From contig JAUQPL010000001.1 of the NCBI GenBank assembly GCA_030550395.1, positions 379,795 through 443,794 on the forward strand: a stretch of DNA of 64,000 nucleotides, in the 5' to 3' direction. Origin of the DNA: Bacteroidota bacterium (GTDB taxonomy: Bacteria > Bacteroidota > Ignavibacteria > Kapaibacteriales > HRBIN21). Within the stretch, counting starts at the first letter, position 1. Each line of letters begins with the position of its first letter. The notes beneath the pieces were generated by a model. It was not told where the DNA came from. It saw nothing but the letters and a program-made list of their open reading frames with translations, and did no database searches. This document shows positions 1 through 64,000 of the stretch, piece after piece. A program made the translations under genes and the position numbers.

Positions 1-966
1 CCCCCCCCCTCAGGAGAGCGCCACTGCTGGGGACTCCGATTCCGCTCCCCACTTTTCAACGCCGCCGGCGTATTCAAGTACGGCGAGGGCTACGAACTAT
101 CCTACTGGCATGGTTCCGGGGCATATTTACTGGGGACAATTACCGCCCTACCTCGCCGTGGAATTAAACGCTGGGGAATCCGTCAACCTTTTCTCAGCCT
201 CCCTCGCTCTTGTGCCGCTCTCAACACTTTGGGACTCCCCAACCCGGGACACCATGCCGCCGCGCGCATCGTAGAACGCCTTCCCCGATACCCGGGCTTC
301 CCCATTGGTGTAAGCGTCGCCTTAGACCCCGAACTGAAACTCTCAGAAGCCCTCCAGCGCCTGCTGGAAGGACTCCGTCTGTATAGCGCCGCTGGCGTCG
401 ATTTCATCGAGCTCAACGAGAGCTGCCCCAATATCCCCCATGACCCGTCATGGCGGGCACTGGAATTCCGTCTGCGCTGGATAGCTGAACACTTCCTCTC
501 CCGCCGAGAACGCTCGCTTCCTGTGGTGGTGAAGATCTCCACAGACACACCGGTGGAAGTATTACCAGCGTTACTGGAACTTCTGCTGCAACTTGGCTAC
601 GATGGTATCACCATTGGCAATACGTCCACAGCCTATGAGGCACTATTGCCTACCATTGCTCCCTCGGAACGGCATCTCTATACATGGTTTTGGCATCGCT
701 TCGGTGGCGGGATCAGCGGAGCCCCACTTGCTCATCGCCGCCGACAGCTTATCAGCTTGAGCGCTCAGTGGATTGCCCGCCACGCAACAGCACGTGAATT
801 CCACCTCCTGGCCGTCGGCGGCATTATGAATCCTACGGACCTCCGCGAAGTTCTCTCCGCTGGAGCAAGCCTTGCCCAATGGTATACTGGTTATCTCCAC
901 GCCCTCGCCACCCACGGTGACGCCGTCTACCGATGGATGTCCTCCTCCTGTTGCGCTCACCCATGA
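1..966 (+). CDS. pyrD: Dihydroorotate dehydrogenase-like protein, 5'-truncated by the window edge
   Basis: Frame +1 is open from base 1 (..FNAAGVFKYGEGYE..GTITALPRRG..ALNTLGLPNPG..) into the ORF at 229; contains FIELNESCPN, VVKISTDT, DGITIGNT and LLAVGGI motifs typical of the FMN TIM-barrel DHODH family. Confidence 0.8.
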   Translation, partial: PPPSGERHCWGLRFRSPLFNAAGVFKYGEGYELSYWHGSGAYLLGTITALPRRGIKRWGIRQPFLSLPRSCAALNTLGLPNPGHHAAARIVERLPRYPGFPIGVSVALDPELKLSEALQRLLEGLRLYSAAGVDFIELNESCPNIPHDPSWRALEFRLRWIAEHFLSRRERSLPVVVKISTDTPVEVLPALLELLLQLGYDGITIGNTSTAYEALLPTIAPSERHLYTWFWHRFGGGISGAPLAHRRRQLISLSAQWIARHATAREFHLLAVGGIMNPTDLREVLSAGASLAQWYTGYLHALATHGDAVYRWMSSSCCAHP

Positions 967-1280
967 TCCGACGCTTGTTCGCAGCAGGTATCGCTTTCCT
1001 GACCGTTTCTTGCCATTCAGGATGGGACACAGAAGAGGAGCGATTTGCCCAGACATATGCAGAAATTCTGGTCGTTCGGGAACTCTATCCAGACACTGCA
1101 CTTGGCAATGCCCGCGTGCGGACTCTCCTACGGCAATACGGCTACCGCGGGGAAGAGGAATTCCGACAACACTTCCTCACTTTTGCCCGTGAACCAGCAC
1201 GGCTACGCCGAATTCTGGACTCAGCCGCTACCCGTGCCGAACGGATGCTCCAGGATTCGCTCCGGTACCGCCCCCGCTAA
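963..1280 (+). CDS. Small putative lipoprotein (DUF4296-like size and layout)
   Basis: ATGA overlap with the upstream gene; MIRRLFAAGIAFLTVSC signal/lipobox; helical Arg/Glu-rich remainder. Confidence 0.6.
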   Translation: MIRRLFAAGIAFLTVSCHSGWDTEEERFAQTYAEILVVRELYPDTALGNARVRTLLRQYGYRGEEEFRQHFLTFAREPARLRRILDSAATRAERMLQDSLRYRPR

Positions 1281-2648
1281 AAGCGCCGGATCGCACGGCG
1301 GCAGTTCCTCCACCAGCTTTTCCATCATCTGCTGGAATGAAGGTGCTTGCCAGTCCGACTCCGACTCTGTTCGCTCTAAAAGTATCTCCAAAATGCGCTC
1401 CTGAAGCCGACCACGCCGCAGCGCTTCAGCATAAGGCATATGAGTGAACGTAACCATTGTGTAGAGCGGAACAAAACGGTCAGGGTATCGGTCGGCAAGA
1501 TACTGCTCCAGCTTTTTCCGTAACTGAAACCGAGGGTGGAGCACGCCATCCCGCATTTCTACAAAGTTCTCCAGTGCCAGTTGAGCAATAGCATCAGCGC
1601 TCGGCTTACGGAAGCGCTCAAAGGCACGGAAAGCTGTCGACCAATCCGGATCATATTGCCGGAGAAATTCCAGCAGGACGACACAATCTTCAAACCCTGC
1701 ATTCATTCCCTGCCCGTAGAAGGGAACGATTGCATGGGCAGCGTCACCCAACAGGAGGACCTTACCATCATAGCTCCACGGAAAACAGCGTATCGTCAGC
1801 AGGCTCCCCGTGGGATTGACAAAGAACTCCTCCGTCAGTTTCGGCATAAGCGGAACAGTATCAGGGAATTCACTCCGGAAGAAGTGACGCACATCCTCCT
1901 CCGTCCGCAACGCTGCAAATGACAGCTCCCCTTCCAAGGGGAAGAAGAGGGTGCACGTAAAGCTACCATCAGGGTTCGGAAGGGCAATCAGCATGAAGGA
2001 GTGGCGTGGCCAGATATGAAGTGCTCGCGGGAAAAGCGCCCACGCCCCGTCAGAACGGGGAGGGATTGTCAGCTCCTTGTAGCCATAGTCCAAGTACTCC
2101 TGGCAGTAATTGAAGCCCTCCAGATGCTGCATCCGCAGGCGGACGGCCGAATATGCTCCGTCCACTCCGAAGACGACCTCTGCCTCCAAGCGCTGCCGCT
2201 CCCCCGTAGGCGTTTCTACTAGCACTGCTGGCGTTTCCAATTCCACATCCACACAACGGTGTTCAAAGAGAATTCGGGCATTGGGATATTCCTCCACGGC
2301 TGTCAACAGTAACTCATTGAGGCGACGTCGGTGGAAAGAATAGATCGCCTGTCCAGGCTTGCCGTATGGCTGGAAGCGCGTGCTTCCAGAGGGTTCGTGA
2401 ATCATACGCCCTTCCATCGGGAGCGCAAAGGGACGAACTTGCTCATCCAGCCTTGCCAGGCGGAGCGCCCTCCAGCCACGGTCAGAGACCGCCAGATTGA
2501 TGGAACGCCCTCCAGGAATTGCCGTCCGGCGCAAGTCAGAACGTCTCTCAAGAACTGTCACTCGGTGCCCCTGCTGCGCTAAGAGCCGTGCCCAAAGAGC
2601 ACCGACCAATCCAGCACCGACAATGACGACATTCCGCTGGCGCATCAC
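1221..2648 (-). CDS. kmo: Kynurenine 3-monooxygenase (FAD-dependent)
   Basis: VVIVGAGLVGALWARLLAQQGHRVTVLERR dinucleotide-binding fold; GGRSINLAVSDRGWRAL; LLLGDAAHAIVPFYGQGMNAGFEDC. Confidence 0.88.
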   Translation of the reverse strand: MMRQRNVVIVGAGLVGALWARLLAQQGHRVTVLERRSDLRRTAIPGGRSINLAVSDRGWRALRLARLDEQVRPFALPMEGRMIHEPSGSTRFQPYGKPGQAIYSFHRRRLNELLLTAVEEYPNARILFEHRCVDVELETPAVLVETPTGERQRLEAEVVFGVDGAYSAVRLRMQHLEGFNYCQEYLDYGYKELTIPPRSDGAWALFPRALHIWPRHSFMLIALPNPDGSFTCTLFFPLEGELSFAALRTEEDVRHFFRSEFPDTVPLMPKLTEEFFVNPTGSLLTIRCFPWSYDGKVLLLGDAAHAIVPFYGQGMNAGFEDCVVLLEFLRQYDPDWSTAFRAFERFRKPSADAIAQLALENFVEMRDGVLHPRFQLRKKLEQYLADRYPDRFVPLYTMVTFTHMPYAEALRRGRLQERILEILLERTESESDWQAPSFQQMMEKLVEELPPCDPALLAGAVPERILEHPFGTGSG

Positions 2649-3262
2649 TCCTCCTGCTCCTTCCCGACCTGTAGGAAGGGGACAGCCTCACGAATGGTTA
2701 CCCCCTCAACGGTAACGACAGAACCAGGCAGAGGTTGGAGAAGAATCCATTCGGTCAACACCGGCTCTGCAGGAAGCCACAATGGGGGTAGGCACTCTAA
2801 GCGGGCCTCCACACCTCGCTCCCACTGGATTAGGTGCCACCGATGACTCCCTGAAGTCGGGGCCTCAAGCGTATCCTGCCGCCCTACCGCTTGCAGGATG
2901 ACGCGATCGGGCAACACCATCAGCTCCACGGGGGCCTTACCCTGCTGCCGCCACGCCAACGGAGTCGTTCGCAAAAGGAGACGATAACCGCCGGAAGAGT
3001 GCAATTGGAGAGTTGCCATAAACATCGTCAGCCCTGTGACACGCAACGCCAGAGCTGTCCCCGAGTAGAGCCGAATAGCTCCCTCCCCCGTCCGATCCCA
3101 CCTGAGTGAATCTCCCACGAAGCGAACCTCTACGGGAAACTCCACTCCCGCCTGGTCCATGATAAGGGAAGACTCGCCCACTGGCAGTATACTGTCCGTA
3201 GCAACGTAAATGAGAAGCCCGCACCCGCTTGTCAGTCCTGCCAGAGATATCCACCACTTCAT
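2645..3262 (-). CDS. Hypothetical exported/membrane-anchored protein
   Basis: N-terminal hydrophobic segment MKWWISLAGLTSGCGLLIYVATD; start/stop overlaps with both neighbours on the same strand. Confidence 0.6.
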   Translation of the reverse strand: MKWWISLAGLTSGCGLLIYVATDSILPVGESSLIMDQAGVEFPVEVRFVGDSLRWDRTGEGAIRLYSGTALALRVTGLTMFMATLQLHSSGGYRLLLRTTPLAWRQQGKAPVELMVLPDRVILQAVGRQDTLEAPTSGSHRWHLIQWERGVEARLECLPPLWLPAEPVLTEWILLQPLPGSVVTVEGVTIREAVPFLQVGKEQEE

Positions 3263-5121
3263 GGAACCAGCGCCGGCTGTTCTGGAATCAACTCCAAGCG
3301 ACGGAGAATCTCCACCGCAATATCGTATCGCCGAAACGGGGGCATTAAGTAGATGCCATCCGCCGTGTGACGAACCGCCTGGACGAGTTCCACAGCAATG
3401 GCAATCCCTTCCGCTATCGCTGCTTCAGGAGTATCAGCCTGCGCCATCCGTTGGCGAACCCACACGGGGATCGTGATCCCGGGCACCTCATAATGCAGGA
3501 ACTCCGCATGGCGTACATTCCGCAAGGGAAGAATGCCAGCCACGACAGCAACAGGCAGCTGCTCTGTAGCCTGACGAAAACGTTCCCAAAGCTTTAGATC
3601 AAAGACTGGTTGCGTGAAGACAACTTGTGCTCCCTCCGCAACCTTGCGTTCCAGGCGCGCCCGTTCCTCCCGCCAGTTCTCTGCCGCCGGATTACAGGCA
3701 CATGCAATGCAGAAGTTCATCTTCTGCCCGAGAAAATTATCGCTTGCATCCCGCCCTTCGTTGAAGGAACGGAGAATCCGAATCAGACCGATGGAATCAA
3801 CATCAAAAACCGCCGCAGCGAACGGATAATCACCAATATGCGGTGGATCCCCTGTCACCGCCAAAATATTGCGCACTCCTAAGGCGTAGGCCCCTAAGAG
3901 CTCCGATTGGAGAGCAACCAGGTTACGGTCACGGCATGCAATATGGGCAATACATTCCATCCCCGTCTGACTCTGCACCAAATGTGCCAAAGCAATCGGG
4001 CTAATGCGCAGGCGAGCTCGGGCTCCATCGGAGATATTGATCGCATCAATCCCGCAGCGCTGCAGATACCGAGCTCCCTCTATCACAGAGTCCATCCCCA
4101 CACCTCGCGGGACATCCATTTCTACCGTGACCACGAACTTCCGCCCCAACTTCTGTGCAAATGGAGTCGGCGGAGGCGGCTCAGCAAACACTGGCTCCGT
4201 ATCCCCGGTGGGCTCCGGTTCTAATTTCTTCTCCACTGCTCTGCCCGGGAAAGCTTGCTGCACAGCCTGCACAATGGCTCGGACACATTCAACTGTTGCT
4301 CCGCCATCGGCTCCCACAATCCGCACACCAAGCTCGACCAACTCCCGGGCAACACGTGCCAGATAATCCGGCTCTGGATTGTAGGAACGGACATCCCCTT
4401 TGATCTGCGGGACACCAACATCGGGAATAGCACAGACAGGGACCGATGCCACTGCCACTATTCTACGGGCAATGCTGAGCATCCTCTGAGGTCCGACCGT
4501 GCCTGCAGCCCCAAGTGCCGCAACAAGAAACCGACTAATCCGCTGCACGACCTGGCTCGGGAACGAACTTGCCAGCACCGAACCATCCTCTGCAAATGCC
4601 TTCAGTGCCACAATCGGCAGACGCGGATTGACCATCTGCGCCGCCTCTATAGCCAGCTCAAGCTCCCGCACCTCCACAAAGCCCTTCAGAAACAACAGCT
4701 CAGCACCCCCATCAACCAACGCCACAATCTGCTCAATGAAGGCTTGCCGTGCCGCCTCGGGTTCTATAGGACCGAGCGGACCCAACAACTTCCCTGTCGG
4801 TCCTACAACTCCTGCAGCATATGCCCGATGCAATGCCGCACACCGCGCCAACCACACCGCTGTCCGATTAAGCTCGTACACCTTGTCGGCTAAGCCGTAT
4901 CGCTCCAAAGCAATCCGGTTGGCCCGCAAAGTGTTCGTCTGCACAATATCCGCCCCTGCCTCAACGAAGCAGCGATGAATATCTTCCACTACGGCCGGTT
5001 GCTCCAGGACATAGAGCTCCGGCGGCTGCTCCCACAAACCCCGTCGTTGGAGCTCCGCCTCTATAGAGCCATCAGTAACCAGCACCCCCTGGCGTAATCG
5101 CTCTGCAAAGGGAAGCTTCAT
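3259..5121 (-). CDS. Bifunctional homocysteine S-methyltransferase / methylenetetrahydrofolate reductase
   Basis: N-terminal homocysteine methyltransferase domain (VLVTDGSIEAELQRRG, GADIVQTNT, VGADGGATVE) fused to a C-terminal MTHFR domain (LAVTGDPPHIGDYPFAAAVFDVDS, AQVVFTQPVFD). Confidence 0.88.
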   Translation of the reverse strand: MKLPFAERLRQGVLVTDGSIEAELQRRGLWEQPPELYVLEQPAVVEDIHRCFVEAGADIVQTNTLRANRIALERYGLADKVYELNRTAVWLARCAALHRAYAAGVVGPTGKLLGPLGPIEPEAARQAFIEQIVALVDGGAELLFLKGFVEVRELELAIEAAQMVNPRLPIVALKAFAEDGSVLASSFPSQVVQRISRFLVAALGAAGTVGPQRMLSIARRIVAVASVPVCAIPDVGVPQIKGDVRSYNPEPDYLARVARELVELGVRIVGADGGATVECVRAIVQAVQQAFPGRAVEKKLEPEPTGDTEPVFAEPPPPTPFAQKLGRKFVVTVEMDVPRGVGMDSVIEGARYLQRCGIDAINISDGARARLRISPIALAHLVQSQTGMECIAHIACRDRNLVALQSELLGAYALGVRNILAVTGDPPHIGDYPFAAAVFDVDSIGLIRILRSFNEGRDASDNFLGQKMNFCIACACNPAAENWREERARLERKVAEGAQVVFTQPVFDLKLWERFRQATEQLPVAVVAGILPLRNVRHAEFLHYEVPGITIPVWVRQRMAQADTPEAAIAEGIAIAVELVQAVRHTADGIYLMPPFRRYDIAVEILRRLELIPEQPALVP

Positions 5122-5582
5122 CAGCGCCGAATGTACTGCTCAACGCCCCAGCGTTGTGGTGTCCATACCACCAATACCAATGCTGCCACTAACAAAGCAA
5201 TATCGTGCAGCACCCGCTCCCAGCCAATCCGTTCCGTTGCCGTCTGCGAAAAGCATCCGCAATGGATATCCAGTCCTCGCACCAACGCCGATACCAAAGC
5301 CACGGTGAATACCACCAATAGTCCAGCAGCGACCATTGCTGCTGCTTGTACCCGCAAGCCCGCCAGCAGCATCAGACCAACCATCAGCTCCAACCACGGT
5401 AAAACGATGGCGAGAACATTGACTAACTCCAGCGGTACCAAACGGTAATTTGCAATATTGCGGGCAAAAAGCTCTGGATTGCCCAACTTGTCTGCTGCAG
5501 CAACCAGAAAAACCATCCCCAACACAAGTCGCAGAAGTAGCCCAATACCCTCTCGCGCACGCTCCATCAGTATCTGCCTCAC
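5121..5582 (-). CDS. DoxX/MauE-like integral membrane protein
   Basis: Four hydrophobic segments, AADKLGNPELFARNIANYRLVP, C-terminal HCGCF motif typical of MauE-like proteins. Confidence 0.7.
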   Translation of the reverse strand: MRQILMERAREGIGLLLRLVLGMVFLVAAADKLGNPELFARNIANYRLVPLELVNVLAIVLPWLELMVGLMLLAGLRVQAAAMVAAGLLVVFTVALVSALVRGLDIHCGCFSQTATERIGWERVLHDIALLVAALVLVVWTPQRWGVEQYIRR

Positions 5583-5617
5583 ACAGGTAATTGTTCCCCG
5601 AAATTACGCCAATCCCC

Positions 5618-7114
5618 CTAAACGGAACCACGCCATATCCGCCACCATCCCCACAGGAGCCCTACAGCAACAACGCTCCAAAGCAACCGCCCAATGATCG
5701 GGCTCCCCATCCCCAGAATTGCCACAATACCGGCAATCCCCCACACACCCCCAACCCGCCCCCACGGATATGGTACGGGATAGAGCCGCTGTGCAAAGAG
5801 GAGCATCGCAAGGGCTGCTACTGTGTAGGCTCCTAGCGTTGCCCATGCTGCTCCTCGATATCCCAACCAAGGCACCAAGAGCAGGAGGAGCCCAATGTTT
5901 GTGACCGCCGCAAGGATCATTGCCCCTGCTAAACGCTCCGTCCGCTTCCGAATATGGGCAGCAGCAGCAGCGAAAACGTAGATACCGAAGAGCACATACC
6001 CTGCAGCAACAATCGGCACAATGTCAAGCCCCTCCCAGTAGTCCGGATGGATCAGGAAACCTCCCCCAATGGGCATCTGCGCCAGCACAGGAATCCACAG
6101 CACCATCCCCACAAAGAACAGGGCTGCCGTAAGATTCCATCGCCAAAAGACGGCTGCAAATAGCTGCGGGCCATCGGGACGCTGCGCCTGCTGGAGGAAA
6201 AAGGGACGCCAAGCATATTCAAAAACCGTAACCATCAACAACATGGGCAATGCTAAACGGTAGTTCGCTTGGTAAATGCCAACTGCCTGCGCATCTGCCA
6301 ACAACATCAGCAGTGGACGGTCCACCACATGGAGTGCTATACTTGCCAATGCTGCCGGGACTGCCGGTAGCCCATATCGGAGCATCTCCCAGTAAAGACC
6401 TGCCTGCCACTGCCATCGGAATAAACGTGCAATAACCGGGGCTGTCCCTACTGCCGTACTGGCTGACGCCACAACTCCTGCCCACAGCACTCCAGGAGCT
6501 CCCCAACGCCATACAAGTACAAAGAGCACCGTGGCTGCCACCTGCACGACCGCATTCACCAGGCGGAGTCCTCCATACCATAACGGACGCCGTCGTAGGC
6601 GCAACTCTGCTAATGGGACAACGGCAACCCCGTCCAACAACATCACAAGCGCCGCCGCCCGTACTCCCTCTGCCCCCAACCGAGAGAGCTGGAGCACGGG
6701 TGCAAGGACAGGAGCTGCTATCCACACCCCAAGACACAGGAGAGCTCCGTTGACCACCATGGTTCCCCATGCATACGCAAAGACAGCTCTCCGGGCCTCT
6801 CCCTGCCGCTCTGCTGCAAAGCGCATATATGCTGACTCCCAGCCCAACGCTAACACCACGTTAGCAAACGCCAACAACGCGAAGAGATAGCTCACCTCCC
6901 CAAATGCCTCCGGCTGAAGCACATTTGTGTACAGAGGCGTCAGCAGAAAAGTGAGCAAGCGGACAAGAAGCATGGTTACAGCATAGACAAACGTATCGCT
7001 GGCAAGCTGTCGGAGCTGCCATCGCCTTCCGACAGATCCCGTGCCTATCGCCCCTATGCCTTCGGAAAGCCCTATTTTTGCATGCCCTTTTGACATGGTG
7101 ACCATGCCCTTCAC
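5618..7114 (-). CDS. Polysaccharide/lipid flippase (MATE/Wzx-like)
   Basis: About 12-14 predicted TM segments; VYAVTMLLVRLLTFLLTPLYTNVLQPEAFGEVSYLFAL typical of polysaccharide biosynthesis exporters. Start may be 7096 or further downstream. Confidence 0.8.
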   Translation of the reverse strand: MKGMVTMSKGHAKIGLSEGIGAIGTGSVGRRWQLRQLASDTFVYAVTMLLVRLLTFLLTPLYTNVLQPEAFGEVSYLFALLAFANVVLALGWESAYMRFAAERQGEARRAVFAYAWGTMVVNGALLCLGVWIAAPVLAPVLQLSRLGAEGVRAAALVMLLDGVAVVPLAELRLRRRPLWYGGLRLVNAVVQVAATVLFVLVWRWGAPGVLWAGVVASASTAVGTAPVIARLFRWQWQAGLYWEMLRYGLPAVPAALASIALHVVDRPLLMLLADAQAVGIYQANYRLALPMLLMVTVFEYAWRPFFLQQAQRPDGPQLFAAVFWRWNLTAALFFVGMVLWIPVLAQMPIGGGFLIHPDYWEGLDIVPIVAAGYVLFGIYVFAAAAAHIRKRTERLAGAMILAAVTNIGLLLLLVPWLGYRGAAWATLGAYTVAALAMLLFAQRLYPVPYPWGRVGGVWGIAGIVAILGMGSPIIGRLLWSVVAVGLLWGWWRIWRGSV

Positions 7115-8969
7115 GCAAAGCTATCGCTTTTTTGCTCTCCTCTTCAGCGCTGGGGTCTCCCTCTGGGCACAGACATCGTTACCGGCGACCTCCCTTTCTC
7201 CAGCAGCTGAACGTTTACACTCTTACGTTCGCTTCCTAAGCTCACCAGAGCTGGAAGGACGTGCAGCCGGCTCTCCAGGAAACCGCCGTGCCGCTGATTT
7301 CATTGCAGCCCATTTCCAACGGGTGGGACTACTCCCTTTGGGTGGGAGCTTCTTCCAGCCCTTCCCTATCATTACGGAGATCCGCATCGGCGCTGCAACT
7401 CGGGCAGAATTCACCATTACGGTGGAGCGGGTTGATTTGCCCCGCGAAATGTGGCGCTCCTATACTCTCCGCTGGACTGCCGGCAAGGACTTCGTACCGC
7501 TCAGCTTCAGTGCTAATGGAACGGCTTCCGGGACACTCGTCTTCGCCGGCTTCGGCATTTCTGCTCCGGAGCGACAATACGACGACTATGCGGGCATTGA
7601 CGTACGGGGCAAAATTGTGCTGCTCCTCCGCGGAACCCCGTGGGATGAGCGACTTCGCTCAAAGCTGGTTCGGGAAAAGCTTCAGGAGGAAAAACAAGCA
7701 GCAGACCCGCGCTATGCTTCACTGCGTTACAAAGTCTCCACAGCGGAAAGTCGGGGGGCTGCCGCCGTCATCCTCGTAGATCCCCAAGGGGACTCCTCAA
7801 ATGTTTTCCTTCCCCTCTCGCCGGAGATGCGTTCGCCTCCCGCTTCCATCCCCGTGATTCACGCTCGGCGCACTGAAGCAGCAAAGCTCTTCCCGCGCGA
7901 GCGCTCCCTCTACACGCGCGAGCTGGAAATTCTCCGCACGCAGAAACCCCAAAGCTTTGAACTCCCGCTGGTTCAAGCAACCCTGGTAGTAGAACTGGAA
8001 ATCTCCGAAGCAGAATCCCCCAATGTTTTGGGTCTGGTGCCAGGGACGTCACCCCACTCTGCTCACGAACATATCATCGTGGGAGCCCACTTTGACCACT
8101 TGGGTTGGGGACATTTCGGCTCTCTCTCCGATTCCCGAGAGCCTGCAATTCACCCAGGTGCCGACGACAATGCCTCTGGTACAGCAGTCCTGATGGAGCT
8201 TGCCGAACGCCTGAAACGGAACCCTGTGCCCCGCTCTGTACTCTTCATCGCCTTCAATGCTGAAGAACAAGGCGTCGTGGGCTCCAGCTTCTACGTCCGC
8301 AACCCCAAGCTGCCACTGGACAGCGCTATTGCGATGCTCAACCTGGACATGGTAGGGCGTCTGAGGGAACATACCCTTATTGTGCATGGTGCAGGCAGCT
8401 CTTCCCTCTGGCACCTGCTCTTAGACTCCCTGGCCCCACTTTTCGGTCTTCGCCTCTCTACTGCCGAAAGTGGCTTCGGCCCCAGTGACCACACCCCCTT
8501 CCATGCGCGAGGGCTTCCCGTACTCTTCTTCTTTACGGGACTGCACAGGGATTACCATCGCCCCAGCGACACATGGGACAAGCTGGACTACGAAGGTATG
8601 GTGCAGATAGCTGACTTCGTAGAAGCTCTCATCCGCGCCCTTGCCCATCGGCCCGAACGACCGGATGCTCGTTCAACACAAGCTCCTGCATCACTACGAA
8701 TGGAAGGACGCCCACGGGTTCGCCTCGGCATTATCCCTGACTACAGTGACCATCCCCAGGGACTTCGCCTCAATGGGGTCAGCGAAAATAGCCCAGCCCA
8801 GCGCGCCGGACTCGGCCCCGACGACGTCATCACCGGTCTGGGCTCCCATTCCATTCGGAACATCTATGACCTGATGAACGCCCTCCAGCAATTTGCCCCT
8901 GGCGACACAACGACTGTCTACTTCCTGCGCAACGGCACTTCCCGAACGGCACCGGTACGTTTTGAGTAG
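7095..8969 (+). CDS. Secreted M28-family aminopeptidase with PA insert and C-terminal PDZ domain
   Basis: Signal peptide; GAHFDHLGWG, GADDNASGTAVLMELAERL, FIAFNAEEQGVVGS, SDHTPFHARGLPVLFFFTG zinc-ligand motifs; C-terminal GVSENSPAQRAGLGPDDVITGL PDZ motif. Confidence 0.9.
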   Translation: MVTMPFTQSYRFFALLFSAGVSLWAQTSLPATSLSPAAERLHSYVRFLSSPELEGRAAGSPGNRRAADFIAAHFQRVGLLPLGGSFFQPFPIITEIRIGAATRAEFTITVERVDLPREMWRSYTLRWTAGKDFVPLSFSANGTASGTLVFAGFGISAPERQYDDYAGIDVRGKIVLLLRGTPWDERLRSKLVREKLQEEKQAADPRYASLRYKVSTAESRGAAAVILVDPQGDSSNVFLPLSPEMRSPPASIPVIHARRTEAAKLFPRERSLYTRELEILRTQKPQSFELPLVQATLVVELEISEAESPNVLGLVPGTSPHSAHEHIIVGAHFDHLGWGHFGSLSDSREPAIHPGADDNASGTAVLMELAERLKRNPVPRSVLFIAFNAEEQGVVGSSFYVRNPKLPLDSAIAMLNLDMVGRLREHTLIVHGAGSSSLWHLLLDSLAPLFGLRLSTAESGFGPSDHTPFHARGLPVLFFFTGLHRDYHRPSDTWDKLDYEGMVQIADFVEALIRALAHRPERPDARSTQAPASLRMEGRPRVRLGIIPDYSDHPQGLRLNGVSENSPAQRAGLGPDDVITGLGSHSIRNIYDLMNALQQFAPGDTTTVYFLRNGTSRTAPVRFE

Positions 8970-8986
8970 CTGCCGCAGCCCCCAGA

Positions 8987-9850
8987 ATGGTCACAACACA
9001 AGTCTTCACCGAGCGTTTCTGGATAACGAGCACCTCCGGCGAGCGTATCCTCGGCGATCTCTACTGGCAACCCACCCGGGGCACAGGTCCGATGATCATC
9101 ATGCTGCATGGCTTCACCGGCTTCAAGGATTGGGCCTTCTTCCCCTACGTAGCAACGGAGTTCGCTATACGAGGCGCATGCGTAGTAACGTTCAACTTCT
9201 CACTGAGCGGCTACATTGAGGGCTCCGACCGGGTAGAACGACCGGAGCTATTTGCTCGGAATACGATCCGCCAAGAAATCGAGGACACTATAGCCGTCGT
9301 CACTGCATTCGCAAAACGTACTCTTGAAGCCCCTGCCACATGGTGGAAGCGTTGGAACAAGCGGATGTTCCTCTTAGGCTATTCCCGCGGTGCTGGAGTT
9401 GCTCTCATCGCCCTCCGCATTCACCCACAGCTGCCTATAGAGCGTCTGGCATTGTGGTCACCGGTGACGACCTTCCATCATTACACGGAGCGCCAAAAAA
9501 AGCGCTGGCGTCAACGCGGCTCCCTAGAAATCTCCCATACCCGTACAAGCCAGATCCTTCGCATGAATGTGGAGTACCTGGAAGATTTGGAAGCCAACGC
9601 AGAGCGATACGACCTCCGGAAAGCAATTGCTTACCTGAAGTGCCCGACCCTGGTGGTCCACGGGATGCACGATATCACCGTGCCCCTCCGCTCAGTACAG
9701 GAGCTTGTTACAGCAGCCCCCTCTGAGTTGGTATCATTGCACGTAATCCCCCATACCGGACACACGCTCGGGGTAGACCACCCCATGCGAGCCCCATCAC
9801 CTGCCGTACTTGAAGCCCTCAGAGTCACAGCAGACTTCTTCTCACTATGA
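8987..9850 (+). CDS. Alpha/beta hydrolase (esterase/lipase-like)
   Basis: MIIMLHGFTGFKDW oxyanion region, LLGYSRGAGVAL nucleophile elbow, VVHGMHDITVPL and IPHTGHTLGVDHP (Asp/His). Confidence 0.82.
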   Translation: MVTTQVFTERFWITSTSGERILGDLYWQPTRGTGPMIIMLHGFTGFKDWAFFPYVATEFAIRGACVVTFNFSLSGYIEGSDRVERPELFARNTIRQEIEDTIAVVTAFAKRTLEAPATWWKRWNKRMFLLGYSRGAGVALIALRIHPQLPIERLALWSPVTTFHHYTERQKKRWRQRGSLEISHTRTSQILRMNVEYLEDLEANAERYDLRKAIAYLKCPTLVVHGMHDITVPLRSVQELVTAAPSELVSLHVIPHTGHTLGVDHPMRAPSPAVLEALRVTADFFSL

Positions 9851-10296
9851 CCTTTCCCCCCATGCTCCTGTCTATCGGACTCCTCCTCGGAGGCTGCCAA
9901 AACTGGTGGACAGCACGCCAAGAGCCCCTTCCCTCAGATCCAACGACACCGGTCGGCACAGCGCTTTTGTTCAAAAAACTGTTAGACAGCGGTTCAACAG
10001 CAGATGCAACGTGCCTTCTTGCCGCTTCTCGAGGGAAGCCGCTGTTAGCGGAACAACGCTACGAGCTCCTCCCCGAACTTGAGCGCCTTCGTTCCTTAGT
10101 GGGTGGACTCCCAATTACTTACTGCCGCACCGATAGCTCTGCCCCCTTCCGGTCGGTAGTATGGCTAGAGCTGGATTACCTCTACACCTTGCGTTTCACG
10201 CTGGACCGCCGCGACAGCCTATGGTTCATCACAGCTCTGGAGTTTATCCCCTGGCACCGTCCCGCTGTACCTCTTTTCCCCGACCCAGCGGAATAG
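9847..10296 (+). CDS. Putative lipoprotein, unknown function
   Basis: ATGA overlap with the hydrolase gene; MTFPPMLLSIGLLLGGC lipobox. Confidence 0.6.
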   Translation: MTFPPMLLSIGLLLGGCQNWWTARQEPLPSDPTTPVGTALLFKKLLDSGSTADATCLLAASRGKPLLAEQRYELLPELERLRSLVGGLPITYCRTDSSAPFRSVVWLELDYLYTLRFTLDRRDSLWFITALEFIPWHRPAVPLFPDPAE

Positions 10297-10358
10297 CCCG
10301 TCCATCTCCTTGCTCTCCCCTATTTTGGTAGCAACCTCACGGTGTGGAGGAGGTCGCC

Positions 10359-10673
10359 ATGAAAGTGACGGGAATGGTCAGCATTACCCCGATTGGGGTT
10401 GGCATGTCGCTGTCAGACTACATTGCAACGTGTGTCCGCGTCCTTCAAGAATCCGGGCTCCAATGCCAGCTCCATGCTCACGGAACCAACGTGGAAGGCG
10501 ATTGGGAAACTCTTTGCTTTGCCCTGTACCGCTGCTTTGAGAGCCTACAGCAACAGAATGTCCGCCGTATCAGCCTCTGGCTCAAGGTAGAAATGCGCTC
10601 CGATCGGGAACCCTCTTTAGAGGCAGCGGTTCGCTCGGTTGAAGCCAAACTCCGCTCCGAAGACTCTCTCTGA
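10359..10673 (+). CDS. MTH1187/YkoF-type thiamine-binding family protein (DUF77)
   Basis: VSITPIGVGMSLSDYIATCVRVLQESGLQCQLHAHGTNVEGDWE matches the MTH1187 family pattern; GGAGG upstream of ATG. Confidence 0.8.
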   Translation: MKVTGMVSITPIGVGMSLSDYIATCVRVLQESGLQCQLHAHGTNVEGDWETLCFALYRCFESLQQQNVRRISLWLKVEMRSDREPSLEAAVRSVEAKLRSEDSL

Positions 10674-10802
10674 GCTGTCAGCGCAAGGCTGGGTCCCTTC
10701 CATTGAACCCCAAAATCCTATTTTCGTGCTGCCTCCAATGCCCTCATAGTAAGAAGGGGCGTACCATAAGGCGTCTTATGTACCACAGTCTCCTCACTCC
10801 CC

Positions 10803-13800
10803 ATGCACATCCCACGGCGCTTTACAGAAGAGAGGCGAAGCCCTTACGATTACTTCACCTACGAACGCCGTTCTTCCGTCCTGCGGAACCCGGACGGGAC
10901 AGTCGTGTTCGAAATGCACAACATTGAAGTTCCAACCCACTGGTCCCAAGTTGCAACCGATATCCTCGCACAGAAGTACTTCCGCAAAACCGGGGTACCT
11001 CAGTACGACGCACAAGGGAATCCACTGCTGGACACCGACGGCAAACCCATCGTAGGACCGGAGCGCTCGGTCAAGCAGGTTGTTCACCGTCTGGCCGGCT
11101 GTTGGCGCTGGTGGGGTGAACAATATGGCTACTTTGACACGCCCGAGGACGCCCAAGCTTTCTATGATGAGCTCGTTTACATGATGCTGGCACAGATGGC
11201 GGCACCGAATTCACCCCAATGGTTTAACACGGGTTTATCCTACGCTTACAACATCACCGGCAAACCCCAAGGTCACTGGTATGTCGATCCCAAGACCGGA
11301 CGTCTCCATCGCTCTCGTGATGCTTACACCCGCCCCCAACCCCACGCCTGCTTCATTCAGTCGATTGCTGATGACTTAGTTAACGAGGGTGGCATCTTTG
11401 ACCTCCTCACCCGCGAAGCCCGCATTTTCAAATATGGCTCCGGTACGGGGACGAACTTCTCCCCACTCCGTGCCGCAGGCGAACCCCTCTCGGGCGGGGG
11501 GGTCTCCTCTGGATTGATGAGTTTCTTGAAAATCTTCGACCGTGCTGCCGGCGCTATTAAATCCGGAGGGACTACCCGGCGGGCGGCAAAAATGGTAATC
11601 GTCAATATTGACCACCCTGACATTGAAGAATTCATCGAGTGGAAAGCTCGCGAGGAGGAAAAGGTAGCCTCCTTGGTAACAGGTTCCCGTATCTGCGCCA
11701 CATTCCTCCAGGCTATCATGGATGAGGCTATCGCCCGGGGAACGGATTGGCGCAGCAACCCCCGCCTCCATACCCTCATCCGCCGGGCTCTCCACCGCGG
11801 TATCCCCCGAGCCTATATCCTCCGCACCCTGGCCCTCGCTGAACAAGGATATACGAAGCTGGACTTCCCCGTCTTCGGTCTGGATTACGAGGGTGAAGCC
11901 TATCTTACCGTGAGCGGACAGAACTCGAATAACTCCGTCCGAGTCCCGAATGAGTTCATGCATGCCGTACTTAACGACGGGACATGGGATCTGCGATGGC
12001 GCACCGATGGGCGCGTGTGCCGTACGGTACGGGCCCGGGACTTATGGAACAAAATCGCCTTAGCGGCTTGGAAGTGTGCCGACCCAGGACTGCAGTTTGA
12101 TACCACCATCAACGAATGGCATACCTGCCCCCATTCCGGGCGTATCAACGCTTCCAACCCTTGCTCGGAATATCTCTTCCTGGACGATACTGCCTGCAAT
12201 TTGGCAAGTCTCAACTTGCTGAAGTTCTACGATGAAGAGACTGGAACCTTCCGCATAGAGGACTTCCGACACGCTGTCCGCCTTTGGACTGTCGTGCTGG
12301 AGATCTCTGTCCTTATGGCGCAGTTCCCCTCCAAAGAAATTGCCCGCAAAAGCTACGAGTTCCGTACGCTCGGACTTGGCTATGCAAATCTAGGTGCCCT
12401 CCTCATGGTTAGTGGCATTCCCTACGATTCTCCTCAAGCATTGGCAATTGCCGGAGCGATCACTGCGCTCATGACAGCCGAAGCTTATGCAACCTCGGCG
12501 GAGATGGCTCGTGAATTAGGGCCCTTCCCCCGCTTTGCTGAAAACCGGGAAGCAATGCTTCGCGTCATCCGCAACCATCGGCGTGCGGCCTACAATGCCC
12601 CTCCTGAGGAGTACGAAGGCTTGAGTATTACCCCGATGGGCATTGATCCACGATACTGCCCCGACTACCTCCTCCAAGCCGCCCGCCAAGCATGGGATCG
12701 CGCTCTGGAACTGGGCGAGCGCTACGGCTACCGAAACGCCCAAGTGACTGTCATCGCTCCTACGGGGACCATCGGACTCTTAATGGATTGTGACACAACC
12801 GGTATTGAACCCGACTTCGCCCTTGTGAAATTCAAAAAGTTGGCAGGTGGAGGTTATTTGAAAATTGTCAACCAATCTGTACCAAAAGCCTTGCGCCGGC
12901 TCGGATATTCCGAAGAGCAGATTCGCGATATCGTCGCCTACTGTGTTGGACATGGAACCCTCGTGGGGTGCCCCACTATCACCCATGAACGATTGCACCA
13001 AAAGGGCTTCACCGACAAGGAGCTCGCCCTGCTTGAATCCCTCCTGCCCAATGTCTTCGACATCCGTTTTGCTTTCACTCCCTGGACCTTGGGGGAAGAA
13101 TTCTGCCTACGCTTAGGCTTTACCCGCGAACAGCTCTCCGACCCACACTTCGATCTCTTGCAGGCCCTGGGTTTCACACCCGAGGAAATCGAGGCTGCCA
13201 ACGAATACGTCTGTGGCACAATGACCGTTGAAGGCGCTCCCCACCTGCGTTCGGAACATCTGCCCGTGTTTGATTGTGCTAACAAATGTGGCAAGCGTGG
13301 CACGCGCTACATTGACTACTTTGCGCACGTACGGATGATGGCAGCTGTCCAACCCTTCATCTCCGGTGGTATCTCAAAGACCGTCAACATGCCTGCCGAA
13401 GCAACAGTGGCTGATGTTGCTGAGGTGTACCTCCAAGCATGGCGTATGGGCGTGAAAGCAATTGCCCTCTACCGTGATGGCTCCAAGCTCTCGCAACCGC
13501 TCAGCACCGCAGTAGAAGGGCTTGAGGATGAGATTGTCATGTTAGGCGATGAGGAAACCATAGACGAGACCAAAGGTCCCCGCGAAGTCCAGGAACGCAT
13601 TATCGAACGTATCGTATACCAGCGTCCGCAACGACGTCGCTTGCCGAAGAAGCGACACGGCTTCGTCCGCGAAGCATACGTCGGCGGGCACAAAGTATAC
13701 CTGCGCACCGGAGAATATGAGGACGGTACTCTCGGCGAAATCTTCATTGACATGTACAAAGAAGGGGCTTCCTTCAAGGGCTTGCTCAATTGCTTCGCTG

Positions 13801-14321
13801 TCCTTGCCTCCAAAGCACTCCAGTATGGGATCCCTCTAGAGGAGCTCGTTGACACCTTCACCTTCACTCGCTTTGAGCCCTCCGGCCCCGTTGAGGGGCA
13901 CGAAGCAATCAAGTACGCTACTTCAGTGCTGGATTACGTATTCCGATCGCTGGCCTACGACTACCTGGGGCGCACGGACTTTGTCCACGTCAAAGCCGTA
14001 GACGAGGTTCCTCCTCACGTGACCTCCCGCTCTGAAAGTCCATCCCCAGCGGACAATCCTCCGAAACATCCCCCTACACCGAGTACTCCATCCCCTGTAC
14101 TCCAGGTCACAGAATGGGAGCCTCCGAAAGCCGAGGAGGAACCCGAGTTGGTCCCTGCTAACGGGATAGGGACGAACGGAGCCTATGCGCGTCGTGTTGC
14201 CGAAGCAAAGGCACGGGGCTATACAGGAGAATCCTGTCCCGTGTGCGGCTCCATGCGCATGCGGCAAAGCGGAAGTTGTGCCATCTGCGAGGATTGTGGA
14301 ACAACCAGTGGTTGCTCCTAA
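10803..14321 (+). CDS. nrdJ: Adenosylcobalamin-dependent (class II) ribonucleoside-diphosphate reductase
   Basis: QMAAPNSPQWFNTGL, GSGTGTNFSPLRA, NPCSEYLFLDDTACNLASLNL, VTVIAPTGTIGLLMDCDTTGIEPDFALVKFKKLAGGG, C-terminal CPVCG..CAICEDCG tail. Confidence 0.95.
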   Translation: MHIPRRFTEERRSPYDYFTYERRSSVLRNPDGTVVFEMHNIEVPTHWSQVATDILAQKYFRKTGVPQYDAQGNPLLDTDGKPIVGPERSVKQVVHRLAGCWRWWGEQYGYFDTPEDAQAFYDELVYMMLAQMAAPNSPQWFNTGLSYAYNITGKPQGHWYVDPKTGRLHRSRDAYTRPQPHACFIQSIADDLVNEGGIFDLLTREARIFKYGSGTGTNFSPLRAAGEPLSGGGVSSGLMSFLKIFDRAAGAIKSGGTTRRAAKMVIVNIDHPDIEEFIEWKAREEEKVASLVTGSRICATFLQAIMDEAIARGTDWRSNPRLHTLIRRALHRGIPRAYILRTLALAEQGYTKLDFPVFGLDYEGEAYLTVSGQNSNNSVRVPNEFMHAVLNDGTWDLRWRTDGRVCRTVRARDLWNKIALAAWKCADPGLQFDTTINEWHTCPHSGRINASNPCSEYLFLDDTACNLASLNLLKFYDEETGTFRIEDFRHAVRLWTVVLEISVLMAQFPSKEIARKSYEFRTLGLGYANLGALLMVSGIPYDSPQALAIAGAITALMTAEAYATSAEMARELGPFPRFAENREAMLRVIRNHRRAAYNAPPEEYEGLSITPMGIDPRYCPDYLLQAARQAWDRALELGERYGYRNAQVTVIAPTGTIGLLMDCDTTGIEPDFALVKFKKLAGGGYLKIVNQSVPKALRRLGYSEEQIRDIVAYCVGHGTLVGCPTITHERLHQKGFTDKELALLESLLPNVFDIRFAFTPWTLGEEFCLRLGFTREQLSDPHFDLLQALGFTPEEIEAANEYVCGTMTVEGAPHLRSEHLPVFDCANKCGKRGTRYIDYFAHVRMMAAVQPFISGGISKTVNMPAEATVADVAEVYLQAWRMGVKAIALYRDGSKLSQPLSTAVEGLEDEIVMLGDEETIDETKGPREVQERIIERIVYQRPQRRRLPKKRHGFVREAYVGGHKVYLRTGEYEDGTLGEIFIDMYKEGASFKGLLNCFAVLASKALQYGIPLEELVDTFTFTRFEPSGPVEGHEAIKYATSVLDYVFRSLAYDYLGRTDFVHVKAVDEVPPHVTSRSESPSPADNPPKHPPTPSTPSPVLQVTEWEPPKAEEEPELVPANGIGTNGAYARRVAEAKARGYTGESCPVCGSMRMRQSGSCAICEDCGTTSGCS

Positions 14322-14325
14322 GCCC

Positions 14326-15237
14326 ATGGGGAGCGGAATCTGGATTGTCGACCGACACACAGATCATTTGGAATTCCATTACCGTGTCCAGGAAGTGCTT
14401 TTCTCGGGCCACACAACCTACCAGCGCGTGGATATCGTGCGAACTGCCAGTCTAGGCAAAGTCCTCTTTTTGGACGGGCGCATCCAGTCAGCAGAGTCGG
14501 ACGAATTCATCTACCATGAGTCTCTGGTCCACCCAGCATTAGTGACCCATCCTCAACCTCAGCGCGTCCTCATCATGGGAGGGGGAGAGGGCGCTACCTT
14601 ACGCGAAGTCCTGCGCCACCCCTCTGTTCAGAAGGCAGTCATGGTTGATATAGACCGCCAACTTGTTGACCTATGCGACCGCTTACTGCCAGAATGGCAC
14701 CAGGGAACCCTACACAATCCCCGAGCAGAGCTCCAACACGGAGATGCTCGTGCCTTTGTGGAACAGGCTCCGCACAATGCCTATGATGTCATCATCTCGG
14801 ATTTGACCGAGCCTATTGAGGGGGGCCCCTCGGTCATGCTCTTCACCGTGGAGTTCTATGACCAACTGGCTTCCCGTCTGACTTCTGATGGCCTCTTCGT
14901 AGCCCAAGCAGGGAGTGCCGATCCGGTATACCCTGATTTTGTCGCCAGCCTCTACCAGACCCTCCAAGAGGTCTTCCCTCGCGTCCACGTCTACTGGGCT
15001 TTCATCCCCTCCTTCCAGCTTCCTTGGGCTTTTATCATCGCTAGCAAGCGCTATGACCCAACAGCATTATCGCTCCCTGAACTTGAACAGCGCCTTGGCG
15101 AACGCCAACTCCAAACCCGATATTACTCCGCCCGCCTCCATCCTGCTATGTTCGCAATACCTCCATACCTTGAAGACGTCCTCCGCCAGCGCGGTCGCCT
15201 TATCCGTGATCAACACGCCTTCATCTGGCAAGCGTAG
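14326..15237 (+). CDS. speE: Spermidine synthase
   Basis: FHYRVQEVLFSGHTTYQRVDIV..VLFLDGRIQSAESDEFIYHESLVHPAL; LIMGGGEGATLREVLRH; DVIISDLTEP. Confidence 0.93.
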   Translation: MGSGIWIVDRHTDHLEFHYRVQEVLFSGHTTYQRVDIVRTASLGKVLFLDGRIQSAESDEFIYHESLVHPALVTHPQPQRVLIMGGGEGATLREVLRHPSVQKAVMVDIDRQLVDLCDRLLPEWHQGTLHNPRAELQHGDARAFVEQAPHNAYDVIISDLTEPIEGGPSVMLFTVEFYDQLASRLTSDGLFVAQAGSADPVYPDFVASLYQTLQEVFPRVHVYWAFIPSFQLPWAFIIASKRYDPTALSLPELEQRLGERQLQTRYYSARLHPAMFAIPPYLEDVLRQRGRLIRDQHAFIWQA

Positions 15238-15317
15238 CCACTCAGTGCGGCAAATGCACTACATTTGTATCTGCTTCGTGTACACCTTTGCTGTCCAACT
15301 AATCAGAGCATTGACCA

Positions 15318-15680
15318 ATGCAGCACTTCCTGCTAGCCATCGTCAGCGTTGTATTTTTGGTACTCTCCACCCCTGAGCTTCTCGGCCACGATGGATGTGG
15401 GAGCCACCGCCGCTCTTCTTCCTCCAATGCACTCCATGCCCCGAAGGGTTCCCACACCGGGGAGCTCACTGCAAAGCACGCACTGGTATCCCACAGCTCT
15501 GACATCGCCACCTCTTCGCAGGCTCAGGAAGAACACACCTGCTGTGAGGAAGAGGAAGACGAAACCGAGGAACATGGCTGCTGCCGAAACCATGCAAAGG
15601 CCGAGGGGTTGGAGAAAGGATGCTGCGCAGGGAAAAAGGGAGACAAGAGTGAACATTCGGCTCCGACACCGCAACGATAA
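15318..15680 (+). CDS. Small secreted Cys/His-rich acidic protein, putative metal-binding
   Basis: N-terminal signal-like MQHFLLAIVSVVFLVLSTPELLGHDGCG; three CC pairs (HTCCEEEEDE, HGCCRNH, KGCCAGKK) and many His. Confidence 0.55.
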   Translation: MQHFLLAIVSVVFLVLSTPELLGHDGCGSHRRSSSSNALHAPKGSHTGELTAKHALVSHSSDIATSSQAQEEHTCCEEEEDETEEHGCCRNHAKAEGLEKGCCAGKKGDKSEHSAPTPQR

Positions 15681-15710
15681 GACGTCCGTTGGACAAAGGG
15701 AAAAACGGTG

Positions 15711-17900
15711 ATGGCGCGGGGTGGTGGTCCGGGGAAAGTTTACTTCGTGCTGTACTTAGCCGTCGTCCTGGAATTGCTCCTCATTATCGTTGAGCGCGAC
15801 GAAGCAGAGGAGCACCTACTGCAAAAGCAGAAGGAGTCCATGCGGATTGTGCAAAGCATCCTCTCCCAGCTCCAAATCGGTACTGGTACCGAAGGCATTG
15901 CCACACGTCCGAAGGATGAAATCACCCTGACAGAGGGCTTTATGCAAACGACCGGCGGTATCCAAATCCGCCAAGATCGCTACTACGAAGTTGAAGTTGG
16001 TGTCACCGATGTCTCCGGAATTACCATCTCCGAGGACCTCGAACCGGCAGAAGTCGAAAACCGACGCCGGAATCTGATTCGGCTGGCCAACGTGCAGGAG
16101 CTGGATTACCAGATTTTCTACCATCCGAGCCCCAATCCCGAACCTCCCCCCTTCCCGCCCGATGACTCTTTGCGCCGCATACGCTGGGAGAGCTTGGCAG
16201 AAGGCTCCTCGATCGGCCCTGACATTGAAGGCTCGCCATGGCGCCTGGTAGCAATGCGGCGTCTGGAACTGGACTTGGCTAGAACCCAGGACTACCAGAA
16301 TCCCATTTACAAACCGTACACCATCACCATCGGCGACCTCAAGCGCTTTGCTCCTCCCGACGCAGCGGCCAAGGACAGCATCTTCTGGTACGACCACAAA
16401 CGTACCCAGGACCGAGCTCAGCAGAACGGGGGGAGGATCAAAAAACGAGTCTTCGCTATCCGCTTCCAACCACCGGCCCAACCTGGCTGGTATAAGCTGC
16501 GATTTGCCTCCCGCACAAACCGCATTCTGGGCATCCAAGGCGACAAACCTATAGAGCTTACAGGAGAGGAAACAGTCAACATCGGTACTGTCCAAATCAA
16601 AGTCAAGGACCTCCAGCTTGTCAAGCGGGAGTTAGAGTACGAACTGGATGCCTATAATCCGCCCTTAGCCGATGATCTCATCAATGCTCGCTTGGACGCG
16701 GAGGAGTTTCTCAACCGCCTCCAAGCCTCCATGGACTATGCCCGGCAAGAGTATCCGGAGAAAGCTTCTGAAATCGTCGGGAAGCTGGAGCTCTATGGTT
16801 ATATCGCCCGTCTCCTAGCTCCTGGGCAGTCTGCAGGCTTTGAACAGAATCGCTCAAGCATTGCCATTGACATTCGCGTCATTAAGCCGGCTGTTCCACC
16901 TCCAGCCGACCCGAAGGTCTTCTTAGCCCAGGAGGATTTCTACTCTTTCGACAAAGCCCAACGCACCGTTATTCCGTTTACTGCAGGTCCTATTACCCCT
17001 GGAGGCAAACTTCCAACCGTTACTATTCAGCCGCCCCTTTCTTTCCGTTTGGTGGACATTGGCCCCGAATTAGTCGCTGGTACAACCCAAGCTGGAGCGG
17101 CAACGAACCACAAGTTTGAAATCCAAATCAACGAACCTATTAGTTCCGGCGAGTATACCGTCCGGATTTCCCACACAAACATCGCCGGGAAACAGGCTAC
17201 TTCCGAGGCTCGCTTGATTGTCTTCCCCAGCCGCTTGGATAATGCTCAGGACATTGACGCATTACTTCAGAACAGTCTCTTCTATGGCTACACTTTCCAA
17301 ATCGTGGCTCAACCCAGCTCCGGTGGCAAAATCCCTGCTGCCCAATTCCGGACGGCTATTATCCTGGGCGCCGATCAACAGCCTGTCGTCTCAGGATTAC
17401 AGGCGGAGCGGGAAATCCCTGCCTCCGTCTCCTCGGTTGCCGTCCGCGTTGGGTGGCAAAATCCCTACACGGGAGAGCTCGTCCCGCTGTATGAAGGAAT
17501 AGGAACGCCCCAACAACGAGCTCCCCGGATAGCTGTTGGGGACATCAAGATTGACCCCACCATTGACCCCCGTAATCCAGAGCTCCTCATTACAGGCATT
17601 ACTATCCTCCCTCCGTTTGTCGACGTTCAACGTCCTGCTACGCCCGACGACATCAAAGACGTACGCGTCCAAATCACCCGAGCTGATATCCCGAATTATA
17701 AGGCAAGTGCCTCTATTCAGCGGAGCGGAGCCACTACATACGAGGTCCGTATCCGCTTAGACGGTCCTCTCCCAGTTCGACGTGGGCGGCTGGATGGAAC
17801 GGTTTCGCTCCTCATTACAGCAAAGGTTCGCAATCCCATTAACGGCGCAGAATCCCGTGAGGGGCGGGCAGCAATACCCAACATTCCGATTACCTACTAA
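15711..17900 (+). CDS. Single-pass, periplasmically exposed protein; PorM/GldM-like architecture (tentative)
   Basis: GKVYFVLYLAVVLELLLIIVERDEAEEHLLQKQKE: one TM then a helical segment, followed by about 650 aa of beta-rich Ig-like repeats. Family assignment is an inference. Confidence 0.6.
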   Translation: MARGGGPGKVYFVLYLAVVLELLLIIVERDEAEEHLLQKQKESMRIVQSILSQLQIGTGTEGIATRPKDEITLTEGFMQTTGGIQIRQDRYYEVEVGVTDVSGITISEDLEPAEVENRRRNLIRLANVQELDYQIFYHPSPNPEPPPFPPDDSLRRIRWESLAEGSSIGPDIEGSPWRLVAMRRLELDLARTQDYQNPIYKPYTITIGDLKRFAPPDAAAKDSIFWYDHKRTQDRAQQNGGRIKKRVFAIRFQPPAQPGWYKLRFASRTNRILGIQGDKPIELTGEETVNIGTVQIKVKDLQLVKRELEYELDAYNPPLADDLINARLDAEEFLNRLQASMDYARQEYPEKASEIVGKLELYGYIARLLAPGQSAGFEQNRSSIAIDIRVIKPAVPPPADPKVFLAQEDFYSFDKAQRTVIPFTAGPITPGGKLPTVTIQPPLSFRLVDIGPELVAGTTQAGAATNHKFEIQINEPISSGEYTVRISHTNIAGKQATSEARLIVFPSRLDNAQDIDALLQNSLFYGYTFQIVAQPSSGGKIPAAQFRTAIILGADQQPVVSGLQAEREIPASVSSVAVRVGWQNPYTGELVPLYEGIGTPQQRAPRIAVGDIKIDPTIDPRNPELLITGITILPPFVDVQRPATPDDIKDVRVQITRADIPNYKASASIQRSGATTYEVRIRLDGPLPVRRGRLDGTVSLLITAKVRNPINGAESREGRAAIPNIPITY

Positions 17901-17901
17901 C

Positions 17902-19590
17902 ATGTGGCACAGAGTGCTCAAGACCATGCAGTGGACTCCTCAACAGAGGCTCTTCCTCGTTAGCGGGCTCTTTGCTCTACTGTGGTGCAGTATAGCAGCG
18001 TATGCCCAGGATGCAGAAATCCGAGCGATCTTGCGAAAGTTCAAAAACTACCGCTACAGTACTATCTCCATCTTCCGTCTGGAAGGGCAAACCTTTGCCG
18101 ACATTCAGGAGCTCCTCAATCCAATGCCGAAAGCCCCAGAGGTGGTGGCAAGCCTCCAGTCTGCTAACCCTGCCCTCTACCAGCAAATCCAGGACCGCGT
18201 AACGCTAGAAGGGTGTGCTGCCGACATTCAGGAAGTTCTCCGCAAACTTCGGGAGGAAGACGGTGTACCCCCTGGTATTGTCAATCGCGCTGAAACGATA
18301 GAGGCTGTCAAATACGCCGTCCAAGTCATGCAGAATAACTGTAACGCCTTCAAAAATGCCTTTGTCATAACCAGCCGTTATCGTCCAGGAGCCCCCTTTA
18401 GCATTATCGCCCTCGTCAAGACGCGCGACCGTTCACGAACTATTGCCCGAGACCTCCGGAGTGTCCAAGACGCTGACATCCTCCTTTTCACTGAACTCCG
18501 CCGCATCGCTGCTCCGGCCAGTTCCCCCTCCTCTACCCTCTATGACTATTTGGCAAACGCCATTATTCAAGGTGCCGTGGAAAACGTCACCTTAGAAGCC
18601 CAGGGCATTGGCGATGAGGAAACAGAATTTGCCCCTCCCACATTTGGCAATGCAGAACTGGTATCGGAAGACGATGTGCAAACCTACCTCCGCATCTCCG
18701 AAGGACAGCCTTCTAACTATCCTCATCCCAGGGAGCTGGCCGTAAGCTTCCCCGACCTCATCCGGTATACCTACTACACCATCTCCTCCGAGGCAGAAGC
18801 GGAAGCAGAGGTTACCGAGCAAGAGGAACGCACCTACAACCGCTTCCTTCCACAACTGGGAATAGAATTACGCTACGGTTTGGAGGAGCTCAACTATCCC
18901 TCCGTATGGTCGCAGCGACTTACGCTCAACGCTCTGTGGAGCAGCGCCCGATTAGGAGTAATTCTCCCCACGAAAGGCTGGGGCACACTTTCCTCACGCC
19001 TAGGCGCTCAACCCCGGCTGACAATTGCAGGTTGGGGACTCCACGGAACGGTTGACTTTCCCATTAAGCTCATCCACAATGGTGGGGTCTTCCATGCCTC
19101 CGCCTCCTATGTCTTTGGCGATGCCAAACGTTCCGCTCATCCTCATTGGCATCCTCAGCTGAAACAATGGACGGATTTCCTCATCCGCTACCATCTCCAG
19201 TTGCATTACTCCTTCGCTATTGCGGTGGACAAAAACTATTTCTTCCGCTTCCTTCTGGGCGGAACCCTCTACGAGAGCGAAACCTGGGGTGACCAGACCG
19301 ATACAACCACAAATCAGAGTCCCCGCTTTGTGCGCAAATCCAGGGAAACCATTGGTGGCATCAGCGGAGGAGTTCAGTTCATGGCCACTGGCCTCCAAAC
19401 CCCATATGGCTTCGGACTCCAGTATTTTGACGACACGATTCTGGCAACGGCATGGTTGCAAATCCCCATCACTCGTGGCTTGCTTGTCCGCTTTGACGGA
19501 CGACTCTTTACCTGCTTGCTGCGAGACCCGCGGCTTTGGGAACAACAGACCCTCTTCCTCCCCTCCGTACGCTTGATGTTGAACTTCTAG
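17902..19590 (+). CDS. Hypothetical outer-membrane protein (soluble N-domain plus C-terminal beta-barrel)
   Basis: Signal peptide (FLVSGLFALLWCSIAAYAQD); alternating beta-strand pattern in the C-terminal half; terminal SVRLMLNF. Confidence 0.65.
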   Translation: MWHRVLKTMQWTPQQRLFLVSGLFALLWCSIAAYAQDAEIRAILRKFKNYRYSTISIFRLEGQTFADIQELLNPMPKAPEVVASLQSANPALYQQIQDRVTLEGCAADIQEVLRKLREEDGVPPGIVNRAETIEAVKYAVQVMQNNCNAFKNAFVITSRYRPGAPFSIIALVKTRDRSRTIARDLRSVQDADILLFTELRRIAAPASSPSSTLYDYLANAIIQGAVENVTLEAQGIGDEETEFAPPTFGNAELVSEDDVQTYLRISEGQPSNYPHPRELAVSFPDLIRYTYYTISSEAEAEAEVTEQEERTYNRFLPQLGIELRYGLEELNYPSVWSQRLTLNALWSSARLGVILPTKGWGTLSSRLGAQPRLTIAGWGLHGTVDFPIKLIHNGGVFHASASYVFGDAKRSAHPHWHPQLKQWTDFLIRYHLQLHYSFAIAVDKNYFFRFLLGGTLYESETWGDQTDTTTNQSPRFVRKSRETIGGISGGVQFMATGLQTPYGFGLQYFDDTILATAWLQIPITRGLLVRFDGRLFTCLLRDPRLWEQQTLFLPSVRLMLNF

Positions 19591-19606
19591 CTCAAGGGGA
19601 ACCCTC

Positions 19607-20998
19607 ATGGGACGCTGGATTGCTGCATTGGCTGCTGCGGCCCTCCTCTGGGCACAGCAACAGCCTTACATCACTGAACCCGATGCCGACTCTGTCATCA
19701 CAGCCCTCAAAACCATCGATCCCAACATCCTGAAGTACTTTCCCCGCTGGCGTATCTGCGAGCCTAATCTGATGATCCAGCTGCACCAGACCTTCCTACT
19801 GCTTGGCTATCCCGAGGAAAAGTTGGATATGCAGCAGATCACTGTGACTGCGGCTCCCACACGTCGGCAGGGCTCCGAATACGACATCCTGCTCATTGAG
19901 TGCGGCCACGCCAAGATGACAGCCTCAGAAATTGAGGCCAATATTCGCGGACTAGCAACCCTACTGGCAGATCCCCAACGCCGATACTGTTACACGGAGA
20001 TTCCCCCTACCGTACCCCCAACACCGGCACAAGCCGAAATCATCATCAACTTTACCATGCCCACTCACGTAGGACATGCCATCTCGGTTTCTCTCTTCGA
20101 ACAGAGTCTCAAACTTGGACAAACCGGCTTTTGGCTGCGAGCAACTATCGGTGCCGATCCCATTGGATACCCATTCTGGTCAGGGGGCATTGCACGGGTC
20201 CTGTTACAACGTCCCCTTGTCCGAAACACAGATGAGCAGACCCGAAGAGGCATCCCCCATTTGCTGGACGTCCAGCTCGGTGGTGGTTATCGCGTCACTG
20301 GAGGTTTGGACCCGAACTTCCTAAGTGGGATTATCCCCGTACGCAAGCTCAACCTTGCCCCTGGAGGACAATTCGTCGCTGGGGCGGACTTTTACTTCCC
20401 CTTCCATCCTCAAGCTGGAACCCATCTGTATGTAGAACTCCCTTTCAAAGGGATTGACCCCTCCAGCTCCATCAATCCTGCTACATATGCCATCCTTCCG
20501 TTAGATCCTGCCCGTGATCCCCTCCGGAGCTCTGATCCCGGGCTTTCTATTGACCCAGACTATGTCGTCCCCCTGCTCCGCTCTATGGGACAATGGGGAT
20601 TCTTCTACAACTGGTGGTCCGATCCCGAGCGCCCCATCCACCTCCTCCGCCTAGATGTAGGCATCAGCTACGCGGAAATCACAGAAGCAGCCCTCTTACG
20701 TCGGGCCGACAGCACAGTGTCCTTGGTCCACCAGGGAATAGAAGGGTTGCACACGTATAAACCTCGGGAGCTTGGCGATTGGCTCTACTTACGGTTGGAG
20801 TATCGGAACCAGAGTGGTTTTCCCTTTGGGATAGCGTTGCAATATTCCAATCAAATCCTTCTCGGGCGCGCTTATGTCCCCATCATCGGGCGCTGGCTAT
20901 ACGTGGAAGCGAAATACGCTACCCCTCTCCGCCCTGTTCGTCCCTTTGAAACCCGAAACTTCTTCATTCTCTCGCCTCTGCTTCGGATTACCCTCTGA
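19607..20998 (+). CDS. Hypothetical outer-membrane beta-barrel protein
   Basis: Signal peptide MGRWIAALAAAALLWAQQ; amphipathic strands; C-terminal FILSPLLRITL. Confidence 0.6.
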   Translation: MGRWIAALAAAALLWAQQQPYITEPDADSVITALKTIDPNILKYFPRWRICEPNLMIQLHQTFLLLGYPEEKLDMQQITVTAAPTRRQGSEYDILLIECGHAKMTASEIEANIRGLATLLADPQRRYCYTEIPPTVPPTPAQAEIIINFTMPTHVGHAISVSLFEQSLKLGQTGFWLRATIGADPIGYPFWSGGIARVLLQRPLVRNTDEQTRRGIPHLLDVQLGGGYRVTGGLDPNFLSGIIPVRKLNLAPGGQFVAGADFYFPFHPQAGTHLYVELPFKGIDPSSSINPATYAILPLDPARDPLRSSDPGLSIDPDYVVPLLRSMGQWGFFYNWWSDPERPIHLLRLDVGISYAEITEAALLRRADSTVSLVHQGIEGLHTYKPRELGDWLYLRLEYRNQSGFPFGIALQYSNQILLGRAYVPIIGRWLYVEAKYATPLRPVRPFETRNFFILSPLLRITL

Positions 20999-21050
20999 TC
21001 CTTCTGCCAACACTCCCCGACGGGACAACTCTGACTACAAAGATACACCA

Positions 21051-22376
21051 ATGCCTCGGAGATCCCTGCCACTGCACGCTGTAGTGACCATTTTCCTTTG
21101 TGGCAGCACCTTTTACTACGAACTCTCTTCTCAAACCGATACCTCTCAGCTCCAGCGCCGGCTTATCGAGCAAGCCCGAATACAAACCCGGCAGGGAACG
21201 CTCCAACTACGCCTCCACAACGTGGACATTACGCGTTTTCCCGATATCAGCCTCATCGTCGAAGTTCTCGGAGACGGTCCCGATACGCTGTATGCGGAGG
21301 ACTTCACCGTGGTCGAAAACGACCGAACATATCCCGTACTGTCGGTCAGCCGTCTCTCGCCCCATCGGCGGGTTCCCGTAGACTTCGTATTCGCCATAGA
21401 TGTCACCGGGACTATGCAACCGTATATCAACCAGGTCCGGGATAATTTAGAACACTTTACCCGAACTCTCCTTCTCCGTGGCATTGACTACCGTTTAGGG
21501 CTGGTGCTTTTTTCCGACGTCATTGAACGGAGTTATCCCTTCACTGAAGATGTTCATGAATTCCTCCGCTGGATTTCCCGCATCTGGGCAAGCGGAGGCA
21601 TGGACGAAAAGGAAAACGCCCTGGAAGCTATAGCTGAAGCAGCACGATATCCCTTCCGACCCGCTGCTAATCGCGTCATTATCCTCATCACCGATGCCCC
21701 CTACCATCAGAAGGGTGAGAAAGGACACGGACGAACAGAGTTCACAACGCAAAGCATTATTGAGTATCTCCGCGACCGTCAAGTCCGGCTCTTCTGCATC
21801 ACCCGACCCGAGCTCAAGGAATACAAACACATTGCTGAGGCAACCCGCGGCAGCGTCTACGACATCCAGCTTCCTTTCTCCCGTATCCTGGAGCAATACG
21901 CAGCCGAACTCACCAATCTCTGGGTCCTGACGTACCGCACGGGCGAGGAGATTCCCCAGGATTCCGTCCAAGTGGCGATTGTCGATCGCCAGAAGCGGCG
22001 GTTGGTTTACCAGACCATCCCTATCGTCGCCATTGGACGCAAGTTCATTTTGGAACACCTCCTCTTTGCAACCAATGAAGCTACGCTTCCTGACAGTATC
22101 CCGGAACTGGACCTTATCGCTCGTTTCCTTCAACGCCGCCCCGAGGTAGTCATCCGCATTGAAGGACACACAGATAACCGCGGCACCCCTGCTTACAATT
22201 ACCGCCTCTCTCGGCGGCGCTCGGAAAACGTCCGACAATACCTGCTTCGCCGTGGGGTACCGGAACGCCAACTTCAAATTGCTGCCTTCGGTGCCAGTCG
22301 TCCTATCGCAGATAACGAAACTGACTTTGGTCGGAGTTTGAATCGTCGTGTAGAAATCGTCATCGTTCGGAAATAA
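21051..22376 (+). CDS. Secreted VWA-domain protein with C-terminal OmpA-family peptidoglycan-binding domain
   Basis: VDFVFAIDVTGTM (MIDAS) and VIILITDAP in the VWA region; VVIRIEGHTDNRGTPAYNYRLSRRRSENVRQYLLRRGVPERQLQIAAFGASRPIADN OmpA signature. ORF track start 20874 is too early. Confidence 0.85.
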   Translation: MPRRSLPLHAVVTIFLCGSTFYYELSSQTDTSQLQRRLIEQARIQTRQGTLQLRLHNVDITRFPDISLIVEVLGDGPDTLYAEDFTVVENDRTYPVLSVSRLSPHRRVPVDFVFAIDVTGTMQPYINQVRDNLEHFTRTLLLRGIDYRLGLVLFSDVIERSYPFTEDVHEFLRWISRIWASGGMDEKENALEAIAEAARYPFRPAANRVIILITDAPYHQKGEKGHGRTEFTTQSIIEYLRDRQVRLFCITRPELKEYKHIAEATRGSVYDIQLPFSRILEQYAAELTNLWVLTYRTGEEIPQDSVQVAIVDRQKRRLVYQTIPIVAIGRKFILEHLLFATNEATLPDSIPELDLIARFLQRRPEVVIRIEGHTDNRGTPAYNYRLSRRRSENVRQYLLRRGVPERQLQIAAFGASRPIADNETDFGRSLNRRVEIVIVRK

Positions 22377-22899
22377 CCCTGCGACGCCACCACAGCTGTA
22401 ACCCCAGCACCAACAGAGTTGCCACAACGAGCGTATACCCCGTGCTCGCTCCCGCATACTTGAGGACAAACTCCACTGGATTCACATCCATCGGGTGAAC
22501 AAAGAGAGCGAAGTAGACTACATTGTGCACCCCACTTCCGAGAGCTACAACGCTGAGCAGTTTCCCAATAGACATCATCCGCAGGTCATCATTGCCAACG
22601 GGGGCGAAAAAACCAACAACAAAGCCTGCCAATGTCTTTGCGAAGGCACTTAACCCCAAGGCTCCCGGCAGCACAAGATCCATCAGCACACCAATGGCAA
22701 AACCTGCCAACGTCCCCGCTATCTGCCCTTCACGCAGTGCAATCCAAAAGACCAGCAGCAACAGCAAATCGGGAACAATGCCCGCTACAGCTACCAGCGG
22801 CAAGAAGACAATGTGGAGGACAGTACAGCAGAACGCAGCCAAACTGTACCCTACCAGGCGCAGCCATACCTGCACTCCCGGCAATAACGATGGTGCCAT
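22360..22899 (-). CDS. mreD: Rod shape-determining protein MreD
   Basis: Small polytopic protein directly downstream of mreC; LPLVAVAGIVPDLLLLLVFWIALREGQIAGTLAGFAIGVLMDLVLPGALGLSAFAKTLAGF. Confidence 0.85.
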   Translation of the reverse strand: MAPSLLPGVQVWLRLVGYSLAAFCCTVLHIVFLPLVAVAGIVPDLLLLLVFWIALREGQIAGTLAGFAIGVLMDLVLPGALGLSAFAKTLAGFVVGFFAPVGNDDLRMMSIGKLLSVVALGSGVHNVVYFALFVHPMDVNPVEFVLKYAGASTGYTLVVATLLVLGLQLWWRRRVISER

Positions 22900-22902
22900 C
22901 CT

Positions 22903-23751
22903 CTACTCCCTCCCCAGCTTGCGGAGGCGCTGCTCCAAAAGACGCCGCTCCGGATGGGGCACATGCTGGAGCACAGCAACATGCCGCAGGACCTGGTATG
23001 GGATGACTGGCACCACATGGATACGGTAAAAACCACTGGCCGGCTCCCGCTCGACTGCGTAGACCGTACCGACGGGAATATCCGGCGGGAAACGGTCGCT
23101 CGAAGAAGCGGTCAAGACCCTCTCCCCCGCCTGCACAGGGACAGAAGTGGGGATATAGTGCAGCAGAAACCTCCCCACCGTCCCCTCCCACGCCAAAATA
23201 CCCTCCGCCCCCGACTTCTCTAACCGAACGGCAATGCGCACGTCCCGATTCTCCAGCAACTCTACGATGGCATAGTGCGCACTTACATCGAACACCCGAC
23301 CAAGTAAGCCTGCCGTCGTAACCACAGGCATTCCGACTTGGACCCCATCCGCGCTTCCTTTATCCAGGACGGCGTAGTTGCGCAATTGTCCTACCGTCAA
23401 CCCAACAATCTCGGCAGGGATAAATCCATAAGGCACAAGCGCTCGCAAATTGGACAATTGTCGTAGCTGCTCATTCTCCGCCCGCGCCCGCCGCAGTTGT
23501 ATTACTTCCAGCATCAACTCCGTATTCAGCCGATGCAACAGCTCATTTTCCTGACGTAACGCTATCGGATTGGGGAACCCCCCGAACAATGAGTGCATCG
23601 CTCCAACTCCAACAAGCGTCAGGGCTGTCAATCCCCGTAATTGTCTCTCATTATCCAGCTGCATTAGGGCAACGGAAGCCAACAGGAGAGCCAACAGGAT
23701 AAGGTAGGCTCTGACCCGCTGGACAAACACAACCACTCTCTGGAGGAGCAT
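22903..23751 (-). CDS. mreC: Rod shape-determining protein MreC
   Basis: N-terminal TM, coiled coil LLHRLNTELMLEVIQLRRARAENEQLRQL, then NYAVLDKGSADGVQVGMPVVTTAGLLGRVFDVS. Confidence 0.92.
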   Translation of the reverse strand: MLLQRVVVFVQRVRAYLILLALLLASVALMQLDNERQLRGLTALTLVGVGAMHSLFGGFPNPIALRQENELLHRLNTELMLEVIQLRRARAENEQLRQLSNLRALVPYGFIPAEIVGLTVGQLRNYAVLDKGSADGVQVGMPVVTTAGLLGRVFDVSAHYAIVELLENRDVRIAVRLEKSGAEGILAWEGTVGRFLLHYIPTSVPVQAGERVLTASSSDRFPPDIPVGTVYAVEREPASGFYRIHVVPVIPYQVLRHVAVLQHVPHPERRLLEQRLRKLGRE

Positions 23752-23765
23752 GGACAGAACGAGGC

Positions 23766-24617
23766 TCAGCTACTATACCGGTAGAATCCCCAACCCGTCT
23801 TCCGCCCTAACCGTCCGGCTGCGACCATTTTCCTCAGCAACGGACATGGACGATACTTGTCATCCCCCAGTTCCCGATGCAGCACCTCCAGAATCGCCAA
23901 ACACACATCCAAGCCAATCAAGTCTGCTAACGCCAGTGGTCCCATCGGATGGTTCATTCCTAAGCGCATGACCGTATCTATGTCCTCCGCTGACGCAATC
24001 CCTTCCATCAGGCAGTAAATAGCTTCGTTAATCATCGGCATCAGAATCCGATTGGAAACGAACCCAGGATAGTCTTGCACACACACTGGGGTCTTCCCTA
24101 CCCGACGAGCCAGCTCCTCAGTGATCTGGTAAGTCTCGTCACTTGTCGCCAAGCCACGCACGATCTCACAGAGCTGCATAACCGGTACAGGATTGAAAAA
24201 GTGCATCCCTATGAACCGATCCGGACGCTTCGTACTGGCTGCCAGCCATGTAATGGAAATGGAAGAGGTGTTCGTGGCGAAAATAACCTCTGGACGACAG
24301 ACGGCATCCAGTCGTGAGAAGATCTGTCGTTTCAGCTCGGGATGCTCCGGAGCCGCTTCAATAACGAAGTCCGCCTGCTGTGCTGCAGCTTCCAGATCGG
24401 TTCCCCACTGTAGACGCGCCAACGCTGCGTGCTTCTCCTCTTCCGTCAGAATACCTTTCTGTACTTGACGTCCCAAATTCCGTTCAATCGTCTGGCGGGC
24501 CCGCTGTAGCACCTCTTCGGCAACATCCACCAAAAGCACAGAAAAGCCATGTTGGGCAAAGACATGAGCGATACCGCTTCCCATCGTTCCAGCACCAACG
24601 ATGACCACGCGTTCCAT
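23766..24617 (-). CDS. 3-hydroxybutyryl-CoA dehydrogenase
   Basis: [80 protein letters not shown]-type C-terminus. Confidence 0.93.
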
Positions 24618-24743
24618 AGAGCCTACGACAACCGTTGTTAAACCTCCAGCGCAAAAATACACAGTGCCTTTCCCTCGCCTACAATACAGCCGCTTTAGGA
24701 CACGTCTGCTGTCAGCAGTCTATTCAGTTAAACTCCCGCAGAC

Positions 24744-26066
24744 ATGTCCAGGTTATCTGCGCCAATTCAACAGAAGGAAGGACCCACCGTTGCCATCGTC
24801 ACTTTAGGCTGCAGCAAGAACACAGTAGATTCCGAAAACCTGGCAGGATGCCTGCGTGCTCACGGTGTTGAAATAACGGACGTTGACCACGCAGAGACCC
24901 TTATCCTGAATACTTGTGGCTTCATCGAAGCGGCAAAGCAAGAAAGTATCACCGCAATCATAGAAGCCATTGAGCGTAAGCGCTTGGGGGCTCTTCGCCG
25001 TATCATTGTTGCTGGTTGTCTCTCGGCACGATATGCCGAAGAGCTTCGGCGAGAACTGCCAGAGGTAGACTATTTCCTCGGTCCTGAAGCCTACGAGCCG
25101 ATTGTGCGTATTGTGAAAGGGCACTTCCAATACGAGCTCTTAGGCGAACGCGAGCTCTCTTCGCCCCAGCACTACGCCTATCTGAAGATTGCCGAAGGAT
25201 GCGACCATCCATGCTCGTTTTGCGCTATTCCCCTCATGCGAGGCCGCTACCGCTCACGCCCTATAGAGCATATCCTCAACGAAGCAGAGCGCTTGGCCCA
25301 ACGAGGAGTACGGGAACTCATCCTCATCGCGCAGGACACAACGTATTACGGCGTTGATCTCTACGGCCAGCGCCGCATTGCTGAACTTCTCTCCGCCCTC
25401 AGCCGTATCCCTGGTATTGTGTGGATACGGCTGCTCTACGCATATCCTGCGCACTTTCCCGAGGATCTGCTCGATGTCATGGCGGAATGTCCAACGATTT
25501 GTCGTTACTTGGACCTTCCCCTCCAGCACATCTCCACACCTGTGCTTTCCTCCATGCGACGCGGTGTGACCCGGCGTACAATTGAACGTCTAATCGAAAC
25601 AATCCGCGCCCGAGTACCTGGTATTACACTGCGCACAACCTTTATCGTCGGCTACCCCAATGAAACAGAAGAACGCTTCACCGAACTGTATGAGTTCGTC
25701 CGCCAAGCCCGATTTGAGCGCATGGGTGTGTTTGCCTACTCCCACGAGGAAGGCACAGCAGCGTGGGCACTCGGCGACCCTATCCCTGCCGAGGTAAAGC
25801 AGGAGCGCCTCCGGGCACTTATGGAACTCCAACGCCAAATTTCGTGTGAGCTGAACCGACAAAAAATCGGTTCCACCGAACGTGTAATATTGGATGAGTG
25901 CCTCGCCGAGGGTGAGTACCGTGGACGCACCGAAGGAGACGCTCCAGAGATCGATAACGAGGTCTTCCTCCGTTCAGAACGTCCCCTTGCTATCGGCACG
26001 TTCGTTCCTGTCATGATAGAGGACGCCAGCGACTATGAGCTCTATGGAACGGCTGTGCTCCCATAG
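24744..26066 (+). CDS. rimO: Ribosomal protein S12 methylthiotransferase
   Basis: VAIVTLGCSKNTVDSE; radical-SAM CDHPCSFCAIP; LIAQDTTYYGVDLYG; TRAM-like C-terminus. Confidence 0.95.
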   Translation: MSRLSAPIQQKEGPTVAIVTLGCSKNTVDSENLAGCLRAHGVEITDVDHAETLILNTCGFIEAAKQESITAIIEAIERKRLGALRRIIVAGCLSARYAEELRRELPEVDYFLGPEAYEPIVRIVKGHFQYELLGERELSSPQHYAYLKIAEGCDHPCSFCAIPLMRGRYRSRPIEHILNEAERLAQRGVRELILIAQDTTYYGVDLYGQRRIAELLSALSRIPGIVWIRLLYAYPAHFPEDLLDVMAECPTICRYLDLPLQHISTPVLSSMRRGVTRRTIERLIETIRARVPGITLRTTFIVGYPNETEERFTELYEFVRQARFERMGVFAYSHEEGTAAWALGDPIPAEVKQERLRALMELQRQISCELNRQKIGSTERVILDECLAEGEYRGRTEGDAPEIDNEVFLRSERPLAIGTFVPVMIEDASDYELYGTAVLP

Positions 26067-27303
26067 CTTCCTGCTTGCTTTCCTGCTTGTATCATCCGCC
26101 AGAGCCCAAGATTTGCAACCGTTCATGGATGTCCTCTGCTTTGCCGCCGATGTTCCCGATTCCAACGCACGCCTGGAGGTATGGACAGTGGTCCCCTATG
26201 GAACTCTTACCTTCCGTCCAACTGACACGGCTGGCTTCCGCGGTAGGTATACCCTCAACCTCTCCATTCGGGACACTACGGGAACAGTGCTTCGCCAACA
26301 GCACACCCGACGAGTTCTCTCAGCTGCTACTTACTCCATTGCCCAAGGAGCCACAGCCGCTTTTGACCATGTCCGTATGGTGGAGCACCTGCCTGAGGGC
26401 CCCTACACTATTGCCGTCCTCATCACTGACGAAGCAACAAACCGGGAGTATCGTCTCACCCGTCGGTATAGTGTCCCGAACTACCGCTATCCCGAGTTTG
26501 CCTTAAGCAGTATTGTCCTGGCAAGCAAAATTGAGGAGCGCTCGGGCTCTCCTATTATCACCCCGTTTTTTGCCGAAAATCTGACTCAATTAGGGGAATC
26601 TGCCTTTGCAGTCGTGGAACTCTATGCCAAAGCGTACCGAGAGAGCATGGAAGTGATAGCAGAACTGCTTACTGCACAGGGCAATGTTCTCTCTACCGCT
26701 TCCCGGACAACGGTATCAGCCGTCTGGCCAGGTCGCAGATTGGTCATTCTGCCCCTCACATTCATGGATCTGCCTACAGAAGCGCGGATTCTACGGGTTC
26801 GCCTTCTGTCTGCCGGCTCGCTTGTTGCCCAGAGTGAGCGTTCAGTCCGAGTTGTGTGGAGTTTTTGGGGACGGACCGTAGCAGATTTAGACCAAGCAAT
26901 TCGGCAGCTTCGCTACGTAGCAACGCAAGCACAAATTGATAGCATTCTCACCGCCCCAACTATGGGCGAAAAGCGGAACCGCTTTGAAGCCTTCTGGGCA
27001 GCCTTAGACCCAACACCGGGGACCCTGCGGAACGAGGCGTTTGAGGAATACTACAACCGAATTGCTCAGGCTAACCGCCTCTTCCGCAGCTATACCGAAG
27101 GGTGGCTGACCGATCGGGGCATGGTTTATGTGATCTTCGGTCCCCCAGTCCGACGCGAACAGTTCCAAAGCGACGGACGCCAATATGAACGCTGGATTTA
27201 CAGCGACCGGGAATTCCTCTTCGTTGACTACACAGGTTTTGAGGACTACCGATTGCTTACCCCCTTGCTTCCAGGGACAAAATACCGCTATTCGGGGGCG
27301 TAG
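26044..27303 (+). CDS. GWxTD domain-containing secreted protein
   Basis: FRSYTEGWLTDRGMVYVIFGPPVRREQFQSDGRQYERWIY is the GWxTD signature; signal peptide at the N-terminus. Confidence 0.85.
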   Translation: MERLCSHSFLLAFLLVSSARAQDLQPFMDVLCFAADVPDSNARLEVWTVVPYGTLTFRPTDTAGFRGRYTLNLSIRDTTGTVLRQQHTRRVLSAATYSIAQGATAAFDHVRMVEHLPEGPYTIAVLITDEATNREYRLTRRYSVPNYRYPEFALSSIVLASKIEERSGSPIITPFFAENLTQLGESAFAVVELYAKAYRESMEVIAELLTAQGNVLSTASRTTVSAVWPGRRLVILPLTFMDLPTEARILRVRLLSAGSLVAQSERSVRVVWSFWGRTVADLDQAIRQLRYVATQAQIDSILTAPTMGEKRNRFEAFWAALDPTPGTLRNEAFEEYYNRIAQANRLFRSYTEGWLTDRGMVYVIFGPPVRREQFQSDGRQYERWIYSDREFLFVDYTGFEDYRLLTPLLPGTKYRYSGA

Positions 27304-27306
27304 TCA

Positions 27307-27690
27307 ATGCGTTCTCTCCTGCTTGTTGCTCTCGGAGGTGCACTGGGAAGCTTAGCACGGTATGGGCTCATGGGCGTCGTCTACACACTTTTCGCTGTCC
27401 CACCCCGTTTCCCTGTTGCGACGCTGCTGGTCAACGCACTGGCATGCTTTGCATGGGGGCTCATTACCGGTCTTGTGGAGCAGAAAGGTTGGTTTAGTGC
27501 TTCCAGCCGTCTCTTTCTCATCATCGGCTTCTTGGGTAGCTTCTCCACATATTCCACCTTTGCCGGGGAAACATACATCCTTCTTCGCTCACTGGAGTGG
27601 TGGTTGGCAGCTCTCAACCTTACTGCCCATACGGTTATTGGTCTTGTGGGCGTATGGCTTGGGATGTTTGTTGCCCAAACGCTTGGATGA
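27307..27690 (+). CDS. crcB: Fluoride efflux transporter CrcB
   Basis: LLVALGGALGSLARYGL; P.ATLLVNALACFAWGLITG; IGFLGSFSTYSTFAGET. Confidence 0.92.
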   Translation: MRSLLLVALGGALGSLARYGLMGVVYTLFAVPPRFPVATLLVNALACFAWGLITGLVEQKGWFSASSRLFLIIGFLGSFSTYSTFAGETYILLRSLEWWLAALNLTAHTVIGLVGVWLGMFVAQTLG

Positions 27691-28040
27691 CCATGATACT
27701 TCCAACAGAAGGACACTTGCTACGCATCTTCATTGGCGAGCAGGACCGTTATGAAGGCATGCCACTGTGGGAATGGATCCTCCGCCAAGCTCGTCAGCAA
27801 GGGCTGGCAGGGGCAACCGTTCTGCGGGGAACCGCTGGCTTCGGAGCTCACAGCCGCATCCATACCGCACGCTTGGAACGGCTCTCCGTGGATCTCCCCA
27901 TCGTCATTGAGATTGTGGATACCATCGAGCGAATTGAAGCCTTTCTCCCCCTTATAGACACTGCCATCCCCGAAGGATTAGCAACAATTGAACGGGTTCA
28001 AATCCGCTTCTACCGAGCAGGGAAACAAAGGGACCCATAA
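27687..28040 (+). CDS. DUF190 domain-containing protein
   Basis: ATGA overlap with crcB; RIFIGEQDRYEGMPLWEWILRQARQQGLAGATVLRGTAGFGAHSRIHT is the DUF190 pattern. Confidence 0.85.
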   Translation: MTMILPTEGHLLRIFIGEQDRYEGMPLWEWILRQARQQGLAGATVLRGTAGFGAHSRIHTARLERLSVDLPIVIEIVDTIERIEAFLPLIDTAIPEGLATIERVQIRFYRAGKQRDP

Positions 28041-28174
28041 GACCAGCTTCTCCAACGCTACTGCTGCTGTGAGCGCAAAGCGTTGTAAAAAGCCACCTCT
28101 CGGTCCTCCACCCACAGAGTGCACTCGAATCGGAGCCTATTCCCCGAACCGGCTTCTTTTGCGCTTTGGAATAG

Positions 28175-28248
28175 CGGGGCCGACGAGACTCGAACTCGCG
28201 TCCTCCTGCGTGACAGGCAGGCGCTCTAACCAGCTGAGCTACGGCCCC
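28175..28248 (-). tRNA. tRNA-Asp (anticodon GTC)
   Basis: Reverse complement ggggccgtagctcagctggttagagcgcctgcctGTCacgcaggaggacgcgagttcgagtctcgtcggccccg: full cloverleaf, discriminator G, no encoded CCA. Confidence 0.95.
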
Positions 28249-28255
28249 ACATTTG

Positions 28256-28328
28256 TGGACCCGAGGGGATTTGAACCCCTGACCTCGTGAATGCCATTCA
28301 CGCGCTCTCCCAACTGAGCTACGGGCCC
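28256..28328 (-). tRNA. tRNA-Ala (anticodon GGC)
   Basis: Reverse complement gggcccgtagctcagttgggagagcgcgtgaatGGCattcacgaggtcaggggttcaaatcccctcgggtcca: cloverleaf with the G3:U70 pair diagnostic for Ala. Confidence 0.95.
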
Positions 28329-28376
28329 ATCAGGGGTAATGCAAAATTACAGCAATCACGCCTTCTATTGCCCAGC

Positions 28377-29732
28377 CTACGGAACCACGATCGGAGAGAA
28401 CTCCCTTCGCGCTCCATCCCATGCAATGACCCCATACCAGCCTGCAGCCAAGCTCTGAAGAGACCATCTCTGCTGAGGCAGCCCACGCCACTCCACCAAT
28501 ACATGCCCACAGACCGTGATGACCCTCACCGTAACGGGTGCCCGGGCCTCTACCCAAAGCTGGCGCTCCTGACACCACAGACGGAGCAGACTCCTCTCCT
28601 GAGTGTCCTCGATACCCTGATTCTTAGGAACCAGCTCCACGATCTTATCATCGTCCGGCTGCGGTGCACCACGCCCATCCCGATTGCTTGTACTGACAAA
28701 GACACGTCCATCCGGCGTTACCAAAACATCCCGCAGGCGTCCTAACCCCAAGGGGTAGGCGTTCACTTCCTCTATCCGACCTCCATCCTGGGAGAGACGG
28801 AGCTGATAGAGCGTACTGCCCTTCAGCGTCGCCAATAGGAGGGAATGGCGAAACTGCGGTAGATGCGTTAAAGCACTGTCATAATAGGCCAGCCCACATG
28901 GAGCTACCGTTGGAGTCCAGGCGTAGAGAGGTTCCACCACATTGGAGTCCCGACAAAACTGCTCTTCAGGCGGAGTATCACAATAGCCCTCCACCGAGGG
29001 CCATCCATAGTTACGCCCTGGTTGGAGAAGGTTGATCTCATCATCGGTCGTAGCTCCATGTTCAGAACCGTAGATCAGTCCCCCTCGTCCAAGAGCCAAG
29101 CCTTGGGAATTGCGCAATCCCCATGCCCATACGAAGCTACCAGGAATGGGATTGTCTGCCGGCACCTTCCCATCCCAGTGAATGCGCAGTACCTTGCCAC
29201 TCAGCGAGCTCAAATCTTGCGCCAGGGCTGGAATACCTCCTTCGCCAACGGAGAGCAGGAGCGTTCCATCCGGAAGATTTAAGAAACGGCACCCTGCATG
29301 GATGTTCCCAACCCGGATATTCGCCAGCAGAATCTGCGGGTCTAATAGTGTATCGCGAGAAGCATCGTAGCGATACCGCACGATACGCAATTCCACAAAG
29401 CCACTGTACACAGTGTACGCCACCGCTACGAAGGGAGAGTCCGTAAACCGCGGATGGAGCGCCATCCCCAAAAGCCCTGCCTCACCGCGAGCGTACACCC
29501 CTTCAATGGCGGAGAGCAGGATGCGTTTTTCGCCCGTTTCAGGATGAATACGGCTGATTCGCCCCGGTCGCTCCGTGCACCATAACCACCCGTCAGGACC
29601 CCACAGGACAGACCACGGGACCTGGAGTCCTCGCGCAACCACCCGCAGCTCAAAATCCCACGACTGGGAATGACTCGGAGAAGTTGTGCATGCGCTCACC
29701 AGAAGCCACAAGCTCACAACGGACTTAGGCAT
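28377..29732 (-). CDS. PQQ-type soluble glucose/sorbosone dehydrogenase-like protein with a T9SS type-A-like C-terminal domain
   Basis: VPWSVLWGPDGWLWCTERPGRISRI, GEAGLLGMALHPRF, GSEHGATTDDEINLLQPGRNYGWPSVEG; C-terminus VRVITVCGHVLVEWRGL..QSLAAGWYGVIAWDGARREFSPIVVP resembles Por-type sorting domains. Confidence 0.85.
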   Translation of the reverse strand: MPKSVVSLWLLVSACTTSPSHSQSWDFELRVVARGLQVPWSVLWGPDGWLWCTERPGRISRIHPETGEKRILLSAIEGVYARGEAGLLGMALHPRFTDSPFVAVAYTVYSGFVELRIVRYRYDASRDTLLDPQILLANIRVGNIHAGCRFLNLPDGTLLLSVGEGGIPALAQDLSSLSGKVLRIHWDGKVPADNPIPGSFVWAWGLRNSQGLALGRGGLIYGSEHGATTDDEINLLQPGRNYGWPSVEGYCDTPPEEQFCRDSNVVEPLYAWTPTVAPCGLAYYDSALTHLPQFRHSLLLATLKGSTLYQLRLSQDGGRIEEVNAYPLGLGRLRDVLVTPDGRVFVSTSNRDGRGAPQPDDDKIVELVPKNQGIEDTQERSLLRLWCQERQLWVEARAPVTVRVITVCGHVLVEWRGLPQQRWSLQSLAAGWYGVIAWDGARREFSPIVVP

Positions 29733-31701
29733 TGGAATGCGCACGCTCAGCACCGGGAACGTTCAGCTCAGCAAACCAACGGAGAAGCTCCTCTACCGTA
29801 CGGCTACCCTGATCCCCAAAGCCATGGCGTCGCACAGCGACCGTAGAAGTTTCTACCTCCCTCCGCCCCAGCACGAGTAAGAAGGGGATTTTCCGGTGTT
29901 CTGCTTCAGCGATCTTCCGTTGGAGACGCTCAGAGCGCAAGTCCGCCTGCACTCGGTATCCCGCCTGCTGAAGCGCCTCTGTCAGCTGTAGGGCTGCTAC
30001 ATGCTGAGCGTCTGTAATCGGCAGCACCACCGCCTGTACGGGTGCTAACCAGAAGGGGAAGTTCCCTGCATAGTGCTCAATGAGAATGCCTATGAAGCGC
30101 TCCAGCGAACCGAACGGAGCACGGTGGATAATCACAGGGCGGTGTGCCTGCCCATCCGGGCCGATATACTCCAAGCGGAAGCGTTCAGGCATGACGTAGT
30201 CCACCTGCACCGTCCCCAACTGCCAGCGCCGACCAAGGGCATCGCGGACAATGAAGTCAATCTTCGGACCATAGAAGGCCGCCTCCCCTAAGCCGATGGT
30301 ATACCGCAGCCCTAATTCATCGGCAACCTCTTGAATCTCCCGCTGTGCCCGCTCCCAAAGAGCTAAGTCCCCACCATACTTTGCAGCATTGTCATCCCGG
30401 AAAGAAAGTCGGATGTCTACTGGCATTCCGAAGATGCGGAAGACATATTGCGTGAGCTCAATGACGGCTTTGATCTCGTCCTTGAGCTGTTCAGGAGCGC
30501 AGTAAATGTGAGCATCATCTTGGGTAAAGCCGCGCACACGGATTAAGCCGTTCAGCTCACCCGATTGCTCATAGCGGTAGACTGTCCCAAACTCGGCTAA
30601 GCGCAGCGGGAGCTCACGATAGCTGCGCGGCTTGGAAGCATAAATTTGGTGATGGTGAGGACAATTCATGGGCTTGAGCAGATACCGCTCCTGCTCTTCT
30701 AAGACCATGGGCGGGAATTGGGAGTCGGCATAGTAGGGATAATGTCCCGAGGTCTTATACAACTCCAAGTTCCCGATATGCGGGGTGATCACTTCCTGGT
30801 ATCCCCGTTTGAGTTGCTCCCGGCGCAAGAAGTTTTCCAGCGTCCGACGTAGCACTGTTCCATTCGGCAGCCAGATCGGCAGACCCGGCCCAACTGCAGG
30901 GGTCAACAGAAACAATTCCAATTCCCGTCCCAACTTTCGGTGGTCACGCCGCTCGGCCTCTTCCCGCAAGCGGAGGTACTCGTCCAGCTGCTTCTGCTCA
31001 GGGAAGCAGATGCCGTAAATGCGAGTCAGCATCCGATTACGACTATCCCCACGCCAATAGGCCCCCGCAATGTTCAACAGCTTGGGGTATCGGAGCATCC
31101 CTGTAGAAGGCACGTGGGTCCCCTTGCATAAGTCCACAAAGTTGCCCTGTCGATAAAACGTGATGGGCTGCCCACGGAGCTCCTCCAATATCTCCAGCTT
31201 GTACGGATTCCAATGCTCTCGATAGTAACGCACTGCCTCCTCCCATGAAACCTCTAGGCGCTCAAAAGGTACGTCGCGCTCGGCAAGCTCCCGCATCTTC
31301 GCCTCTACTCGGGGCAGATCCTCCGCCGTAATCACAACCCCCTCGGGAGGTTCCACATCGTAGTAGAAGCCCTGTTCAATCGGTGGACCAATGGCGAACT
31401 TGATACCCGGATAGAGCGCCTCCAATGCTTCTGCCATTAAATGTGCCGAAGAATGCCAGAAAATCTGTTTCCCTTCGGGGTCTTCAAAGGTCAGCACCCG
31501 AACGGAAGCATCCTCCAGAATCGGACGGCACAAGTCGTAGATAGTGCCGTTGACTTCTATCCCCACAGCATGCGGCGCCTTCTCCGGGAAGAGAACCTCC
31601 ACGATGGAATGCCCAGTCGTTCCGCGAGGGAATTCCGCACTTCGTCCATCGCTGGTGCGAACACGTATCCGTTCACGCTCACGGACCACCGCCTCCGCCA
31701 T
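29725..31701 (-). CDS. thrS: Threonine--tRNA ligase
   Basis: TGS domain, HSSAHLMAEAL, GPPIEQGFYYD, MNCPHHHQIY, FTQDDAHIYC, and anticodon-binding domain. Confidence 0.96.
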   Translation of the reverse strand: MAEAVVRERERIRVRTSDGRSAEFPRGTTGHSIVEVLFPEKAPHAVGIEVNGTIYDLCRPILEDASVRVLTFEDPEGKQIFWHSSAHLMAEALEALYPGIKFAIGPPIEQGFYYDVEPPEGVVITAEDLPRVEAKMRELAERDVPFERLEVSWEEAVRYYREHWNPYKLEILEELRGQPITFYRQGNFVDLCKGTHVPSTGMLRYPKLLNIAGAYWRGDSRNRMLTRIYGICFPEQKQLDEYLRLREEAERRDHRKLGRELELFLLTPAVGPGLPIWLPNGTVLRRTLENFLRREQLKRGYQEVITPHIGNLELYKTSGHYPYYADSQFPPMVLEEQERYLLKPMNCPHHHQIYASKPRSYRELPLRLAEFGTVYRYEQSGELNGLIRVRGFTQDDAHIYCAPEQLKDEIKAVIELTQYVFRIFGMPVDIRLSFRDDNAAKYGGDLALWERAQREIQEVADELGLRYTIGLGEAAFYGPKIDFIVRDALGRRWQLGTVQVDYVMPERFRLEYIGPDGQAHRPVIIHRAPFGSLERFIGILIEHYAGNFPFWLAPVQAVVLPITDAQHVAALQLTEALQQAGYRVQADLRSERLQRKIAEAEHRKIPFLLVLGRREVETSTVAVRRHGFGDQGSRTVEELLRWFAELNVPGAERAHSNA

Positions 31702-31753
31702 TGCTGTCCTCTCGCAAATCAACCACGTTGCTTGAGACGTTAGATGCCCTGCT

Positions 31754-34700
31754 TTAGGGCACAATTGTAACCGTTCCCGCAATGCCGCCCACAGTCGGGC
31801 TCAAACGCGGCAGCCACAGGCGCCAGAAGTAGACTCCTGGACTCACAGGTACCCCCTCTCGCGTATGCCCCCGCCAATCCCACCGATTCTGCCCAACAGT
31901 AACCGGGAATTCCTCAGCATAGAGCCGCTGCCCGAGCGATGAGAAGATTTCCACACGGGCAAGCTCCTGGATGGTATAGCCGTCATAGGCAAATTCCAGA
32001 CTCATTCCTCCCGAAGTTGGGTTGGGATACTGCCGGAGTAGACGGAGTGCAAGACCATCGGTGACCGTAAGCTCCAACTGCAATGTATCCCGTAATCCAG
32101 CGGCGTCTTCCCCCGTTGCCCAGACAATAACCCTGCCCAGGGGAAGTCGGGATGGCTGACAGAAGAGAGCCGACCGTACCCCTGGCTGACGGAGTACCGC
32201 TGGCAGGGCATCCAACTCCGTGCTCGGATAAACCCGATACTGCACCGCTGTGGTACTATCCATCAGCCGTCCCTCAATCCACAGCCGTAGGACGGGTACC
32301 CTCACCGGGCCTGATGAAGCGTCAGAGAGCAATAGCCAAAGTTCTGGCTGCCGCGAAATCGTCATACCAGAGCGTAAGGGAACCAGCCGTCCTCCCTCAT
32401 GCCACCATAGTTGGAGGGTCGGAGGTAGCGTATCAACGGTCAGTTGATACGGCATTTCAGCGGCATTATTGAAAGAGTACAACTCCCCAGCCGCTCTACC
32501 ACGGGCCCAGAGCATTCCTTGGATAGCCCAAGTGCTGGTAGACAATGGCAGGGCAAGAAGAGTGTCCCCCTCCGGACCGAGGGGCGAAGGGAGAGCCCAC
32601 ATCCCTTGCTCTTCTTCCATTACCTCCGACCGCACTCCCACGCGGAGTCCAACACCATGCAAACCCGCCCGGAGGGAACGGTTTACCACAGAAACATTCA
32701 CCGTTAGCGTATCGCCACTCATCACCGGCATTCTTGATACCGATACCCACCGCAACGCCATTTCCCCTTGTGGCTCAAATGTGTAGAGAATATGCCGAAG
32801 CTCCGGTGGCTCTCCCCCTTCAGTCCCGTATAGCGCCTCCAGCTGCAACTGCGCATAGGCATATTGCTCGCCCGAGAGGTCAATGACAGTATCCCCGCGA
32901 GAATCCCACACGACGTCCCACCCCGATTCCTCAAGACTGCGTCGCCCATAGACCGTGACAACCCATTGCCGTGGTGCCCGAAGCTCTAAGATGAATTTCC
33001 CCAAACGCCGTGACGGTCCAATCCACGGGGTAAGGAGGCGGCCCTGAGGCATGGAATGGACAAGCTTAGCTTGCACTCTAAGGCTATCACCCCGTCGGAA
33101 GTTCTCCAAAACTTTCTCTCCACCACGCTGGGCAACGAAGGCAAATGCTATGCCTGACCGCACCAAAGAATCTACCTGAGAGGCATTGTAGAACCGCCGT
33201 AGAAGGGAACGCAACGTGTCCAATTGTTCGCTTGTAAAGCGCCAGAGCCCATCGCCGGAGAGCACCCATATCAAGTACTGCCCCACGCGGACGGAGTCCC
33301 GAACCAAGCTTAAAAAGTACCTGACCTCCTCCACCTGCCCTGTCCTACCGGTTCGGTAGAAAAAGGTCCGCGGTGGTTCCTCACCCACCGAGACAATTGC
33401 TGCTCCAATCCCGGCCTCCTGCTCGGCCTCCAGCAATGGTTGTCCGTCTATCTGAATTACTGCGCGGCTCCGAACCGGGTCTGACACAAGCTCCACCGAG
33501 CGCTGCCATTGACGGATTCGGACAACAAAGGCTCCATCTTCCGCTCGGACAACCTCCATATCACGCAGTCCATCGGCAGCAAACTCTACGCTATCTTTTT
33601 GCTGCCACTGAACCCATCGCCGTATTGGCGTGGTATCAGCCCAGAAAGGAACTTCCAGCCACTGCGTCCAGAGGGCATCACCGATGCGCACTGCCCGAAT
33701 ACGGAGGCGATAGCTTTCCCCGGGCCGCAATATCGCTCCCGCTGGCTGCCAGTCCACCGCCTCTTCAAAGAAACGCCACTCTGAATCCGCCGAAACCGCT
33801 ATCCGCTCGTCTCCTCTCCAGAGCTCCGCCTCATACCGGAATGAGTCCGCCGCTCCCAAGGGATTCAGAACCCGAAAACGAGGACGCCCCGCTTGCACAT
33901 GCCAGAACGGAAGCGGCTCCAGCGGTAGGAGCCCCCGGGAACGGACTAAGTAGCTAAGGCGGACTTCATTGTTATCCCACGCCTGCTCCTCTATGGCGCT
34001 ATCGGGATTGAGCTGGAGCGTGAGCCGGTGGAATCCAACCCCTCGCCATCTTGGAGGAAGAAGGGTATCCCATGACGAACTCACCCGCACGGGGTCTCCC
34101 AGCAGCCAAAGTGTATCAGGTCCTCCTTCCCCATCATGGAGAATCCGCATCCGCCACAGACCCTGCGGCACTACCCCTGCATTCCCTACGACAACCCGTA
34201 CTCTGACCAAATCCCCCTCTACGAACTCTGCTCTTGGAACCCTATCCCCACGATGGACTAGCGGAGTAGGTGATACGAACAGTAACTCTGGCACCGTATC
34301 CACCGGGAAAGTCAGCAAGGGATCGCCCAACAAGGTGTGCTGTAAAATTGTCGCCCGATAAATATCATTGGTGGCAAAGGGCATTAAGGGAAGCCGTGCT
34401 GCAACATAGAGTGGACCCAACATCCGTACTTTCCGCTCCACTAAGGTCTGAAACAGATAGTGCTGCACCGTGCGCTCAACGATGTCTACCCCAATACCCG
34501 ACATCCCGAGCGCCGCTACCATGCCCCGTTGAGAGGAAACCACATATTGCTCATTGAACGAGCGGGTATACGGAACAGCGAAATTCCCCATAGAACACGA
34601 CAATGTCATGAGGAGTCCTTGCCGTTGGGCATTGGTCAGACGATTCGGTTCCCAACCTTGAACCTCCATGTTGGCTTCCGCTCCATGCCCGAAGTAGATC

Positions 34701-37447
34701 GTGAGCCCTACTCCCTCCTCCAGCCTCTGCCGTATGAGCGGACCATAACGGCTACTGGCTGGTTCGGGAGTTTCCTTAATAACAACATAGGGCTGCATAC
34801 CCAACACATCCGTCATCCAGGTGTAGTACGTGTCGCTTGTGTTTGAAAACCCATAGCCGAAGATGAGGAGTGCATGTTTACGCCACAATGCCGTCGGCGG
34901 TGCAGCTTCCCACGCTGCTATCTTCTCCAACACAGCTACAGCTTCGGAAGTATCCGCCGCTGGGATCCGACCGACAAAAAGCTCCGGAAGCCAATCCTCG
35001 CCTTCCAGCAAACCATACCAGTAATCGCTCGGTGGCACCCCGTAGGCAGGGACCAGATTGGGCTTGGGAAAGCCGAGAATACCTCGGGCATCCCAATTAG
35101 CAGAGCCGAACAATACAACTGCCTGGGGAGCCGGAGGTTGCCACCGAGCATATGCATACCGCAGGAAGTCTTTAATCGCCTGTGGTGTCAGACGACCGTA
35201 ACCGAACACCGTAGCGATATCCTGGACAGAGATAAGGCGAACCCGAACCCCACGCTTCTGTTCCCGCTCGGTGGCCCAACGCTGCGCCACAGACCAAAGA
35301 CGCGGATGGGCAATAACGACAACATCAGCCTGAGGCTTAGGCTGTGCCAATGAGCTGGGCTCTATGCGCTGTAGTGATGCTCTCTCCCACCGAATCTCGT
35401 CCTCTACCCACAGATGCGCCGTATCTCCAGGAGCTAACGCTAAAGCCACTTGGTAAGAATTCCCCGCAATAGGCAGACTCGCCAACAGATTTGCCCATTG
35501 CCCAGGTGCAGCTACTCGCTCTACTTTCGCTGAGGTGTCGCTTCGGCGCAGCGTCCATACCCACGCCCACCCCTCAGCTGCCCGGTCTGTTTGCTGTAAT
35601 CCCCACGAGCGCAAAAGCGCAAGAACCTCCGGAGATGGAGCCTCCACACTAACCCAGACAACCGGTGCTTCCGGAGCTATCTGCTGCAGTACTGATCGGA
35701 GTTCGGACGCATTCGCTGGCAACCACACCTGACCGATCTCAAATCGAGGAGGCTGCCACCAGAGAAGCAATATACCTGCTTCCCTCCGGTGGACAATTAG
35801 ATGATCACCGAGAAACACTTCAACCCATGGGGAACTCCCCGCACGCGCAGCAACGCGGAGCGCTTGCTCCTGCTCTCCCCGCAAGAATGCGATTCGCCCC
35901 CGCAACGTGTCAATAGCAGCGATGGTGGGCGAAGCAAAGCCATGCAGAACCAATTGCCCCCGCCTACTGCCGGCTGCTACAACTCCCTGCCACTTCCCTT
36001 CCACTGCGAACGGCTGCGGCCTCAAGACGAACTCAATTGCATCAATCCCTTGCTCGGCCACACCGCAAACGGCTGCTGTATCTACTGCAATCGCCTTCAC
36101 TCTCCATCGATTCCAGCCGGCAGACCATTGTCCCGGCTCTATGACTCCCTGCCATTCTAACGGTCCCCAGCCCTCACGGGAGAGCATCCCCAGCGTGTCG
36201 CCATTGACCAGACACCACCAACGGTGCTCCGGCGCACATGAAGGGATACTGTTCAGTGCAAAACCCGTAATACGAACTCTTACCGTGTCTAAAGCTGGCA
36301 AAAGCAACGAGTCACTCCACCCTCCCTCTGACGCGCGTACGTGCGCCCAATACCATCCCTCGCCTGGGGCTGCTTCTGTCCAATTCCGGAAAAAGCCTTC
36401 GTTAGCTCCGGAGACATATACTTTGTCCTGCTCCCAGTGGAAGGTCGTGGGGAGAATCTCCACGTCCGGCTCCGTACCCTCCGCCTCAGAAACCGGGATA
36501 AAACGGACCGGCGTCCCGCTGTCTTGCAGGACGAGGAAGAAAGCCTCCTCAGGGACTTGGGTATCCCACCATGTTGTATCCCCGGCAGCTCGGCGCCCGA
36601 AGAAGAGCAGAGTATCGGTATCGTCCAACACACCATTGCGATCACGCAAATACAAAGGGACAGGGTGCCCCGACCATAGAAGTTGTAAATGCTGGGAGGG
36701 TCGCCCTCGCCACTCTGGCATTGCTTGGAGAATGTCCCGCAGAGGCACTACCGCAATCCCGTCCCGTTTGGTTCCCAGACGCAAGACCGGACGGTCAATA
36801 GGAAACGGCACCTCCTGCCCCATCCGTGTATTCCCCACACGACGGAAAGCGAGGGCATGCTCGGGATTCAACAGAAGGTGAGCAAAAGGTGCCTCCAGCA
36901 ATGCCCATGACATTACCACCTCATCCCGACGTATGGGTGCGGGATACCGTATCCTCAGAGACACCTCTTCCCACAGACGCAAACGCTTGTGCTCAGGAGT
37001 ATACTCCCATGGATTCAGTTCCAGCAAGGCAATCGGTATCCCTCGCCAGATACCGAGAAAACTCATCCGAACCCCTGGCATAAGCGTCCCTGCGCGATTT
37101 TGCGTATTCCCTGAGCCCAACACCCCTCCTACCGTAGCGATCTCCACTGAAGCCCATTCCCGGATGTTCTGAACCTCCCACTGAAAGTCCGGAAGAGAGT
37201 CCGCCGAGGGTACTGCCACAAGCCACAGCATACGTTCAACAGCCGGTGCCGAAGAGTCCGGACCCATCACCGCTGCCGGTTCACCGAGCTGAGCAACAAA
37301 GCACCTTCGAGGAACCTCCCGCACCGACGCCCGATGGAAAACCACGCGAAGCTCCACCCCATCATCCCCCACCCAGCGCTGGATAGCAGCCTCTGCCTCC
37401 GTTATCACGAAGTAGACACCAACAGCAGCGAACACAAGTCGGCGCAT
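31754..37447 (-). CDS. porU2: Type IX secretion C25 (gingipain-fold) sortase, PorU2-like, with C-terminal sorting domain
   Basis: ADVVVIAHPRLWSVAQRWATEREQKRGVRVRLISVQDI, VVLFGSANWD, ELFVGRIPA, catalytic YFGHGAEA (His) and LMTLSCSMGNF (Cys); C-terminal YPNPTSGGMSLEF..ARVEIFSSLGQRLY..PGVYFWRLW. Confidence 0.88.
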   Translation of the reverse strand: MRRLVFAAVGVYFVITEAEAAIQRWVGDDGVELRVVFHRASVREVPRRCFVAQLGEPAAVMGPDSSAPAVERMLWLVAVPSADSLPDFQWEVQNIREWASVEIATVGGVLGSGNTQNRAGTLMPGVRMSFLGIWRGIPIALLELNPWEYTPEHKRLRLWEEVSLRIRYPAPIRRDEVVMSWALLEAPFAHLLLNPEHALAFRRVGNTRMGQEVPFPIDRPVLRLGTKRDGIAVVPLRDILQAMPEWRGRPSQHLQLLWSGHPVPLYLRDRNGVLDDTDTLLFFGRRAAGDTTWWDTQVPEEAFFLVLQDSGTPVRFIPVSEAEGTEPDVEILPTTFHWEQDKVYVSGANEGFFRNWTEAAPGEGWYWAHVRASEGGWSDSLLLPALDTVRVRITGFALNSIPSCAPEHRWWCLVNGDTLGMLSREGWGPLEWQGVIEPGQWSAGWNRWRVKAIAVDTAAVCGVAEQGIDAIEFVLRPQPFAVEGKWQGVVAAGSRRGQLVLHGFASPTIAAIDTLRGRIAFLRGEQEQALRVAARAGSSPWVEVFLGDHLIVHRREAGILLLWWQPPRFEIGQVWLPANASELRSVLQQIAPEAPVVWVSVEAPSPEVLALLRSWGLQQTDRAAEGWAWVWTLRRSDTSAKVERVAAPGQWANLLASLPIAGNSYQVALALAPGDTAHLWVEDEIRWERASLQRIEPSSLAQPKPQADVVVIAHPRLWSVAQRWATEREQKRGVRVRLISVQDIATVFGYGRLTPQAIKDFLRYAYARWQPPAPQAVVLFGSANWDARGILGFPKPNLVPAYGVPPSDYWYGLLEGEDWLPELFVGRIPAADTSEAVAVLEKIAAWEAAPPTALWRKHALLIFGYGFSNTSDTYYTWMTDVLGMQPYVVIKETPEPASSRYGPLIRQRLEEGVGLTIYFGHGAEANMEVQGWEPNRLTNAQRQGLLMTLSCSMGNFAVPYTRSFNEQYVVSSQRGMVAALGMSGIGVDIVERTVQHYLFQTLVERKVRMLGPLYVAARLPLMPFATNDIYRATILQHTLLGDPLLTFPVDTVPELLFVSPTPLVHRGDRVPRAEFVEGDLVRVRVVVGNAGVVPQGLWRMRILHDGEGGPDTLWLLGDPVRVSSSWDTLLPPRWRGVGFHRLTLQLNPDSAIEEQAWDNNEVRLSYLVRSRGLLPLEPLPFWHVQAGRPRFRVLNPLGAADSFRYEAELWRGDERIAVSADSEWRFFEEAVDWQPAGAILRPGESYRLRIRAVRIGDALWTQWLEVPFWADTTPIRRWVQWQQKDSVEFAADGLRDMEVVRAEDGAFVVRIRQWQRSVELVSDPVRSRAVIQIDGQPLLEAEQEAGIGAAIVSVGEEPPRTFFYRTGRTGQVEEVRYFLSLVRDSVRVGQYLIWVLSGDGLWRFTSEQLDTLRSLLRRFYNASQVDSLVRSGIAFAFVAQRGGEKVLENFRRGDSLRVQAKLVHSMPQGRLLTPWIGPSRRLGKFILELRAPRQWVVTVYGRRSLEESGWDVVWDSRGDTVIDLSGEQYAYAQLQLEALYGTEGGEPPELRHILYTFEPQGEMALRWVSVSRMPVMSGDTLTVNVSVVNRSLRAGLHGVGLRVGVRSEVMEEEQGMWALPSPLGPEGDTLLALPLSTSTWAIQGMLWARGRAAGELYSFNNAAEMPYQLTVDTLPPTLQLWWHEGGRLVPLRSGMTISRQPELWLLLSDASSGPVRVPVLRLWIEGRLMDSTTAVQYRVYPSTELDALPAVLRQPGVRSALFCQPSRLPLGRVIVWATGEDAAGLRDTLQLELTVTDGLALRLLRQYPNPTSGGMSLEFAYDGYTIQELARVEIFSSLGQRLYAEEFPVTVGQNRWDWRGHTREGVPVSPGVYFWRLWLPRLSPTVGGIAGTVTIVP

Positions 37448-37503
37448 TTTATCCTTCCAAGCGAGCTCAGCAATAGCCTATTGCGAAAAGGTAGCACGCG
37501 CCT

Positions 37504-38826
37504 TTATCCCTTCCCCTCGTTCGCCCGGCTTTCAACCGCCTCCCGAATCCCGATGAGAATCTTTTGGCTGATCTCCTCTGCAACCATCCGCTTGACGCTA
37601 TCATCGGAGGTCAGGTACTCTGTAATCGCCTGCTCAACTCGCTTGCGAATTAACTCCGTCGTGCCACCTTCTAAAGCTTCCGCTAAGCGATGGATATCCC
37701 GAGACTGTTGCTCTAATGTCTCTAATTGCCCTCGAGCAGCATCTTCCATCTTCTTCAGCATCTTGTCGACCCGCTCCTCCGCCTCCGTATAGAAGAGCGT
37801 GAAAGCTAACAGTGTGAGCATGGAAAACTCCAGGAAGATTGCAAACAGAATCAGCGTCGGACGTGTAGCCGGGATGAACTTCAAGCCACGAATACCGATG
37901 GCAATAATCAACAATGCGGCACCACCATATGCCATACCGGTCACAGCATTGGAGTATTCCTCGGCAAAATGATGGCTCATGTACAAACGCAGTGCCTTGC
38001 CAATCCGGAAACGGTTCTGTCGCCATGCTTGAGCAGCACGAGCGTCCACAATTTCACGAGCGACAAAGTCAGAGAAATGCTCCCGAATCCGGTTATCCAA
38101 AATCTCCCGTCGGAAGCGCACTGGATCGGTTTCTGGCCCGAAAATGCCCTCAAACTTTAGCGGATACTTGGATGAGGCAGCCTGCTCTTCAGGCATTGTC
38201 CGCTCCCATACATGGGCGAAAACGCGGCGGATTGTTTCCCAATCCAGCACAGCAAGTTCCTCATCACGCATGACCAAGACGTTGATAACCTCTTCACTAA
38301 AGCCCGTCTGAATCCGCACTTTCGCCTTCGTTTCCTCAATTGCCTCCTCCACCTTTGCTGACATCAGTCCAACGGAAGGAGGCAGCAGGAGGGTCAAGAG
38401 AATGGCCACCAAAAAACCGATGTCCAACGATAGGATGACGAAACCAAAGGGTTCCAGGATAATCGGGTCTTCACCCAATTTCGGTGCCTTGACCAGCCAT
38501 TCTCCCGCCGCTTTCGTATAACCGTGCTCTTTCTCGTTGCGCGGCTTCCCGGTGAAGTCAAAAATGTACTCCCGGTTAATGTACTCTTTCCGCACCTCCA
38601 TACCCGCATACTTTTCCCCCTCAGCCGAAGGTGTTGCATAAACACCTCGGAAGTTGACCAATGCCTTCCCTGTGGTCGGTTTAAACTGCGAAACGAAGAA
38701 ATACTCTACAATCCGCGGCAGAAGAAGCGCATGGAACATCCATGTCGTTGCTACAAACAACGCCACGAAAAGCACATAGTGCAGTAACCCTGTATAGGTT
38801 TGTCGGGATTGCTTTTGGGGCACCAT
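37504..38826 (-). CDS. Four-TM membrane protein with C-terminal coiled coil; GldL-like TM hairpin (tentative)
   Basis: TM segments near aa 15-45, 125-150, and a tight pair AYGGAALLIIAIGIRGLKF / TLILFAIFLEFSMLTLLAFTLFY followed by EERVDKMLKKMEDAARGQLETLEQQSRDI; directly upstream of porU2 on the same strand. Confidence 0.6.
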   Translation of the reverse strand: MVPQKQSRQTYTGLLHYVLFVALFVATTWMFHALLLPRIVEYFFVSQFKPTTGKALVNFRGVYATPSAEGEKYAGMEVRKEYINREYIFDFTGKPRNEKEHGYTKAAGEWLVKAPKLGEDPIILEPFGFVILSLDIGFLVAILLTLLLPPSVGLMSAKVEEAIEETKAKVRIQTGFSEEVINVLVMRDEELAVLDWETIRRVFAHVWERTMPEEQAASSKYPLKFEGIFGPETDPVRFRREILDNRIREHFSDFVAREIVDARAAQAWRQNRFRIGKALRLYMSHHFAEEYSNAVTGMAYGGAALLIIAIGIRGLKFIPATRPTLILFAIFLEFSMLTLLAFTLFYTEAEERVDKMLKKMEDAARGQLETLEQQSRDIHRLAEALEGGTTELIRKRVEQAITEYLTSDDSVKRMVAEEISQKILIGIREAVESRANEGKG

Positions 38827-38973
38827 CCTGGACGTCTCCGGTGTGAGACCAGTTATACCAACAAACACGCAATATAAAAGATTCTGCCGTCCCTGCCAAG
38901 GGTTTTCGGGAACACGAACAAAACAACTCTTTCGTTGCCTTTTGCTGGTGAAACTACGGCAAGCGAATCCAGC

Positions 38974-40392
38974 ATGTCTAAGGTGACGGAATTACTCCCA
39001 CACCTTCTCTCACCTGATGCAGCGTCATATGAACCTCTATTTCCCGTTCGTCCCGAAGACACACCAACTGTCCTCCACACCTATCTTCCCAAAGGGGTAT
39101 TCCCCTTCTTTCTGCCCGACGTTGACCTTGTGGTCGACCTTGAACGCAGTGTCACCCCTACCATCGTAGATGCTCGCTCAGGAAAGGAGTACATTGACCT
39201 CTTCACCTGCTTTGCCTCCATGCCCCTAGGCTTCAACCACCCGAAGCTCCTGGAGCCCGGATTCCTCCGAACATTGCTCATCGCTGCTTTGAACAAGCCC
39301 TCCAACTCCGACATCCTTACAACGGTCTACGCCACCTTCGTCAAAACATTGTTTACCCTAGCAGCTCCACCAGCATTTCGTTATGCCTTCTTCATCGAGG
39401 GCGGGGCATTGGCGGTTGAAAATGCCCTCAAAGTTGCCTTCGACTGGAAAGTCCGCCAGAACTTCCGGAAAGGATATGCCTACGAACGAGGGCACCAAGT
39501 TATTCACTTCCGTTGTGCCTTTCACGGGCGCAGCGGTTATACGCTCTCTCTAACAAACACCGAACCCAATAAGACGATGTATTTCCCCAAGTTTCCCTGG
39601 CCTCGCATTCATAACCCAGCACTGCGCTTTCCTGTCACCGACCAGGTATTAGAACAGGTCATCCGGGAAGAACAGCAAGCAATTGAACAGATTAAGCAAG
39701 CCTTCCATGAGCATCGGGACGACATTGCTGCAATCATCATTGAACCTATCCAAGGAGAAGGAGGGGACAACCACTTCCGTGCTGAGTTCCTCCAAGCACT
39801 GCGCCAAATAGCCGACGAGAATGAAGCTTTACTCATCTTCGATGAGGTCCAAACCGGCGTTGGGCTAACTGGCACAATGTGGGTGCATGAGCAGCTCGGT
39901 GTCACTCCCGATATCCTCGTCTTCGGCAAAAAGATGCAAGTCTGCGGGCTCCTGGTCACAGAACGGGTAGATACCGAGCCAGAGAATGTATTCCACGTGC
40001 CCGGGCGAATCAACTCCACCTGGGGAGGGAACCTGGTAGACATGCTGCGTGCGACTCGGTATCTGGAAATCATCCACCAAGAGCGCTTGTTAGACCATGT
40101 CCGCCGCGTGGGTTCCTACCTGCAACATCGCCTCCACGAACTGCAGGCAGAGTTTCCTGAGCTTATCAGCAACGTCCGTGGTCGAGGACTCTTCTGCGCC
40201 TTTGACTTACCCAACGATACAGTCCGACAACTCTTCCGCCGCTATGTCTTCCAAAAAGGGGTACTTCTGCTACCCTGTGGTGAACGCTCTATCCGCTTCC
40301 GTCCACCGCTGACAATTTCCGAGGGGATTATCGACGAAGCCCTCGAGCGCATCCGGTCCGTCTTAGCGTCACTACGCCGTGAAATCTCGTAG
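38974..40392 (+). CDS. lat: L-lysine 6-transaminase
   Basis: VVDLERSVTPTIVDARSGKEYIDLFTCFASMPLGFNHPKL; FIEGGALAVENALKVAFDWK; LIFDEVQTGVGLTGTMW; VFGKKMQVCGLLV (PLP Lys). Confidence 0.92.
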   Translation: MSKVTELLPHLLSPDAASYEPLFPVRPEDTPTVLHTYLPKGVFPFFLPDVDLVVDLERSVTPTIVDARSGKEYIDLFTCFASMPLGFNHPKLLEPGFLRTLLIAALNKPSNSDILTTVYATFVKTLFTLAAPPAFRYAFFIEGGALAVENALKVAFDWKVRQNFRKGYAYERGHQVIHFRCAFHGRSGYTLSLTNTEPNKTMYFPKFPWPRIHNPALRFPVTDQVLEQVIREEQQAIEQIKQAFHEHRDDIAAIIIEPIQGEGGDNHFRAEFLQALRQIADENEALLIFDEVQTGVGLTGTMWVHEQLGVTPDILVFGKKMQVCGLLVTERVDTEPENVFHVPGRINSTWGGNLVDMLRATRYLEIIHQERLLDHVRRVGSYLQHRLHELQAEFPELISNVRGRGLFCAFDLPNDTVRQLFRRYVFQKGVLLLPCGERSIRFRPPLTISEGIIDEALERIRSVLASLRREIS

Positions 40393-41391
40393 GTACACCA
40401 CGGCCCGCTCTAATAACCGATGGCACACCTCCTGTACATTCCCCTCTGGTAGGTGGGCTCCCGCGGCATACTCATGTCCCCCGCCTCCGAATTCGGCAGC
40501 GAACCGATGCACAGGAATTCCCTGCCGAGAACGGAATGAAATCTTAATCCCCCTCTCCAAGGGCAGTTCAACGACCAACAATCCAATTTGCACTCCACGC
40601 ACGGAGAGCGTATAGTGTGCAAACCCTTCAATGTCCTCCTCTAATGCCCCTGTCCGCAGGAAAGACTCCCGAGGAACAACCAGCAAACAAACCCGTCCCC
40701 CATGGTATAGCTCCATGTTCGCTAACACCTCCCCTAACAGATGCATCCGAGACAAGGACCATGATTGGAAAAGCTGCTCGTGAACCCAGGGAACCTCTAC
40801 CCCTAACTCTACCAGCTCTGCGGCTATCCTATGGACGTGGGCTGAGGTGTTGGAGTAGGAAAAACTGCCTGTATCCGTTGCAATCGCTGTGTACAGACAG
40901 AGCGCGATCTCCGGCGTGCGGTAGGGGCCTCCCATAAACTGCAACAGCTTCCAGACCACCTCCCCTGTGGCGCTTGCATGAGCATCGACAACATAGACAT
41001 CTGCAAAGGGCTGCGGCTCTAAGTGGTGGTCAATAATAACTTTCGGGGCCGCTGCATACTCAACGCTTTCAGCAACTCTTCCTAAACGCCGAAGCTCGCC
41101 GGTATCAACAACAACGATGACATCAGCTGCAGCAACCTGCCAGGCATGTTCTTCCGAGCGATAGGACATGATGTCTTCCGCACCCGGAAGGAAGCGTAAA
41201 GGTCCTGGTACCGGACTATGCAAAAAGCAGACAGCCCCCTTACCCAGAGAACGCAAATAGTGCTGGAGGGCTAACGCGGAACCAATTCCATCTCCATCGG
41301 GATGGACGTGCGTTGTAATCACTACCGATTGGCTCCGACAAAGCAGCTCCTGGGCTTGGAGGAAAGCAGAAGTAAGGTCACGCTGCTCCAC
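40372..41391 (-). CDS. nrnA: DHH-family bifunctional oligoribonuclease/PAP phosphatase
   Basis: VVITTHVHPDGDGIGSALAL, VVDTGELRRLG, KVIIDHHLEPQPFADV, FGGGGHEYAAGAHLP. GTG start at 41391 preceded by GGAGG. Confidence 0.9.
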   Translation of the reverse strand: MEQRDLTSAFLQAQELLCRSQSVVITTHVHPDGDGIGSALALQHYLRSLGKGAVCFLHSPVPGPLRFLPGAEDIMSYRSEEHAWQVAAADVIVVVDTGELRRLGRVAESVEYAAAPKVIIDHHLEPQPFADVYVVDAHASATGEVVWKLLQFMGGPYRTPEIALCLYTAIATDTGSFSYSNTSAHVHRIAAELVELGVEVPWVHEQLFQSWSLSRMHLLGEVLANMELYHGGRVCLLVVPRESFLRTGALEEDIEGFAHYTLSVRGVQIGLLVVELPLERGIKISFRSRQGIPVHRFAAEFGGGGHEYAAGAHLPEGNVQEVCHRLLERAVVYLRDFTA

Positions 41392-41392
41392 C

Positions 41393-42613
41393 CTATGCTT
41401 CCTCCACTGCTGGAACAAGACGGATATGCGTAATTTCTGGCGGGGCATTCCACCGAATCGGGATTCCCACCGTACCAATCCCCCGCGTCACGTACATCCA
41501 CCGACGACTCACCAGTGTAGACCAGTACGTACCCGCCACGTAGGGAGATACTATCCCCGCCGGGGACAAACTGAGAGAGCCTATCTCTGCCACTACAATC
41601 TGTCCCCCATGGGTATGCCCAGCAATCACAGCATCGGCACCCAGTAGTACCAATGGTTCGAAATAGTACGGCCGATGGCACAGCACAATCCGAGGTGATC
41701 CCATCCCCTGAACCTGACGCTCCCACACCGAGAGAACTCCATCCAGATCGCGACCTCGCTCAACATACTCCGGCAACGACCGAGCATAGAAATCATCAAG
41801 ACCAGCAAGGGTAACCGTTGCGCCGTTACGTCCAATAGAGACCGCCTCATTCCGCAGGAACCGAATTCCAGCCTGCTCCAGCTCATAACAGACGCGCTCA
41901 ACGTCCCCGCCGAAGTAATCGTGGTTGCCCGTGACGGCAAAGACCCCTAACGGGGCTTTCAGGCCCGCAAGAGCCTCACTACAGGGATAAATCTCCGCCG
42001 TGCGGTTAATAATGAAATCCCCTGGCAAAACGATGACGTCGCAGCCAAGCTCCTCCAACTCACGCCGAAAGCGCTCTATCTGCGAACGCTGCATGAAGGG
42101 TCCAGAGTGAATATCGCTGAGCACTCCAATGGTCAGCCCCTCCAGCTCTGGGGCTAAACCAACAACAGGCAGTTCTACAAACTCTACATGCCTCCTCCGC
42201 TGAGTGGTCGCCAAAAGCTGCGTTGATGCTACCAAACTGATCCCACTAAGGACAGCATACCGTATGAACTGCCGACGCTGCTGCTCTACAGAAGAAAACC
42301 CCGACACCGAAGCACTCTTTCTCCGATTCCGGAACATCCCTTCCAGACCCACCCCTATACTGACGAATGCCCCTACTAATGCCCACACCCAAGCACCATA
42401 CCACACAAGCCTTGGCAATTCCATTGGCACCGCCTTATACAGCAGGAGCCAATACACAAAGGGCAGTTGCACAGTCACGCCACCCAAGAAGAGAGCCCCA
42501 CGTTGCCACCCCTTCACGCAGCGCCACAGCCGAACCCAACCGGGTAACTGGAGAAAGAGCAGGAACAGAATCCCTGCAATCGCAATCCCTATGGCAACCC
42601 CTCCATTCGGCAT
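41393..42613 (-). CDS. Membrane-anchored metallophosphoesterase (YkuE/YaeI-like)
   Basis: N-terminal TM helices; GVLSDIHSGPF, VLPGDFI, VTGNHDYF, IVLCHRPYYF, VIAGHTHGGQI. Confidence 0.9.
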   Translation of the reverse strand: MPNGGVAIGIAIAGILFLLFLQLPGWVRLWRCVKGWQRGALFLGGVTVQLPFVYWLLLYKAVPMELPRLVWYGAWVWALVGAFVSIGVGLEGMFRNRRKSASVSGFSSVEQQRRQFIRYAVLSGISLVASTQLLATTQRRRHVEFVELPVVGLAPELEGLTIGVLSDIHSGPFMQRSQIERFRRELEELGCDVIVLPGDFIINRTAEIYPCSEALAGLKAPLGVFAVTGNHDYFGGDVERVCYELEQAGIRFLRNEAVSIGRNGATVTLAGLDDFYARSLPEYVERGRDLDGVLSVWERQVQGMGSPRIVLCHRPYYFEPLVLLGADAVIAGHTHGGQIVVAEIGSLSLSPAGIVSPYVAGTYWSTLVSRRWMYVTRGIGTVGIPIRWNAPPEITHIRLVPAVEEA

Positions 42614-42663
42614 GAGTAGCTCCTTCGGTTAAGGCACCAAAGACGAACAAGGTTCCCACAAAT

Positions 42664-43470
42664 TCACACCTTCCAAGCCCGCACAACTTCTCCAAGATTG
42701 ACTTGGAGGGCAATGGCAGCATTGCCATTACGACGGGCAATCTCCACCAGTCCGTCGCTCCCCACGTACGCACAGAATTCTCCATCGGCAACATCTGCAA
42801 AGGTACGGCTCATTCCAACAATCATCGCATTCCCCACGGCAATGCGCCAGCGTACACGCTCTTGCGGCAACGCTCCAATCTGCAGCCGCTCAGCCGATAG
42901 CGAAGTAATGAGATTGCCGAAACGGTCTATATGCAGGACCTCCCCCAGCCAGACCCCATCCTGGTAATCACACCGCGGAGCAGGGAGCCGTTGCAAACTC
43001 CGTGGATCTATTGGCATGCCCAACTGTTCTAAGTGTACCCCCTGGGCTAAATACGCCGCTGCCGGGGCAAAGATATCCCGCCCATGGAACGTGGAACTAA
43101 CCTCGGATAACCGATATGCAGGATTCTCAAGCACGACAGCTCGGTCCACCCCATATCGCTCTATTACAAAGCTCAAAAGCCCATTGTCCGGAGCAAGGAA
43201 ATACTTGCGGTTGCTTTCCACCGCAACAGCACGCCGCTCTGTTCCAACTCCTGGATCCACAACAGCAACGAAAATAGAGCCATCGGGGAAATACGGTTCT
43301 GCAGCCCAAAGCGCATAAGCACCTTGGCGCACTTGCTGCGGACGTATATGGTGAAGGAGGTCAATGACCGATGCCTGTGGCGCAATGCGAGCAATGACTC
43401 CCTTGAGAACTCCAACGTAAGTGTCCTGCAAACCATAATCAGTCAACAACACGATGGGCGAATTCACCAT
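42664..43470 (-). CDS. SAM hydroxide adenosyltransferase/SAM hydrolase (DUF62)
   Basis: IVLLTDYGLQDTYVGVLKGVI; VVDPGVGTERRAVAVE and STFHGRDIFAPAAA provide the Asp/Arg/His triad; HIDRFGNLITSL. Confidence 0.9.
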   Translation of the reverse strand: MVNSPIVLLTDYGLQDTYVGVLKGVIARIAPQASVIDLLHHIRPQQVRQGAYALWAAEPYFPDGSIFVAVVDPGVGTERRAVAVESNRKYFLAPDNGLLSFVIERYGVDRAVVLENPAYRLSEVSSTFHGRDIFAPAAAYLAQGVHLEQLGMPIDPRSLQRLPAPRCDYQDGVWLGEVLHIDRFGNLITSLSAERLQIGALPQERVRWRIAVGNAMIVGMSRTFADVADGEFCAYVGSDGLVEIARRNGNAAIALQVNLGEVVRAWKV

Positions 43471-43593
43471 GACCTATTCCCTCTTGCCTTGCTGAGCAAG
43501 AGACGAATCAAGTATGGTGCCTACCATGGCTGGTATGGGTGGATTTTGCATTTTTGTGCTTCTCAAAACTCGTTATCCTTCCCGCACTGGAAC

Positions 43594-44805
43594 ATGCGTG
43601 GGCATTTACAGAACTTTTGTCTCCTTCTCGGAAGCCTTGCCAGTACGCTTGTATGGAGTGGATGCAATGATGCCCCATCCCCTGTAGGAGCTGAATTTCT
43701 CCCCGACACCGCTCAACTCTATGTCCTGACCGCACCACCGGACTCTGTCTTTGAGGCTGTGGCAACACATCGCCTTCCCCAACCCCTTTTCAACGTCGGT
43801 ATACTCTACATCGGGCGCTTCCAGAGCATGGAAGCCCGAACGTTGCTACGCTTCACCGATATCCCTGACACCCTCGGCTCTCTGACGGCCGAATCCATTC
43901 TGCGGGCAACTCTACTCCTTTCTCCCGAGCGATACGCCCTTGGGGATACCAGTAGTGGCGCCACCCACGTTCCATTCAGCATCCACAAAGTTATCCGCTT
44001 GTGGACACCTAAGGCAACGTGGGACAGCCTCTTTGCTGGAGGCGACGCCGGAACCCTTGATCCGACAGAGTTAGGTCGCTGGGAAACACCGATCCCACTG
44101 CGGGACACTGTCCAACCTATCCGGATAGAGCTCAATGACCTTGGACGCCAGCTTATCGCCGAATGGCTCCGCTTCCAATCCGATAGCTCTCTCCGACAAC
44201 AAATCTACGGCCTTGCCCTCCTGCCTACCCCTTCCGGAAGCGCTATTCGGGCGTTTGCCACGCAAGCGATTGGTCAACTGGAACGTCCAGCCCCGAAACT
44301 GGAGATTCTCTACCGCCATCCTTCCGGCAATGTGGACACCCTATACTTGACAGCTGGCTATGCCGGAAGCTTCATTTCCCCTGCTGACGCTGATACCACC
44401 CGCTACCTTATCCTCCAACCCGGTATTGCCTACCAACCAAAGCTCTCACTGCGGCTTACCGCACTGCCCCCACTGGCAGCAATTCACCGGGCTGAACTGC
44501 GCCTTACCATAGACTCAACCGCTTGCTGGACGGGCAACCGAGAGCGCTCTCGGACACTCCTACTACTCCCTTCGGATACGAACGCTCCAGGCTGGGTTAG
44601 CACAACAGCGACCTACGACCCACAATCGGGAGCCTTCATTAGCAAAACGCTCGCTCCCTTGCTGGAGTACTGGTTCCGCCGTCAGCAGCGGGGAACTCTT
44701 ATTGTAAGCCTCCCCGCAACAGAGCTCTACGGTCGCTTAGACCGACTAGCCTTCCTCCCTCAACCTCAGCTTACCATTGTCTACTCCCGGCGGAAGCAGC
44801 CATGA
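43594..44805 (+). CDS. Putative lipoprotein with DNRLRE/DUF4270-like beta domains
   Basis: MRGHLQNFCLLLGSLASTLVWSGC lipobox; LLRFTDIP.TLGSLTAESILRATLLLSPERYALGD and second similar segment. Confidence 0.65.
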   Translation: MRGHLQNFCLLLGSLASTLVWSGCNDAPSPVGAEFLPDTAQLYVLTAPPDSVFEAVATHRLPQPLFNVGILYIGRFQSMEARTLLRFTDIPDTLGSLTAESILRATLLLSPERYALGDTSSGATHVPFSIHKVIRLWTPKATWDSLFAGGDAGTLDPTELGRWETPIPLRDTVQPIRIELNDLGRQLIAEWLRFQSDSSLRQQIYGLALLPTPSGSAIRAFATQAIGQLERPAPKLEILYRHPSGNVDTLYLTAGYAGSFISPADADTTRYLILQPGIAYQPKLSLRLTALPPLAAIHRAELRLTIDSTACWTGNRERSRTLLLLPSDTNAPGWVSTTATYDPQSGAFISKTLAPLLEYWFRRQQRGTLIVSLPATELYGRLDRLAFLPQPQLTIVYSRRKQP

Positions 44806-46022
44806 GATACCTCTTGCTCACTTTCGCAGTAGTACTCCCCACTCTCCTACGGGCACAGGGCGGCTCAAACTACTCTACCATCGGTATCGGTGATTTCCGC
44901 CCCGCCATTGGAGCCCTTTACGACGGCGCTAGTTCCTACGGCATTGCGCTGCCGTCCACCTACACCATCAGCACGGTCAATCCAGCTCTGTGGACGTTTG
45001 TCCAGACAACACGCCTGCAAGGAGGCTATCGCTTCCATCAACAGCTGATCACAGCAGGGGTAGGAAGGAGAGCACAAAACAACGGCAAAGTTGAGGGACT
45101 CATCACGCTGTTTGCCATTGACACAGCTCAAGGTTGGAGCCTCAGCTGGGGCTTCTACCCTTTAACTTCCGTCAATGCTGCCATCGCAGTCCCTGTGGCC
45201 GTCCCATTGCCCGAAGAGCATCTGAAGGGAAACTACCGCTTTCTCACCACAGGTGGTATCAGCACCATGCATCTGGGACTTGCTACTCGCCTCACCCCCT
45301 CCATCGGCGCCGGAGTAGCCATACGGTACCACTTCGGTCTCTTCCAAACCGAGCGTACCACTACTTTCCAGGACTCATGGACGGCCCCTGACACCCTCAC
45401 AGTCACAGATTGGATATCGGGGGCCAACCTCCTCCTTGGCATTTGGTACCGCCCTACCCTGAATTGGCTATTTGCAGCTTCGCTGACAACACCGACCACC
45501 TTTACCACTGACCAGATATGGCGGTATGCCTTCGTGAACACCTATGGAGACAGTACCATAGAGCGTTCCCTCCGCTGGCGTCTCCCTGCAACCTTCGGTT
45601 TCGGAATTGCCTACCAATGGAATCGCATGTCTGTAGCCGCCGAAGGCTTCTACGCTGACTTCCAAAACCTCAATTACCGACTGCCTACAGGGACAGAATT
45701 CCAGGCCTTGTACCGAGCTTCCCTCAGCCTACGACGCGAAGCACGCGCAGGAGGAAGTCGCTCATACTGGAATCAGCTCGGATTGTCCGCAGGGGTCAGC
45801 TGGCAACGCCTTTACTATCGCACTGCAGGGCATCCCATCTCCGAAGCCGCTCTTTCTGCCGGCATGAGTCTTCCTCTGGGAAGTGCTGCGATTCTAGACA
45901 TAGCGTGTCAGAGCGGCATCCGAGGAAAACGTGCTCCGAGACTGGTCCAGGAATGGTTCGGGCGCTTTACTTTTACCCTCAGCATCGGCGAGCGATGGTT
46001 TATTCCATCGCGGCGCCGCTAA
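44802..46022 (+). CDS. Hypothetical outer-membrane beta-barrel protein
   Basis: ATGA overlap with the previous gene; signal peptide; SNYSTIGIGDF..NPALW and repeated amphipathic strands, FadL/PorV-like appearance. Confidence 0.65.
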   Translation: MRYLLLTFAVVLPTLLRAQGGSNYSTIGIGDFRPAIGALYDGASSYGIALPSTYTISTVNPALWTFVQTTRLQGGYRFHQQLITAGVGRRAQNNGKVEGLITLFAIDTAQGWSLSWGFYPLTSVNAAIAVPVAVPLPEEHLKGNYRFLTTGGISTMHLGLATRLTPSIGAGVAIRYHFGLFQTERTTTFQDSWTAPDTLTVTDWISGANLLLGIWYRPTLNWLFAASLTTPTTFTTDQIWRYAFVNTYGDSTIERSLRWRLPATFGFGIAYQWNRMSVAAEGFYADFQNLNYRLPTGTEFQALYRASLSLRREARAGGSRSYWNQLGLSAGVSWQRLYYRTAGHPISEAALSAGMSLPLGSAAILDIACQSGIRGKRAPRLVQEWFGRFTFTLSIGERWFIPSRRR

Positions 46023-46510
46023 ATCCGTTGGGGCTTACCTCCCTGGTACCGACGCAGAATCTCCTGCACGATACCGCTGGTGGAGTACCCAGAAACATAC
46101 GGTAGCACCACTACTTCACCTCCCCAGGACCGGACTAAAGATGCCCCAGCAATTTGCTCCGGCCTATAGTCTCCTCCCTTCACAAGGACATCGGGACGCA
46201 ACTGGGCAATCAGTACTTCGGGCGTGTCTTCGTCAAAGAGCGTGACGAAATCCACCGCCTTCAAGGCAGCCACCAGCGCTGCTCGCTCTTGCTGTGAGCG
46301 GAGCGGACGTCTATCCCCTTTGAGACGCCGAACAGAAACGTCCGTGTTGACCCCCACTATGAGGACATCCCCCAAGCGGCGTGCCTGCTCTAAGTACTGC
46401 ACATGCCCAAAGTGGAGGAGGTCAAAGCAGCCATTGGTGAAGACGATACGTTTCCCCTGCTGCCGGAGTTGCTCACACAGCAGTGTTAAGACAGAACGGT
46501 CAAGCACCAT
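46019..46510 (-). CDS. hldE-like: D-glycero-beta-D-manno-heptose 1-phosphate adenylyltransferase
   Basis: IVFTNGCFDLLHFGHVQYLEQARRLGDVLIVGVNTDVSVRRLKGDRRP nucleotidyltransferase motif. Confidence 0.92.
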   Translation of the reverse strand: MVLDRSVLTLLCEQLRQQGKRIVFTNGCFDLLHFGHVQYLEQARRLGDVLIVGVNTDVSVRRLKGDRRPLRSQQERAALVAALKAVDFVTLFDEDTPEVLIAQLRPDVLVKGGDYRPEQIAGASLVRSWGGEVVVLPYVSGYSTSGIVQEILRRYQGGKPQRI

Positions 46511-46512
46511 CA

Positions 46513-47505
46513 CTATCCCCCTTGAGCAACAGCTTCTAGCAAGGCTTTGGGTTCTACTGGTACGACACCCGGTTGGGCACAAACAACGCCGGCAGCGAAA
46601 TTCGCCAATGCTGCAGCTTCCCGTAAGGTTGCTCCAGCAACGAGAGCTGCAGCAACCGTAGCAATGACCGTATCCCCTGCACCGGACACATCAGCGACGT
46701 GGCGCGCTCGCGCAGGGATAAAGCTTTGCCTTCCGTCAGTAGCCTCATACAGGAACATCCCCTGTTCGCCCAAGGTGATTAGCACAGCAGCACATTGCAG
46801 TCGCTCCTGAAGTTGAATGGCCGCCCGTTGGATATCCTCCCTTGTCTGCAATGGCTGCTGCAATGCTTGCGCTACTTCGCGCCGATTCGGCTTAAAGAGC
46901 CTCACTCCAGCGTAAGCAAAAAAGTTCTCCTGTTTGGGATCCACCAGCACAGGGATGCCCCGGTGCCGCATAAGCTGGAGTACTGCCGCAATGAGCTCGG
47001 GAGTCAGCAGCCCTTTGTTGTAGTCTTCAATGACAAGCGCCTCTATATCTTCAGCCTCTTCAAGAACTCGCATCACCTGAGCCGCTACTGTACTATTCAC
47101 AGGGGTACGAACCTCCCGGTCCACCCGCACCAGGTGTTGGTGATTGCCCAAGATGCGAATCTTCTCCGTTGTAGGACGCCCCAATTGCCGGAGAATCCCA
47201 TCCGTCCGACATCCTAGCTGCTGCAGGAGTTCTAGCAGCATCTGTCCAGCGGCATCCTCGCCAATCACACCGATCAGAAGTGGCTTTAGCCCAAGTGTAT
47301 GCAGATTATGAGCGACGTTGGCTGCACCTCCTAACCGAGCTTGCTCTTCCTCCAGGTCCACAACCGGCACAGGGGCTTCCGGTGAAATTCTTGTCACACT
47401 CCCCCAGAAGTAGCGGTCCAGCATGATATCACCCAGCACCGCCACTTGCCGTCCCCGACACTGTTCCAGTAACTCTTGTGCCCGCTCAACAGTGAGACCA
47501 TCCAT
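46513..47505 (-). CDS. hldE-like: D-glycero-beta-D-manno-heptose-7-phosphate kinase
   Basis: VAVLGDIMLDRYFWGSVTRISPEAPVPVVDLEEEQARLGGAANVAHNL; ALVIEDYNKGLLTPEL; DVSGAGDTVIATVAAAL (PfkB family). Confidence 0.93.
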   Translation of the reverse strand: MDGLTVERAQELLEQCRGRQVAVLGDIMLDRYFWGSVTRISPEAPVPVVDLEEEQARLGGAANVAHNLHTLGLKPLLIGVIGEDAAGQMLLELLQQLGCRTDGILRQLGRPTTEKIRILGNHQHLVRVDREVRTPVNSTVAAQVMRVLEEAEDIEALVIEDYNKGLLTPELIAAVLQLMRHRGIPVLVDPKQENFFAYAGVRLFKPNRREVAQALQQPLQTREDIQRAAIQLQERLQCAAVLITLGEQGMFLYEATDGRQSFIPARARHVADVSGAGDTVIATVAAALVAGATLREAAALANFAAGVVCAQPGVVPVEPKALLEAVAQGG

Positions 47506-47673
47506 CGCTGTAGCTTTCTTGAGAACTGCCGAACCTTATCCACGTGGAGCAAGTACAAAACTACTGTGGGACGCTCCAACGCCGTAGCAGCCAAAAGCTG
47601 CAATAAAGCTGCTTCCTGCTGCGTCCCCAGTCGTGAACCTTTGAGAGTGTCACTGAATAGACCCCTAGCCGAC

Positions 47674-50172
47674 ATGGAAGGGAACTTCTCGCAGCGGATG
47701 CAGGAGGTACTTCGCTTGAGCCGAGAAGAGGCTCTACGCTTAGGACACGACTACATCGGCACAGAGCACTTATTGTTAGCAATTCTTCGCGAAGGCGGAG
47801 GGATGGCTGTGCGTATCCTCCGTAATCTCTCCGTTGACCTTGCCCGTCTTCAGCGAGCTATTGAAGATAACGTGCGCACGTATGGAGGGACGCTGACTAT
47901 CGGCAATATTCCCTTAACCAAGCAAGCAGAGCGGGTCCTTAAGCTGAGCTACTTGGAAGCTCGCGCCCAGAAAGCCGATCTGATCGGCACCGAACACCTT
48001 CTGCTTGCACTGCTGCGGGAAGGCGACACCATCGCAGCCCAACTGCTGGCACACTTTGGAGTAACCTACGAAACTGCCCGGCAAGAGTTACAGAACATCC
48101 TCAGTGGACGCCCCACCACTCCCCGCAGCGAACGAACAGGGAGGGTCCGCGTGGTTGAACGGGTTAAAACGCCCGTACTGGACAACTTCGGACGCGACCT
48201 CACTAAGCTTGCCCTGGAAGGAAAGCTGGATCCTGTCATTGGACGAGAAAAGGAGATCGAACGGGTTGCCCAAGTCCTTGCTCGACGGAAGAAAAATAAC
48301 CCTGTCCTTATCGGCGAGCCCGGTGTCGGGAAAACAGCTATTGTGGAAGGGCTTGCTCTCCGGATTGTCGAGCGGAAGGTCCCCCGCGTCCTTCTGGACA
48401 AGCGTATCGTCACGCTGGACTTAGCTGCCCTGGTTGCCGGCACGAAGTACCGTGGACAATTTGAAGAGCGAGTCAAGGCCATTCTCAACGAGCTGGAGAA
48501 AGCCCGTGACGTCATCCTCTTCATCGATGAGCTCCACACCCTGGTCGGAGCCGGTGGAGCCTCAGGCTCCCTGGATGCCTCTAACATGTTTAAACCTGCT
48601 CTCGCTCGCGGCGAGATCCAATGCATCGGAGCGACCACGCTGGATGAATATCGGCAGTACATTGAGAAAGACGGTGCTCTGGAGCGGCGGTTCCAGAAGA
48701 TTCTCATCGATCCCCCCACTCCCGAAGAGACCTTCCACATCCTCATGAGCATCAAAGACCGCTACGAAGCCCATCACGGCGTTGTCTATACGGAGGAAGC
48801 CATCCGCGCATGCGTACGCCTGGCAGAGCGCTACATCACTGACCGCTATCTTCCGGACAAGGCTATTGATGTTATGGACGAGGCAGGCTCACGCGTGCAC
48901 TTGGCTCACTTAACCGTTCCGAAAGAGATCACGGAACTGGAGGAGCGCATTGAACAGATCCGCCGCCAGAAAAACCAGGTTGTTCGCACACAAAACTTTG
49001 AAGAAGCCGCTCGCCTGCGTGACATAGAGAAGAAGCTCCAAGCAGAGTTGGAAGCATTGAAAGAAGAATGGGAGCTGCGCTCTTCCGAGACAGTCTACCC
49101 CGTCACAGAGGAAGACGTCGCCGAGGTTGTCGCCATGATGACCGGCATCCCGGTCAATAAAGTTGCCCAAAGCGAGCAGCAGAAACTTCTCCACCTAGAG
49201 GAGGAACTGAAAAAGCACGTCGTCGGACAGGATGAGGCAATTGAACACTTAGTCCGTGCCATTCGCCGAGCCCGTGCAGGGCTGAAGGATCCCAACCGTC
49301 CGATTGGCTCATTTATGTTTTTGGGCCCGACAGGGGTTGGCAAGACTGAGCTAGCAAAGGCGCTTGCACGCTGCCTCTTCGACACCGAAGACGCCCTCAT
49401 CCGCATTGATATGAGCGAGTACATGGAGAAGCATTCCGTCTCCCGCCTCATCGGAGCTCCCCCCGGCTATGTCGGCTACGAGGAAGGAGGACAATTAACC
49501 GAGAAAGTACGCCGAAAGCCTTACAGTATCATCCTGCTAGACGAAATTGAGAAAGCCCACCCCGACGTCTTCAATATCCTGCTCCAGGTCCTCGATGATG
49601 GCATCCTCACCGATGGACTGGGACGCCGGGTAGACTTCAAGAACACCATCATTATCATGACCAGCAACATCGGCACACGGGACTTGAAAGCCGGTGGGCG
49701 GATCGGCTTCACCGCAAATCCGGAGACGGATAACTACGAAACCCTGCGCAGCACGATTGAGGAAGCTGTCCGTCGCCTCTTCAATCCAGAGTTCCTCAAT
49801 CGGGTGGATGAATACATCATCTTCCGTCCTCTCAAGCGCGAGCATATTTCCCGTATCATTGACATCCAACTCCAGCGCTTGCTGAAACGCTTGGAGGTCC
49901 AGCACATCTGCTTGGAACTGACGAAATCTGCCCGCGAGTTCCTCGTAGACAAAGGCTTTGATGAAAAGTTCGGAGCCCGCCCGCTGCGTCGGGCCCTCCA
50001 GCGGTACTTGGAAGACCCGCTAGCGGAGGAGCTCCTGAAAGGAACTATCAAGGACGGAGCCTATGTTCGTGTTCGCTTTGACAAGCGGCTCAATCGCCTG
50101 ACCTTTACCGATGTCTCCCAGCAGAACAACGTCAGTGAAGAAATGCAGGAAGAGGGGGTCTCCCCTGAATAA
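47674..50172 (+). CDS. clpC: ATP-dependent Clp protease ATP-binding subunit ClpC
   Basis: Clp_N repeats ([21 protein letters not shown]), two AAA+ Walker motifs ([30 protein letters not shown]), UVR motif, ClpB D2-small C-terminus. Confidence 0.96.
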
Positions 50173-50186
50173 CCCACTCCAAGGTA

Positions 50187-51305
50187 ATGCGAACCCTCCC
50201 ACTTCACATTGATGGAAAACTTCACCTGAAAGGTCTCCCTCGTACAGAGCTGGAAGCATTCTTGCAACAATGGGGTGAGCCCCGCTACCGTGCCGTCCAA
50301 CTTATGGAATGGCTCTACGCCAAAGGGGTTGAAGATTTCACCGCCATGACGAACCTCCCCAAGGAACTCCGACAGCGCCTGGCGGAAAACACTACCCTCC
50401 AGACACTTCGCATAGAGCGATGGCAACGCTCTGCTTGGGACGGCACTACAAAACTTCTGTTCCGCCTTCCTGATAATGCCGCTATTGAAGCAGTTCTCAT
50501 CCCTGCCTCCCATGCCAACGGTACCCGACACCGTCTGACACTCTGCGTCTCCACTCAGGTTGGCTGTCCCTTAGGATGTGCCTTCTGCGCCACCGCCTCT
50601 CTCCGGCTCCAACGGAATCTCAACACAGCCGAAATTGTCGACCAGCTCCTCTGCGCTCGCAAGCTAGTCGGCGAACCCATTACAAACGTTGTCTTCATGG
50701 GGATGGGCGAACCCCTGTTGAACTTGGACTCTGTTATACACGCGCTACAGATCTGGACGGACCCAGCAGCTTCCCTCCTTTCCGCACGCCGCATTACCCT
50801 CTCCACAGCTGGCATTGTCCCCGGAATCTACCGCTTAGCCGATACAGGGCTCCGCATCAAACTGGCTGTTTCCCTCCACACGGCGGATCAGAGCCTACGC
50901 GAGCGCCTGATGCCGATTGCGCGACGGTATCCCCTCCCGGAACTGCAGCGTGCCGCGCGCTACTACAGCGAGCGAACCCAACGTCCAGTGACATACGAAT
51001 ACATCCTCTTCGATGGGCTCAATGACTCCCCGGCCGATGCCGATGCCCTTGCTCGCTTCGTTAAAGCAACCCCTCGAGCCAAGGTCAATTTGCTTCCCTT
51101 CCATCCAATTGATTTCGTCCACCCGACAGGCATTGCAGCAACTCTGCGTCCTAGTCCACCAGAGCGAATCGCTGCCTTTCAGAAGCGCCTCCACATGCAC
51201 GGCATCATCGCCACCGTTCGAAGCTCTCACGGCATTGATATTGACGCCGCCTGTGGGCAGTTAGCCCTTTCGTGGGAACGCGGCTACGCGTCCGCTTCTC
51301 CCTAG
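50187..51305 (+). CDS. rlmN: Dual-specificity RNA methyltransferase RlmN
   Basis: CVSTQVGCPLGCAFCATASLRLQRNL radical SAM; NVVFMGMGEPLLNLDSV; VTYEYILFDGLND; TVRSSHGIDIDAACGQL. Confidence 0.95.
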   Translation: MRTLPLHIDGKLHLKGLPRTELEAFLQQWGEPRYRAVQLMEWLYAKGVEDFTAMTNLPKELRQRLAENTTLQTLRIERWQRSAWDGTTKLLFRLPDNAAIEAVLIPASHANGTRHRLTLCVSTQVGCPLGCAFCATASLRLQRNLNTAEIVDQLLCARKLVGEPITNVVFMGMGEPLLNLDSVIHALQIWTDPAASLLSARRITLSTAGIVPGIYRLADTGLRIKLAVSLHTADQSLRERLMPIARRYPLPELQRAARYYSERTQRPVTYEYILFDGLNDSPADADALARFVKATPRAKVNLLPFHPIDFVHPTGIAATLRPSPPERIAAFQKRLHMHGIIATVRSSHGIDIDAACGQLALSWERGYASASP

Positions 51306-51404
51306 CCCTTCTTCAGCTCATCCCTGATGCTGAGCTTGGTCAGAGGCTGCTCTGCTGACGAGGCATAGTTTCGCACACGGTGCTACGAGAGCTTGCTCCC
51401 ACCA

Positions 51405-54053
51405 ATGTACCCCGCCGAGCCATACCGCATCAAGACGGTAGAGCTCCGTCAGATGCTGACAGTAGAAGAACGAGGGCAAGCCCTGCGCCGCGCTCGATAT
51501 AACCCCTATCGGCTCTCCCAAGAAGAGGTCTTCATCGACATGAGCCACTTCCGTGGACTTCACGCAATGAGCGACCATCAATGGGCAGGGATGCTCATTG
51601 GTGACGAAGCCTATGCTGGTAGCCGGAACTTTCACCATCTTGAACAGGCTGCACGGACAGCATTTGGCACTGCATGGGTCATCCCAACGCACCGTGGACG
51701 GGGAGCATTGAATCTTCTGGCCCATGCTTTCTTCCAACCAGGTACTCTCGTGCTCCATGGACCACTGAGCCCAATTGAACGCTTCCACTTCCAGCGCTTT
51801 GGTGCAGAATTGCTTCCTATCCCTGTCTCCCAAACTCCTATCGGTATTGCGCCTGCGCCGTTAGCATTGGAACATCTCCCACAGAGGCCAGACTCGCTCC
51901 TCTTCTACTGGCGCCTCTCTCCCGAAGAGCTCGGTTTCCCGATGACAGACTTGCACGCTCTCTCCCAAGTCTTCACCCAGCTCTCAGAGCACGGCATCCG
52001 CATTCTCTGGAATGCCTCTGGTTGTTTCGCCCATTGCGCCCTACAATCTGTCCCCATCCCCCTACTCCACCATCTGGCGCGCTACTGTACCGTTGTCCTC
52101 TGGAATGCACGCGAAGACGGCTTTTCCCACACTGGTGCTCTCCTGTGTGGCCGTGACCCCACCGTCCTACAGACCCTTCAATCGCTCGTTGTGGTCTACG
52201 AAGGACTGCATACCTACGGAGGACTTGCCGGACGCGACATGGAAGCGCTTGCCCGTGGGTTGGAGGAAGCGCTGACTCATCCTGAACTCTTCCACCATCA
52301 CGCCACCGTCCGGAACTGGATACGGAAGGAACTCCGCCATCGTGGTTTTCACCTCAACGAAACGGAAAGCCTTTGGGGAGTCCATATTCCTGCATCGGAC
52401 TTCGGTCGGCAAGCACATATTGAAGACCTGGTCGCTTTAGCTGCCACACTCTACCTTCTCTCCGGTATCCGCATTGGGATCAACGCCCATCACCTTTGGC
52501 TGGCGCTCCCCTTACGCCGCTATGTCCTGGAAGACTTCGCCTATACACTTAGAGCACTCCAGTATCTCCGCCAGGTAGCCTCCGACATTCCACGTTTCCA
52601 GTCCGGAGGACAATTGAACGACTTCTGGTTCGAAGAGGCAGACTTCATCCCCCAGGGCACGTTGCCCTACGGCGAAGTATCTGCGCCCCCAACTCTGCCA
52701 CCCTATCGCACTAAGCATGTAGAACTCCTATGCCGGCGGAGCCGTGAAGAGCGCGCTCGCTCCCTTTGCCGTGCTGGCTACAATACCTTCCTCCTCCGCT
52801 CAGAGGATGTGTTCATTGATCTTCTCACCGACTCTGGGACAGCGGCACAGAGCGACCTTCAATGGGCAGCAATTCTCCAAGCACCCGAGCCCCTGAATCG
52901 GAGTACCGCCTGGGAAGTTTTCTCCGCTACCGTCTCCGAAGTCCTAGGCTTCCCCTTCGTCATCCCCACCCACCAAGGACGCGCCGCTGAACATATCCTC
53001 TCGCAGAGCCTTATCCGACCCGGACAATACGTACTCAACAACATGTACTTCACCACCACTCGGGAGCATCAAGAACGGGCCGGTGGCATCTTCGTTGACC
53101 TCATTGTCCCTCAAGCCCACAACCCCGAAGACCCCTACCCCTTCAAAGGCGACATGGACATTGAAGCTGTAGAAGCCTTCATCCGCCGCCATGGACCAAG
53201 CAGCATTGCCTATATCTGCCTGGAGATGAATGTAAACATGGCGGGTGGACAGCCGGTATCTCTGGAAGGAACACGGCGCTTGTCTGCCATCGCCCGTTAC
53301 TATGGTATTCCGCTCGTCTTCGATGCCACCCGTTGCGCCGAAAATGCTTATTTCATCCGCCAACGGGAAGAAGGACAGGCAGAGCGCCCTATTACTGAAA
53401 TTCTCCGAGAACTGATGAGCTACGCCGATGCTTTGACTTTCTCGGCGAAAAAAGATCCCCTGGTCAACATCGGGGGTTTCATTGCCGTACGCGAGGCAGC
53501 CCTGTATCGCCGTATGCTCACACTCCTCCGCCTGTTCGAAGGCGAACAATATACTGGCGGATTAGCTGCTCGTGACCTCTTAGCAATGGCGCAAGGACTT
53601 CGGGAGATGCTCTCCCTGGACTATCTCCGGTCTCGTATTGAGCAGGTACGGCAGTTAGGGGAAGCGCTCCTGGCCGAAGGCATCCCCATCGTCGTCCCTA
53701 TCGGAGGACATGCTGTCTACGTAGATGCTAAGCGCTTCCTCCCCCACATTCCACAAGCAGAGTTCCCTGCTCAACGGCTCGCAGCGGAACTATATCTTGA
53801 AAGCGGTGTTCGCTCAATGGAACGGGGAACCGTCTCTGCCGGACGCGATCCCCGGACAGGACATCACCGCTACCCTACGCTGGAGCTTGTCCGCCTCACG
53901 CTGCCCCGCCGAGTGTATACATCTGCTCACATCGCCACCGTCGTCGAAGGACTCCGTGCCGTATGGAAACGCCGCAAGGCAATCCGTGGCCTACGAATGA
54001 TCTACGAACCTCCAGTCCTCCGATTCTTTACCGCCCGCTTCGAACCCTTATAG
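51405..54053 (+). CDS. Tandem (fused) tyrosine phenol-lyase-like protein: degenerate N-terminal domain plus PLP-competent C-terminal domain
   Basis: Both halves align with beta-eliminating lyases. N-half: YPAEPYRIKTVEL..MSDHQWAGMLIGDEAYAGSRNFHHLE..VIPTHRGRGA..VVVYEGLHTYGGLAGRDMEALARGL. C-half: YNTFLLRSEDVFIDLLTDSGT..VIPTHQGRAAE..NNMYFTTTREHQE..FDATRCAENAYFI..FSAKKDPLVNIGGF..GVRSMERG..VRLTLPRRVYT..RFFTARF. Confidence 0.92.
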   Translation: MYPAEPYRIKTVELRQMLTVEERGQALRRARYNPYRLSQEEVFIDMSHFRGLHAMSDHQWAGMLIGDEAYAGSRNFHHLEQAARTAFGTAWVIPTHRGRGALNLLAHAFFQPGTLVLHGPLSPIERFHFQRFGAELLPIPVSQTPIGIAPAPLALEHLPQRPDSLLFYWRLSPEELGFPMTDLHALSQVFTQLSEHGIRILWNASGCFAHCALQSVPIPLLHHLARYCTVVLWNAREDGFSHTGALLCGRDPTVLQTLQSLVVVYEGLHTYGGLAGRDMEALARGLEEALTHPELFHHHATVRNWIRKELRHRGFHLNETESLWGVHIPASDFGRQAHIEDLVALAATLYLLSGIRIGINAHHLWLALPLRRYVLEDFAYTLRALQYLRQVASDIPRFQSGGQLNDFWFEEADFIPQGTLPYGEVSAPPTLPPYRTKHVELLCRRSREERARSLCRAGYNTFLLRSEDVFIDLLTDSGTAAQSDLQWAAILQAPEPLNRSTAWEVFSATVSEVLGFPFVIPTHQGRAAEHILSQSLIRPGQYVLNNMYFTTTREHQERAGGIFVDLIVPQAHNPEDPYPFKGDMDIEAVEAFIRRHGPSSIAYICLEMNVNMAGGQPVSLEGTRRLSAIARYYGIPLVFDATRCAENAYFIRQREEGQAERPITEILRELMSYADALTFSAKKDPLVNIGGFIAVREAALYRRMLTLLRLFEGEQYTGGLAARDLLAMAQGLREMLSLDYLRSRIEQVRQLGEALLAEGIPIVVPIGGHAVYVDAKRFLPHIPQAEFPAQRLAAELYLESGVRSMERGTVSAGRDPRTGHHRYPTLELVRLTLPRRVYTSAHIATVVEGLRAVWKRRKAIRGLRMIYEPPVLRFFTARFEPL
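51414..52697 (+). repeat. N-terminal TPL-like domain copy (pseudoenzyme-like)
   Basis: Homologous at protein level to 52701-54053; the PLP-Lys position reads Glu (codon 52113-52115) in NAREDGFSHTGALLC. Confidence 0.85.
52701..54053 (+). repeat. C-terminal TPL-like domain copy (PLP lysine retained)
   Basis: SAKKD with the PLP Lys codon at 53451-53453; GDEAYAGS motif replaced by APEPLNRS. Confidence 0.88.
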
Positions 54054-54059
54054 AGCTGG

Positions 54060-55616
54060 CTATGAGGGAATCTCCAGCGAAACGATCCGCCGAACAACCT
54101 CGCCATCAGGGCCAACGGAGAGCACTCGGAGAAGCACCGCCTCTCCTGGCTTTCGCTGTCCCAGAAGGCGACGGAGCTCCGATGCAGAGCGAACAGGTGT
54201 ATTACCAACATGCGTAATGACATCACCTGAACGCAGCCCCCGCTCCCAGGCATAACTATAAGGAGTAACTCGGCGGACTTCCACCCCCTCCTCAATCTCA
54301 TAGCGAGACCGCGCCTGTTCTGAGAGAGCTCCAACACTGAAGCCCAACTTTTCCAAATCTACTGAACGCTCCTCTTCGACTGACTCCTCTCGCGACCCAT
54401 TTTCACTGACACGACTTATAGACGCTTGCTCATCCCGACGACGCAGGGTCACGCTTTTCTCCAGTCTTTTGCCATCCCGCCAAATAGTCAACCGAACAGT
54501 TTGCCCTGCTCGCCGTGTCACAACGAGTCCTTGAAGATGGTTCGGGCTCTTGACAGGAATACCATCAAACTCCAGGATGACATCGCCCTCCTTGATCCCT
54601 GCTCGCTCGGCCGCACCACCCTTCAGCACATTGGAGACAATTGCGCCCTGAGGCTTATCCAGCCCAAGTGCTTTTGCCGTCACATCATCCACCGGCTGGA
54701 TCTGTACACCGATATAGCCCCGGTCAATCTTTCCATCTTCCAACAGGTCCTCCACTACTGCCCGCACGATATCAACGGGGACGGCAAAGCCATAGCCTTG
54801 GTAAAAGCCCGTGGTTGTTGCAATCGCTGTGTTGATGCCAATGAGCGCTCCCTGGAGAGTAAAGAGCCCCCCACCACTGTTGCCAGGATTAATAGCGGCA
54901 TCCGTTTGGATGAAGTTCTCCACAGCATAGGGATCTCCACTGATGACTCCCAAGCCTCCACGCCCAACTGCGCTGACAATTCCGGCTGTCACCGTTGAGC
55001 GCAATCCAAAGGGATTGCCTACCGCTATAACCCACTCACCTACCTGGATGTCCTCCACATTACCAAAGTAAGCAGGCTTGAGACCTCGGGCATCAATCTT
55101 CAGCAATGCTAGATCCGTCAGTGGATCACGTCCCACAATCTTGGCCCGGTATTCCTTGCCTTCGTGTGTGATGACACGAATGTCCTCCTCCTTGGCCTTT
55201 TCTACCACATGATTATTCGTGACGATGTAGCCGTCCTCCGTGACAATCACGCCCGAGCCCTGTGCCCGCTGCGGTGGCGGGGTCAAACCTTCTGGAATTC
55301 GCTCCTCAAAGAAGCGGCGGAAGGGACCAAAGAACTCAAAGACCCTCCCTTCCTCTTCCCTTTCCCGCAGGACTCGGATACCCACCACCGAAGGCATAAC
55401 GGCATTAGCCACCTCGGTAAAGACACGGTTAAACTGGCGGACATTCTCACTAATTGAAATCGGTGGCTGCTTCGCTCCAAGGTGGACAGGCGATCGCGTC
55501 TGCGCCAAGACGGAACCGATCACATCCCCAGACCCCACATGGGAGACTAGAACGATGCCCAATACCATCCCAACGCTAATAAGGGCAATAGCTGCAAAAA
55601 GCGTGCGCCGATCCAT
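54060..55616 (-). CDS. htrA: Do/HtrA-family periplasmic serine protease with two PDZ domains
   Basis: GSGVIVTEDGYIVTNNHVV, DLALLKIDA, TDAAINPGNSGGGLF catalytic triad; two PDZ segments. Confidence 0.94.
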   Translation of the reverse strand: MDRRTLFAAIALISVGMVLGIVLVSHVGSGDVIGSVLAQTRSPVHLGAKQPPISISENVRQFNRVFTEVANAVMPSVVGIRVLREREEEGRVFEFFGPFRRFFEERIPEGLTPPPQRAQGSGVIVTEDGYIVTNNHVVEKAKEEDIRVITHEGKEYRAKIVGRDPLTDLALLKIDARGLKPAYFGNVEDIQVGEWVIAVGNPFGLRSTVTAGIVSAVGRGGLGVISGDPYAVENFIQTDAAINPGNSGGGLFTLQGALIGINTAIATTTGFYQGYGFAVPVDIVRAVVEDLLEDGKIDRGYIGVQIQPVDDVTAKALGLDKPQGAIVSNVLKGGAAERAGIKEGDVILEFDGIPVKSPNHLQGLVVTRRAGQTVRLTIWRDGKRLEKSVTLRRRDEQASISRVSENGSREESVEEERSVDLEKLGFSVGALSEQARSRYEIEEGVEVRRVTPYSYAWERGLRSGDVITHVGNTPVRSASELRRLLGQRKPGEAVLLRVLSVGPDGEVVRRIVSLEIPS

Positions 55617-55689
55617 CTTCTGCTTCCACCAAAGGGTGGGACAACTTCATCAGGTCCTGCCTTTAGACGAAGATTCACACACCGTCGTA

Positions 55690-56517
55690 TTAAGGGTTCC
55701 CTTTCAACACGAGGAAAAGGAGCGCCCCAAGTAGGATAACCCCAAAGAGCAGGAAGGCAAGCAGTAGCTGCTTCTCCAAATGCGCCATCCTCCCACTCAC
55801 CCGCTGCAGCTCGTTTCGGAGACGGGTGATGACAACCTCCTCCTGCTGTGCCACAACTACTGGCATCTCGGGCGGCGGAGCTCGTTCGGTGAGAGAACGT
55901 TCTAACTGGACCACCAGAGTAGCAAGCTCTGTTACCTGATGCTCCAGCGGTTGAAGGCGAAGTTCAACACTCTGGAGTGCCTGCTGTCGGAGCTGGGTTG
56001 GGTCGAGCTCCTCCCGCAAGGACTTTATCTGCTGTCGGAGTTCGCTCACATCACGCTGGCAGAGAAGACGAATTACATGGAGTCGCTGCTCCACATTCTG
56101 CAGTCCTTCCTGGAGATTTCGCAGCAGGAGAGCAACTTTCTGCTCTGTACTACGCACCTTGAGCTCTGCCTGAGCCAGTGCCTCGGCAACCTGCCCAGCG
56201 AAGTGCTCGGGAAGTTGCACGACTTGGCGTAACATCTCCTCAACCTGGTCTACCCGAGTGATAATATCCCGTAATGCCGCTACCCGCTCAGTAAGCCGGG
56301 ATACCGTTTCCTCGATTTGACGGCGAAACTGTTGAATGAGGAGCTCCCGCTGCTGATGAAAATGCTCCACTTCAGTAAGCAATTGCTCGCGCTGACGTTG
56401 AAGCTGCTGGAGTAGCTCCTCCACACGAGAGAAAGCTTCTGCGTAAGCTTGTGCTTGCTGCCGAATGGTGTCAAAGAGAGCAACAATCTCAGCGCTCAGC
56501 GCTTTGCTTTCCGCCAT
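55690..56517 (-). CDS. Long coiled-coil protein with C-terminal tail anchor
   Basis: Continuous heptad-like Gln/Glu/Leu pattern; C-terminal LLLAFLLFGVILLGALLFLVLKGNP TM. Confidence 0.65.
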   Translation of the reverse strand: MAESKALSAEIVALFDTIRQQAQAYAEAFSRVEELLQQLQRQREQLLTEVEHFHQQRELLIQQFRRQIEETVSRLTERVAALRDIITRVDQVEEMLRQVVQLPEHFAGQVAEALAQAELKVRSTEQKVALLLRNLQEGLQNVEQRLHVIRLLCQRDVSELRQQIKSLREELDPTQLRQQALQSVELRLQPLEHQVTELATLVVQLERSLTERAPPPEMPVVVAQQEEVVITRLRNELQRVSGRMAHLEKQLLLAFLLFGVILLGALLFLVLKGNP

Positions 56518-56786
56518 GGACGTGTGTACTCCAGAAAGTAGCTTAGCGCCTCGGAAAGTTCCCGGAGTAAGTCCCGCTCTAATCCCGGAACGGGTCTAGG
56601 CGAGCACCGGAGTAAGATCTCGTACATGTCATGCCGAAATCGTTCGTCTTTCTGTAAGAGCTCGGCACAATGTTCATGCAAAAACTCATACAGTATACCC
56701 TCTTCAGCCAGTTCCTCGTAAAAGCGCCGGGGAACGGCTCGACGGAAGTACCACTGCTGGAGCCATCCCGACTGTCGCTCCGCCAT
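56496..56786 (-). CDS. Small hypothetical cytoplasmic protein
   Basis: MAERQSGWLQQWYFRRAVPRRFYEELAEEG..; overlaps the start of the coiled-coil gene by about 22 bp, consistent with translational coupling. Confidence 0.5.
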   Translation of the reverse strand: MAERQSGWLQQWYFRRAVPRRFYEELAEEGILYEFLHEHCAELLQKDERFRHDMYEILLRCSPRPVPGLERDLLRELSEALSYFLEYTRPWRKAKR

Positions 56787-56843
56787 TGGGATTCGGTCAC
56801 TGTACCGCAAGGAGTATCGGACGTTTACCAGCAAACCTAAGTA

Positions 56844-59066
56844 ATGGCAGTATCTGTTACCCATATCACGCAAATTTCATCCGAAAGCCTCCTGGAATCC
56901 CTTCTGGCGGATTGCCGCTCCTTTCTACCCCGCTGCGACGAACAGCTCGTCCGGAAAGCCTTCCACTTCTGTGTTGAAGCGCACAAAGAGAGCGTACGCG
57001 CCTCTGGGGAACCGTACTACACGCACCCGGTGGAAGTTGCCCGTATCGTTGCACGAGACATCGCTCTCGATGATATCTCGGTTGCAGCAGCGCTATTGCA
57101 CGATGTGATTGAGGACACAGACTTCACCCTGCAGGACATTCAAGCCGAATTCGGAAGCACCATTGCCGATATCGTGGACAGCGTCACAAAAATTAGCGGG
57201 ATTGCGGAGAACCAGACCATTACCACGGCGGAGACGTACCGTAAGCTGCTCCTGTCCCTCATCCGAGACGTTCGTGCTATCCTTGTTAAGCTTGCGGACC
57301 GGCTCCACAATATGCGTACCATTGAGGCATTACCACCGGAGCGGCGAATTCAAATCGCCCGTGAAACATTGGACATTTACGCCCCCTTTGCCCACCGCCT
57401 CGGCTTGGCAAATCTCAAGTGGGAGTTAGAAGACCTCGCCTTCAAAGTCCTCAACCCCGAAGCTTACTTCTCCCTTGCTCAAGCTCTCCAGGAAAGCCGC
57501 GTCGAACGCGAGGCCTATATCCAAAAAGTCATATCCCCAATTGAACGCCACCTTCGGCAACACGGTCTCCGCTTTGAAATTACTGGCCGCCCCAAAAATC
57601 TGTACTCCATCTACCAAAAAACCGTCGTCCGGGGTAAACCGTTGGAAGAGATCTACGACCTCTTCGCCATCCGCATCATCCTGGACACCGAAGACAGTAA
57701 CGAGTGCTATTTTGCCTATGGGTTAGTCACCCAATTGTTCACTCCTATTCCTGAGCGCTTCAAAGACTTCATTGCCGTGCCGAAGAAGAACGGCTACCGT
57801 TCGCTCCACACGACGGTGATTGGTCCGGAAGGACGCCCCGTAGAAATTCAAATTCGCACCCGTTCCATGCACGAAATCGCCGAGCGAGGAGTTGCTGCCC
57901 ACTTCCGCTACAAAGCTGCCCAAGGAGTTGCTCCTGCCTGGAATGACGATCCCGAGCTGGAGGAATGGATCCAGTGGGTCCGTGAGCTATTTGAGAAACG
58001 CTCTCGCGAGGAAGCCGCTCAGGAATTCCTGGAAAGCCTCCCTCTGAACCTTTACCAAGACGAAATCTACGTCTTCACCCCCAAAGGGGAGCTCAAGCGG
58101 CTGCCTAAAGGCGCAACACCATTGGATTTTGCCTTCGCTATCCATACCGAGATTGGCCACCACTGCATTGGCGCAAAGGTCAATGGACGGATTGTTCCGC
58201 TCACCTATAAGCTGCAAACCGGTGACCAGGTAGAGATTCTTACCTCCAAACATCAAGCTCCCAGTCGGGATTGGGAACATATCGTCGTCACCCACAAGGC
58301 AAAGTCATACATCCGTCGCTACCTCAACGAGCAGAGGCGCTTGAAGCAACAGGAAGGACAACAGGCGTTGGAAAAGCGCCTCCGAAAGCTGCATCTGGCT
58401 GTTTCCGATGAGGAACTGGAACGGGTCGCTCGAGCACTCAAGTACGAAAACCGGGCTGCTCTCTTCTATGCCATCGGGATTGGCACAATCAGTCCGGAAT
58501 TGGTCATTAACCTCTTGCGACGCGACAGTTCTGCCTCCCCGGAGGCATCATCCTCCTGCTTGCCATCACTGGAACAGGTTGCCGAAATCGCTCGCCAGCA
58601 AGCAAGTGGGGTTGAAATCGTAGGGACTCCAACCGATGGCACCCCGCTCCTTTATTCGTACGCCCGCTGCTGCAACCCAATTCCCGGCGACGAGATCGTC
58701 GGGATCATCACCATTGGAAGCGGTCTACGTGTCCACCGACAGACATGCAAAACCATCCAAGACATGCTGCAGAATAACCATCCCCGCTTGGTTCCCCTTC
58801 GCTGGGGCAATGTCGCAGGGGAAGAGTTTATCGCTGCCCTCCGTATTACCGGGGACGACCGCCCCGGCATGCTCCACGACATTACCAAAGCAATTGTCGC
58901 TTGCGACCGGACGAATATCCGCAGTGTAAACATCGACAGCTACGGAGGTCTCTTCGAAGGGGTTGTCACCCTCTACGTCCGAAACACCGAACACTTAGGA
59001 CGCATCATAGAAAAGTTGCGCAAGATCCATGGTGTCCACACTGTGGTCCGTTTCGAGAGTCCTTAG
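56844..59066 (+). CDS. relA/spoT: Bifunctional (p)ppGpp synthetase/hydrolase (RelA/SpoT homolog)
   Basis: HD domain (YYTHPVEVARIV, LLHDVIEDTDF), synthetase (KNGYRSLHTTVIGPEGRPVEIQIRT), TGS and ACT C-terminal domains. Confidence 0.96.
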   Translation: MAVSVTHITQISSESLLESLLADCRSFLPRCDEQLVRKAFHFCVEAHKESVRASGEPYYTHPVEVARIVARDIALDDISVAAALLHDVIEDTDFTLQDIQAEFGSTIADIVDSVTKISGIAENQTITTAETYRKLLLSLIRDVRAILVKLADRLHNMRTIEALPPERRIQIARETLDIYAPFAHRLGLANLKWELEDLAFKVLNPEAYFSLAQALQESRVEREAYIQKVISPIERHLRQHGLRFEITGRPKNLYSIYQKTVVRGKPLEEIYDLFAIRIILDTEDSNECYFAYGLVTQLFTPIPERFKDFIAVPKKNGYRSLHTTVIGPEGRPVEIQIRTRSMHEIAERGVAAHFRYKAAQGVAPAWNDDPELEEWIQWVRELFEKRSREEAAQEFLESLPLNLYQDEIYVFTPKGELKRLPKGATPLDFAFAIHTEIGHHCIGAKVNGRIVPLTYKLQTGDQVEILTSKHQAPSRDWEHIVVTHKAKSYIRRYLNEQRRLKQQEGQQALEKRLRKLHLAVSDEELERVARALKYENRAALFYAIGIGTISPELVINLLRRDSSASPEASSSCLPSLEQVAEIARQQASGVEIVGTPTDGTPLLYSYARCCNPIPGDEIVGIITIGSGLRVHRQTCKTIQDMLQNNHPRLVPLRWGNVAGEEFIAALRITGDDRPGMLHDITKAIVACDRTNIRSVNIDSYGGLFEGVVTLYVRNTEHLGRIIEKLRKIHGVHTVVRFESP

Positions 59067-60316
59067 GTCTTGAGCTTCTTTTTACGCGCGGCAGGGAACA
59101 GCACATTGTTGAGAATCAAGCGATAGCCCGGTGAATTGGGGTACAACGAGAGATCGGTCGGTGGATCTCCAACAGCATGCTGGTAATCCTCCGGATCATG
59201 TCCGCCGTACCAGGCGAACATACCCCGTCCGACAGAACCGTAGATGTACTTGACCTCGTCAGTCCCTTCCCGCTTGGCTAACACCACCACCGAAGGTTTT
59301 AGCAACCCTTCCCGAAACGCTGTTGTCTGCCCTAAGAACCCGTGAATAACATTGACATGGCACTGTGTCAACATGGTTGGTACGGGATCATACCGGGCGG
59401 AGAACTCAAATAAGGTAAAGTAATCCGTGCTGGGATCGGCCAACCCCGTCGGTCCGACGTCAATATTGGAAAATTCGTACACGTACGGATTCATCTCCAG
59501 CGTGAAGTTGTGAAAGGCAAACGTACGGGAGAAGTCTAGCTTTTGATTTGCCGCAGGATCGGCGGGATCGCCATCGAACATCTCCGCACAGATATCCACA
59601 TTGCGGGCGGCCAGAGCAATATCGTACGTGTCCGTTGCGCTGCACATAGCGAACATGAAACCCCCGTTGAGGACATACTCTCGGATGGCTTCCACGACAG
59701 CTTTTTTGAGCTCGGATACCTTTTGAAATCCCAGCTTCCGCGCCGTTGCTTCCTGCAGAGCCACCTGTTGCTGGTACCAGGTTGTATGTCCAAACGCTGC
59801 CCAGAATTTACCGTATTGCCCAGTAAAATCTTCGTGATGCAAGTGCAGCCAGTCGTACTCCTGCAGTTTACCAGCGAGCACTTCTTCATCCCAGACCTTG
59901 TCATACGGGATTTGCGCGTATTCCAGCACTAATTGAACGGCGTCATCCCACGGCTTTGCCGTAGGCATGACATAGACAGCAAGCCGGGGAGCTCGCTCCA
60001 GGCGCACAACGTCCATGTTTGCCTCGGGACTCTGCACCTCAGCGTAAATCTGAGCTGCCTCCGCCGCCGACAGTACCTCAAAGGAAACCCCTCGGGTACG
60101 GCATTCCAGAGCGACCTCGGGGACATACTCCATAAGGAATGACCCCCCTCGGTAGTTCAAGAGCCAATCGACCCACCGCCCTTGCTGCAGATTCCAATAT
60201 ACAACCCCATAAGCCTTTAGGTGATTTGCCTGCGCCAAATCCATCGGGATCAGTAATTTCTGCTGTGCCCATGTACTGCCGATCGCTGCAAGCCAGAGCA
60301 ACCACAGCCATTTCAT
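59063..60316 (-). CDS. Exported protein of the family often labelled asparagine synthetase B in Bacteroidota (function uncertain)
   Basis: Signal peptide MKWLWLLWLAAIGSTWAQ; LLIPMDLAQANHLKAYGVVYWNLQQGRWVDWLLNYRGGSFL; GGFMFAMCSATDTYDIALAA. No ATP-pyrophosphatase motif recognised. Confidence 0.7.
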   Translation of the reverse strand: MKWLWLLWLAAIGSTWAQQKLLIPMDLAQANHLKAYGVVYWNLQQGRWVDWLLNYRGGSFLMEYVPEVALECRTRGVSFEVLSAAEAAQIYAEVQSPEANMDVVRLERAPRLAVYVMPTAKPWDDAVQLVLEYAQIPYDKVWDEEVLAGKLQEYDWLHLHHEDFTGQYGKFWAAFGHTTWYQQQVALQEATARKLGFQKVSELKKAVVEAIREYVLNGGFMFAMCSATDTYDIALAARNVDICAEMFDGDPADPAANQKLDFSRTFAFHNFTLEMNPYVYEFSNIDVGPTGLADPSTDYFTLFEFSARYDPVPTMLTQCHVNVIHGFLGQTTAFREGLLKPSVVVLAKREGTDEVKYIYGSVGRGMFAWYGGHDPEDYQHAVGDPPTDLSLYPNSPGYRLILNNVLFPAARKKKLKT

Positions 60317-60432
60317 GGGCTTCCCCCCAATCGCATTGACTACTACTGGAGAAAGACGCAGTGCTACCGTTTGGTAGCGTAACACCGGCGAGAAGGTAAT
60401 TTTGCGTCGTCTCACGGGACACTCTCCTTGTT

Positions 60433-61218
60433 ATGAGCACGTATACGTACATTCATCCCTACCGTTACGAGAACGACCCGCGCGTGGCCGCCGTCCAGCT
60501 AAATCGCCCCGACAAGCTGAATGCCCTCAGTTTAGCCCTCATGGAAGAGCTTATCACGGCCTTAGAAGCCTTTGATGCGGACCCGGAAATCCGCTGCATC
60601 GTTTTGCATGGCAACGAACGCGCCTTCGCTGCCGGAGCCGATATCGATGAAATGGCGGATGCCGATAGCGTAGAGATGCTGCTGCGCGACCAGTTCCGCA
60701 AATGGGAGCGCATCAGCGCCCTGAAAAAGCCTCTTATCGCCGCTGTCAGCGGCTATGCCTTGGGCGGCGGCTGTGAATTGGCCATGCTCTGCGACATGAT
60801 CGTCGCTAGCGACACCGCACAATTTGGGCAGCCAGAGATTAATATCGGCGTTATACCCGGCGCTGGAGGGACCCAACGATTGACCCGAATACTCGGCAAA
60901 GCTTTAGCAATGGAACTGGTCCTGACCGGACGCTTCCTCTCGGCTCAAGAGGCTTACCGACTAGGCTTAGTCAATCGTGTCGTGCCCGTGGAAGCCTATC
61001 TGGATGAGGCATTCGCTCTGGCCTCTACCATTGCCTCCAAACCTCCCATCGCTGTACGTCTGGCAAAAGAGGCCGTGCTCCGAGCGCTCAGCACCCCACT
61101 GGAGATTGGATTAGAGTTGGAGCGCAAAAACTTCTACCTGCTCTTCTCTACGGCCGATCAGAAAGAAGGCATGAAGGCTTTCCAAGAGAAGCGCCAACCC
61201 CGATGGCAGGGACGGTAA
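60433..61218 (+). CDS. Enoyl-CoA hydratase (crotonase family)
   Basis: VAAVQLNRPDKLNALSLALMEEL; ERAFAAGADIDEMA; GYALGGGCELAMLCDMIVAS; PEINIGVIPGAGGTQRL. Confidence 0.93.
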   Translation: MSTYTYIHPYRYENDPRVAAVQLNRPDKLNALSLALMEELITALEAFDADPEIRCIVLHGNERAFAAGADIDEMADADSVEMLLRDQFRKWERISALKKPLIAAVSGYALGGGCELAMLCDMIVASDTAQFGQPEINIGVIPGAGGTQRLTRILGKALAMELVLTGRFLSAQEAYRLGLVNRVVPVEAYLDEAFALASTIASKPPIAVRLAKEAVLRALSTPLEIGLELERKNFYLLFSTADQKEGMKAFQEKRQPRWQGR

Positions 61219-61245
61219 CGTACCACAGCACTTGCGTGTGCATCC

Positions 61246-62031
61246 ATGGACTTCCAAACGCTGCTCATCCACAACGCCGACGGAGTTCTCACCATTACCC
61301 TCAATCGCCCCGATGCATACAACGCCGTCAACGCCCAGATGGGGGAGGAATTGCTGGCGGCTCTCCAGACAGCGGAACAAGATCGCCAAGTTCGCTGCAT
61401 TGTCTTGACGGGGGCTGGCAAGGCCTTCTGCTCAGGACAAGACCTCAAGGAGGTTCCCTCCGGAGAGAGCACCTTTTTCCGTGACGTCCTACGGCAGCGG
61501 TACAATCCGATTATCCGCACCTTGCGGAATATGCCGAAACCTGTCATTGGCGCCATTAATGGAGTTGCTGCCGGCGCGGGTATGGCACTGGCGTTAGCCA
61601 CGGATTTCCGCATCATGAGCAGTGCCGCCCGCTTTGTAGAAGCCTTCATTGGACTTGCTCTGGTTCCTGACTCCGGTTCCAGCTTCTTTTATGTCCGCTC
61701 GCTCGGTTATGCTCGCGCATTTGAATTGGCTACCCTGAACAGGCCCATCTCGGCTGAACAAGCCCTGCAATTGGGTCTGGTCAACGTCGTTGTTTCCCCC
61801 GAAGCATTCCCCCAGGTAGTCCAACGTTTTGCTCATCTATATGCTCAGGGACCAACTCGGGCATACGGCTACGTCAAAGAGCTGCTCAACCGTGCTCTGG
61901 CTCTTCCCTTGGAAGACATCTTAGAGCTTGAGGCAGAATACCAACAGCAGGCTGGTGAAACGGCTGACTATGCTGAAGGAATCCGTGCCTTTTTGGAAAA
62001 GCGCTCTCCACGGTTTACTGGCAGCCTGTAA
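61246..62031 (+). CDS. Enoyl-CoA hydratase/isomerase family protein (PaaG-like)
   Basis: VLTITLNRPDAYNAVNAQM; GKAFCSGQDLKE; GVAAGAGMALALATDFRI; GLALVPDSGSSFFYVRSLG. Confidence 0.9.
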   Translation: MDFQTLLIHNADGVLTITLNRPDAYNAVNAQMGEELLAALQTAEQDRQVRCIVLTGAGKAFCSGQDLKEVPSGESTFFRDVLRQRYNPIIRTLRNMPKPVIGAINGVAAGAGMALALATDFRIMSSAARFVEAFIGLALVPDSGSSFFYVRSLGYARAFELATLNRPISAEQALQLGLVNVVVSPEAFPQVVQRFAHLYAQGPTRAYGYVKELLNRALALPLEDILELEAEYQQQAGETADYAEGIRAFLEKRSPRFTGSL

Positions 62032-62042
62032 ACGGAGAAGCT

Positions 62043-62963
62043 GTGGGAGCAGAGGGGAGCTTGCAGCCAATGGCGTTCTGGTGGTCATCGCTATTCCGAC
62101 GTCCCCGCAGCCTTGCTGATATTGCTCTCCTCATCAGCGACGTAGATGGGACGCTCGTTAGCGGGGAGGAAGCCATGTCCGAGTCAACGGCACAGCTCCT
62201 CCGCGCTGTGCATGCACGCGGAGTCCAGATTGCCCTGGCCAGTGCTCGTCCCTATCCCAGCCTCGCCCAATTAGCGAGCCAGGCTCAGCTTCCGGCATGG
62301 ATCATTTCCTTGGATGGTGCACTGCTTCATGACCCCAGTGGCACCCTTCGCTTCGCTGCAGCACTTCCAGAGTGGCTCCTCCAACGACTCCTGGATATCG
62401 CAAGCCACTACGCTGTCCATTATGCCTGCTTCACCCCCCAAAGCCTCATACAAACCTCTGCCCCCCACATCCCCTCGTACTTGGACGACCCGCTCCTTGA
62501 ACGCAGGCAGGCTCAGCTACTTCGGGATTTCCTCCAAGAGCCATCAGTACTGCTTTGCGTCAGCGGCCCACAGCCTCACATAGTGGGCTTCCTCCAAGCT
62601 GTGGAACGGCTCCCATACTCAGAGCGAAAACACCTCCGTATTGCCGCTACGGAATCGATCCGCCTACCGGGTATAATCCTTGTAGAAATCCGCTTGCACA
62701 AGGCCCACAAAGGCACAGCTGCTCGTGCTCTCCAGCAGCTCACGGGCTGTTCTGTGCGCCAGACGATGGCAATTGGGGATTACCGCAATGACCTTCCCCT
62801 CTTTGCTGTCAGCGGTCTGCGGGTTGCTATGGCTGATGCTGTTGCCGAGCTCCGGAGCAAAGCTGACTGGGTTACTACCCTCCCGGCTACCGAACACGGA
62901 GTCGAAGAAGTCCTCCAACGGCTTCTCCGAGAACGTCCTGCTCCGAGAAATCCCAACCCCTGA
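62043..62963 (+). CDS. HAD-superfamily (Cof-like) hydrolase
   Basis: LLISDVDGTLVSGEEAMSE; IALASARPYPSLAQL; KGTAARALQQLTG; MAIGDYRNDLPLFAVSGLRVAMADA. Confidence 0.9.
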   Translation: MGAEGSLQPMAFWWSSLFRRPRSLADIALLISDVDGTLVSGEEAMSESTAQLLRAVHARGVQIALASARPYPSLAQLASQAQLPAWIISLDGALLHDPSGTLRFAAALPEWLLQRLLDIASHYAVHYACFTPQSLIQTSAPHIPSYLDDPLLERRQAQLLRDFLQEPSVLLCVSGPQPHIVGFLQAVERLPYSERKHLRIAATESIRLPGIILVEIRLHKAHKGTAARALQQLTGCSVRQTMAIGDYRNDLPLFAVSGLRVAMADAVAELRSKADWVTTLPATEHGVEEVLQRLLRERPAPRNPNP

Positions 62964-63289
62964 TGGGCTTATCCCTACGTTTTTTCGCCTCAACCGGGCC
63001 ATCCCCAGCGCAACTCCCAATAGGCACCCGCACGGCACAGAGGCATGAATTCTCCCTGCTGAATGTCCCGCAAAGCTTCCCTCCCTTGCGTCTCCGGCTC
63101 CGGAGTTCATCGTATCTCCGACGGCGCTCCCTCAGAACTCGAGCTCCAATACTTTGCTCTCGGCAGATGGAAGGTCAATCCAGAGTTGCTCGGCGATAAG
63201 CAAACCTTGCAGTGGCAAACGGCCCAGTAATTGACCTTAATGCCATTTGAAGGTAGCGGACATGTCCGTGGCTTCTCCCCTGATGGTCT

Positions 63290-64000
63290 TTAGAGAGCAA
63301 AGTTCCGGAGACGGTAGCTGAACTGAAGCATGGCATAGCGCCTCAGTACTTGCGTAGCACTATCCTCTACATACTGTCCGGTCACCGAACGGCTAATTCC
63401 CTGATTTTGACCGAGGACATCGGCAACGAAGAGGCGGATCTCGGCTGCATTGTTCTCCAAGAAGCGATAGCCAACGGCCAAGTTCAGCAAGGCAATTGGT
63501 CTATCCAGCCGTCCTCCTAACCCATTGTACTTACTCCAGCGGAATTGAGAGGCAAGGACCCATGAACCCCAGGGTAGAAAAGTGACGTCAGCGCTGAGCC
63601 GATGCTGGAGATACCGTGTGGATCCCGTCGGAGCCGTTGTTTGTACGCGGTTGTATGCCAAGGTATACGAGAGTGCAAAATCCACTCGTTCACTCCAGTT
63701 ACTGCTCAGCGAAAGCCCCAGCGCCGGTGCATACCAATCCGTTCGCACAGCTGCTCCATTGACCAGTGAAGGAATACGGGTGTAATCCACGGAAGCATTC
63801 ACGGTCAAGGTGCTGCGCAACCACGGGGCTGGGAGGCCGAAGACGGAGAAGAGGCGCCCACTCCAGTATCCATCCAGATTCACCGGTACCGTGTACCGAC
63901 CTCCCGAAGGTAACGGGATTCCTGCAATCACCGTGTCTCGTGCAGCCAGAAGAGTTGCTGTACCGATATAGTTGCGTCCATACATAACCCGCAGCAAAGC
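63290..64000 (-). CDS. Outer-membrane beta-barrel (TonB-dependent receptor-like) protein, C-terminal part; continues beyond the window
   Basis: Repeated strands LNASVDYTRIPSL..RVDFALSYTLAYNRVQT..HRLSADVTFLPWGSWVLASQFRWSKYNGLG..NLAVGYRFLENNAAEIRLFVADVLGQN..MLQFSYRLRNFAL. Confidence 0.75.
   Translation of the reverse strand, partial: ALLRVMYGRNYIGTATLLAARDTVIAGIPLPSGGRYTVPVNLDGYWSGRLFSVFGLPAPWLRSTLTVNASVDYTRIPSLVNGAAVRTDWYAPALGLSLSSNWSERVDFALSYTLAYNRVQTTAPTGSTRYLQHRLSADVTFLPWGSWVLASQFRWSKYNGLGGRLDRPIALLNLAVGYRFLENNAAEIRLFVADVLGQNQGISRSVTGQYVEDSATQVLRRYAMLQFSYRLRNFAL

Follow-up and report, generated by a model that had tools for sequence, protein, structure and literature searches.

The proteins designated here L and M, encoded in the 64,000-nucleotide stretch of DNA that was analysed (the window), are best read as the outer ring subunit and the inner shaft of a 5:2-type proton motor that is a remote relative of GldLM and most likely energises the T9SS, a reading to which we give a probability of roughly 0.55. 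It is supported by residue conservation, the topology obtained from hydropathy, gene linkage, the lack of canonical GldL, GldM and GldN and the presence of SprA and PorV. We infer that L and M form a complex, what its stoichiometry is, that it uses protons and that it is coupled to the T9SS. According to one report, T9SS genes may occur outside Bacteroidota proper (PMC11285876). In the open-access literature that we searched, we found no T9SS motor for these lineages and no account of an L-M type motor in them. With L and M, the power source of the T9SS in this class becomes testable, since they provide a concrete candidate residue (Glu333) and a partner (M).

The L protein and its family

The features of the window that bear on this reading are collected in Table 1. 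By hydropathy, L has four transmembrane (TM) helices, and two-TM relatives are known within the family. About 100 aa, probably periplasmic, separate TM1 from TM2, and TM2 and TM3 are about 145 aa apart; the region past TM4 is all-helical in a predicted structure of low confidence. The preliminary description of this gene, made from the sequence alone, had placed a glutamate in a second TM pair, preceded by an extra N-terminal pair and an insert of about 150 aa. Its open reading frame, frame, peptide and Glu codon were all recovered, the codon being that of residue 333 inside TM4. The second pair corresponds by hydropathy to TM3-TM4, and TM1 and TM2 were found in the same way, TM2 lying about 145 aa ahead of this hairpin.

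Table 1. Features of the window related to the proposed L-M motor (positions within the window; TM, transmembrane helix)
Feature	Position	Strand	Basis
L, GldL-like membrane protein (type A), 440 aa	37504..38826	-	Open reading frame, translation, full-length homologues across the order
L TM1, residues 13-31	38734..38790	-	Hydropathy
L TM2, residues 130-148	38383..38439	-	Hydropathy
L TM3, residues 294-312, Y300-x-G302-A303 motif, then invariant Arg313	37891..37947	-	Hydropathy, alignments
L TM4, residues 324-342, with Glu333	37801..37857	-	Hydropathy, alignment
Codon of invariant intramembrane Glu333 (GAG)	37828..37830	-	Sequence, alignments
L C-terminal helical region past the hairpin, residues 350-436	37519..37779	-	Sequence, low-confidence model
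PorU2-like C25 peptidase, next gene, 56 bp downstream of L	31754..37447	-	PF01364 E 3e-58, NF052324 E 2e-46 (the latter below its curated cut-off)
M, about 730 aa, single TM and large presumably periplasmic part, proposed L partner	15711..17900	+	Order homologues, adjacency to L
Glu21 codon; invariant residue in the M TM helix (residues 10-28)	15771..15773	+	Alignment, hydropathy
OMP1, presumed outer-membrane protein, probably starting after 17900	17782..19590	+	Conserved beside M, no Pfam family
OMP2, presumed outer-membrane protein	19607..20998	+	Conserved position, no Pfam family
Protein with VWA and OmpA C-terminal domains, encoded by the final gene of the M operon; start probably inside the open reading frame	20874..22376	+	PF00092, PF00691

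When 298 genomes of the phylum were searched, full-length homologues of L, mostly at 45-59% identity, came up in every genome of its own order among the matches listed. Glu333, Arg313, Tyr300, Gly302 and Ala303 are all invariant in an alignment of 25 full-length homologues with identities of 32-59%. Across 19 diverse hairpins representing all types of the family, the only invariant columns are the Y, the G, the A and the TM Glu, while Arg313 is kept in all 25 full-length homologues and in 18 of the 19 hairpins. The preliminary description had proposed conservation of the TM Glu as a check on its reading; this residue is unchanged in 25/25 homologues and 19/19 hairpins, and its place in the hairpin is thus more than a chance occurrence.

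The family as a whole was detected in 81 of 199 class genomes, including all own-order genomes listed, and takes at least four shapes. Type A, to which the window protein belongs, is about 440 aa long; type B has 325-400 aa and lies beside dnaK in two genomes; type C has about 260-290 aa and adjoins a single-TM protein of 470-500 aa; and the short forms, of 170-180 aa, consist of the hairpin and tail alone. At two type B loci (L038:6579-9648 and L039:6530-9554), the L-like gene directly follows dnaK and precedes a gene for a large ATPase-looking protein, and no M-like neighbour was seen there.

M as the partner of L and the gene neighbourhoods of both

M, a homologue of which was found in 60 of 61 order genomes, has a lysine (Lys9) just before its single TM helix. 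Both proteins carry conserved intramembrane carboxylates, Glu333 in L and Glu21 in M, as is the case in 5:2 proton-driven rotary motors. The two genes are 20 kb apart in the genome studied here. M adjoins L at another locus (L047) and in operons of the class, and in class-level genomes a short M directly follows a short L, after which come an exported protein of about 370 aa and presumed outer-membrane proteins. The type A and short M proteins are homologous (E 2e-11), and the outer-membrane proteins of the two kinds of operon are related (E 1e-5). Furthermore, L and M are both duplicated in one family (f6), with one of the pairs adjacent. Because of this adjacency elsewhere, the joint duplication and the homology of the operon proteins, L and M appear to belong to a single system, split in this genome. 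The link between L and a PorM-like protein at the position of M, suggested earlier, is supported by adjacency in other genomes and by the co-duplication in f6.

The neighbourhoods of the two genes are themselves conserved. L lies beside porU2, as had been described, on the same strand, and directly precedes it in 11 of 15 loci. M heads an operon of the order M-OMP1-OMP2-VWA/OmpA in 8/8 order loci. Neither M nor OMP1 nor OMP2 matched a Pfam or NCBIfam family above cut-off. OMP1 and OMP2 are paralogous (E 1e-9) and are both kept beside M across the order.

T9SS inventory of the class and the task of the L-M pair

SprA and PorV were each over the cut-off in all 24 genomes tested, a set composed of 22 genomes of the same class and two controls of another class; both proteins were therefore present in 22/22 own-class genomes, SprA of the present genome being encoded at C14:326198-332659. 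Canonical GldM and GldN were found in 0/22 own-class genomes and passed their cut-offs in the two control genomes alone. Of 119 phylum genomes, 28 had a GldL over the cut-off, and no sampled genome of this class was among them. A canonical gldL elsewhere was considered as an explanation of the T9SS and rejected, as none was over the cut-off in the present genome or in the own-class genomes sampled. In the present genome, where the preliminary description had named such a gene as evidence against its proposal, the best match to TIGR03513 (on C3) scored 13.5 bits versus a cut-off of 68.3. Since GldL, GldM and GldN exceeded their cut-offs in no sampled own-class genome, the canonical T9SS power unit is missing or unrecognisable in the class, and L-M is a candidate for its place.

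All order genomes tested have both L and SprA. In the own-class genomes G004, G019, G039, G078, G093 and G173, SprA and PorV are present, and neither canonical GldL, GldM and GldN nor a detectable L was found. The lack of GldL alone cannot implicate L, because in several SprA-positive genomes of the class no L was detected either. These genomes, together with a second L-M pair in the present genome, also make the argument from absence weaker than that from gene linkage. The context of the genes suggests that L serves the T9SS, a role for which the second pair competes.

A role of L-M as a proton-driven 5:2-type motor for an envelope task other than the T9SS, such as Tol-Pal-like tethering of the outer membrane via the VWA-OmpA protein, is somewhat unlikely. 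Such a task would suit the conserved M operon, in which genes for two presumed outer-membrane proteins are joined by one for a VWA-OmpA protein of the peptidoglycan-binding type, as well as the SprA-positive genomes without L and the existence of two L-M pairs in one genome. However, the position of L directly before porU2 in most loci and the failure to find a canonical T9SS motor in the own-class genomes sampled argue for the T9SS.

The second pair is of type C (257 and 468 aa) and lies outside the window, at C14:361407-363579 (L180:8408-10580), beside an LptF/G-like permease. Elsewhere, type C pairs are found near a similar permease or near MltG-like genes. That this pair is the T9SS motor, with type A having a related task, we consider unlikely. 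Type C hairpins obtain the highest scores with a GldL HMM (15.3, 13.1 and 12.9), the sizes of the two proteins are nearer to those of GldL and GldM, and in one genome (G129:C104, L040:2235-10227) a type C pair shares a short contig with the best PorV-family gene of that genome, at a distance of about 5 kb, with an MltG-like gene between them. On the contrary, the linkage to porU2 and the operon with outer-membrane proteins belong to type A, and in families f9, f14 and f15, where SprA is present, the single L is of a type other than C.

Relation of L and M to known motors

L has no match above cut-off to any Pfam or NCBIfam family. The preliminary description had named assignment to another family as evidence against its proposal, and no such assignment was obtained. 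Weak Pfam matches such as Ntox27 and DUF6377 were discarded, as they were below the gathering scores and not common to the family. Membership of GldL could not be established, L being below the curated score, having other than two TM helices and lying outside a gldK/gldM/gldN operon. When its profile was compared with that of 22 canonical GldL sequences, L gave an E value of 0.057 over its full length; with hhalign, the hairpins of the L family gave 0.005 against GldL hairpins, G-A-A and the Glu falling in register, a score reached by one of 150 shuffles in which columns were shuffled within hydropathy classes.

A decoy control gave a clearer separation. With an HMM of the L hairpin, all 22 canonical GldL hairpins scored 4.4-14.7. 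The decoys, 146 unrelated TM hairpins of natural sequence, had their 95th percentile at 3.9 and peaked at 7.9, and MotA, ExbB and TolQ reached at most 2.3, under that percentile. Conversely, L hairpins reached 15.3 with the GldL HMM, versus a decoy 95th percentile of 4.2; one decoy (L080, 17.9), originally retrieved as a GldL match below threshold, is probably a divergent GldL. The p-values of rank tests on this control overstate the evidence, because each set is made up of related sequences. These comparisons are suggestive of remote homology between the L and GldL hairpins and are not proof of it.

For M, hhalign against GldM (TIGR03517) was not significant (E 0.07), and a poor structure model of M returned nothing from Foldseek at E <= 1e-3. 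A PDB sequence search with the L and M profiles yielded no relevant match, whereas the GldL profile does find the GldLM structures. AlphaFold2 models of single window proteins, made without an alignment, had pLDDT values of 50 and 40, too poor to judge the fold. The earlier suggestion of a divergent T9SS motor subunit is upheld in part: the partner link and the Glu speak for it, but identity with GldL is not demonstrated, given the absence of a model match, the different topology and the weak hairpin signal. It is quite improbable that L is an unrelated four-TM protein, such as a transporter or scaffold, with a hairpin that is GldL-like by convergence, for while the lack of an assigned family, the full-length E value and the shuffle that equalled the hairpin score would fit this, the decoy control, the invariant TM Glu and Arg and the two-TM short L forms that share an operon with M all oppose it.

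Under the motor reading that we prefer, L would form a ring around a dimeric M shaft. Glu333 would be the proton-binding carboxylate, like Glu49 of GldL, which is strictly conserved and required for secretion and gliding (PMC8986121), and may pair with Arg313, an invariant residue that takes the place of Lys27 in GldL. Glu333 would take up and release protons beside the M helices; with protons passing in this way, the M dimer would turn or flex, and its periplasmic part would hand the force to the co-encoded outer-membrane proteins and then to SprA. With the helix boundaries given by hydropathy, and if L and M share the N-in orientation that GldL and GldM have, Glu333 and Glu21 would lie at similar depth, towards the periplasmic side, and we hypothesise a direct interaction between them. 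More tentatively, L and M may constitute an ion-driven ring-and-shaft motor family of their own, in which the ring subunit has four TM helices and both the ring helices (Glu333) and the shaft helices (Glu21) carry carboxylates at similar depth, and which powers the T9SS in place of GldLM and GldN in this class, a different one from that with canonical GldLM.

Compared with GldL/PorL (TIGR03513), L shares the Y-x-G-A-A motif in the first helix of the hairpin, a basic residue 11 positions further along (Lys27 in GldL, conservatively replaced by Arg313 in L at the same spacing from G-A-A), the invariant Glu of the second helix (Glu49 and Glu333) and a cytoplasmic helical tail, and its family also includes short two-TM forms. 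In contrast, L is below every curated cut-off, has four TM helices instead of two, with a large loop after TM1 and the insert of about 145 aa before the hairpin, and lies outside a gldKLMN operon, its neighbours being porU2 and an aminotransferase. M resembles GldM/PorM in its single N-terminal TM helix, its large, presumably periplasmic part and, in a low-confidence model, the Ig-like strands at its C-terminus. However, it is longer (about 730 versus about 515 aa), has no sequence match to GldM/PorM and, unlike the GldM helices compared, carries an invariant Glu inside the TM helix.

MotA has four TM helices, with a cytoplasmic insertion ahead of the final two, and the partner subunits MotB, ExbD and TolR have an intramembrane acid. 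L is like MotA in having four TM helices with an insert before the last TM pair, but it has no sequence similarity to MotA, ExbB or TolQ and differs from them in that the ring subunit itself contains the TM Glu. L would show which features of GldL are essential, namely the Tyr/Gly/Ala hairpin, the basic residue and the Glu, and it bears on how the two-TM subunit relates to the MotA-like four-TM layout. L probably works like GldL and is most aptly classed with the ring-and-shaft proton motors, as a new and divergent variant of them.
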